Source of the DNA: an uncultured Bacteroidota bacterium
GTDB lineage: Bacteria > Bacteroidota > Bacteroidia > Chitinophagales > Chitinophagaceae
DNA: 41,132 nt
Direction of reading: 5' to 3'
NCBI GenBank assembly: GCA_903862505.1
Contig: CAIOYQ010000055.1
Span: 1 to 41,132, forward strand
The position numbers and the translations under genes were made by a program. Numbering within the stretch: the stretch's first letter is position 1; each line of letters begins with the position of its first letter. This document shows positions 1-41,132 of this stretch, piece after piece. A model generated the notes under the pieces. That model made no database searches and was not told the origin of the DNA. It worked only from the letters and a program-made list of their open reading frames with translations.

Positions 1-14
1 GGGAAATAAGGTGT

Positions 15-130
15 AAAATAAAAATGCCTCACCAAAGTGAGGCTTAGGTTTTATAAAACTTATTAAAATTCAAAAGAAATAAGTTTTATAAAACCACTCT
101 AAAAATAAAAATGCCTCACCAAAGTGAGGC
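15..130 (-). terminator. Tandem intrinsic terminator-like hairpins (GCCTCAC-CAAA-GTGAGGC) at 26-43 and 113-130
   Basis: Two copies of a perfect 7-bp stem with 4-nt loop. On the minus strand each is followed by ATTTTTATTTT. They lie downstream of the minus-strand gene ending at 269. The 29-bp block 15-43 is identical to 102-130. Confidence 0.7.
47..95. repeat. 18-bp perfect inverted repeat GGTTTTATAAAACTTATT (47-64) / AATAAGTTTTATAAAACC (78-95)
   Basis: Read directly from the sequence; 13-nt spacer, nested between the two duplicated hairpins. Confidence 0.8.
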
Positions 131-268
131 ATTTGAGCAAGCAATCATAGATTAGGATTAAATCCTATATCAATACTAATTAATTTTTTAGAAAAAACCT
201 CCCTTTCTAAAAGAAATCTTCATGCAAGCGACATGGTATTTGCTTTTTCGAGTAGGCAGGATGGTAAT

Positions 269-1120
269 CTAATCACTGAACCTAACCCTTCCTTTTAATT
301 GAATAGCCTCTGCTTGAGTTAAATCCAATGCCTCCACCATGCTTTCCCAATTGAGTCTGCCCTTCATTGATCGCCTTAGCTTTAAAATAGTCCAAATTTG
401 AGCTTCAGAAAATAGGCCCAATACCTTCCAATCATTAAAATTCATCGCATTGGCATTCAGCAAATTGCTAGTCTGTACTTTGACCACTAAATGCCCCCTT
501 AAAGACTGATATATTGAATCAGATAATCCATACACTTTAGCTATTTCACTTGGCTTCGTAAAAGCTCCTCTAAATTGTTTATAGGACATAATTCTTTTTA
601 TTAAATACAAAGGAAGCATTGTTTTTTGCTTCCACTCTGCTTCGGTGGCAATATTGATGTCTATTTTCCAGGTTTCCTCCTTTTCAAAATTGGAGTGACC
701 TCTTTCATAGGCATAGTTTACTTCACTCCCTTCCCTCCTATTTTTCTCAAGCTTAACAATGGTAATATAAGGACTCAATTCACTATACAAGGCAGGGGTT
801 AATCCATACAACTTTGCAAAATCTTCTTTGGCGCGAAAGTAGCCGCCCTTTGCACGATAACGCAATAAATTATTTACTTGTTTAGCAGGAAGGCCTAACT
901 GAATCGCTTGCAAACTATCAATGGTATTAGGGTCAAAATGAACTAAGTGTTTAGTAGTTTTAATATTACCTGAAGCCTCTAGCTCCTTTGTACTTAATCC
1001 CTTTGAAGGGAAAAGAAAACGAATAGATACAGAGCCAAATAAAATAATCCCCAATACAATAATGCCTTTAATTTCTTTATTAGAAAATATAAAAAAAGCT
1101 TTCCAAGGAGGCTGTATCAT
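269..1120 (-). CDS. Helix-hairpin-helix (ComEA-like) protein with one N-terminal TM segment
   Basis: ORF of 283 aa; repeated HhH-like motifs (FDPNTIDSLQAIQLGLPAKQVNNLLRYRAKGG; IDINIATEAEWKQ...LIKRIMSYKQFRGAF). Confidence 0.8.
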   Translation of the reverse strand: MIQPPWKAFFIFSNKEIKGIIVLGIILFGSVSIRFLFPSKGLSTKELEASGNIKTTKHLVHFDPNTIDSLQAIQLGLPAKQVNNLLRYRAKGGYFRAKEDFAKLYGLTPALYSELSPYITIVKLEKNRREGSEVNYAYERGHSNFEKEETWKIDINIATEAEWKQKTMLPLYLIKRIMSYKQFRGAFTKPSEIAKVYGLSDSIYQSLRGHLVVKVQTSNLLNANAMNFNDWKVLGLFSEAQIWTILKLRRSMKGRLNWESMVEALDLTQAEAIQLKGRVRFSD

Positions 1121-1194
1121 TTTAGTACTAAACTAAAAATTAAACCAACGCTTTGATCGCGTATTTATACTTTATAATAATATCTGGTTTGTAA

Positions 1195-1959
1195 TTACAC
1201 TGAAAACTGCAACCCATCATAGGCCATTCTTATAAACGAAGGTAACTGCTGCTCTACCTGGGCTTGTAATCCAATTTGATGGCTAAAATGTGTGAAATAA
1301 ACCTCCGGCACTTCCAACTCAGTTGCTAATGCTATGGATTCTGCTAAAGAAAAATGTGTTGGATGTGGTTGCGGTCGAAGTGCACTTAAAATAAGGACTT
1401 TGGATCCTTTTATTTTTTCTTTTTCTGCCTCACTGATATAATTTAAATCGGTGACATAGGAAAAATCCCCCACCCTAAATCCTAAAACAGGTAATTCTCT
1501 ATGCATTACTTGAATAGGAATGAAATTGAGGTCTCCAATTGTAAATGGATCTTTTTCTATATTATGAATTATCATCTCCGGCAAACCTGCTTCCTTGTCT
1601 TTTTCAAATGCGTAATAAAAATCTCTTTTAATAGCCACCTGTGTAATGGCGTTTGCATAAATTTCCATAGGCTTGTTGGAATGGAAATTAAAGGGCCTAA
1701 TATCGTCCAAGCCGGCATAATGATCTCGATGTGGATGTGTAAAAACGACTGCATCCAAATGAGTGGTATGCGTTCTTAGCATTTGATACCTAAAATCTGG
1801 TGTCGTATCAATGACTACTGCTTTATTTTCGGATTGAATTTTAATACTGGTTCTTAACCGAGCATCTCTGGGATCCTTTGAAAGGCATACTTCACAATTG
1901 CAACCAATTAAGGGTACGCCTGTGCTTGTTCCCGATCCTAATATGGTAATGTGTAGCAA
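1195..1959 (-). CDS. MBL-fold metallo-hydrolase (PhnP-like)
   Basis: GSGTSTGVP and THPHRDHYAGLDD metal-binding motif; 254 aa. Confidence 0.88.
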   Translation of the reverse strand: MLHITILGSGTSTGVPLIGCNCEVCLSKDPRDARLRTSIKIQSENKAVVIDTTPDFRYQMLRTHTTHLDAVVFTHPHRDHYAGLDDIRPFNFHSNKPMEIYANAITQVAIKRDFYYAFEKDKEAGLPEMIIHNIEKDPFTIGDLNFIPIQVMHRELPVLGFRVGDFSYVTDLNYISEAEKEKIKGSKVLILSALRPQPHPTHFSLAESIALATELEVPEVYFTHFSHQIGLQAQVEQQLPSFIRMAYDGLQFSV

Positions 1960-2041
1960 AATGGTTGCTTTAGCTGCGATAAGAAATTACTTTTCTCAAA
2001 CTTAAATTTTACGCTTTCTTCACGAATCCGCGCTTACCAAT

Positions 2042-2314
2042 TTAGGCTTCGGAAAGTGATAAACGTTTCACTTCTTCATACAATTTCTGAGAATCATGCG
2101 TAAGTTTATCAAATTGAATATCTAACAGAGGAATTAATTCTAGTAATGTATTAATGCGCGCTTCTAAATTCAAAAACTTATTCAATACTACAATTCTTTT
2201 CAATTCTAATAAACACCAGCCACTTTGAAAGTTGCCTCTTTCGTATCTAACCATAAATTCAGATTCACCTAAAATATCTTCTAATTTATTTAAAGTAGTT
2301 TGCGTCAATTTCAT
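2042..2314 (-). CDS. Conserved hypothetical protein, about 90 aa (start MKLTQTTLNKLED; alternative start at 2323)
   Basis: Intact small ORF; FMVRYERGNFQSGWCLLE resembles a small protein I recall as widespread in Bacteroidota. Confidence 0.65.
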   Translation of the reverse strand: MKLTQTTLNKLEDILGESEFMVRYERGNFQSGWCLLELKRIVVLNKFLNLEARINTLLELIPLLDIQFDKLTHDSQKLYEEVKRLSLSEA

Positions 2315-2411
2315 ATTAAGCATTGATTTATAGGGTAGTAAGTGGGCATACAAATATAGTTTTTTAGCAAACTAAGGGGGTAAATATAGCGCAGTAGTTA
2401 TTCACATTTCG

Positions 2412-2419
2412 TACCTTTA
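2412..2419 (+). promoter_or_regulatory. Candidate Bacteroidota -7 element TACCTTTA upstream of the HD-domain gene
   Basis: 7/8 match to TAnnTTTG, 16 nt before the ATG at 2436; no convincing -33 box. Confidence 0.4.
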
Positions 2420-2435
2420 CCAACACTCATTAATT

Positions 2436-3665
2436 ATGGCTTTTACACATCGAAAAATTATTAACGACCCGGTACATGGTTTTATTACTATTAATGACCC
2501 CATTATTTTTGGCATCATTGGTCACCCCTTTTATCAAAGATTAAGGAGAATCCAACAAATGGCATTGGCGCAACTCGTTTACCCAGGTGCAGTGCATACA
2601 AGACTTCACCATTCTTTAGGCGCTTACCATTTAATGAGCATGGCCATTAATGAACTAAAAGAAAAGGGGATTGAAATTACGGCCGAGGAAGCATTGGCAG
2701 CAAAAGCAGCAATTTTATTACACGATATTGGACATGGCCCATATTCACATGCTTTAGAAAAAGTACTATTAAAAGGCATCGATCACGAATCTATTTCCTT
2801 GCGGATTATGCAGGCATTGAATGAGGAAGAAAACTCCATTTTAAAGGGGCAACTTACTTTAGCGATTAAAATATTTACCAATCAATACCCTAAGAAATTT
2901 TTGCACCAATTAATTAGTGGACAATTGGACGTGGATCGATTAGATTACTTATCAAGAGATAGTTTTTTTACTGGCGTAAGTGAAGGTGTGGTGGGATATG
3001 AGCGTATCCTAAAAATGTTGACGGTTAAAGACAACGAATTGGTAGTAGAAGAAAAAGGAATCAATAGCGTAGAGAAATTTTTATTTTCTAGGCAACTTAT
3101 GTATTGGCAGGTATACCGACATAAAACGGTAGTAGCCAGTGAAAAAATGTTGGTGAAAATTATTGAACGTGCTCAATTTTTATGCAACCAAAATGACAAG
3201 TCAGTTCAAACAGGAGGCTTACTAGATTATTTTTTAGCAAATACAAGCATCCAATTAGATGCGCTAGACCTAACTACTTATTGCAACTTAGATGACACCG
3301 ATATTATGTTTGCAATTAAACAGTGGCAAAATAATAACGATACCGTATTATCCATACTATGCAAAGGTTTATTAAATAGAAAGTGTTTTAAATGTCAAAT
3401 ACAAGCTACCCCCATTACCGATCAGCAATGGGAAAAAGCAAACCAAACCATAAAAGAGCGATTCCCTCTGAATGCGGAGGACCTTGCCTTTTTATGTTTT
3501 AAGGGTACCGTTTCCAATACCTTATACAAGAATGACAATGAAACCATTAAAATATTGCTAAAATCAGGTGAAATAGCCAATATTTCATCTATTCAGAACG
3601 CATTAATTATTGAAAGTCTTTCTGCCCCGGTTAAAAAATTTTACATTTGTTTACTTAACGAATAA
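2436..3665 (+). CDS. HD-domain phosphohydrolase (SAMHD1/dGTPase-like)
   Basis: HDIGHGPYSHALE motif, and NDPVHGFI at the N-terminus; 409 aa. Confidence 0.88.
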   Translation: MAFTHRKIINDPVHGFITINDPIIFGIIGHPFYQRLRRIQQMALAQLVYPGAVHTRLHHSLGAYHLMSMAINELKEKGIEITAEEALAAKAAILLHDIGHGPYSHALEKVLLKGIDHESISLRIMQALNEEENSILKGQLTLAIKIFTNQYPKKFLHQLISGQLDVDRLDYLSRDSFFTGVSEGVVGYERILKMLTVKDNELVVEEKGINSVEKFLFSRQLMYWQVYRHKTVVASEKMLVKIIERAQFLCNQNDKSVQTGGLLDYFLANTSIQLDALDLTTYCNLDDTDIMFAIKQWQNNNDTVLSILCKGLLNRKCFKCQIQATPITDQQWEKANQTIKERFPLNAEDLAFLCFKGTVSNTLYKNDNETIKILLKSGEIANISSIQNALIIESLSAPVKKFYICLLNE

Positions 3666-3687
3666 CCCCCCATTCAAATATTTAAGC

Positions 3688-4734
3688 ATGCTAACATTTA
3701 GTGCCCAACAGATTGCGATGATGATTCAAGGAAAAGTAGAAGGAGACGCTGCTGTTGCCGTTACTCAATTTGGAAAAATAGAAGAAGCAAAAGTGGGCGA
3801 GCTCACTTTTTTAGCCAACCCAAAGTATGAGGAATTTTTATACCAAACGAAAGCAAGTATTGTTATTATTAACGAAACTCAGGTATTAAAAACCCCCATT
3901 ACCGCCACAATCATTAGGGTACCAGATGCTTATGCAGCATTCGCTACATTACTAACAAAATACCAGGATTTAAAAACCCAAAATTTATCGGGCATTCAAA
4001 CCCCTTCCTATATTTCCCCCTCTGCAATATTAGGTGAAAACCACTATGTTGCTGCATTTGCGCATATTGGCGAACGTGTACAATTGGGGAATAATGTGAA
4101 AATTTTTCCCAATGTCGTGATTGGTGAAAATGTAAAAGTTGGCAACAATGTAATACTTCATCCAGGTGTAGTGATTTACGCAGATTGTATTTTAGGAAAT
4201 AATATTATCATTCATTCAGGTACCATTATTGGAAGTGACGGATTTGGTTTTGCTCCCAATGAAGATGGTAGTTACCAAAAAGTACCTCAATTGGGAAATG
4301 TAGTGATTGAGGACAATGTTGAAATTGGATCCAATACCACCATTGATAGAGCCACCATAGGTTCCACAATCATTAGAAAAGGCGTAAAACTTGACAATCT
4401 TATTCAAATTGCCCACAATGTAGAAGTGGGAGAAAATACAGTCATTGCTGCCCAAGTTGGAGTAAGTGGCAGTACCAAGATAGGAAAAGGGGTCATGATG
4501 GGAGGCCAATCAGGTTCCGCCGGTCACTTAAATGTAGCCGATGGGGTGAAGGTTGCTGCCCGAAGCGGCATCACCAAGAACATTGAAAAAGCCAATTCCA
4601 CCGTAACCGGATTCCCAGCTGCCGAGCATAGTACAGCGCTTAGATCCCAAATTAACCTCAAAAACCTGCCAAATTTGGAAAAAAGGGTTAAAGAATTGGA
4701 AATATTGGTCGCACAACTGTCACAAAAAGGCTAA
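3688..4734 (+). CDS. lpxD: UDP-3-O-(3-hydroxymyristoyl)glucosamine N-acyltransferase LpxD
   Basis: Left-handed beta-helix hexapeptide repeats and GSDGFGFAPNEDGSYQKVPQLGNVVIEDNVEIGSNTTIDRATIG. The track start (3610) overlaps the HD gene; the likely ATG is 3688 (MLTFSAQQIAMMIQG). Confidence 0.93.
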   Translation: MLTFSAQQIAMMIQGKVEGDAAVAVTQFGKIEEAKVGELTFLANPKYEEFLYQTKASIVIINETQVLKTPITATIIRVPDAYAAFATLLTKYQDLKTQNLSGIQTPSYISPSAILGENHYVAAFAHIGERVQLGNNVKIFPNVVIGENVKVGNNVILHPGVVIYADCILGNNIIIHSGTIIGSDGFGFAPNEDGSYQKVPQLGNVVIEDNVEIGSNTTIDRATIGSTIIRKGVKLDNLIQIAHNVEVGENTVIAAQVGVSGSTKIGKGVMMGGQSGSAGHLNVADGVKVAARSGITKNIEKANSTVTGFPAAEHSTALRSQINLKNLPNLEKRVKELEILVAQLSQKG

Positions 4735-4792
4735 TTAGCCTAAATTTGTGAAAATCACTATGTTAAGCGTAGGTGAATAAATTATTTATAAT

Positions 4793-6202
4793 ATGGATGA
4801 GCAATTCAATCCCGATAAACAACATACCCTTTCTGCTAGTGTTAGCATAAGTGGAACTGGATTACATACCGGCGTTTTAGTGGATATGACATTAAAACCG
4901 GCCAACCCTGGCTATGGTATACAATTCCAACGAATCGACCTTCCCAATAAACCAGTGATTAAAGCAGATTGTGACCTGGTTACAGATACGAGCCGAGGAA
5001 CCACTTTGCAAGTAGGTGATGCCAAAATAAGTACGGTGGAACACATATTAGCTGCTTTAGTAGGTTTGGGTGTAGACAATGTATTGATAGAACTAAATGG
5101 GCCAGAAATTCCAATTATGGATGGCAGTTCGGCTCCCTTTATAGAAATGATTGAAAAAACGGGTGTGTTAGAACAGGATGCAGCAAAAGCTTGGTATAGC
5201 ATTGATGAAAATATATTCCACTATGACGAAGGTAAAAGAGTAGAAATGGTGGCATTGCCTTCCTTAGATTATCAAATCACCACCCTGATTGATTTCAACA
5301 GCCCAGTTTTAGGAACACAACACGCTGCATTAAAAACAATTAAAGATTTTAAAGCAGAAATTTCTCCCTGTAGAACATTTTGTTTCTTACACGAATTAGA
5401 AGCATTAATTGAACACGATCTTATTAAAGGAGGTGATATTAATAACGCCATTGTTGTAGTTGACAAAGCTGTGACCGATGAGGAAATGGGAAGATTGGCT
5501 AAAGTATTTAAGCGCGAAAAAATTGAAGTGAAAAGTGAGGGATATTTAAATAATTTAGAATTAAGATTTCCCAACGAACCAGCGCGACATAAGTTATTAG
5601 ATGTAATTGGTGACCTAGCGTTGATTGGTTACCCAATTAAAGCACGCATCATTGCGAACCGTCCAGGACATAGTAGCAATGTGGAGTTTGCAAAAAAAAT
5701 TAAGCAGTACATTAAAAAAAATAAACACGTTAAAGATGTACCCGTATATGATCCTGCTTTAACGCCAGTTTTTACGGTAGAGCAAATTGAAAAAATATTG
5801 CCGCATAGATATCCATTCTTGTTTCTTGATAAAATTATTGAACTATCGGATACCGTTATTGTGGGTGTTAAAAATATAACTTTCAATGAATGGTTTTTCC
5901 CTGGCCATTTCCCAGGAAATCCAGTAATGCCAGGTGTATTGCAAATTGAAGCATTGGCTCAAACTGGAGGCATCCTGTGTATTAACGCCATGCCAGAAGG
6001 AAACTATGATACTTACTTTTTAAAAATAGACAATTGCAAATTCAAACAAATGGTAAAGCCAGGTGATGCCATGATATTGAAAATGGAATTGACTGCTCCA
6101 ATTCGTCGTGGTATTTGCGAAATGCGAGGTACTGTTTATGTGAATGGTAAAGTAGCTACCGAAGCAGACTTAGTTGCGCAAGTAGTTAAAAGAGCAGAAT
6201 AA
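4793..6202 (+). CDS. lpxC/fabZ: Bifunctional LpxC deacetylase / FabZ 3-hydroxyacyl-ACP dehydratase fusion
   Basis: N-terminal LpxC (HTLSASVSISGTGLHTG, STVEHILAAL, DVIGDLALIG) and C-terminal FabZ (ILPHRYPFLFLDKI, FPGHFPGNPVMPGVLQIEALAQ). Confidence 0.95.
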   Translation: MDEQFNPDKQHTLSASVSISGTGLHTGVLVDMTLKPANPGYGIQFQRIDLPNKPVIKADCDLVTDTSRGTTLQVGDAKISTVEHILAALVGLGVDNVLIELNGPEIPIMDGSSAPFIEMIEKTGVLEQDAAKAWYSIDENIFHYDEGKRVEMVALPSLDYQITTLIDFNSPVLGTQHAALKTIKDFKAEISPCRTFCFLHELEALIEHDLIKGGDINNAIVVVDKAVTDEEMGRLAKVFKREKIEVKSEGYLNNLELRFPNEPARHKLLDVIGDLALIGYPIKARIIANRPGHSSNVEFAKKIKQYIKKNKHVKDVPVYDPALTPVFTVEQIEKILPHRYPFLFLDKIIELSDTVIVGVKNITFNEWFFPGHFPGNPVMPGVLQIEALAQTGGILCINAMPEGNYDTYFLKIDNCKFKQMVKPGDAMILKMELTAPIRRGICEMRGTVYVNGKVATEADLVAQVVKRAE

Positions 6203-6219
6203 AAAAATAAAGAAATTAT

Positions 6220-7017
6220 ATGACGCATCCATTTACATATATCGATCCCAATGCAAAAATTGCGCCCAATGTTAAAATTGATCCATTCACTGTAATTCAT
6301 GGTGATGTGGTTATTGGGGAAGGTACTTGGATAGGAAGTAATGTGACCATTATGAATGGAACCAAAGTGGGAAAGAATTGTCGCATATTTCCAGGTGCCG
6401 TAATAGGCGCCGACCCTCAGGATTTAAAATTTAATGGTGAAAAAACCTCGGTGGAAATTGGAGACGGTACTACCATTAGAGAATTCGTAACTATTAATCG
6501 TGGAACTTCGGACAGATGGATTACCAAAGTGGGTAACAACTGTTTAATTATGGCTTATAGTCATATTGCACATGACTGTATTATTGGAAACAATTGTATC
6601 CTAAGCAATAGTGTACAAATTGCAGGACACGTAACATTGGGAGATTACTCTTGGATAGCAGGCGTAAGTGCCGTTCACCAATTTGTAAACATTGGTCAGC
6701 ATGCTTATATTGCTGGAGGTAGCTTGGTAAGCAAGGATGTACCCCCTTATATTAAGGCAGTGCGTAATCCATTAAGTTATGGAGGTGTGAATAGTGTTGG
6801 ATTAAAAAGAAGAGGATTTGACTTAGAAAAAATTAATCACATATTAGATATCTACCGATATATTTTTAATAAAGGAATGAATACCACGCAGGCATTAGAA
6901 TTTATAGAAGAAGAATTGCCAGCAACCGATGAACGTGATGAAATTGTTACTTTCATTAGAGATAGTGGACGTGGTATTATCAAACGATTTGGTAAAGGCC
7001 TCGTAGAAGAAGATTAA
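6220..7017 (+). CDS. lpxA: UDP-N-acetylglucosamine acyltransferase LpxA
   Basis: Hexapeptide repeats with VIGADPQDLKFNGEKTSVEIGDGTTIREFVTINRGT, AYSHIAHDCIIGNN, VSAVHQFVNIG. Confidence 0.95.
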   Translation: MTHPFTYIDPNAKIAPNVKIDPFTVIHGDVVIGEGTWIGSNVTIMNGTKVGKNCRIFPGAVIGADPQDLKFNGEKTSVEIGDGTTIREFVTINRGTSDRWITKVGNNCLIMAYSHIAHDCIIGNNCILSNSVQIAGHVTLGDYSWIAGVSAVHQFVNIGQHAYIAGGSLVSKDVPPYIKAVRNPLSYGGVNSVGLKRRGFDLEKINHILDIYRYIFNKGMNTTQALEFIEEELPATDERDEIVTFIRDSGRGIIKRFGKGLVEED

Positions 7018-7019
7018 TT

Positions 7020-7646
7020 ATGGTACAAATAAGCCTCCAAAAAGCAGGTAAAAGATTCAATAAGGATTGGATTTTCAAGGACCTTGACTACAGTTTTGAA
7101 ATGGGGCAGCACTATGCATTAATTGGAAACAACGGATCCGGCAAAAGCACTTTACTGCAAACCATTTCAGGATATGCTACTTTGTCTAAAGGCAAAATTG
7201 AATGGGGGGACTATAATACCGAAACTATTTTTCAACAAATAAGTGTAGCCGCACCTTACCTAGAACTAATTGAAGAATTCACTACGATAGAACAATTTGA
7301 GTTTCATAATCGATTCAAACCATTCAGAAAAGATTTGACTACAGCAAGGATGATTGAGATGATTGGATTAAAAGCAGCAACCGACAAACAAATAAGATAC
7401 TTTAGTAGTGGAATGAAACAAAGATTAAAATTAGCATTGGCTATTTTTTCAGAAACTCCTATCCTTTTATTAGACGAGCCTTGCAGCAATTTAGATAAAG
7501 AAGGATACGCACTTTATCATGATTTAATTCGTAATTATGCAATGCATAAATTAATTATTATTGGCAGCAATGATACACAGGAATACGATTACTGCACCAA
7601 GCATATTAATTTATTAGACTACAAAGTAGCAGGAAACAATAACTAG
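7020..7646 (+). CDS. Stand-alone ABC ATPase with no adjacent permease, in the lpx operon
   Basis: Walker A GNNGSGKST, signature FSSGMKQRLKLAL, Walker B ILLLDEPCSNLD; 2 nt after the lpxA stop. Confidence 0.88.
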   Translation: MVQISLQKAGKRFNKDWIFKDLDYSFEMGQHYALIGNNGSGKSTLLQTISGYATLSKGKIEWGDYNTETIFQQISVAAPYLELIEEFTTIEQFEFHNRFKPFRKDLTTARMIEMIGLKAATDKQIRYFSSGMKQRLKLALAIFSETPILLLDEPCSNLDKEGYALYHDLIRNYAMHKLIIIGSNDTQEYDYCTKHINLLDYKVAGNNN

Positions 7647-7657
7647 TAAAATAAATA

Positions 7658-8872
7658 CTAGCTTCTACTCGCAATCAACAAATTCAGATCCGTAAATTTC
7701 AAGTGAAACTTTTCACTGATGTAAAAGTCGGTAAGGGCCCCTTTGTATAAATAAATACCTTCTCTTAAGTGTACTTGTTGCCAAATTATTTCCTCTAATC
7801 CTCCCATATCTCCTACCTGAATTAATAAAGGCATTAATACATTACTTATGGCTTGACTTGCGGTGCGCGCAAATCCACTTGGTATATTAGGTACCCCATA
7901 ATGAATTACATTATGCTTGGTAATCACAGGGTGTTCGTGATTGGTTAACTCACTGGTTTCAAAACAACCGCCCCTATCAATAGCCACATCAATAATAATA
8001 CTACCGGGACGCATGGCGGCAACCATTTCCTCGGTCACTACAATGGGTGCTCTACCAATTTCATTGCGCAAAGCACCTACCGCAACCTCACAAGTTTTTA
8101 ATTGTTTGGCTAAAATTTTAGGTTCCAGTACACTGGTCCATACTCTTTGACCTAAATTATTTTGAAGCCTTTGTAATCGAGAAACATTATTATCAAATAC
8201 TTTAACACTTGCCCCCAATGCCAATGCGTTACGGGTTGCAAACTCTCCAATAATATCTGCGCCAATGATTACCACCTTGGTAGGTGGGACGCCACTAATA
8301 CCACCTAATAAAATACCTTTCCCTTGATTAAAATTACTTAAATATTGACCAGCAATTAACATCACAGCACTGCCCGTAATTTCTCCCATACTTCTTAAGA
8401 TCGGATAGTTTTGATTTTCATCTTTTATATTTTCAATGGCTAAAGCTGTTATTTTTTTTGCCATTAATTTTTCTACCAGTTCTTTTTTCAATGCAGACAA
8501 ATGCAAAGGCGAAATAATAGTTTGATGCATTTGCAAATACGGCAAATCTGCTTCCACTGGAGGCGCCGTCTTTACCAAAATAGGGCATTTATACACTTCT
8601 TCTTTTTCAAAAATAATTCGAGCACCCGCTTCTGCATAATCATGGTCCGAATACCTGCTCCCTTCCCCAGCACCCGATTCTACCATTACTTCATGCCCAT
8701 TGGCCACCAATACCCCTATGGCATCGGGGGTCAGCCCAATCCTGTTTTCCTGAAAAGCAATTTCTTTAGGGATACCAATTAACAATGGTTTAGTCCTATG
8801 TGGAATATCCAGCACTTCCTCCTGGGTTTCATAGGAAAACGAACTTGAAATTTGTGGTTTAAAGGAACTCAT
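7658..8872 (-). CDS. ald: Alanine dehydrogenase / PNT family
   Basis: IGIPKEIAFQENRIGLTPDAIGVLVANGHEVMVESGAGEGSRYSDHDY; GADIIGEFATRNALALGASVKVFD. Confidence 0.88.
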   Translation of the reverse strand: MSSFKPQISSSFSYETQEEVLDIPHRTKPLLIGIPKEIAFQENRIGLTPDAIGVLVANGHEVMVESGAGEGSRYSDHDYAEAGARIIFEKEEVYKCPILVKTAPPVEADLPYLQMHQTIISPLHLSALKKELVEKLMAKKITALAIENIKDENQNYPILRSMGEITGSAVMLIAGQYLSNFNQGKGILLGGISGVPPTKVVIIGADIIGEFATRNALALGASVKVFDNNVSRLQRLQNNLGQRVWTSVLEPKILAKQLKTCEVAVGALRNEIGRAPIVVTEEMVAAMRPGSIIIDVAIDRGGCFETSELTNHEHPVITKHNVIHYGVPNIPSGFARTASQAISNVLMPLLIQVGDMGGLEEIIWQQVHLREGIYLYKGALTDFYISEKFHLKFTDLNLLIASRS

Positions 8873-8884
8873 GCTAAAATGTTT

Positions 8885-9295
8885 TTATGAAGTTATAATA
8901 ATCCTTCTATGTTCGGGATCTAAAATTTCAATTTGAATATGAATATGATCGGCTGGTAACAAAGCAGGCGCTTTCTCCGGCCACTCTATAAAACAAATCG
9001 CTGCTTCCTCCATTGCCGCTTCTACCCCGGTTCTTCTGGCTTCTGCCTCGTCGGCTAATCGATACCAATCCATATGATACACCATTTTACCTTGGGCATC
9101 ATATTCATTCATAATAGAAAAAGTGGGACTCGATACCGCATCCGTAATGCCCATTTGTTTACAAATGCGCGCAATCAAAGTGGTTTTTCCGGCCCCCATG
9201 GGCGCGTAAAAAGCCCAAATGGGCTGATTGCCAAATTGACTTAAAAGCTGGGCCGCTATCTTGTCAATTTCGCCTATAGTATAAGTCATCTCCAT
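8885..9295 (-). CDS. tsaE: tRNA threonylcarbamoyladenosine biosynthesis ATPase TsaE
   Basis: GAGKTTLIARICKQMGITDAVSSPTFSIMNEY ... HMDWYRL ... FIEWPEKAPALLP. Confidence 0.93.
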   Translation of the reverse strand: MEMTYTIGEIDKIAAQLLSQFGNQPIWAFYAPMGAGKTTLIARICKQMGITDAVSSPTFSIMNEYDAQGKMVYHMDWYRLADEAEARRTGVEAAMEEAAICFIEWPEKAPALLPADHIHIQIEILDPEHRRIIITS

Positions 9296-9299
9296 TTAT

Positions 9300-9307
9300 C
9301 AAAGATA
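9300..9307 (-). promoter_or_regulatory. Candidate -7 element TATCTTTG for tsaE
   Basis: Exact TAnnTTTG on the minus strand (9307 to 9300), 4 nt before the ATG at 9295. Confidence 0.5.
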
Positions 9308-9351
9308 CGCCAAGTATTATAAAGCCAAAATCAGAAATCTCAAAAGGGTTG

Positions 9352-9359
9352 TACCTTTG
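9352..9359 (+). promoter_or_regulatory. Candidate -7 element TACCTTTG for the copper ATPase gene
   Basis: Exact TAnnTTTG upstream of the ATG at 9401; no clear -33 box. Confidence 0.5.
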
Positions 9360-9362
9360 TAG

Positions 9363-9378
9363 TGTAAAATAGTTTACA
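9363..9378. promoter_or_regulatory. Candidate operator palindrome TGTAAAATAGTTTACA
   Basis: Perfect 6-bp arms, TGTAA-N6-TTACA, 3 nt after the candidate -7 box. Confidence 0.4.
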
Positions 9379-9400
9379 AGTGACCCCGAAAAGAAGTGCT

Positions 9401-11563
9401 ATGGAACATGTTCAATTAAAAGTAGACGGTATGAGTTGCACCAACTGTGCACTTTCTATTCATAAGTATTTGGAGAACCAGGGGGTAGGTGAACCCAAGG
9501 TTAGTTTTATGGAGGGGGAAGTGCAGTTTGACTTGCCTACTGAGTTAAAAAAAGAAACGCTTATAAAAGGCATTGCCAATTTAGGTTATAAAGTGCGCGG
9601 ACAAGAGGATGCTGCCCCTGCAAAAAAATGGTTGGACAATAATAGAGATCGTGCTTTATTTTGTTTCGTTTTTACCATTCCATTGGTAGCACATATGATA
9701 CCGGGCATTCATCAAATTCCTGGAATGCATGTATTTATGAACCCCCTTGTGCAATTAGGGATGACCATTCCCGTTTTCATAGTGGGAATGGGTTATTTTG
9801 GAAAAAGTGCATGGAATAGTCTGCTCAACGGCATACCTAATATGAACGTATTAGTGAGTATTGGAGCGCTTGCCTCTTTTGGATATAGTTTATATGGAAC
9901 CTTTATAGGCAAGGGGATGGAGTTTGCTTATTATGAAACCACCGCCACCATTTTAACCCTTGTGTTTTTTGGAAATTATTTGGAGGATGCTTCTATCGAA
10001 TCTACACAACGTGCTTTAAAAGATTTAGTTAAAGCACAAAAGGTAATGGCCAATATGATTGTGTTTGATGAAAATCACAAAGAAATATTATTTAATGTAG
10101 AGAGCGACACTTTGAAAGTGGGCGATTTAGTATTAATAAATTCCGGAGAAACTATTCCCATGGATTGTAAAGTATTATGGGGTGAAGCCAATGTGAATGA
10201 ATCTATTGTGACAGGAGAAAGTGTCCCGGTATTTAGAAAGATGAATGACATTTTACTAGGCGGAAGTACTATTGAAAATGGAACTTTGAAAGCTTATATT
10301 ACTGCAGTGGGAAATGATACCGTACTTGCCAATATTTTAAAAATGGTAAAAGCTGCACAAGGTGAAAAGCCACCCGTGCAAATTTTAGCGGATAAAATTT
10401 CGGCTATTTTTGTACCCCTAGTATTAGGTATTGCCTTAGCTACTTTAATTGGCAATTATTTTTTCGCACACAACGCATCTGGCGCACCTATTGGTTTTGG
10501 AGAAAGTATGTTAAGAGCCATTGCGGTATTGGTTATTTCCTGTCCTTGTGCAATGGGGCTAGCTACCCCTGCTGCCATTGCAGTTGGATTGGGTCGGGGT
10601 GCAAGAAATGGAATTGTTTTTAAAAATGCAAAGAGCTTAGAAGCATTTAAGGATATTAAACAAGTAGTGTTTGATAAAACAGGAACACTTACCACCGGAC
10701 ATTTTGAAATTGCACATTTTAAAATCGTGGATGGGCATAATCTTATGAATGAAGCGGATTTTAAAGCATTGGTATATTCGTTAGAAAGATATTCCAATCA
10801 TCCTATTGCAAAATGTATTAGTGGAAGTTGGAAAACAAACAATCCAAATAACTGGTCAAAAATAGAAGAAGTAAAGGGCATGGGCATTCAAGCCTTAGAC
10901 AAGGAAGGCAATGAATATTGGTCAGGATCTTTTAAAACATTAAAAGATCAAACTGCAGAAGATGGACATAATGTATATATCCAAAAAAACGGAGTACTCA
11001 TTGGATGGGTAGACGTCACCGATCAAATAAGACCAGAAGCCAAAGAGGTAATTGAAACTTTACACAAGCAAGGCATTCATACTATATTATTAAGTGGTGA
11101 TAGAAAAGAAAAATGCGAAGCGGTGGGTAAAGCGTTGGGCATTCAAGAAATTATTAGCGAACAAAGCCCAGCAGATAAACTAAATAAACTAGACGAACTT
11201 ACTGCGATTGCCCCAACAGCCATGGTGGGTGATGGCATAAATGATGCCCCTGCATTGGCCAAGGCAACTATTGGTATTTCCTTAAGCAATGCTTCCCATA
11301 TAGCCATTCAAAGTGCACAGGTTATTTTAATGAATCAGGGATTAAAAAATCTACCCATGTCATTGGGATTGGGCCGTCGCACCTATGAAACCATTAAAGA
11401 AAACCTAGGATGGGCTTTCTCTTACAATATAGTCGCAATTCCTGTGGCAGCCTTAGGATTTTTAGGCACTTGGGGACCAACCTATGGCGCCTTAATTATG
11501 GGATTAAGTGATGTGGTATTAGCGTTAAATTCGTTGAGATTATTTAAGAAAAAGCTAGTGTAA
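9401..11563 (+). CDS. Heavy-metal (Cu+-type) P1B ATPase
   Basis: HMA motif GMSCTNCALS; CPC motif ISCPCAMGLATP; DKTGTLT; GDGINDAPALA; HP motif SNHPIA. ATG at 9401 preferred over the GTG at 9380. Confidence 0.93.
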   Translation: MEHVQLKVDGMSCTNCALSIHKYLENQGVGEPKVSFMEGEVQFDLPTELKKETLIKGIANLGYKVRGQEDAAPAKKWLDNNRDRALFCFVFTIPLVAHMIPGIHQIPGMHVFMNPLVQLGMTIPVFIVGMGYFGKSAWNSLLNGIPNMNVLVSIGALASFGYSLYGTFIGKGMEFAYYETTATILTLVFFGNYLEDASIESTQRALKDLVKAQKVMANMIVFDENHKEILFNVESDTLKVGDLVLINSGETIPMDCKVLWGEANVNESIVTGESVPVFRKMNDILLGGSTIENGTLKAYITAVGNDTVLANILKMVKAAQGEKPPVQILADKISAIFVPLVLGIALATLIGNYFFAHNASGAPIGFGESMLRAIAVLVISCPCAMGLATPAAIAVGLGRGARNGIVFKNAKSLEAFKDIKQVVFDKTGTLTTGHFEIAHFKIVDGHNLMNEADFKALVYSLERYSNHPIAKCISGSWKTNNPNNWSKIEEVKGMGIQALDKEGNEYWSGSFKTLKDQTAEDGHNVYIQKNGVLIGWVDVTDQIRPEAKEVIETLHKQGIHTILLSGDRKEKCEAVGKALGIQEIISEQSPADKLNKLDELTAIAPTAMVGDGINDAPALAKATIGISLSNASHIAIQSAQVILMNQGLKNLPMSLGLGRRTYETIKENLGWAFSYNIVAIPVAALGFLGTWGPTYGALIMGLSDVVLALNSLRLFKKKLV

Positions 11564-11570
11564 TTATTTT

Positions 11571-13283
11571 TTGAAATCCGTACAGTCCATATTAACAACC
11601 TATTGGGGTTATGAGCAATTCAGGCCACAGCAACTCGCTGTGATAAATAGTGTGCTTGAAAAAAAAGATACCCTTACTTTATTACCCACGGGTGCAGGAA
11701 AATCTTTATGCTTTCAAGTTCCCACTATATTTGAAAATGGTATTTGTTTGGTGATTAGTCCGCTCATTGCACTCATGCAGGATCAGGTTAAGGACTTGCA
11801 ATCTAAAAATATACCTGCCATTGCTTTAGGAGGACAATTAAGCGAGGAAGCGCAGGAAGAAATTATGAAAGCAGCTATCCGTGGAAAATATAAATTTATT
11901 TATTGCTCACCAGAAAAACTAGCACAAAAAAATTTCCAGGATACACTCACGCAAATTAAGTTTACCTTATTTGCCATTGACGAAGCACATTGTATTTCAC
12001 AATGGGGCTATGACTTTAGACCTTCCTACCGCAAACTTAATATTCTTAAAGAACGTTTCCCCAATATTCCCATTTTAGCCATGACTGCTTCCGCTATTCC
12101 AACAGTACAGGAAGATATCATGAAACAACTGGCATTTAAACAGGCCAATATTATTACCGATAGCTTCTTAAGGCCCAATCTAAAATATAGCGTACAAAAA
12201 GTTTCGGTAAAAATTCATTCATTAAGAAATATTTTAAACGCGTTAACTGGCAATGCCATAATTTATTGCAATACCAGAAATAATGTTACACAACTCACGC
12301 AATTGCTCAATAACTATGGTTACAAAGCGGGGGAATACCATGCAGGCATGCCCATTGAGGCGCGCAAAATGGTACAAACAAATTGGATGCAGGATATTAC
12401 CCCAATTGTAGTATGCACCAGTGCTTTTGGAATGGGTATTCATAAAGGAAATGTTCGCGCTGTGGTACATTATGACATACCCGGAAGTGTAGAACAATAT
12501 TATCAAGAAGCAGGGCGTGCTGGAAGAGACGGTGAATATGCAGAAGCTACTTTATTATACCAACAAAACGATTGGGACTACTGGATAGAATTACAAGAAA
12601 AAAAATATCCTTCGATTGACGTTATTAAAAAGATATTTCAGGATTTAGCCAATTTTGTGCAACTTCCTGTTGGTATGGGAGAGAAACAACAATTTCCATT
12701 TGACTTTGAAAACTTTTGTACTGTTTTTAAATGGGACAAAATTATAGCACGTAATGCATTTAGCTGGATTCAACAGGAAGGGCATATTCGTTTTTCTGAA
12801 TCGGCTTTTACCCCTTCCATGGTGCAAGTAATAGGAGACAGAGCGAGTATAGAAAATTTTCAACTTGCACAACCCGAGGCCGGAATCGTATTGCAAACCT
12901 TATTGCGCACATATGGTGGTATATTAGATAGTCCCCATTTTATCAATGAAATATTGTTAGCCGATCTTTTACAAAGGGACATCCCTTTTGTGCTTCAAAA
13001 GCTTCAGTTGTTGTCACTACATGGCATGATTAGTTTTGATCAGAAGCAAAATCAGCCGGTGGTGCAATTTCTATGGAATAGAAGTGCCGCTTCTTATATG
13101 AAACTAGATTTGGACCATTATCAATTGATGAAAAAAGCATTTATCGAAAGAATTAAGCAATTTATTGGCTATTTACAAGGGCAAACCGCAATTTGCAGGA
13201 GTGTTTATCTTGCAAAATACTTTGGCGAAAAAGAGGCAAAACCCTGTGGAATTTGCGACATTTGTATAAGTACGAACGATTAG
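11571..13283 (+). CDS. recQ: RecQ-family ATP-dependent DNA helicase, short form
   Basis: FRPQQLAVINSVLEKKDTLTLLPTGAGKSLCFQVP; DEAHCISQWGYDFRPSY; QEAGRAGRDG; C-terminal CGICDIC Zn motif. TTG start. Confidence 0.93.
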   Translation: MKSVQSILTTYWGYEQFRPQQLAVINSVLEKKDTLTLLPTGAGKSLCFQVPTIFENGICLVISPLIALMQDQVKDLQSKNIPAIALGGQLSEEAQEEIMKAAIRGKYKFIYCSPEKLAQKNFQDTLTQIKFTLFAIDEAHCISQWGYDFRPSYRKLNILKERFPNIPILAMTASAIPTVQEDIMKQLAFKQANIITDSFLRPNLKYSVQKVSVKIHSLRNILNALTGNAIIYCNTRNNVTQLTQLLNNYGYKAGEYHAGMPIEARKMVQTNWMQDITPIVVCTSAFGMGIHKGNVRAVVHYDIPGSVEQYYQEAGRAGRDGEYAEATLLYQQNDWDYWIELQEKKYPSIDVIKKIFQDLANFVQLPVGMGEKQQFPFDFENFCTVFKWDKIIARNAFSWIQQEGHIRFSESAFTPSMVQVIGDRASIENFQLAQPEAGIVLQTLLRTYGGILDSPHFINEILLADLLQRDIPFVLQKLQLLSLHGMISFDQKQNQPVVQFLWNRSAASYMKLDLDHYQLMKKAFIERIKQFIGYLQGQTAICRSVYLAKYFGEKEAKPCGICDICISTND

Positions 13284-13373
13284 GTAAATTTAACAAAACA
13301 TTGGAAATGGTTTTTTTATATAAAATACTAAATATCGTTTCTTTACATAAAGCAACCAATTAAAATATAAACT

Positions 13374-14072
13374 ATGGAAGACAAGAAAAAATACAAAGTG
13401 TTATTGTGTGAGGACGATAGCAATTTAGGATTGGTTTTGAAAAATTATTTAGAGCTAGACGAGTACGATGTTACTTTAGAGCGCGATGGACGTTTAGGAC
13501 TAGCGGCATTTCAAAGAGAGAAATTTGACTTATGCTTATTAGATGTAATGATGCCGCATGTGGATGGATTCACATTAGCAGAAGATATTAGAGATATAGA
13601 TCCAGATGTGCCTTTATTTTTCTTGAGTGCAAAAACACTTAAAGAAGATATTATTCATGGCTACAAACTAGGTGCAGATGATTATATCACAAAACCATTT
13701 GATAGCGAAGTGTTGATGCTTAAAATTAAGGCAATCATTAAGCGTAACGAAGAGGATCATAAAGTAAGCGATAATCAAGAATATGATTTAGGCAACTACC
13801 ATTTTAATCCAAAATTGAGAGAATTAAAACACGGAGCTGGTGTTCAAATTTTATCCCCTAAGGAAAACGAGTTATTAAAGATGTTGTCAGAGCATAAAAA
13901 CGATGTATTAACAAGAGAAAAAGCATTGAAGAAAATCTGGGGTAGTGATACTTACTTTAATGGACGCAGCATGGATGTTTATATTGCAAAATTAAGAAAA
14001 TTCTTAAGAGAAGATTCGCAAATTGAAATTGTTAATATTCATGGCAATGGATTTAGATTAGTTGTACAATAG
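13374..14072 (+). CDS. OmpR/PhoB-family response regulator (orphan in this window)
   Basis: Receiver domain (VLLCEDDSNLG, LCLLDVMMPHVDGF, GADDYITKPF) plus winged-helix C-terminus (RSMDVYIAKLRKFLRED). Confidence 0.93.
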   Translation: MEDKKKYKVLLCEDDSNLGLVLKNYLELDEYDVTLERDGRLGLAAFQREKFDLCLLDVMMPHVDGFTLAEDIRDIDPDVPLFFLSAKTLKEDIIHGYKLGADDYITKPFDSEVLMLKIKAIIKRNEEDHKVSDNQEYDLGNYHFNPKLRELKHGAGVQILSPKENELLKMLSEHKNDVLTREKALKKIWGSDTYFNGRSMDVYIAKLRKFLREDSQIEIVNIHGNGFRLVVQ

Positions 14073-14106
14073 ATTGTCGCCTATTCAATTTTTTAGAAAT
14101 CATAAT

Positions 14107-14148
14107 AAAAAAAAGCGCACCTAAAAAGATGCGTTTTTTTTATGCGCT
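14107..14148. terminator. Intrinsic terminator between the response regulator gene and ruvB
   Basis: A8-GCGCA ... TGCG-T8 stem. The 5' arm AGCGCA (14114-14119) can alternatively pair with TGCGCT (14143-14148). Confidence 0.65.
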
Positions 14149-14174
14149 ATAACTCCTAGGTACAAGAAATATAA

Positions 14175-15212
14175 CTACCTAAATAATTCTGGATTTTCAG
14201 CACTCCCTCCTCCTCTATATTTACCTAAATGCGTATAGGCTTTATGTGTCACTTCGCGCCCCCTTGGTGTTCTCTGTAAAAAACCTTCCTGTATTAAAAA
14301 AGGTTCATACACTTCTTCAATGGTGCCGGATTCCTCACCAACTGCGGTAGCAATGGTGGAAATACCAACAGGCCCGCCTTTGAATTTTTCAATAATGGCT
14401 AATAAAATGCGATTATCCATTTCATCCAATCCGTGATCGTCCACATTCAATGCTTTTAAAGCATGCTTGGTGATACCGATATCTACAATTCCATCATTCA
14501 GCACCTGCGCAAAATCACGTACCCTTCTTAATAAACCATTGGCAATTCGTGGAGTGCCACGGCTACGTCTTGATATTTCACCTGCTGATTCTGTATTAAT
14601 ATTTACATTTAAAATGCCGGCACTACGTAAAATAATTTTTTCAATGACGCTGGCAGGATAATATTCCAAACGAGCCTTGATCCCAAAACGAGATAACAAA
14701 GGGGCCGTTAATAAACCACTTCTTGTGGTAGCGCCTACAAGTGTGAAAGGATTTAAATTAATTTGTATGCTTCTAGCATTGGCACCGCTATCAATCATAA
14801 TATCAATTTTATAATCTTCCATGGCCGCATATAAATACTCTTCTACGACGGTACTCAACCGGTGTATCTCATCTATAAACAATACATCATTGGGTTCTAA
14901 GCTTGTTAATAACCCAGCCAAATCACTGGGCTTTTCTATCACTGGACCCGAGGTTTCTTTAATTTGTACACCCATTTCATTGGCTACAATTCTACTAAGC
15001 GTGGTTTTACCTAAACCTGGAGGGCCATGAAATAATATATGGTCTAAAGCCTCCCCTCTTAATTTAGCTGCCTTAATAAAAATGCTAATATTCTCAATCA
15101 ACTGTGGTTGACCAGTGAACGCGTCCATGTCGGCGGGGCGAATACTATTCTCAAATTCACGTTCCTGTGGATTTAAATCTTGATTCGTAGTATCTAAATT
15201 TGGGTTGGACAT
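14175..15212 (-). CDS. ruvB: Holliday junction branch migration helicase RuvB
   Basis: [66 protein letters not shown]. Confidence 0.97.
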
Positions 15213-15245
15213 TTATAAATTTGTACTTATTAAATAAAAGTAGGA

Positions 15246-17354
15246 TTATTTAGCGGGTGTATATGACTTATCTAATAAATGGTTGTAAATAAATTTATTC
15301 TTTAAGTCCGCGAAATGCTTTCCTTTTGCACCACCCCATCCATGTCTTCCACCAGGATACAGCATGAATTCAACTTCCTTGCCATTGTCCTGTAATGAAC
15401 TTAGCAATTGAATTGAATTTTGCATATGCACATTGTCATCCATCGTTCCATGCACTAATTGTAATACTCCTTTAAAGTTTTTTACATGGGTCATTACGTT
15501 ACTAGATTTATAACCATCCGGATTTTCTTTTTGAGTATCCATAAATCTTTCAGTGTAATGAGAGTCATATAATTCCCATGCAGTTACACTTCCTCCTGCC
15601 AACGCATGTGTAAATACATCTGCACCATAGGTTAATGCATAACAGCTCATATAACCTCCATAACTAAATCCAGTCATAGCAATTTTTTTAGGGTCTGCAT
15701 TTCCGTTGGCAATAAACCATTTGGCCATAGTCATATAATCCTGCATTTCCCAGTAACCTAAATTACGATACATATAATTCACGCCCTCTTTTCCAAAATG
15801 ACCACTCGCTCTATGATCAAATGCCACTTGGATTAACCCTTCTTTAGCCCAGTTTTCTTTAGCAGCTGGATTACTCCATGAATCCATCACAGTGCCTGCA
15901 TTAGGGCCACCATAAATACTAACTAATAAAGGATACTTTTTATTCGGATCCATATTCTTAGGCCAGGTTACCAAAGCAGGTAATTCATACAAACCATCGG
16001 CACTTTTAATACGAATGAGTTCAGTTTTTGCATAAGAAGCAGCATTAAAACTACTGTCAACTGCAGTCGCCAAAGTTTCTACTTTTGGCGCTCCTTTTTT
16101 AGCAATCTCAATTAAAGAAAATGCAGTGGGAGTTGTCACATTGCTATATACACCCACAAAGTTTTTTGCATCTGGCGCTAAATAAACCTGACTATAGTTA
16201 AAATTGCCCGTTGACAACCTTTTTAAATTATTACCATCAAATCCTATAGTGTAAAAATCAATTCTAGCCGTATTCTCTATGCCACGCGCGGTAAAATAAA
16301 TAGTCTTTGTCTTTTCATCAATTAATTTAATACCCGTAACTGTATATTTTCCATTAGTGATTGGGTTTATTAATTGACCATTCATGTCATACAAATACAA
16401 CTGATTCCATCCTGTTGCATCGGACTGCGCAATGTAGCCTTTGTTATTTGCCAAAAAGTTAATTCTTCCACTTACACGATCTTCTAAATCAATCCAAGTT
16501 TTTTGATATTCTTTGTACACTTCTTTCTTAGTACCACTCGACATATCCAACGCGTAAATTTTTAAATTATTTTGACCACGGTCCATCCAAGACAACCACA
16601 TACTATTATTGTTTGGATTCCAAATAGGCCATCCAAAATATTGATCGTCTTGCTCATTGAAGTCAGCCCAGGTAATTTGTCCACCCGTTGGTGCTGCCCA
16701 ACCAATTTTTACGGTTGGATTCTCGTCACCTACTTTAGGATATCTTGTCTCTTCAACAAAACCATGTAGACCTTCACTGTTGTAAATTGGGAACATAGGC
16801 ACTTTGCGTTCATCAAAACGCATAAAAGAAATATACTTACTATCTGGACTCCACCAAAATGCACGATACTGTGTTGGACGACCAAAAATTTCTTCAAAAT
16901 ATACCCAACTCGCAAAACCATTTAATATTCCTTTGGTATTCTCATTGGTGATAGCAGTTTCTTTTTTATCGGCAATGCTTACCGTATATAAATTATTATT
17001 CTTTGTATAGCCTACAAAATTTCCATCAGGAGAAAGGGTAGGATTTTTTTCCTCTACTGCATCAAAAGTCAATTGTGTTTCAACGCCATTTTCTTTAACA
17101 TAAACATTGGCATTTTTAACCAATACGGACTTCGCTATACTAGCGACTACTGAAGGTGCAGTGGTATATTGCTTGGTTGTTATATTATATAAATAATCTT
17201 TTGCTGTCTTTTCACCGTTTAGTTTTGTATTTACTACCATTTGGTTATTGTCTACCCAACGTACAAAACGAGGTAAATTGGAACCCTGCATTTGAGCCAT
17301 AGCGGTAAATGCGATAACACTAAGACTTACAAATAAAACAATTGATTTTTTCAT
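15246..17354 (-). CDS. Dipeptidyl peptidase IV-like S9 prolyl oligopeptidase family protein, secreted
   Basis: Signal peptide; DPP IV beta-propeller (WVYFEEIFGR); catalytic GFSYGGYMS; GTMDDNVHMQNS; GGRHGW. Confidence 0.9.
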   Translation of the reverse strand: MKKSIVLFVSLSVIAFTAMAQMQGSNLPRFVRWVDNNQMVVNTKLNGEKTAKDYLYNITTKQYTTAPSVVASIAKSVLVKNANVYVKENGVETQLTFDAVEEKNPTLSPDGNFVGYTKNNNLYTVSIADKKETAITNENTKGILNGFASWVYFEEIFGRPTQYRAFWWSPDSKYISFMRFDERKVPMFPIYNSEGLHGFVEETRYPKVGDENPTVKIGWAAPTGGQITWADFNEQDDQYFGWPIWNPNNNSMWLSWMDRGQNNLKIYALDMSSGTKKEVYKEYQKTWIDLEDRVSGRINFLANNKGYIAQSDATGWNQLYLYDMNGQLINPITNGKYTVTGIKLIDEKTKTIYFTARGIENTARIDFYTIGFDGNNLKRLSTGNFNYSQVYLAPDAKNFVGVYSNVTTPTAFSLIEIAKKGAPKVETLATAVDSSFNAASYAKTELIRIKSADGLYELPALVTWPKNMDPNKKYPLLVSIYGGPNAGTVMDSWSNPAAKENWAKEGLIQVAFDHRASGHFGKEGVNYMYRNLGYWEMQDYMTMAKWFIANGNADPKKIAMTGFSYGGYMSCYALTYGADVFTHALAGGSVTAWELYDSHYTERFMDTQKENPDGYKSSNVMTHVKNFKGVLQLVHGTMDDNVHMQNSIQLLSSLQDNGKEVEFMLYPGGRHGWGGAKGKHFADLKNKFIYNHLLDKSYTPAK

Positions 17355-17415
17355 ATGAGTTTTTTGATAATTAAGTTAAATGGTTAGGATATATAAATTT
17401 TAAAACGTTTTATGT

Positions 17416-20166
17416 CTAGATAACAATGTTAATCATTCTGCCTTTTACGAAAATTAATTTTTTCACTGGCTTGTCTTCCACCCACTTTTGAACGGCTGCA
17501 TTGGCCAATACAATTGTTCGCACCTGGTCCTCAGTTGCATCCAAAGCAATAGAAATATTAGCTCTTACCTTCCCATTGATGCTCACCGGATACTCCTTAG
17601 CCGTTTCTAAAACATACTGTGCATCAAATATCGGATAAGATGCATCCACAATTAAACCGGTATTCCCTAATGCGCTCCACAATTCCTCGGCAAAGTGAGG
17701 CGCATAAGGTGTAATTAAAATAAGTACTTGCTCTAATATCGCTTTCTTATGACAGCCTGCATCATACAATTCATTAATACATATCATAAAGGTACTAATG
17801 GCAGTATTGAAACTATAGCGCTCTGTATCTTCTTCGATTTTCTTAATCGTCTTGTGTAAGATTTTTAATTCTTCGGCAGTAGGCGCTTCGTCTACCCATA
17901 CCTTTCCTTTCAGCTCATCAAAAAACAATCTCCAAAACTTTTTAATAAAACGATGTACTCCCTCAATTCCTTTGGTATCCCATGGTTTACTTTGCTCCAC
18001 TGGGCCTAAGAACATTTCATACATTCTAAAGGTATCTGCACCATATTTTTGAACCAAGTCGTCTGGATTTACGGTATTGAATTTTGACTTAGACATTTTT
18101 TCCACTTCCACACTACATATAAACTTGCCGTCTTCTAAAATAAATGTTGCATTGGAATAGTCAGGTTTCCATTTTTTAAATGCTGCTGTGTCCAGCTCTA
18201 CGCCGTCTACCATATTTACATCTACATGTAATTGGTCTACTTCATGCGCACTTGATAATCCAGCTGAGACAAATATAGAGGTACCTCTTTTACGATATAC
18301 AAAACGGGAACTTCCTTGAATCATCCCCTGATTTAATAACTTTTTAAAGGGCTCGTCAAAACCAATATGGCCAAGGTCATATAATGCTTTCGTCCACATA
18401 CGGCTATATAATAAATGTCCTACCGCATGTTCTGTTCCACCTATATATAAATCCACCTGTCCCCAATAATCACTCGCTTTGCGACTGCAAAATGCTGTGG
18501 TATTCCCAGGATCCATATAACGTAAAAAATACCAGCTACTTCCTGCATAACCCGGCATGGTATTGGTCTCATAATGTTCAGCTTTCCAGGATTCAATATT
18601 AGCTAGCGGACCCTCTCCCTCTGGACCTGGTCCATAATTATCTACATCCGGTAATAATAAGGGTAATTCATTTTCTGATAAAGGATAGGCTATTCCATTT
18701 ATCCATTTAATTGGAAAAGGCTCCCCCCAGTATCTTTGTCTACTAAAGGCGGCGTCACGCATTCTGTAATTTACTTTACGCATGCCAATACCCATTGCCT
18801 CCATTTTATCATGCACAATAGCGATGGCATCTTTTTGAACCACTCCATTTAAAAAATCGCTATTAGAAAGCTTCGCTTCTTTGGTAGGATTGGCTTCCTG
18901 ACCATCAAAAGCATCTCCAATAATATTGGTAATAGGAATATTAAAATGTTGCGCAAATTTAAAGTCACGATCATCTCCACAAGGCACGGCCATAATTGCA
19001 CCGGTTCCATATCCAGCCAATACATATTCCGAAATCCAAATAGGAATTAACTTTTGATTAAACGGATTCACCACATAAGCTCCCGTAAAACATCCCGTTA
19101 TTTTTTTCTCCGCTATACGCTCTCGCTCACTTCTGCTTTTCACATAAGTAATATATTCTGCTACGGCCCCTTTATGCGTGTCCGGCGTAATACTTTCAAT
19201 TAAAGTGTGTTCCGGAGCTACTACCATAAAGTCTACGCCAAAAACCGTGTCCGGCCGCGTTGTATAAACTCTTAAACTAAGCTCCTGCTCGTTTACTTTA
19301 AAATCAATTTCGGCACCATAACTCTTACCAATCCAATTGGATTGCATTTCCTTCATCGCATCACTAAACTGAATGGTATCCAAACCTGACAATAACCTGT
19401 CCGCATATTCAGTAATGCGCAAATACCATTGTCTTAATTTTTTCTTTTCAACTGGATGTCCTCCTCTCTCACTAAATCCATTAATCACTTCATCATTCGC
19501 CAATACCGTTCCCAAAGCCTCACACCAATTCACTTCCCCATAACCACAAAATGCCAAACGATAAAACATTAAAATTGCCTGTTGTTCTTTTTCAGTATAC
19601 CCTTTCCATGAAACTGCATCAAATTTAATCTTTGCATCACCAGGACAAAACACATTTACATTTCCTTCCTTTTCAAAAACAGCAATTAATTCATTGATAG
19701 GTTTTGCTTTTTCCGCCCCACGATCATAGTAGCTATTAAATAATTGTAAAAAAATCCATTGGGTCCATTTATAATAACTCGCATCACAGGTTCTTACTTC
19801 TCTATCCCAGTCATAGCTAAACCCAATATTGTCTAACTGCTTTCTAAAATTGTCAATATTGCCATGGGTACTTTTTGCAGGGTGAACGCCATGCTCAATG
19901 GCATATTGTTCCGCAGGCAAACCAAAAGCATCATAGCCCATTGGATGCAAAACATTAAAACCTTTTAAACGCTTATATCGACTGTAAATATCAGAAGCAA
20001 TATATCCCAATGGGTGACCCACATGCAAACCCGCACCACTTGGATAAGGAAACATGTCCAAAACATAACATTTTGGTTTAGTACTTTCGTTAGGTACCTG
20101 ATAGGCTTTCCTTGATTTCCAGGCATCCTGCCATTTTTTTTCGATCGTACTAAATTGATATTCCAT
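17416..20166 (-). CDS. leuS: Leucyl-tRNA synthetase
   Basis: MFPYPSGAGLHVGHPLGY; KMSKSKFN; MRDAAFSRQRYWGEPFPI; YAPHFAEELW. Confidence 0.97.
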   Translation of the reverse strand: MEYQFSTIEKKWQDAWKSRKAYQVPNESTKPKCYVLDMFPYPSGAGLHVGHPLGYIASDIYSRYKRLKGFNVLHPMGYDAFGLPAEQYAIEHGVHPAKSTHGNIDNFRKQLDNIGFSYDWDREVRTCDASYYKWTQWIFLQLFNSYYDRGAEKAKPINELIAVFEKEGNVNVFCPGDAKIKFDAVSWKGYTEKEQQAILMFYRLAFCGYGEVNWCEALGTVLANDEVINGFSERGGHPVEKKKLRQWYLRITEYADRLLSGLDTIQFSDAMKEMQSNWIGKSYGAEIDFKVNEQELSLRVYTTRPDTVFGVDFMVVAPEHTLIESITPDTHKGAVAEYITYVKSRSERERIAEKKITGCFTGAYVVNPFNQKLIPIWISEYVLAGYGTGAIMAVPCGDDRDFKFAQHFNIPITNIIGDAFDGQEANPTKEAKLSNSDFLNGVVQKDAIAIVHDKMEAMGIGMRKVNYRMRDAAFSRQRYWGEPFPIKWINGIAYPLSENELPLLLPDVDNYGPGPEGEGPLANIESWKAEHYETNTMPGYAGSSWYFLRYMDPGNTTAFCSRKASDYWGQVDLYIGGTEHAVGHLLYSRMWTKALYDLGHIGFDEPFKKLLNQGMIQGSSRFVYRKRGTSIFVSAGLSSAHEVDQLHVDVNMVDGVELDTAAFKKWKPDYSNATFILEDGKFICSVEVEKMSKSKFNTVNPDDLVQKYGADTFRMYEMFLGPVEQSKPWDTKGIEGVHRFIKKFWRLFFDELKGKVWVDEAPTAEELKILHKTIKKIEEDTERYSFNTAISTFMICINELYDAGCHKKAILEQVLILITPYAPHFAEELWSALGNTGLIVDASYPIFDAQYVLETAKEYPVSINGKVRANISIALDATEDQVRTIVLANAAVQKWVEDKPVKKLIFVKGRMINIVI

Positions 20167-20210
20167 CTTCGATTATGCTTAAAAAATCTATAATTATTCG
20201 GTTTTCATAA

Positions 20211-20253
20211 ATGCCTCCCCTTTTTTACCACAATTTTGGCAAAAAATAGGCAT
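20211..20253 (-). promoter_or_regulatory. Structured leuS leader: long imperfect hairpin
   Basis: Plus strand: ATGCCT(CCCC)TTTTTTACC-acaatttt-GGCAAAAAA(T)AGGCAT, giving 15 paired positions around one internal loop; on the minus-strand RNA one of these is a G-U pair. Lies between the leuS -7 box and its start codon. Confidence 0.5.
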
Positions 20254-20264
20254 AATTCGGCCTA

Positions 20265-20305
20265 TGCAAATGTAAGTCATTAGCGTTCAAAACCGTACAT
20301 TTGCA
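20265..20305. promoter_or_regulatory. Divergent mirror-image -7 elements for leuS (minus, TACATTTG 20274-20267) and ftsX (plus, TACATTTG 20296-20303)
   Basis: 10-bp perfect inverted repeat TGCAAATGTA/TACATTTGCA with 21-nt spacer; each arm contains an exact TAnnTTTG pointing at its own gene. Confidence 0.6.
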
Positions 20306-20330
20306 ATGCGAACAAATAAAAAATAACGCT

Positions 20331-21206
20331 ATGGCAGGAATTGGAACTGGCTCTTTAAAACGAAGTAAACCCAACTACATTTATAGTATTATTGGAGTAG
20401 CCATTGTTTTGTTTATTATGGGTATCATGGGGTGGCTGTTTTTGAATTTACACACCATTAGCGATAATTTTAAGGAAGATATTAGAATCAGCGTATACCT
20501 AAAAACTACCGACAAAAATACCATTGCCAATATCCAAAAATTTATCGCTAGCAAACCTTATGCTAAAAATGTAGAATACATTGATAAAGAAAAAGCAAAG
20601 GCTATTTGGAACAAAGAAAATAATGAAGATTGGGCTAAAATATTAGACGTAAACCCTTTGCCTGAAAGCATTGACTTTTTCGCAAAAGCAAAATATATTC
20701 ATATAGATAGTCTTAATAAAATAAGTGCTGTTATCAATACTCAATTTAAAAATGATATTAGTGAGATTCAATTCCCAAAAAGTTTAGTAACCAGTTTAAA
20801 TGAGCGTGCTACTAAAATGGGGCTTATCTTTTTAGTATTATCTATTGTACTTTGCGTGATTGTTATTATAAGCATTGACAATACTATTCGATTGGCTATG
20901 TTTAGCAATCGATTCTTAATTAAAACCATGCAAATGGTGGGTGCAACGCGTAATTTTATTGCAAAACCTTTATTGGTAAGAGCATTACTAAACGGATTAA
21001 TTAGCGCCTTTATCGCCATTTTTTTACTATTTGGATTAATCCAATGGGCAGGCACACAATTTCCGCAAATAAAAGCCTTACAAGGAGTTAAAACGAGTAT
21101 ATTTTTGTTTGGCGGATTAATAATTATTGGCGTAGGTATTTCCATATTTAGCACCTACAGAAGCGTGTTAAAATATTTAAAAATGAAACTAGACGATTTG
21201 TATTAA
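20331..21206 (+). CDS. ftsX: Cell division protein FtsX (ABC transporter permease family)
   Basis: Four-TM FtsX topology with FKEDIRISVYLKTTDKNTIANIQKFIASKPYAKNVEYIDKEKA and LVLSIVLCVIVIISIDNTIRLAMFSNRFLIKTMQMVGAT. The track start (20301) lies inside the -7 box; ATG at 20331 preferred. Confidence 0.9.
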   Translation: MAGIGTGSLKRSKPNYIYSIIGVAIVLFIMGIMGWLFLNLHTISDNFKEDIRISVYLKTTDKNTIANIQKFIASKPYAKNVEYIDKEKAKAIWNKENNEDWAKILDVNPLPESIDFFAKAKYIHIDSLNKISAVINTQFKNDISEIQFPKSLVTSLNERATKMGLIFLVLSIVLCVIVIISIDNTIRLAMFSNRFLIKTMQMVGATRNFIAKPLLVRALLNGLISAFIAIFLLFGLIQWAGTQFPQIKALQGVKTSIFLFGGLIIIGVGISIFSTYRSVLKYLKMKLDDLY

Positions 21207-21248
21207 TCATTAATTACCCTTAATTTAACTTTATAAAACAAGTACAAT

Positions 21249-21485
21249 ATGAGTGAGCATAACAATAAATCATTAGCCTTTTTTGGGAAATCTAATTATA
21301 TCTGGATGATGGTGGGAGCCGCCTTAATTATCATTGGCATGGTTGTCATGTCTGGTGGTAAAAGTGCAGATCCAAATGTGTTTAACGCCAATGAAGTATA
21401 CAGTTTCAGACGCATTACCATTGCTCCTATTTTAATAATCGCAGGCTTTATTGTAGAGATTTATGCGATTTTTAAAAAATCATAA
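21249..21485 (+). CDS. DUF3098 family small membrane protein
   Basis: 78 aa, two TM helices, SGGKSADPNVFNANEVYSFRRITIAPILIIAGF; between ftsX and uppP. Confidence 0.85.
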   Translation: MSEHNNKSLAFFGKSNYIWMMVGAALIIIGMVVMSGGKSADPNVFNANEVYSFRRITIAPILIIAGFIVEIYAIFKKS

Positions 21486-21499
21486 CCTAACTAACTTAT

Positions 21500-21529
21500 A
21501 AAAAAGCGATGAACAATCATCGCTTTTTT
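21500..21529. terminator. Intrinsic bidirectional terminator
   Basis: 13-bp perfect stem AAAAAAGCGATGA-ACAA-TCATCGCTTTTTT, between the DUF3098 gene and uppP. Confidence 0.8.
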
Positions 21530-21546
21530 AATAATGCCCATTGCGA

Positions 21547-22338
21547 ATGACTATTTTTCAATCCATCCTTATTGCTATTATTGAAGGGATCACCGAATTC
21601 TTGCCTATTTCAAGTACCGCCCATATGAAATTTGCAAACCCTTTTTTAGGAATTAGCCCCAGCCCATTTGTAGATTTATTTGAAATTGTAATACAACTGG
21701 CCGCTATTGCATCGGTGGTATTTGTATACTATAAAAGGTTTTTCAACTTTAAACAATATAGCTTCTACTTAAAGTTAATGGTCGCTGTGATCCCTGCCCT
21801 TATTTTTGGCGCTTTATTAAAAAAACATATCGATGCTGCTTTAGGAAATTTATGGGTCATTGCAACGGTCATGGTTGCAGGAGGCATTGTATTATTATTT
21901 ATTGACAAACTATTTAAAGTAGATGAAACGCAGTCCCAGGAAATGAGTTATAAGCAATCATTTATTGTTGGATGCTTTCAGGTATTGTCTATTTTATTCC
22001 CGGGATTAAGCCGCAGTGCAGCAACCATTATAGGAGGCATGAGTCAAAAATTAACAAAGAAAACTGCTGCTGAATTTTCGTTCTTTTTAGCAGTGCCCAC
22101 CATGTTGGCTGCTTCTGCAAAAAGTACATTAGATGTATACCAAGAAAGTCCCGAAATTTTCACCACCAATAACTTATATACTTTACTCATTGGCGGGGTT
22201 GTTGCTTTCTTAGTAGCCCTTATCAGTGTTAAATTTTTTATAGGTTTTATTCAAAAAAAGGGGTTTGCCCTTTTTGGTTGGTACCGAATCATATTGGGCC
22301 TTGCCATTATGGCTTGCTTATACACTAATTTAATATAG
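21547..22338 (+). CDS. uppP: Undecaprenyl-diphosphatase UppP/BacA
   Basis: IEGITEFLPISSTAHM; FPGLSRSAATIIGGM; multi-TM. Confidence 0.93.
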   Translation: MTIFQSILIAIIEGITEFLPISSTAHMKFANPFLGISPSPFVDLFEIVIQLAAIASVVFVYYKRFFNFKQYSFYLKLMVAVIPALIFGALLKKHIDAALGNLWVIATVMVAGGIVLLFIDKLFKVDETQSQEMSYKQSFIVGCFQVLSILFPGLSRSAATIIGGMSQKLTKKTAAEFSFFLAVPTMLAASAKSTLDVYQESPEIFTTNNLYTLLIGGVVAFLVALISVKFFIGFIQKKGFALFGWYRIILGLAIMACLYTNLI

Positions 22339-22383
22339 CCACTTTCTGTTTTATTTGTATATTTAAGAACACAAATAAACGAA

Positions 22384-23691
22384 ATGCAGACAGCCCCTAA
22401 AAAAGTAATTAACGGCTGGGCCATGTACGATTGGTCCAACAGTGTTTACAATTTAGTAATCACCTCTACCATATTTCCTGCTTATTATGAAGTCATGACG
22501 GGGGATGGTAATGATAGTACCCTTATTGATAAAGTAAAAATTGGGAATTTTGAATTTTCAAATACTGCATTGTATAATTATGTATTAGGTATTGCGTTTG
22601 TAATTGTAGCAATACTGTCCCCCATTTTATCTTCCATTGCAGATTACAGAGGCAACAAAAAAAAATTCCTTCAGTTTTTTTGTACCATGGGATCGCTGTC
22701 CTGTGCGTCACTTTATTTTTTTGACAAAGACCATATTATAGGAGGCTTAATTTCTGTGATCTTCGCCTGTATTGGTTTTTGGAGTAGTTTGGTTTTTTAC
22801 AATTCCTATCTGCCTGAAATTGCAGCACCCGAGGACAGGGACCGGATAAGTGCGAAAGGATTTATGATGGGATATATAGGTTCCGTATTATTACAACTAA
22901 TTTGTTTTGTATTTGTATTAAAGCCGGAACTTTTTGGCATCACGATAGGTAAAGCTTCCCAGATTTCATTTTTATTGGTAGGGATTTGGTGGATAGGATT
23001 TGGATGGATGTCTATTGGCCGATTGCCTAATGGACATGGTGTAAAAGGGGCGCATAATAAAAGCCTCATTACGCAAGGTTATAAGGAATTACACAAAGTT
23101 TGGTTGGAGCTGAAGACGCTACCTACCTTAAAAAGATTTTTAGTTTCTTTTTTCTTTTATAATATGGGCGTTCAAACTGTTATGCTGGCTGCCACTTTGT
23201 ATGGAAAGAGCGAATTAAACATACCTACTACAAATTTAATTTTAGCCATATTAATCATTCAAATTGTAGCCATACCTGGGGCAATTTTAATGGCTAAAAT
23301 GGCAAGCAAATGGGGCAGCTTTAATACCCTTATGTTTGCCGTACTCATTTGGATTGGAGGATGTGTAATGGGTTATTATTTGCCTAGAAATAATATAGAA
23401 TTATTTTACGCTTTAGCTATTATTGTGGGATTTGTAATGGGGGGCATACAATCCGTTAGCCGTAGTACTTATTCCAAATTAATGCCAGTAACCCATGATA
23501 CCACTAGCTATTTTAGTTTCTTTGATGTGACTGAAAAAATTGCCATTGTAATTGGCATGTTTAGTTTTGGTACCATTAATGAAATAACAGGCTCTCAGAG
23601 AAATTCTGTTTTAGCATTGGGCATATTTTTTATTATCGGTTTTATATTGTTATACAGAACTTCTAAATTGAATAAGTATGCAACTGTATAG
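22384..23691 (+). CDS. MFS transporter, UMF1 (Atg22-like) family
   Basis: INGWAMYDWSNSVYNLVITSTIFPAYYE; 12-TM pattern; SRSTYSKLMP. Confidence 0.85.
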   Translation: MQTAPKKVINGWAMYDWSNSVYNLVITSTIFPAYYEVMTGDGNDSTLIDKVKIGNFEFSNTALYNYVLGIAFVIVAILSPILSSIADYRGNKKKFLQFFCTMGSLSCASLYFFDKDHIIGGLISVIFACIGFWSSLVFYNSYLPEIAAPEDRDRISAKGFMMGYIGSVLLQLICFVFVLKPELFGITIGKASQISFLLVGIWWIGFGWMSIGRLPNGHGVKGAHNKSLITQGYKELHKVWLELKTLPTLKRFLVSFFFYNMGVQTVMLAATLYGKSELNIPTTNLILAILIIQIVAIPGAILMAKMASKWGSFNTLMFAVLIWIGGCVMGYYLPRNNIELFYALAIIVGFVMGGIQSVSRSTYSKLMPVTHDTTSYFSFFDVTEKIAIVIGMFSFGTINEITGSQRNSVLALGIFFIIGFILLYRTSKLNKYATV

Positions 23692-24541
23692 TATTGAGAC
23701 CGGTCATTTTAAATTGGATGGAGGGGCAATGTTTGGTGTGGTTCCAAAATCTATTTGGAATAAATTAAATCCTGCAGACGAAAATAATTTATGCACTTGG
23801 TCTTTACGCTGCTTACTTATTATTGATGGAGATAAAAAAATATTGATAGATACCGGCATGGGTAATAAACAGGATACAAAATTCTTTAGTCATTACCAAC
23901 CCAGCAATAGCGTATCACTCGCAGATGCGTTACAAAAAATAAATTTACAGGTAAATGACATTACCGATGTACTCCTTACGCATCTTCATTTTGATCATGT
24001 TGGTGGCGCCATTGAAATGCAAGGAGGCGAATTAAAAACGGTCTTCCCCAAAGCTACTTATTGGGTGAGTGAACCACAATGGGAATTAGCAATAAACCCT
24101 AATAAAAGAGAAAAAGCTTCCTTTTTAAAAGAGAATATTCAACCCCTTATGGAATCGGGACAACTAAAATTAATCGAAGTCCCTAATTTCCAAGGAAAGG
24201 AGTTGCAAGAAATACATTTTAGCGACAATATAACCTGCATTTTAGTAAATGGTCATACGCAAAGTATGATGCTTCCTAAAATAAATTATAAAAATAAGAC
24301 ACTGGTATATATGGCCGATCTTTTACCTAGTGTGGGGCATATACCACTAGCCTATGTGATGGGTTATGATATGCAACCTTTGGTAACACTGAATGAAAAA
24401 GAATTATTCCTAAGGGATGCGATTAAAAATAATTACACATTGTTTTTTGAACACGACGCTGTTCACGAATGCTGTACGGTACATGAAACAGAAAAAGGCA
24501 TTAGAGCCAATGAAACCTTCTTATTAAGCGAATGGATTTAA
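23678..24541 (+). CDS. MBL-fold metallo-hydrolase
   Basis: LLTHLHFDHVGGA; DTGMGNK; overlaps the upstream MFS gene by 14 nt. Confidence 0.87.
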   Translation: MQLYSIETGHFKLDGGAMFGVVPKSIWNKLNPADENNLCTWSLRCLLIIDGDKKILIDTGMGNKQDTKFFSHYQPSNSVSLADALQKINLQVNDITDVLLTHLHFDHVGGAIEMQGGELKTVFPKATYWVSEPQWELAINPNKREKASFLKENIQPLMESGQLKLIEVPNFQGKELQEIHFSDNITCILVNGHTQSMMLPKINYKNKTLVYMADLLPSVGHIPLAYVMGYDMQPLVTLNEKELFLRDAIKNNYTLFFEHDAVHECCTVHETEKGIRANETFLLSEWI

Positions 24542-24543
24542 TT

Positions 24544-25344
24544 CTATTTTGACTTTTCAATTAATGAACTCAATGGATAGCGTAAATTTTCAAAGCTGAC
24601 CATGTCTACCTTTATACTACCCACTACCAAAGGCGTTTCAATCCTTACTGGAATATGGTTGGCATCATCCGTTACCCAAACCACCATTTTTTCGCCTCCG
24701 TTAAATACGGTCCCCTTTACCAATAAAGGCGCTAGTTTAATGACGTTGAACTTGCCGTATTGAGTGGTCATTTGATATCTTCCCAGATATTTGAAATAAG
24801 ATGGATACAAGGACTTATCTAAAAAAAAATTGAGGTTAATTTTGTCATTGATCTTTGAACTAGCAAAATTAATATTTCGTGCTGCATAAATCGCACTAAT
24901 TACATCATAAGTACAATCACCTGTAACAAAAACGCCTGGTGCAGTGGAAGTAGTAACCGTTTTAGTTTGTTGATTAAAACTTATAGATTCTTTTTGATGA
25001 AAACTACCTTCATTAATTTGTCTTACAAACTGATAGGGCAATAAGGTTTTACTATCAACAACACTCTCATACTTATCCCTTACTTTAAAAATCCAATCAT
25101 ACCTGCTATTAGAATTTCCTGTTGCCGTTAAAGTATAGGTACTTACCCCATTATACACACTAGACTGTGTTGCAAATTCTGCATTTCCTGCATTTACATA
25201 CATACCAATGACATTATAATAAATTGTATAACGTATTTTTTCGCCTGCATTAAAAGAGGTGTTGGTTTGATTACATAAGGCCGTATCACTTGGAGACAAC
25301 AAATGTATAAAAGGTAAAAGAAAGTATACAAATAAAGCATGCAT
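24544..25344 (-). CDS. DUF3108 domain-containing secreted protein
   Basis: Signal peptide; FNAGEKIRYTIYYNVIGMYVNAGNAEF and WVTDDANHIPVRIETPLVVGSIKVDM. Confidence 0.8.
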   Translation of the reverse strand: MHALFVYFLLPFIHLLSPSDTALCNQTNTSFNAGEKIRYTIYYNVIGMYVNAGNAEFATQSSVYNGVSTYTLTATGNSNSRYDWIFKVRDKYESVVDSKTLLPYQFVRQINEGSFHQKESISFNQQTKTVTTSTAPGVFVTGDCTYDVISAIYAARNINFASSKINDKINLNFFLDKSLYPSYFKYLGRYQMTTQYGKFNVIKLAPLLVKGTVFNGGEKMVVWVTDDANHIPVRIETPLVVGSIKVDMVSFENLRYPLSSLIEKSK

Positions 25345-25368
25345 AGGGCGAAGTATTTGAGAATAAAG

Positions 25369-26310
25369 TTATTTTTTTATTCGGTAACCTAGTAATAAAA
25401 TAGTACCAATAATAGAAGGAATTAAAAAATTAACAGTCCATATAATAGATGACAACGAAACGATGGTTATTTTATGAGTATAAAATGGAGCTAAAATCAT
25501 AATGAGCAGCTGCCCCCTTATCACCAGCTCTGTAATACTAATAGTAGGCATAATGCTTAATAGTAAAAATAAAATTGACAAGGAGAGAAAAATGGTTGTA
25601 AAAGGAACTTCCATTTTAAATAAATAGGCTACCCAAAAATACTGCCCAATGAAAATAAAATACCTGAGCAAAGACCAACCTAATAATTGAAATTTAATAG
25701 GATTGCTTATTTGTATTACATTAAAAATTCGCAACCAGCCTTTCCAAGTTCTTTGATACAAATAAAAAATAAGTGCAAATAGGGCAACCAAAGGGCTTAA
25801 CAATTGTACGCCTATCATTGAAATACTGTGCATCCAAGGGTAATGGGATATATTTATAAATAAAGCAACACTACCAATGCAAATGGTGATTAATAGCTGT
25901 GCATAGGAGGTCCAAGCCATTTGTGCAAGTCCCATTAGTTTATTTCCGGATGATAAAAACAAGGTTCTTCCGGCGTATTCTCCAATTCGATTAGGAGTGA
26001 AAAAAGCAAATGCTTGACCAACAAATACACTTTTTAATGCGGCTAGTATTCCTATTGGGTTATTGGTAGCTACAACCAGTTTCCACTTGATAGATTCTGC
26101 CAACAAATTTGCAAACATCAAAAAAAATAAAACAAGCCATTCCCAAATATGGATAGCGCTCAACTGTGAAGCAAACACCTGCTGAAGGTTATTCCAATCC
26201 TCATTCGCCAATACTTTGTTATAAATTGCAATACTACATATTAAGAATAAGAGCAAGCCCACACTGTTTTTTACAATGGACGAAACTTTGTAAACGGGAC
26301 TTTTTAACAT
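25369..26310 (-). CDS. Lysylphosphatidylglycerol synthase TM region-like / UPF0104 family membrane protein
   Basis: Multi-TM; FVGQAFAFFTPNRIGEYAGRTLFL. Start set at 26310 (MLKSPVYKV) because the track start overlaps ruvC. Confidence 0.7.
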   Translation of the reverse strand: MLKSPVYKVSSIVKNSVGLLLFLICSIAIYNKVLANEDWNNLQQVFASQLSAIHIWEWLVLFFLMFANLLAESIKWKLVVATNNPIGILAALKSVFVGQAFAFFTPNRIGEYAGRTLFLSSGNKLMGLAQMAWTSYAQLLITICIGSVALFINISHYPWMHSISMIGVQLLSPLVALFALIFYLYQRTWKGWLRIFNVIQISNPIKFQLLGWSLLRYFIFIGQYFWVAYLFKMEVPFTTIFLSLSILFLLLSIMPTISITELVIRGQLLIMILAPFYTHKITIVSLSSIIWTVNFLIPSIIGTILLLGYRIKK

Positions 26311-26356
26311 ACTGTCAAAGTTCGTAATTTGGGTTGATATCTGTAACTTTATTCCA

Positions 26357-26947
26357 ATGAGTAAACAACCCATTATATTAGGTATTGACCCCGGCACACA
26401 GATCTTAGGCTTTGCTATTTTAAAAGGCGGAAGCAAGCCCAGCTTAATAGAAATGGATGTACTTAAATTAACCCATGAGAAAGATATTTATGCTAGACTA
26501 CAATTGATACATGCTAAAATCATTGCGCTCATCAAAGAACATAAACCAACCGATTTTGCCATTGAAGCACCTTTTTTTGGAAAGAATGTACAGAGTATGC
26601 TTAAATTAGGTCGTGCACAAGGGGTTGCCATTGCTGCTGCCATGCATTATCAATTACCCGTTACGGAATATGCACCTAAAAAAGTAAAACAATCTATCAC
26701 AGGCAACGGAAATGCCCATAAGGATATGGTTTGGAAAATGTTGGAACAAATTTTAGTAATTAAAAAGCAACCAAAATATTTTGATGCCACCGATGCCTTG
26801 GGCGTGGCATTATGTCATTGGTATCAAATGAGTGGTCCAGTACTTCCGACAGTTGCGAAAACCGGGAAAGGTTCAAAGATGGCTAAGAAATCTAATGGAT
26901 GGGAGGCCTTCCTCGCAAAAAATCCAGGAAGGCTTAAGGTTAAATAG
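26357..26947 (+). CDS. ruvC: Holliday junction resolvase RuvC
   Basis: ILGIDPGTQILGFAIL; AIEAPFFGKNVQSMLKLGRAQGVAIAAA; YAPKKVKQSITGNGNAHKDMV; DATDALGVALCH. Confidence 0.96.
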   Translation: MSKQPIILGIDPGTQILGFAILKGGSKPSLIEMDVLKLTHEKDIYARLQLIHAKIIALIKEHKPTDFAIEAPFFGKNVQSMLKLGRAQGVAIAAAMHYQLPVTEYAPKKVKQSITGNGNAHKDMVWKMLEQILVIKKQPKYFDATDALGVALCHWYQMSGPVLPTVAKTGKGSKMAKKSNGWEAFLAKNPGRLKVK

Positions 26948-26973
26948 TTATCGCATTCATAAACTTTAACTAG

Positions 26974-27363
26974 CTACAATTTACTTACGATCAACTTCTG
27001 GATTTCTTTGAACTCCTCCGTGGTCAATTGGAGTTTGGGATTGGCAAAGTTAATATCATCCGCTGCATTAATAGGTATTAGGTGAACGTGTGCATGTGGC
27101 ACTTCTAACCCTACCGTGACCATACTTACTCTATTGCATGGGAAACTTGCCTCTATTGCTTTCGCAATTGGCTTTGCAAATTGCATTAACTCATTTAGAT
27201 AAGCATCCGGCACTTCAAATATTTTATCCACTTCTACTTTTGGGACAATTAAAGTGTGGCCTTTTTGCAAAGGAAAAATGTCTAAAAAAGCATAAAACTT
27301 TTCAGACGCTGCAATTTTGTATGAAGGAATCTCCCCGTTAATGATTTTTGAAAAGATGGTCAC
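26974..27363 (-). CDS. HIT family protein
   Basis: TIFSKIINGEIPSYKI; HAHVHLIP. Confidence 0.93.
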   Translation of the reverse strand: MTIFSKIINGEIPSYKIAASEKFYAFLDIFPLQKGHTLIVPKVEVDKIFEVPDAYLNELMQFAKPIAKAIEASFPCNRVSMVTVGLEVPHAHVHLIPINAADDINFANPKLQLTTEEFKEIQKLIVSKL

Positions 27364-27372
27364 TATTAATTA

Positions 27373-27849
27373 TTAAATGGTGATATTATTCACTTTAAAT
27401 TTCATAGTGCCATTGGGTGTTTGCACTTCGGCAATCTCCCCTATTTTTTTTCCAATTAATCCTTTACCAATTGGAGATGAGGCTGAAATTTTTCCCGCTT
27501 TTAAATCGGCTTCTTTTTCCCCTACCAATTGATAAGTAACCGTTTTTTTATTCGCCTCATTGGTAATGGTCACCTTTGTTAAAATAGTCACTTTACTGGT
27601 GTCAATCGTTTTGGTATCTACAATTTTAGCATTGGAAATAGCCACTTCCAATTGTTTGATTTTTGACTCCAACATTCCCTGCGCTTCTTTCGCAGCGTCA
27701 TACTCGGCATTTTCTTTCAAATCCCCTTTTTCTCTTGCTTCCCCAATAGCTCTTGAAGCTGCTGGACGATCTACTGATTTTAATTTTTGTAGTTCTTCAC
27801 GCATCTTATCAAAAGTGTCCTGTGTTACATATACATTAGTCTCGCTCAT
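27373..27849 (-). CDS. greA: Transcription elongation factor GreA
   Basis: MSETNVYVTQDTFDKMREELQKLK; AREKGDLKENAEYDAAKEAQGMLE; 158 aa. The track start (27912) would read through the leader hairpin. Confidence 0.95.
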   Translation of the reverse strand: MSETNVYVTQDTFDKMREELQKLKSVDRPAASRAIGEAREKGDLKENAEYDAAKEAQGMLESKIKQLEVAISNAKIVDTKTIDTSKVTILTKVTITNEANKKTVTYQLVGEKEADLKAGKISASSPIGKGLIGKKIGEIAEVQTPNGTMKFKVNNITI

Positions 27850-27866
27850 ATCCTTCGTTTTAGATA

Positions 27867-27902
27867 AAAAAAATACAACGCCACATAGGATATGTAGCGT
27901 TG
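27867..27902 (-). terminator. Intrinsic terminator-like hairpin in the predicted greA leader
   Basis: Minus-strand RNA CAACGCUACAU-AUCCU-AUGUGGCGUUG-UA-UUUUUUUU: 11-bp stem with one G-U pair, then a U8 tract. Confidence 0.8.
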
Positions 27903-27909
27903 CAGTAAA

Positions 27910-27917
27910 CAAAGATA
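27910..27917 (-). promoter_or_regulatory. Candidate greA -7 element TATCTTTG
   Basis: Exact TAnnTTTG on the minus strand, 7 nt upstream of the hairpin. Confidence 0.55.
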
Positions 27918-27959
27918 TTATATTCGAATGATATTAAAGTAAAATTGAATGAAGAAGAC

Positions 27960-28889
27960 TTAAATGATGGCCAATTTTTCCAATACGATCCTGGCCATTT
28001 TATAATAGGCTTCATGGCTATAACCCGCTATATGAGGGGTAATAATTGCATTGGAGAAGGCTAATATGGCTTCCAATTGCTGCTTTTCGGAAGGACTATA
28101 ATTAGCCAATTGCTCATTTTCCAGCACATCCAGGCCCACCCCTCTAACCCATTGATTTTGAAGGGCTTTTAAAACCGCCCCCGTCTCCGTAACCGAACCT
28201 CGGCAAGTACTAATAAAGTAAGGCTGCTGTTTACAGGCCCCAAAAAAAGTCTCATTGGCATAATGAAGGGTAAGCGCTGTCAAGGGCAAATGAAGGCTAA
28301 TGATATGCGCTTCTTGCTGAATTTGCTCCAAACTAGCTGCTTTTATTTGATCGGTTTCAAAGCCCTTTTTATAAATATCATGGGCTAATATTTTCACGTC
28401 AAACCCTTTCAATAATTTAGCAAAAGCAGTTCCTGTATTTCCCAATCCAATAATGCCCACTGTTTTCCCATTTAACTCATCCGCTCTATTCGCATCCCTT
28501 ATCCATTGGCCATTTTTTATTTCTCCATAACTACTATGAATTTTATTCATCAAGCTCAAAACCAATCCAAGGGTATGCTCTCCAACTGTGGTGCAATTTC
28601 CTTCTGGACTACTTACACATTTTATTCCTTTCGAAATGGCATATTCCTCATCAATTAATTCCATTCCACTACCAAGCCTTCCAATCCATTTTAAATGAGC
28701 CGCTTTTTCTAAAATCGATTTGTCTATTTTTAAACGCGTAGTGACAATTAATCCAGTGGCATTCACAACCATATCAGACAATGCCTCGTAACTTATTGCA
28801 GGCGCATGCACCACTTCAAACCCTTTAGCGCGTAAGGTATCCACTAAAAATGGATGTACCGGTGCCGTTATTAATACAATAGATGCCAT
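27960..28889 (-). CDS. D-2-hydroxyacid dehydrogenase family protein
   Basis: [49 protein letters not shown] at 28889 preferred over 28928, which overlaps rsmA. Confidence 0.88.
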
Positions 28890-28890
28890 A

Positions 28891-29655
28891 CTATTTTTCG
28901 TTGTGCATTTTAAAAGTAAGGGCCGCATAATCTTCGTAAGTAAGGTTTTCAGCGCGCTTGGTAAAAAGAGGATCTTCCAATTGAGCCGTAGTAAAGTAAG
29001 GCTTTAATGGATTGCGTAGCATTTTTCGTCTTTGTCCAAAAGCCATTTTCACAATATGATAAAAACTTTTCTCTGATGCCATGGCTGGAAAGTTTTCCTT
29101 TCGCTTAAACATAAGTACACCACTATCCACTTTAGGGGGCGGATTAAAAGCACTTGGTGGTACATCAAATAAATAAGTGACGTCATAAAAGGCCTGAGCC
29201 AATACACTTAAAATACCATAGGATTTAGAGTGAGGCTTCGCCGCAATTCTTTCTCCTACTTCTTTTTGAAACATACCTACCATCATAGGTACTTGCGCTT
29301 TCCAATCCAATACTTTAAAAACAATTTGTGTAGAAATATTATAAGGAAAATTACCTACTAAGGTAAAAGACTCCTCAAAAGGAATTTGGGTTTCCAGAAA
29401 ATCTTCATTAATTAACTTCCCCTGTAATTCAGGAAAAGTATACAATAAATAATTCACCTTCTCGGTATCCAACTCAATGGCCTTAAATGACTGGGTAGGT
29501 ATATTTAAAATGTATTCGGTTAAGGCACCCGCGCCTGGACCCACTTCCACCAGTCTTTCAATAGGATTTTGCAGCAATACCCCTTGTATTCTTTCACAAA
29601 CGGTCTTGTCAGTTAAAAAGTGCTGTCCAAGGGACTTTTTTAGCGTGTATTGCAT
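28891..29655 (-). CDS. rsmA: 16S rRNA dimethyladenosine transferase RsmA (KsgA)
   Basis: [53 protein letters not shown]. Confidence 0.96.
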
Positions 29656-29659
29656 GAAG

Positions 29660-29667
29660 CAAAGTTA
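29660..29667 (-). promoter_or_regulatory. Candidate -7 element TAACTTTG for rsmA
   Basis: Exact TAnnTTTG, 4 nt before the ATG at 29655. Confidence 0.5.
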
Positions 29668-29699
29668 GGTTTTTGTGCGTACTTTTACAGCCTAATAAA

Positions 29700-30800
29700 A
29701 TGGATATGAGTCAGGAAATCAAAAAACCAATTATCGGCTTTAGCTGTGGCGATTTAAATGGTGTTGGCATAGAATTAATCATTAAATCTTTGTCGGATGG
29801 CCGCTTATTGGACTTTATGATACCTGTTATATTTGCAAGCAATAAAAGCTTGAATTTTTATAAAAAATTAAGCCCGGAGTTTGCTTTAAATTATTCATCC
29901 ATTCCCGACTTATCAAAAATCAATCCCAAACAAGTGAATCTAATTCATTGCTGGGAGGAAGAAGTAAATATTACCCCTGGAGAATTAACGGATGAGGGTG
30001 GGAAATATGCATTCATCTCTTTACAACAAGCAGTTGCCGCCTTAAAAGATAAAAAAATTGACGGATTGGTAACCGCACCCATTCACAAGAAGAATATTCA
30101 GTCCCCTGAATTTAATTTCAGTGGCCACACGCCTTATTTACAACATGCATTTGGGAATACCGAAAACCTTATGTTATTGGTAGCCGAAAATTTAAGAATG
30201 GCCTTGGTTACCGAACATGTTACGGTACAGGATATCGCAAAGCATATTACCAAAGATAAGATTAAACAAAAGCTACAAATTTTAAATAATAGTTTACAAA
30301 AGGATTTTGGTATTGATAAGCCTCGCATTGCAGTACTTGCCTTAAACCCACATGCCGGAGATGAAGGACTCATTGGTAAAGAAGAAATTGAAATTATTCG
30401 TCCCGCAGTGAAGGAAAGCAAAAATCAAATATTGGTATATGGACCTTATTCAGCAGATGCATTTTTTGCAAGGGGTGCCCATGAAAAATTTGACGGTGTA
30501 TTAGCCATGTACCATGACCAGGGATTAATTCCATTTAAGTCATTGGCTTTTGGAGAAGGTGTAAATTTCACAGCAGGTTTGCCAATAGTAAGAACCAGTC
30601 CCGATCATGGAACTGCTTTTGACATTGCAGGTAAAAATAAAGCGGATGCGGCCTCCTTTACGGCAAGTATATTTGAATGCGTGAGAATTATTCATGCGCG
30701 TCAAGGCTACCGAGATATGCGTTTAAATCCATTAAAGAAAATTAGCGCGCGTATGTTTGCAAATGCTAAGGACGAAACATTAGAAGAGTCTCGATATTAA
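29700..30800 (+). CDS. pdxA: 4-hydroxythreonine-4-phosphate dehydrogenase PdxA
   Basis: GDLNGVGIELIIK; GLVTAPIHKKNIQ; FSGHTPYLQ; LNPHAGDEGLIGKEE; MYHDQGLIPFK. Confidence 0.95.
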   Translation: MDMSQEIKKPIIGFSCGDLNGVGIELIIKSLSDGRLLDFMIPVIFASNKSLNFYKKLSPEFALNYSSIPDLSKINPKQVNLIHCWEEEVNITPGELTDEGGKYAFISLQQAVAALKDKKIDGLVTAPIHKKNIQSPEFNFSGHTPYLQHAFGNTENLMLLVAENLRMALVTEHVTVQDIAKHITKDKIKQKLQILNNSLQKDFGIDKPRIAVLALNPHAGDEGLIGKEEIEIIRPAVKESKNQILVYGPYSADAFFARGAHEKFDGVLAMYHDQGLIPFKSLAFGEGVNFTAGLPIVRTSPDHGTAFDIAGKNKADAASFTASIFECVRIIHARQGYRDMRLNPLKKISARMFANAKDETLEESRY

Positions 30801-31432
30801 AAAGAACACCCCCGTTTAAATTCTTCTAACCTTTGTTTACCCCAGGTAGGTAAAAGAATTTGGGGATTTTGCTTATCCAACAATTCTCGGGCCTTAGATA
30901 GCATTGGTTTTGCTTTATCACAACCTCCCCCAAATAAAGAAGGCAGATTTAATGTTAAGCTTCCTTCTAAAATATAAATACGTGGGTTTAATGGATTAGC
31001 ATTTTTTGCAACCTTTAAAGCAGCATAAATACTTTTTTCATAAGTCACCCATCGTAAAAAAGGATTCACTGCCATCTTCGAGATTCTAGCCATAGATAAT
31101 GCACAATAATTTTCATCATTGGGATTAGCGGCGATAGACAAATTGGCCCAGTAGATAGCTTTGTCTGCATAGGGGTCTGCTAAATTCTTATTTTTAATAC
31201 TTAAGCTAGCATTTAAAAGTGCAAGGTAATAGGATGGAATCCAAGCATTTGAACCCGAAGTGGTGGGGACTAATTTTTCAAAAGTGGCCACAAGCGTCTT
31301 TGGATCATTTCCTGAATTAAATTGAGCAACCGCATCTATGAGCGGCTGATTCGCATTGCCAGACTGAGCCATTAGGCCGAAACTAAATAATTTAAATAAA
31401 ATGCTTAAGAAGATAATACGCATACCATACAA
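30797..31432 (-). CDS. Secreted TPR-like hypothetical protein
   Basis: N-terminal signal sequence; helical repeat-like sequence (PSYYLALLNASLSIKNKNLADPYADKAIYWANLSIAANPND). Confidence 0.65.
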   Translation of the reverse strand: MYGMRIIFLSILFKLFSFGLMAQSGNANQPLIDAVAQFNSGNDPKTLVATFEKLVPTTSGSNAWIPSYYLALLNASLSIKNKNLADPYADKAIYWANLSIAANPNDENYCALSMARISKMAVNPFLRWVTYEKSIYAALKVAKNANPLNPRIYILEGSLTLNLPSLFGGGCDKAKPMLSKARELLDKQNPQILLPTWGKQRLEEFKRGCSF

Positions 31433-31434
31433 TA

Positions 31435-32121
31435 TTAAAACATTGAATTGGAAACACCTTTATTTATAACATAATTATTGAAAGTAATTTCCACTGTTCC
31501 TTTTTTATTTTTGAGCGCCTTTTGTTTTGCAGCGGCATCATCGTCCCCAAACTCTAAAGTAATACCGTTGGGTAATTTATAGTCTTTGGTATTAAAGCTA
31601 AAAATAATTTTACTGGCCAACCCATAATTAGCATAGGCTCCATATTGCATCGTAATTTCATAACTGCCATTTTCCTTTGTGGTAGTCGCTGTTTTGTACA
31701 CCAAGGCCTCTACTGGATCTATCCATAAAGTGGCAATCACCCAATCTAAATTTTCATCGGTGGGAATTAACTTTAAAACAGTTAAGGTTTTACCGTTAAG
31801 CACCTGTGTTCCAGCCGAAATAGTTGAATATTGTTTTGTATTTAATAAGGTGTTAATAGTGAGTGAAACACCCCCCTTTGGCAATAAGGAAATACCTCCA
31901 TCCTTTTTTACTTTTAATAAATTAGGCTTTTTAAAATACACTTTTACTTTACCCAAAGAGGCTTTAATAAAAGATACATCGGTCTTCATCACACCCTCCC
32001 CCACATAATCATTCACTAAGGCTAATTTTTTACTTACTTTTTCAATCAATGGATCTGCTTGAGCAAAGCTTGAAAAGCTATAAAACAATAAAGCAAAAAT
32101 GGTAAACAATTTCTTGATCAT
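31435..32121 (-). CDS. LolA-like outer-membrane lipoprotein carrier family protein
   Basis: Signal peptide; VKVYFKKPNLLKVKKDGGISLLP; WVIATLWIDPVEALVYKTATTTKENGSYEITMQYGAY. Confidence 0.75.
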   Translation of the reverse strand: MIKKLFTIFALLFYSFSSFAQADPLIEKVSKKLALVNDYVGEGVMKTDVSFIKASLGKVKVYFKKPNLLKVKKDGGISLLPKGGVSLTINTLLNTKQYSTISAGTQVLNGKTLTVLKLIPTDENLDWVIATLWIDPVEALVYKTATTTKENGSYEITMQYGAYANYGLASKIIFSFNTKDYKLPNGITLEFGDDDAAAKQKALKNKKGTVEITFNNYVINKGVSNSMF

Positions 32122-32163
32122 AAATTTATCTTAGTAGGTTTCAAATAATTATATCTCCTTTAA

Positions 32164-33039
32164 TTAGCTTAAAATATCCTTCTTCTTAGTAATATAAACA
32201 GCAGTGCCCACAAATAAAACAATATGTGTACTCAGTACTATTAGAGAGGTTTTTATTTTAGCTACATTTAAAATAGAACCTGTAATGGCCTCATTGTTAT
32301 CACTTACCTGAATATCAAAAAACTCTTTCCAATTATTCATATGTGTTGTAAATAAGTAAGGCTTGATCATGGAAAAAAGAGGAATATTAAGGGTACTTAA
32401 GATGGTAAAGAATACAATAGCGCTCATGGTGCCCACAATAGGACCAATAGAGTTATTAGCAATGCTAGACATTAAAAAGCCTAAGCTTGTAACGGTTAGT
32501 AAAGAAAAGCTAGCAAAAACAAATGCACCTACATAGCGCCATAACACATCGCTTTGTTCTATCAATACCACATAGTTAGACTTCATTAAAAACAAATCAT
32601 CGGTACCAAATACCCACATACTTAAAAACAAAGCCAATATTGCCAGCCATATTAACAATACAATGGTATAAATACTAGCGGCAATAAATTTACCCAACAC
32701 CCATTGGGTTCTAGTAAATGGCGTAGAAAATAACAATCTTAAAGTACCTAAATTAGCTTCCCCCGAAATCATATCCGCAGCAATTAAGGCAACTAACAAA
32801 GGGACATGCACTAATAGTAATTGTAACAGGATATAACAAATTAAGTACCCATTCAAAACATTGCCATCCACCGTTAACGTATCATTAATATCCTTCATTA
32901 AAAAAGCAGCATAAGACTGCCCGTCAACTTTTAATCCAAATTGAATGACAAGTATCAATGCGGCAATCGCACCAAAAGCAATATAGGTTCTGGGACGTCT
33001 AAAAATTTTATACAGCTCAAAGGATATAATGGACTTCAT
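32164..33039 (-). CDS. ABC-2 type transporter permease
   Basis: Six-TM pattern; ISGEANLGTLRLLFSTPFTRTQWVLGKF. Start overlaps the stop of the ATPase gene (TAATG). Confidence 0.87.
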   Translation of the reverse strand: MKSIISFELYKIFRRPRTYIAFGAIAALILVIQFGLKVDGQSYAAFLMKDINDTLTVDGNVLNGYLICYILLQLLLVHVPLLVALIAADMISGEANLGTLRLLFSTPFTRTQWVLGKFIAASIYTIVLLIWLAILALFLSMWVFGTDDLFLMKSNYVVLIEQSDVLWRYVGAFVFASFSLLTVTSLGFLMSSIANNSIGPIVGTMSAIVFFTILSTLNIPLFSMIKPYLFTTHMNNWKEFFDIQVSDNNEAITGSILNVAKIKTSLIVLSTHIVLFVGTAVYITKKKDILS

Positions 33040-33947
33040 TAATTTGAATTTGAAGTGAGTTGTAAGAAATAATCTTCTAATGAATTTCGGCTCTCCACAT
33101 TTATTAAACCTACCCCCGCTTGAATTAAAAACTGATTCAACAACGGAATTTCAAAATGAGGGATGGATAAGTATATTCCGGCTGACCTTTTTAATAAATA
33201 GCTGCTAAAACTGCTCGCTAAAATTACCTGTATGGCTTGCTCATCATTGGTCGTGGTCAAATGAACAATCATTTTATTGGGATCTAGTAAAGTTTGTATT
33301 GGGCCGTCTGCTAATTTCTTTCCCTTGTGCAATATTAAAATATGCGAAGCCATCTGTTCAATTTCAGAAAGAATATGAGAAGAAACTAATATTGTTTTTC
33401 CTTCCTCTTTTGCTAAATGCTGGATCAAATTTCTAATATCTGAAATGCCCTGAGGATCCAATCCATTAGTGGGTTCATCTAAAATAATTAAAGAAGGGTT
33501 GTGCAATAAGGCAATGCCAATACCCAATCTTTGTTTCATGCCTAGAGAAAAAGTATGCACCTTATCTTTTGCTCGATCCTGTAATCCCACTTTCACCAAG
33601 GTGTCCTCAATGGAAGAAGGGGTAATTTTTTTACTCCTTAATTTAGCAAACAATTGCAGATGCTCTTTGGCCGATAAGTAGGGATACAAATCGGGTCGCT
33701 CAATGATAGCCCCTATTTCCTCCAACACTTTATTTCGATTAGAAGCAATAGAATCACCAAATATTTGGATACTGCCACTGGTGGGATGGATTAATGACAA
33801 TAGCATGCGAATGGTCGTGCTTTTTCCGGATCCATTTTGGCCCAAGAACCCAAACACCTGACCGGCCTGCACTTCAAAGCTCAAACCATCTACTGCCTTA
33901 AGGCTGCCAAAATGCTTACTGATATTATTCACTTGTATAACCGACAT
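33039..33947 (-). CDS. ABC transporter ATP-binding protein (BcrA-like subfamily)
   Basis: GQNGSGKST; FSLGMKQRLGIGIALLHNPSLIILDEPTNGLDP; VSSHILSE. Confidence 0.92.
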   Translation of the reverse strand: MSVIQVNNISKHFGSLKAVDGLSFEVQAGQVFGFLGQNGSGKSTTIRMLLSLIHPTSGSIQIFGDSIASNRNKVLEEIGAIIERPDLYPYLSAKEHLQLFAKLRSKKITPSSIEDTLVKVGLQDRAKDKVHTFSLGMKQRLGIGIALLHNPSLIILDEPTNGLDPQGISDIRNLIQHLAKEEGKTILVSSHILSEIEQMASHILILHKGKKLADGPIQTLLDPNKMIVHLTTTNDEQAIQVILASSFSSYLLKRSAGIYLSIPHFEIPLLNQFLIQAGVGLINVESRNSLEDYFLQLTSNSN

Positions 33948-33958
33948 ACCATTATAAC

Positions 33959-33989
33959 AAAAAACCCTGAACTTAGTTCAGGGTTTTTT
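33959..33989. terminator. Intrinsic terminator at the end of the atpB-E-F-H-A operon
   Basis: 14-bp perfect stem AAAAAACCCTGAAC-TTA-GTTCAGGGTTTTTT, 22 nt past the atpA stop on the minus strand. Confidence 0.85.
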
Positions 33990-34011
33990 ATCAATTTAAT
34001 ATGATCAAATA

Positions 34012-35589
34012 TTATTTGTATTGTGGAATTAAGCTATTGGCTAAATCTACCATTTGTTGGATGCCCTCTTCAGGTAAATTCCCTTTTTTGAATTCGGCCA
34101 ATACATTTGGTAACTTGTTGCTCATTTCTAGTAAGAAATGTGCTTCAAATTCTTTTACGTTTTTAACTGCTACTTCCTTTAATAAACCTTGTGTACCCAA
34201 GTAAATAATAGCTACTTGTTTTTCCACTGTGAATGGAGTGTATTGCGCTTGCTTTAAAATTTCTACGTTTCTAGCACCCTTGTCAATTACGTTTTTAGTA
34301 GCTGGATCCAAGTCACCACCAAACTTAGAAAAAGCCTCTAACTCTCTGTATAATGCTTGGTCTAATTTCAAGGTACCAGATACTTTCTTCATGGACTTGA
34401 TCTGTGCGTTACCACCTACACGGCTTACAGAAATACCTACGTTAATCGCTGGACGAATACCGGCGTTAAACAAGTTACCTTCTAAGAAGATTTGACCGTC
34501 GGTAATTGAAATTACGTTGGTCGGAATATAGGCAGATACGTCACCAGCTTGTGTTTCAATAATTGGCAATGCAGTTAATGAACCCCCTCCTTTTACCAAA
34601 TGCATGATAGAAGCTGGTAAGTCGTTCATGTTTTTTGCGATGTCGTCATTGGCAATCACTTTTGCAGCACGCTCTAATAAACGGCTATGCAAGTAGAATA
34701 CGTCACCTGGATAAGCCTCACGACCTGGTGGACGACGTAATAATAAAGATACCTCACGATATGCCACCGCTTGTTTTGATAAATCATCAAATACGATTAA
34801 TGCTGGACGTCCTGTGTCACGGAAGTACTCACCCACTGCTGCACCCGCAAATGGAGCGTAGAATTGTTGTGGTGCTGGATCTGCTGCAGAAGCTGCTACA
34901 ATAGTTGTATAAGCCAATGCACCATTGTCCTCTAATGTTTTCATTACACCAGCAATCGTAGATGCTTTTTGACCAATGGCTACATATATACAGTATACAG
35001 GTTTACCTGCATCATAAAATTCTTTTTGATTGATAATCGTGTCCACACAAATGGCAGTCTTACCTGTTTGACGGTCACCAATTACCAATTCACGTTGACC
35101 ACGACCAATTGGAATCATCGCGTCAATCGCTTTGATACCAGTTTGTAATGGCTCTTTTACAGGCTCACGGAAAATAACCCCTGGAGCTTTACGCTCTAGT
35201 GGCATTTCATACAATTCACCTTGAATAGGACCTTTACCATCGATAGGCTCCCCTAACATATTAATCACACGGCCAACTAAACCTTCTCCTACTTTTATAG
35301 AAGCAATTTGACCCGTTCTTTTTACTTTATTACCTTCCTTAATACCCTTACTATCACCCATCATTACCACACCCACATTGTCTTCCTCTAAGTTTAAGGC
35401 AATTGCTTTCACACCATTTTCAAACTCTACTAACTCACCACTGCTCACGCCATTTAATCCATATATACGCGCAATACCATCACCCACTTGCAATACGGTA
35501 CCTACTTCTTCTAAATCAGCAGCTGCATTAAAATTACTTAATTGCTGTCTAAGAATTGCTGATATTTCATCCGGCTTAATGTCCACCAT
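34012..35589 (-). CDS. atpA: F1Fo ATP synthase subunit alpha
   Basis: [74 protein letters not shown]. Confidence 0.98.
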
Positions 35590-35615
35590 AAAATTCTATT
35601 TTAATAAATGATTAT

Positions 35616-36176
35616 TTAAATTTTCCCTATGTATTCGTTACTTAAAAATTGTTTCTTAATATCTCTTAAGTCTCTTGCGATACTTGCATCCACTAAATTA
35701 TTATTGAACGCTAAAACAAAACCACCAATTAAGGAGTCATCGGTTTTAGTAGTCAATTCAACGGTTACAAATTTACTCTCCGCTTTTACTTTGTCTTCAA
35801 TTGATTTTTTTAATGCATCACTTACTTCCACTGCAGTAGTTAAAGTAACTTGATGAATTCCTTTCAATGTATTGTATTGCTCAATAAAGGTTGTAGCCAT
35901 TTCTGGCAAATCGCGTTCCCTTCCTTTTTTCACAATCAACACCGTAAAAGAATTAGTAAGTAAGCTTACTTTATCCTTGGTAACCGAATTGATAATGCTA
36001 TTTTTTTGATCTGCTTTTATAATGGGACTCCGCAACAAATTGACAAACTCACTACTTGCATTGCAAACAGCTTGTATGTATTTCATATCGGCATATACGA
36101 CTTCTAATTGACCTTGCTCTTGAGCAAGCCCTAGTAAGCTTTTTGCGTATCTGCCTGCTAAACGTGCGTTCGACAT
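35616..36176 (-). CDS. atpH: ATP synthase subunit delta
   Basis: RLAGRYAKSLLGLAQEQG; DSLIGGFVLAFNNNLVDASIARDLRDIKKQFL; operon position. Confidence 0.92.
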   Translation of the reverse strand: MSNARLAGRYAKSLLGLAQEQGQLEVVYADMKYIQAVCNASSEFVNLLRSPIIKADQKNSIINSVTKDKVSLLTNSFTVLIVKKGRERDLPEMATTFIEQYNTLKGIHQVTLTTAVEVSDALKKSIEDKVKAESKFVTVELTTKTDDSLIGGFVLAFNNNLVDASIARDLRDIKKQFLSNEYIGKI

Positions 36177-36181
36177 TTTTC

Positions 36182-36691
36182 TTAATTTAATTTAACTCCG
36201 TCAGCCAATTTTTGAATGTAGCTTTCTTGATCGGCTTTATTAGACAACTCTTTTCTTAATACTTTTTCAGCCACTTCAACCACCAACGCGCCTACCTGAT
36301 TTTTAACCTCAGTTAATGCAGCATTTTTTTGCTGAGTGATTGCCAATTGCGCATCCGCAATAATTCTTTCGTACTCGGACTTTGCTTTATCCTTTGCTTC
36401 TGCTACCATCTTTTCAGAAGCTTCTTTTGCTTCCTTAATTAAAGTAGCTCTCTCTTCACGTGCTTTCGCCAACAATACTTCATTTTCATTTTGCATTGCA
36501 GTGATTTCCGCTTTCATTTTATCGGCCTTTAATAAAGCTTCCTCAATACCACTTTCGCGCTCATTGATGGCTTTAATAATTGGCTTCCAAGCAAACTTGC
36601 CTAATACAATTAACAAAACCAAAAAGGCGATGGTATTCCAAAATACCAAACCAATATCTGGAAGTACTAAAGGGTTTATTTCTAACAACAT
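36182..36691 (-). CDS. atpF: ATP synthase subunit b
   Basis: LPDIGLVFWNTIAFLVLLIVLGKFAWKPIIKAINERE; long amphipathic helix; operon position. Confidence 0.94.
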   Translation of the reverse strand: MLLEINPLVLPDIGLVFWNTIAFLVLLIVLGKFAWKPIIKAINERESGIEEALLKADKMKAEITAMQNENEVLLAKAREERATLIKEAKEASEKMVAEAKDKAKSEYERIIADAQLAITQQKNAALTEVKNQVGALVVEVAEKVLRKELSNKADQESYIQKLADGVKLN

Positions 36692-36745
36692 AAGTATCTT
36701 ATTATCAATTATAAATTACAATCTATTTTTCTAATCTTTATCATC

Positions 36746-36788
36746 TAAAAAAATTATAGGCCCTTCGCCCTGTGCTAGGGCCTATAAT
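36746..36788 (-). terminator. Intra-operon terminator-like hairpin between atpE and atpF
   Basis: Minus-strand ATTATAGGCCCT-agcacagggcga-AGGGCCTATAAT followed by TTTTTTT: 12-bp stem and U tract. Confidence 0.7.
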
Positions 36789-36827
36789 AAGTTTTGAAAT
36801 CGAGCCTAAGCCCTCATTCCAACTTGA

Positions 36828-37058
<231 letters not shown>

Positions 37059-37086
37059 TTATTGAAAAAAATCTTTAATTATTTAA

Positions 37087-38244
37087 TTAGTGATGTGCTA
37101 AATCTTTATGTTCTCCGTGTGCTTCATGATGATGTTCTTCGGTAGCCATGCCAATATACATAGCAGCCAACATGGTAAAGATGAAGGCTTGCAAGAAAGC
37201 AACCAACAATTCAATTAAACCAATGAACACTGCAAATGGAATTGCAATCGCAGAAGCAAAAACCGTTTTGAATATAAAAATTAAACAAATCAAACTTAAT
37301 ACAAGAATGTGGCCCGCAGTAATGTTCGCAAACAAACGAATCATTAATGAAATAGGCTTTGTGAAAACACCAATTAATTCAATGGGTGCTAAGAACAACT
37401 TCATGCTCCAGTGCATGCCTGGCATCCAGAAAATATGTTCCCAATAACTTTTATTTGCACTTAGGTTCACAACAATAAATACACAAACCGCTAAAGTCAT
37501 GGTGAAAGCGATGTTACCACTCACGTTGGCGCCACCTGGGAAAAATGGAATTAATCCTAAAAAGTTATTGACTAAAATCAAAAAGAATATCGTTAATAAG
37601 AAAGGCAAGTATTTGCCTGCTTTTTTTGCTCCAATATTTGGAATGGCTACTTCGTCCCTGACAAACAAGATAATTGGTTCCATGAAAGATTGCAAACCTT
37701 TAGGTGCAGTCGTAACCCCTGTCTTTTTATAAGCGCGCGCCGAAGTTAATAGCACCACTAATAAAATAAATACAGACACAAATAAACTGGCAACGTTTTT
37801 CGTGATCGATAAATCGAAAAATTGTTTATTCGCTGCTTTATCGATGTTGCCATTCGCGTCAACAATCTTTAATTTGCCTTCCATCAATTTATAATCAAAA
37901 TTGCCTTTGTAAACAATGGGCTCATGATGCTCGTTCACTAATTTTCCTGAAGAGAAAAACTCAAAACCTTTATCCGTTTTTACAATCACCGGCAAATGAA
38001 TGGAAGTATGTCCCCATAAATGCCAGCTATGATCATCCTTAATATGCTCTAAAATGGTTTCTGTAACATTAAAGCTACCTTCTTCTTTAGCAGCATGCTC
38101 TTTTGCAGGCGCTCCTTCGCTTACCTCCTGCTTTGCACTTTCTGCAACAACCGGTTTTTCATTCGCTAAAAGCGTTGTAGAAAACAACATTGCAAATAGG
38201 CCAAAACCCACAACCAGTAATGATTTTATACGACGACAGCTCAT
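37087..38244 (-). CDS. atpB: ATP synthase subunit a with long N-terminal extension
   Basis: C-terminal AtpB helices (LFLAPIELIGVFTKPISLMIRLFANITAGHILVLSLI; AFLQAFIFTMLAAMYIGMA). Start MSCRRIKS at 38244 preferred; the track start (38298) lies upstream of the predicted promoter. Confidence 0.94.
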   Translation of the reverse strand: MSCRRIKSLLVVGFGLFAMLFSTTLLANEKPVVAESAKQEVSEGAPAKEHAAKEEGSFNVTETILEHIKDDHSWHLWGHTSIHLPVIVKTDKGFEFFSSGKLVNEHHEPIVYKGNFDYKLMEGKLKIVDANGNIDKAANKQFFDLSITKNVASLFVSVFILLVVLLTSARAYKKTGVTTAPKGLQSFMEPIILFVRDEVAIPNIGAKKAGKYLPFLLTIFFLILVNNFLGLIPFFPGGANVSGNIAFTMTLAVCVFIVVNLSANKSYWEHIFWMPGMHWSMKLFLAPIELIGVFTKPISLMIRLFANITAGHILVLSLICLIFIFKTVFASAIAIPFAVFIGLIELLVAFLQAFIFTMLAAMYIGMATEEHHHEAHGEHKDLAHH

Positions 38245-38264
38245 AATACGCTCAAAATTTGCGG

Positions 38265-38272
38265 CAAAGATA
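38265..38272 (-). promoter_or_regulatory. Candidate atp operon -7 element TATCTTTG
   Basis: Exact TAnnTTTG on the minus strand, 20 nt upstream of the atpB ATG (38244). Confidence 0.5.
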
Positions 38273-38365
38273 GGAATAAAGCTGCTGAAAATGAGCAATT
38301 ATGAATAGAATCTTAAGCGGATGTGAAAAAAAACTGACGAGCACAAGGTATTGAAAATCAATAAT

Positions 38366-40180
38366 TTAGGAAATTTTCGTTTCTTTATTCTTAGCAAATT
38401 GCATTTCGGTAAGGTTTGCATAAAATCCACCCAATTGTAATAACTCCTGATGGGTGCCCATTTCCTTAATTTCCCCCTTGTCCAAAACAATAATTTTATT
38501 CGCTTTTCGAATGGTGGAAAGTCTATGTGCAATCACAATAGAAGTGCGTCCTTTTATGAGCGCATCAATAGCACGCTCAATTAATTGCTCGCTTCCCGTG
38601 TCAATAGAGGACGTGGCTTCATCTAAAATTAAAATAGAAGGATTGTATAATAAGGCCCTAATAAAGCTTAGTAATTGTCGCTGACCCAAACTTAAAGTGG
38701 CGCCCCTTTCCATTACCTCATAATCATAGCCACCGGGCAACTGCATAATAAAATCGTGCATTCCAATCATCTTGGCCGCTTCCTGTACCTGATCAATTGT
38801 AATTAATGGATTACGCAAAGAGATATTGTCAAAAACCGAACCCGAAAATAAAAATACATCCTGTAACACCACGCCTATCGAACCTCTCAATCGATCCAAG
38901 GTATAAGATTCTATGGGATGATTATCTAATAAAATGGTTCCTGATTGATAAGGATATAAGCGATTTAAAATACTAATAATGGAAGTTTTACCACTACCCG
39001 TATGTCCTACCAAGGCAATGGTTTCTCCTGCATGCACTTTAAAATCAATTTCTTTTAACACCCAGTTCGGTTCCTGATAAGCAAACTTTACTTTTTTAAA
39101 TTCAATCTCGCCGCGGATATGTTCAGGCGCGTATTCGCCGTCGTTGATGGTAATATCCTTATTGTCTAACACTTTAAAAACACGTTCCGCAGCTACCATT
39201 CCCATTTGTAAGACATTAAATTTATCCGCAATCATTCTTAGGGGTCTAAAAATTTGATTCAGGAATAAAATAAACGCAACCAACATACCGGCATCCAAGG
39301 ACTGTCCAGCAACCCACCAAACAATTAAGCCAATACTTAATGCCAGCACTACTTCCACAACAGGAAAGAAAACAGAATAAGCAAAAATGGCTTTGATATT
39401 GGCCTGCTTATGCTGCTGGTTTATTTTGGTAAATTTTTCCATCTCCTTTTCCTCCGCAGCAAAAGCTTGTACCACTTGCATGCCCGAAATATGCTCTTGC
39501 ACAAAAGCATTTAAAGCCGCCACCGCATTGCGCACTTGCATAAAACTTTTATTCACACTTTCTTTAAAAAAGTAAGTGGCAATAATCATAATAGGGAATG
39601 GAATTAAACAAATTAAAGTAAGCTTCCAGTTAATTACAAACATGGTCGCAAGGGTAACGATGATCGTTAACAGGTCCGCTAAGATGGGAATGAGCCCGTC
39701 CGAAAAAATATCATTGATACTTTCAATGTCATTAATAGTTCTGGTGGTTAATGTGCCGATGGGCGTTTTATCAAATTGACGCATTTCCCAATGCATGATT
39801 TTATCATATACTTTATTGCGCAAATCTCTAATTACTTGTTGGCCTAACCAGGCCATTCCAAATGTGAAAAAAAAGCGTAATAAGGTTTCTAAAATTATGA
39901 ACGCCACTTGAAAAAGTGTGATGGCAATTATTAATTTGACTACATCTCCAAATGCGCCAGCAGGAATAAAAAATTGTACCCAAACTGGAAGTGTTACGAT
40001 TTTCCCAATGGCAATATTTACTGTTGATTGAATCAGATAAGGCCTTACTGGTGTTGAGAAAGCCAATACTATAGACAATACCACATTGGCCCAAAAAATA
40101 AATCGATAGGGTTTTACAAAAGAGAAAACTCTTTTTAAAATCGTGATTTTTAATGTTGGATTAGGCGCTTTAGCGGACAT
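38366..40180 (-). CDS. ABC transporter with fused TMD and NBD, MsbA-like exporter
   Basis: ABC exporter TMD then VGHTGSGKTSI, LSLGQRQLLSFIRALLYNPSILILDEATSSID, IAHRLSTI. Confidence 0.94.
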   Translation of the reverse strand: MSAKAPNPTLKITILKRVFSFVKPYRFIFWANVVLSIVLAFSTPVRPYLIQSTVNIAIGKIVTLPVWVQFFIPAGAFGDVVKLIIAITLFQVAFIILETLLRFFFTFGMAWLGQQVIRDLRNKVYDKIMHWEMRQFDKTPIGTLTTRTINDIESINDIFSDGLIPILADLLTIIVTLATMFVINWKLTLICLIPFPIMIIATYFFKESVNKSFMQVRNAVAALNAFVQEHISGMQVVQAFAAEEKEMEKFTKINQQHKQANIKAIFAYSVFFPVVEVVLALSIGLIVWWVAGQSLDAGMLVAFILFLNQIFRPLRMIADKFNVLQMGMVAAERVFKVLDNKDITINDGEYAPEHIRGEIEFKKVKFAYQEPNWVLKEIDFKVHAGETIALVGHTGSGKTSIISILNRLYPYQSGTILLDNHPIESYTLDRLRGSIGVVLQDVFLFSGSVFDNISLRNPLITIDQVQEAAKMIGMHDFIMQLPGGYDYEVMERGATLSLGQRQLLSFIRALLYNPSILILDEATSSIDTGSEQLIERAIDALIKGRTSIVIAHRLSTIRKANKIIVLDKGEIKEMGTHQELLQLGGFYANLTEMQFAKNKETKIS

Positions 40181-40187
40181 AGTGGGT

Positions 40188-40195
40188 CAAAGTTA
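40188..40195 (-). promoter_or_regulatory. Candidate -7 element TAACTTTG for the MsbA-like gene
   Basis: Exact TAnnTTTG, 7 nt before the ATG at 40180. Confidence 0.5.
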
Positions 40196-40253
40196 CATTA
40201 TCTGTTTGTTCTTTGTAATAATCCTACCGCTTTTACGTAATTTCGTAAGGCAG

Positions 40254-41132
40254 ATGGATATACAAGAAGAACATATTATACCAAACGTCGTTAGTCAATA
40301 TAATCTAGACGAAGAACAAGAAAAAAAAGAAATTGTTCGGAAGTATCGTGCGCTCTTAAGGGCCTTAAGACCTAAAATTAAAAAAGGGGATAAGGAATTA
40401 TTAAGAACTGCTTTTGAAATGGCAACCAACGCACATAAAACCATGCGTCGAAAAACGGGAGAGCCTTATATTTTTCATCCCATTTCGGTAGCGATGATTT
40501 GTGTGGATGAAATTGGATTGGGGGTTCGAAGCACAATCTGCGCATTATTACATGACACAGTGGAGGATACGGATATAACATTAGATGATGTAAAGGATGA
40601 GTTTGGAAATGAGATTGCAAAAATTGTAGATGGACTTACGAAGATATCCACGGTGATGGATACCAATAGTAGTCAACAAGCTGAGAATTTTAAAAAGATA
40701 TTATTAACCCTTACAGACGACCCTAGGGTCATATTAATAAAGTTAGCGGACCGATTGCACAATATGCGCACATTGGACGCTATGAAACAGGAGAAGCAAC
40801 TTAAAATTTCCTCTGAAACCATTTGGGTATACGCTCCGCTGGCCCATCGCATGGGATTATACAATATAAAGACAGAGCTAGAGGATTTGTCTATGAAATA
40901 TTTAGAAGCGGACACTTACAAAGAGATTGCCAAAAAATTAGCGGAGACCAAAAGAGAAAGAACTAAATATATTAACGAGTTTGTTCGTCCCTTAAAAGAT
41001 AAATTAACCAGCGAAGGTTTTCAATTTGAAATTTATGGCCGACCTAAAAGTATTCACTCCATTTGGAATAAAATAAAAAAGAAGGGCGTAAGTTTTGAAG
41101 AGGTGTATGATTTATTTGCCATTAGAATATTA
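40254..41132 (+). CDS. RelA/SpoT family (p)ppGpp synthetase/hydrolase, truncated by the window edge
   Basis: My translation from ATG 40254 is open for 293 codons to the edge: HKTMRRKTGEPYIFHPISVAMI, LLHDTVEDTDITLDDV, IKLADRLHNMRTL, YAPLAHRMGLYNIKTELEDL, YGRPKSIHSIWNKI. Absent from the supplied ORF track because it has no stop in the window. Confidence 0.95.
   Translation, partial: MDIQEEHIIPNVVSQYNLDEEQEKKEIVRKYRALLRALRPKIKKGDKELLRTAFEMATNAHKTMRRKTGEPYIFHPISVAMICVDEIGLGVRSTICALLHDTVEDTDITLDDVKDEFGNEIAKIVDGLTKISTVMDTNSSQQAENFKKILLTLTDDPRVILIKLADRLHNMRTLDAMKQEKQLKISSETIWVYAPLAHRMGLYNIKTELEDLSMKYLEADTYKEIAKKLAETKRERTKYINEFVRPLKDKLTSEGFQFEIYGRPKSIHSIWNKIKKKGVSFEEVYDLFAIRIL

Follow-up and report, generated by a model that had tools for sequence, protein, structure and literature searches.

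A promoter-proximal terminator hairpin in the greA leader of Chitinophagaceae as a probable GraL-type attenuator

The greA locus and its leader

The window analysed here is a whole contig (C55; 41,132 nucleotides) of a 2.0-Mb assembly, in 248 contigs and 92% complete, from an uncultured member of the Bacteroidota whose closest relatives, judged by similarity of the GreA protein, are Sediminibacterium-like Chitinophagaceae. On its minus strand, a 2-hydroxyacid dehydrogenase gene, greA and a gene for a HIT-family nucleotide-binding protein follow one another in the same direction (Table 1). GreA retains the catalytic acidic residues D43 and E46, which correspond to D41 and E44 of Escherichia coli. 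The HIT gene lies directly downstream of greA and is likely to be co-transcribed with it; the pair is kept in 71 of 78 Chitinophagaceae loci and 26 of 27 loci from other Bacteroidia, which suggests a conserved operon governed by the same attenuator.

Table 1. Genes and leader features at the greA locus of the window
Feature	Position	Strand	Description	Basis
2-hydroxyacid dehydrogenase gene	28928-27960	minus	upstream of greA, co-directional, stop at 27960	
-7 box, greA promoter	27917-27910	minus	TATCTTTG, exact TAnnTTTG	sequence read and conservation
Predicted transcription start zone	27907-27903	minus	best guess 27905	inferred from the Flavobacterium psychrophilum -7 box position
Terminator hairpin	27904-27874	minus	14 bp, UCC loop, TGCAACGCTACATA-TCC-TATGTGGCGTTGTA	
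Hairpin arms	27902-27897 and 27881-27876	minus	CAACGC and GCGTTG; covarying, variable inner stem between	
U8 tract (T8)	27873-27866	minus	where the ~40-nt leader RNA is predicted to end	
Spacer, U tract to greA ATG	27865-27850	minus	16 nt, without a -7 box	
greA	27849-27373	minus	158 aa	NCBIfam TIGR01462, E=2e-53
HIT-family nucleotide-binding protein gene	27363-26974	minus	directly downstream of greA	

The leader has exactly the minus-strand layout that a sequence-only reading of this DNA had described: TATCTTTG, GTTTACTG, the hairpin CAACGCTACAT-ATCCT-ATGTGGCGTTG, TA, T8, a spacer and the ATG at 27849. The hairpin itself, which that reading drew with 11 bp, is present but extends further, to 14 bp with a UCC loop. 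The stretch between box and hairpin reads TTTAC, and the hairpin lies about 7 nt past the -7 box. When folded, the predicted 40-nt RNA (27905-27866) reaches -18.7 kcal/mol (z=-7.6), a value equalled by none of 200 shuffles. A scan of 16 kb placed the hairpin first among terminator-like sites. The whole window has 21 such sites by strict criteria, and none of the other 20 has an exact -7 box 2-25 nt upstream. A sigma-70 consensus scan was uninformative here as promoter evidence (53 matches found, 63 expected). The CAACGC-N3-24-GCGTTG hairpin has one further copy in the 2.0-Mb assembly; that copy sits within a long open reading frame (ORF) and is probably a chance match rather than a second element.

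Two other features of the leader were considered and set aside. One is base pairing between the -7 region and the sequence around the start codon; it would involve a box that is untranscribed from the predicted start, and no clear conservation of such pairing was seen. The other, an upstream reading frame beginning with the TG or ATG before CAACGC, is likewise not upheld, since that triplet is not constant and stem pairing accounts for the T-G/T-A bases. The greA frame stays open upstream across the hairpin to a TTG at 27912 (27912-27850, minus strand), an arrangement that could lead automatic annotation to extend the N terminus wrongly. At the contig end, within positions 1-130 of the window, the palindrome GCCTCACCAAAGTGAGGC occurs twice, 87 bp apart and with small differences after the palindrome, beside copies of TTTTATAAAAC.

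Conservation in Chitinophagaceae and association with greA

Protein similarity identified 80 Chitinophagaceae greA loci, of which 79, the window included, have upstream sequence; the hairpin leader is present in all 79. Its elements follow a common order: TAnnTTTG, a short gap, CAACGC, a variable stem, GCGTTG, 1-3 nt and a run of T6-T10, with 16-40 nt from the U tract to the ATG in most leaders. An exact -7 box stands 5-13 nt before the hairpin in 68 of 78 loci, compared with 2.1% in dinucleotide shuffles, and in 48 of the 78 the gap between box and stem measures 7-8 nt; terminator and exact box occur together in 67 of 79 leaders. The AACG...GCGTT bases are invariant in 69 hairpins. Across the stem, 97% of cells are paired and 76 two-sided changes are found, against 24 in shuffles (0 of 500 reach 76) and only 0-13 in structures slid along the alignment as a control; the count comes from the model-fitted alignment A2, whose fit favours the structure, and the same changes are visible by eye in the unfitted alignment A1. 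Between stem and T run lies a near-constant TA or TTA/CTA (L087-L088, L015 and other Chitinophagaceae leaders), and the E. coli greA terminator likewise has TA ahead of T7.

The element is specifically tied to greA. A covariance model built from hairpin and U tract alone, with neither promoter nor greA, was used to search 150 genomes from the order. It gave 23 matches with E<0.004, of which 22 sit directly upstream of greA, the sole exception being L104. These matches extend to a sister family in which GreA is about 51-54% identical and the hairpin reads AACGCTTCAG...CTGAAGCGTT. None of the weaker matches examined (L108-L114) is at greA.

The gene upstream is far less constant. In the window, the dehydrogenase gene ends 55 nt before the hairpin, and dehydrogenase transcripts may also end there. 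The same gene precedes greA in 51 of 74 Chitinophagaceae loci, in contrast to 1 of 27 loci from other Bacteroidia. The hairpin is kept where the upstream gene is divergent and encodes an ABC ATPase (L015, L021), an Rce1-like protease (L020), a TonB plug protein (L038), a GDSL hydrolase (L050) or one of several mutually similar unknown proteins (L028, L030, L047); its presence is thus not limited to loci with a co-directional upstream gene, as it would be for a 3' terminator only. The stretch from U tract to ATG lacks an exact -7 box for all 74 strict greA-leader terminators of Chitinophagaceae and for 63 of 65 in other Bacteroidia. A promoter there is therefore unlikely, and the simplest reading is that greA transcription passes through the terminator.

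Distribution across Bacteroidota

The wider survey covered 19 other families within the order, 62 further families of Bacteroidia outside it and, beyond the class, 18 families from elsewhere in the phylum, with a strict terminator defined as a stem of at least 7 bp plus at least 6 T in 8. By this definition a greA-leader terminator is found in 33 of 44 genomes of other Chitinophagales, 65 of 85 Bacteroidia outside the order and 19 of 28 from other classes; with a medium definition the counts rise to 35 of 44, 72 of 85 and 26 of 28. As the surveyed sequences share ancestry, these counts are not independent events, and the family-level counts of 15/19 (order), 48/62 (class) and 13/18 (phylum) for the strict terminator are the safer measure. 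Terminator and exact -7 box together precede greA in 21 of 44 other Chitinophagales and 41 of 86 other Bacteroidia. Controls were 278 ORFs with automatically called starts, from 20 stretches of 20 kb in 20 genomes of the class; any strict leader terminator occurs before 17 of them, and the combination with an exact -7 box before 1 of 278 and in 0.1% of shuffles. Conservation of promoter plus hairpin in relatives, by which the sequence-only reading had proposed to judge its case, is thus near-universal in Chitinophagaceae and widespread in Bacteroidota. The coincidental -7 match that it also considered does not agree with a box held at near-fixed distance, or with the near-complete lack of another box between hairpin and ATG.

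The hairpin sequences are clade-specific. AACG...CGTT arms occur in 18 of 44 leaders from other Chitinophagales, in 10 of 85 from other Bacteroidia and in none of 172 control terminators, and many Chitinophagales carry hairpins of the AACGTTTC/GAAACGTT types. A second, very common type, GAGTCCCG-loop-CGGGATTC, is spread across many other families of Bacteroidia (for example L131, L138, L147 and L154) and could be modelled as an RNA family of its own. Under the definitions used, about 15-25% of the greA leaders in Bacteroidia show no terminator, which means that greA does not strictly require the element. The strict terminator is absent from all three genomes sampled from one family of the same order (f19; L144/L233, L235 and L244), and a 0.5-Mb genome (G174, family f47; L164) has no recognisable element. 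Overall, the promoter-terminator arrangement looks old and vertically inherited within Bacteroidota.

Proposed mechanism and relation to known greA leaders

In the E. coli greA leader, about two-thirds of transcripts terminate, yielding GraL, and GreA raises termination; this response requires catalytically active GreA, and in hairpins with swapped arms it is lost in log phase while termination persists (PMC6829880). On the E. coli leader, GreA had its effect in vivo only and apparently needs the help of an extra factor, with Nus factors considered excluded; GraL also acts in trans. As with GraL, which is represented by RF01769, the greA leader of the window has a single intrinsic terminator, a hairpin that comes shortly after the promoter and runs into a U tract. 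The terminator lies in the same orientation as greA, in its 5' leader and near the start codon, with a predicted promoter upstream of it and none between it and the ATG. The short RNAs are of similar size (37-59 nt for GraL, about 40 nt predicted for the window), and the catalytic residues of GreA are conserved between the two. They differ in that the hairpin begins about 19 nt after the start in GraL and 3-4 nt after the predicted start here, in that the window promoter is of the Bacteroidetes -7 type, and in that the hairpins have no obvious sequence similarity; GreA dependence is known for GraL, whereas for the window element it is proposed by analogy. The RF01769 model (Enterobacteria greA leader) does not match the window even at E<=10, while the E. 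coli control scores 127.5 bits. Searches of the window, L003 and 27 other greA leaders against Rfam returned only sub-threshold chance matches, including MicC and BTnc231, the latter dismissed at 25.9 bits against a gathering score of 80.4, with mainly the generic terminator matched.

Naville and Gautheret (2010) described greA/rnk leaders with a 5' terminator in many species of Proteobacteria, bacilli and Clostridia (PMC2965389), and the element resembles these in placing a 5' terminator ahead of greA repeatedly across species. Those leaders were reported with a clear antiterminator (PMC2965389), whereas the arms of the window leader are left unpaired when the terminator cannot form; Bacteroidetes are not mentioned in the main text of that paper. 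Transcriptomes of Bacteroides and Flavobacterium come from the same phylum, with the same TAnnTTTG promoters and known leader-derived RNAs (PMC7366714, PMC10994844, PMC9723704), and the main texts of these three papers do not discuss greA. In the literature searched, no publication on the greA leaders of Bacteroidota came up. The element would work like GraL and the Naville leaders, yet it is a separate family, unlisted in Rfam, with a start-proximal hairpin.

The comparison across relatives strongly favours an attenuator, and the element is very probably a promoter-proximal intrinsic terminator that attenuates greA by way of a GraL-type leader. Layout, conservation, covariation, the link to greA and independence of the upstream gene were read from sequence; the start site, termination itself and control by GreA we infer. 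In Flavobacterium psychrophilum, TAnnTTTG spans -12 to -5 (PMC9723704), which puts +1 five nt after the G, near 27905; the predicted start falls 3-4 nt before the stem in most relatives. RNA polymerase would initiate near 27905, its first ~30 nt of transcript would fold into the hairpin with U8 next, and a share of complexes, probably the majority, would release the ~40-nt RNA, while those reading through would produce the greA-HIT mRNA. With the hairpin forbidden, the median minimum free energy of 74 leaders is -5.7 kcal/mol instead of -24.0 kcal/mol, and this terminator-forbidden fold leaves the arms unpaired in the window as well as in the five relatives shown, so that a classical antiterminator is unlikely according to the folding models. 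With no competing antiterminator fold, readthrough would have to depend on polymerase state, on a bound factor or on the choice of start site.

The controller we favour is GreA itself, which would raise termination at its own leader and so provide negative feedback; by analogy with E. coli, we put the chance of such control at about even. The identity of the arms, besides their pairing, would then matter, and the invariant Chitinophagaceae arms fit an arm-sequence requirement as in E. coli. In its broadest form, the proposal is that most of Bacteroidota regulates greA through an inherited, sequence-specific hairpin at the 5' end of the leader that needs no antiterminator, RNA polymerase reading the GreA concentration within the first ~40 nt; this would be an old, general GreA sensor that predates the radiation of the phylum or is independent of GraL. 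We advance this tentatively, at somewhat below an even chance.

An attenuator that does not answer to GreA is another reading: NusA/NusG, NTP or ppGpp levels, or the choice of start site could govern readthrough instead, and transcription beginning a few nt further downstream would shorten the 5' arm so that the terminator no longer works. The predicted start lies just 3-4 nt before the stem, so small shifts would matter, no cis antiterminator was found, and E. coli seems to require an extra factor; nevertheless, the element is tied to greA and not to a general set of genes, which favours control linked to the product, and the exclusion of Nus factors in E. coli also speaks against them. On balance this is unlikely, though it deserves serious weight. 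It is improbable that the short RNA itself acts in trans as a small RNA, with readthrough supplying greA expression and the conserved arms serving target pairing or protein binding. The invariant CAACGC/GCGTTG arms do exceed what pairing needs, and E. coli GraL has its activity in trans, but here the arms are locked in a stable stem and the loop is variable, a poor arrangement for target pairing, and arm sequences differ among families while the layout stays. Hairpins at 5' ends can protect mRNA, and from the predicted start this one would occupy the very 5' end of the greA mRNA; a stabiliser or translation-control element without transcription termination is nonetheless very improbable, because T7-T9 follows the stem directly in nearly all loci, which stabilising does not need, and because stem plus U is the canonical terminator design and recurs with different stems. 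That the hairpin does no more than end transcripts of the co-directional dehydrogenase gene close upstream, with a coincidental box, was the simpler alternative of the sequence-only reading; despite the frequency of that gene in the family, we reject it as a full explanation and give it almost no credence, as the hairpin is retained behind divergent genes and in families with other upstream genes, the box precedes it at near-fixed spacing, and greA would be left practically without a promoter.

The preferred reading, a GraL-type attenuator in the greA leader, points to an RNA family missing from Rfam. Detailed knowledge of greA autoregulation by way of GraL is confined to E. coli, and the start-proximal terminator design found here leaves no room for classical antitermination. 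It suggests that promoter-proximal termination is a recurrent way to control Gre factors, and the phylum-wide greA leaders, with arms invariant in Chitinophagaceae and different elsewhere, form a natural panel for finding the sequences that matter.
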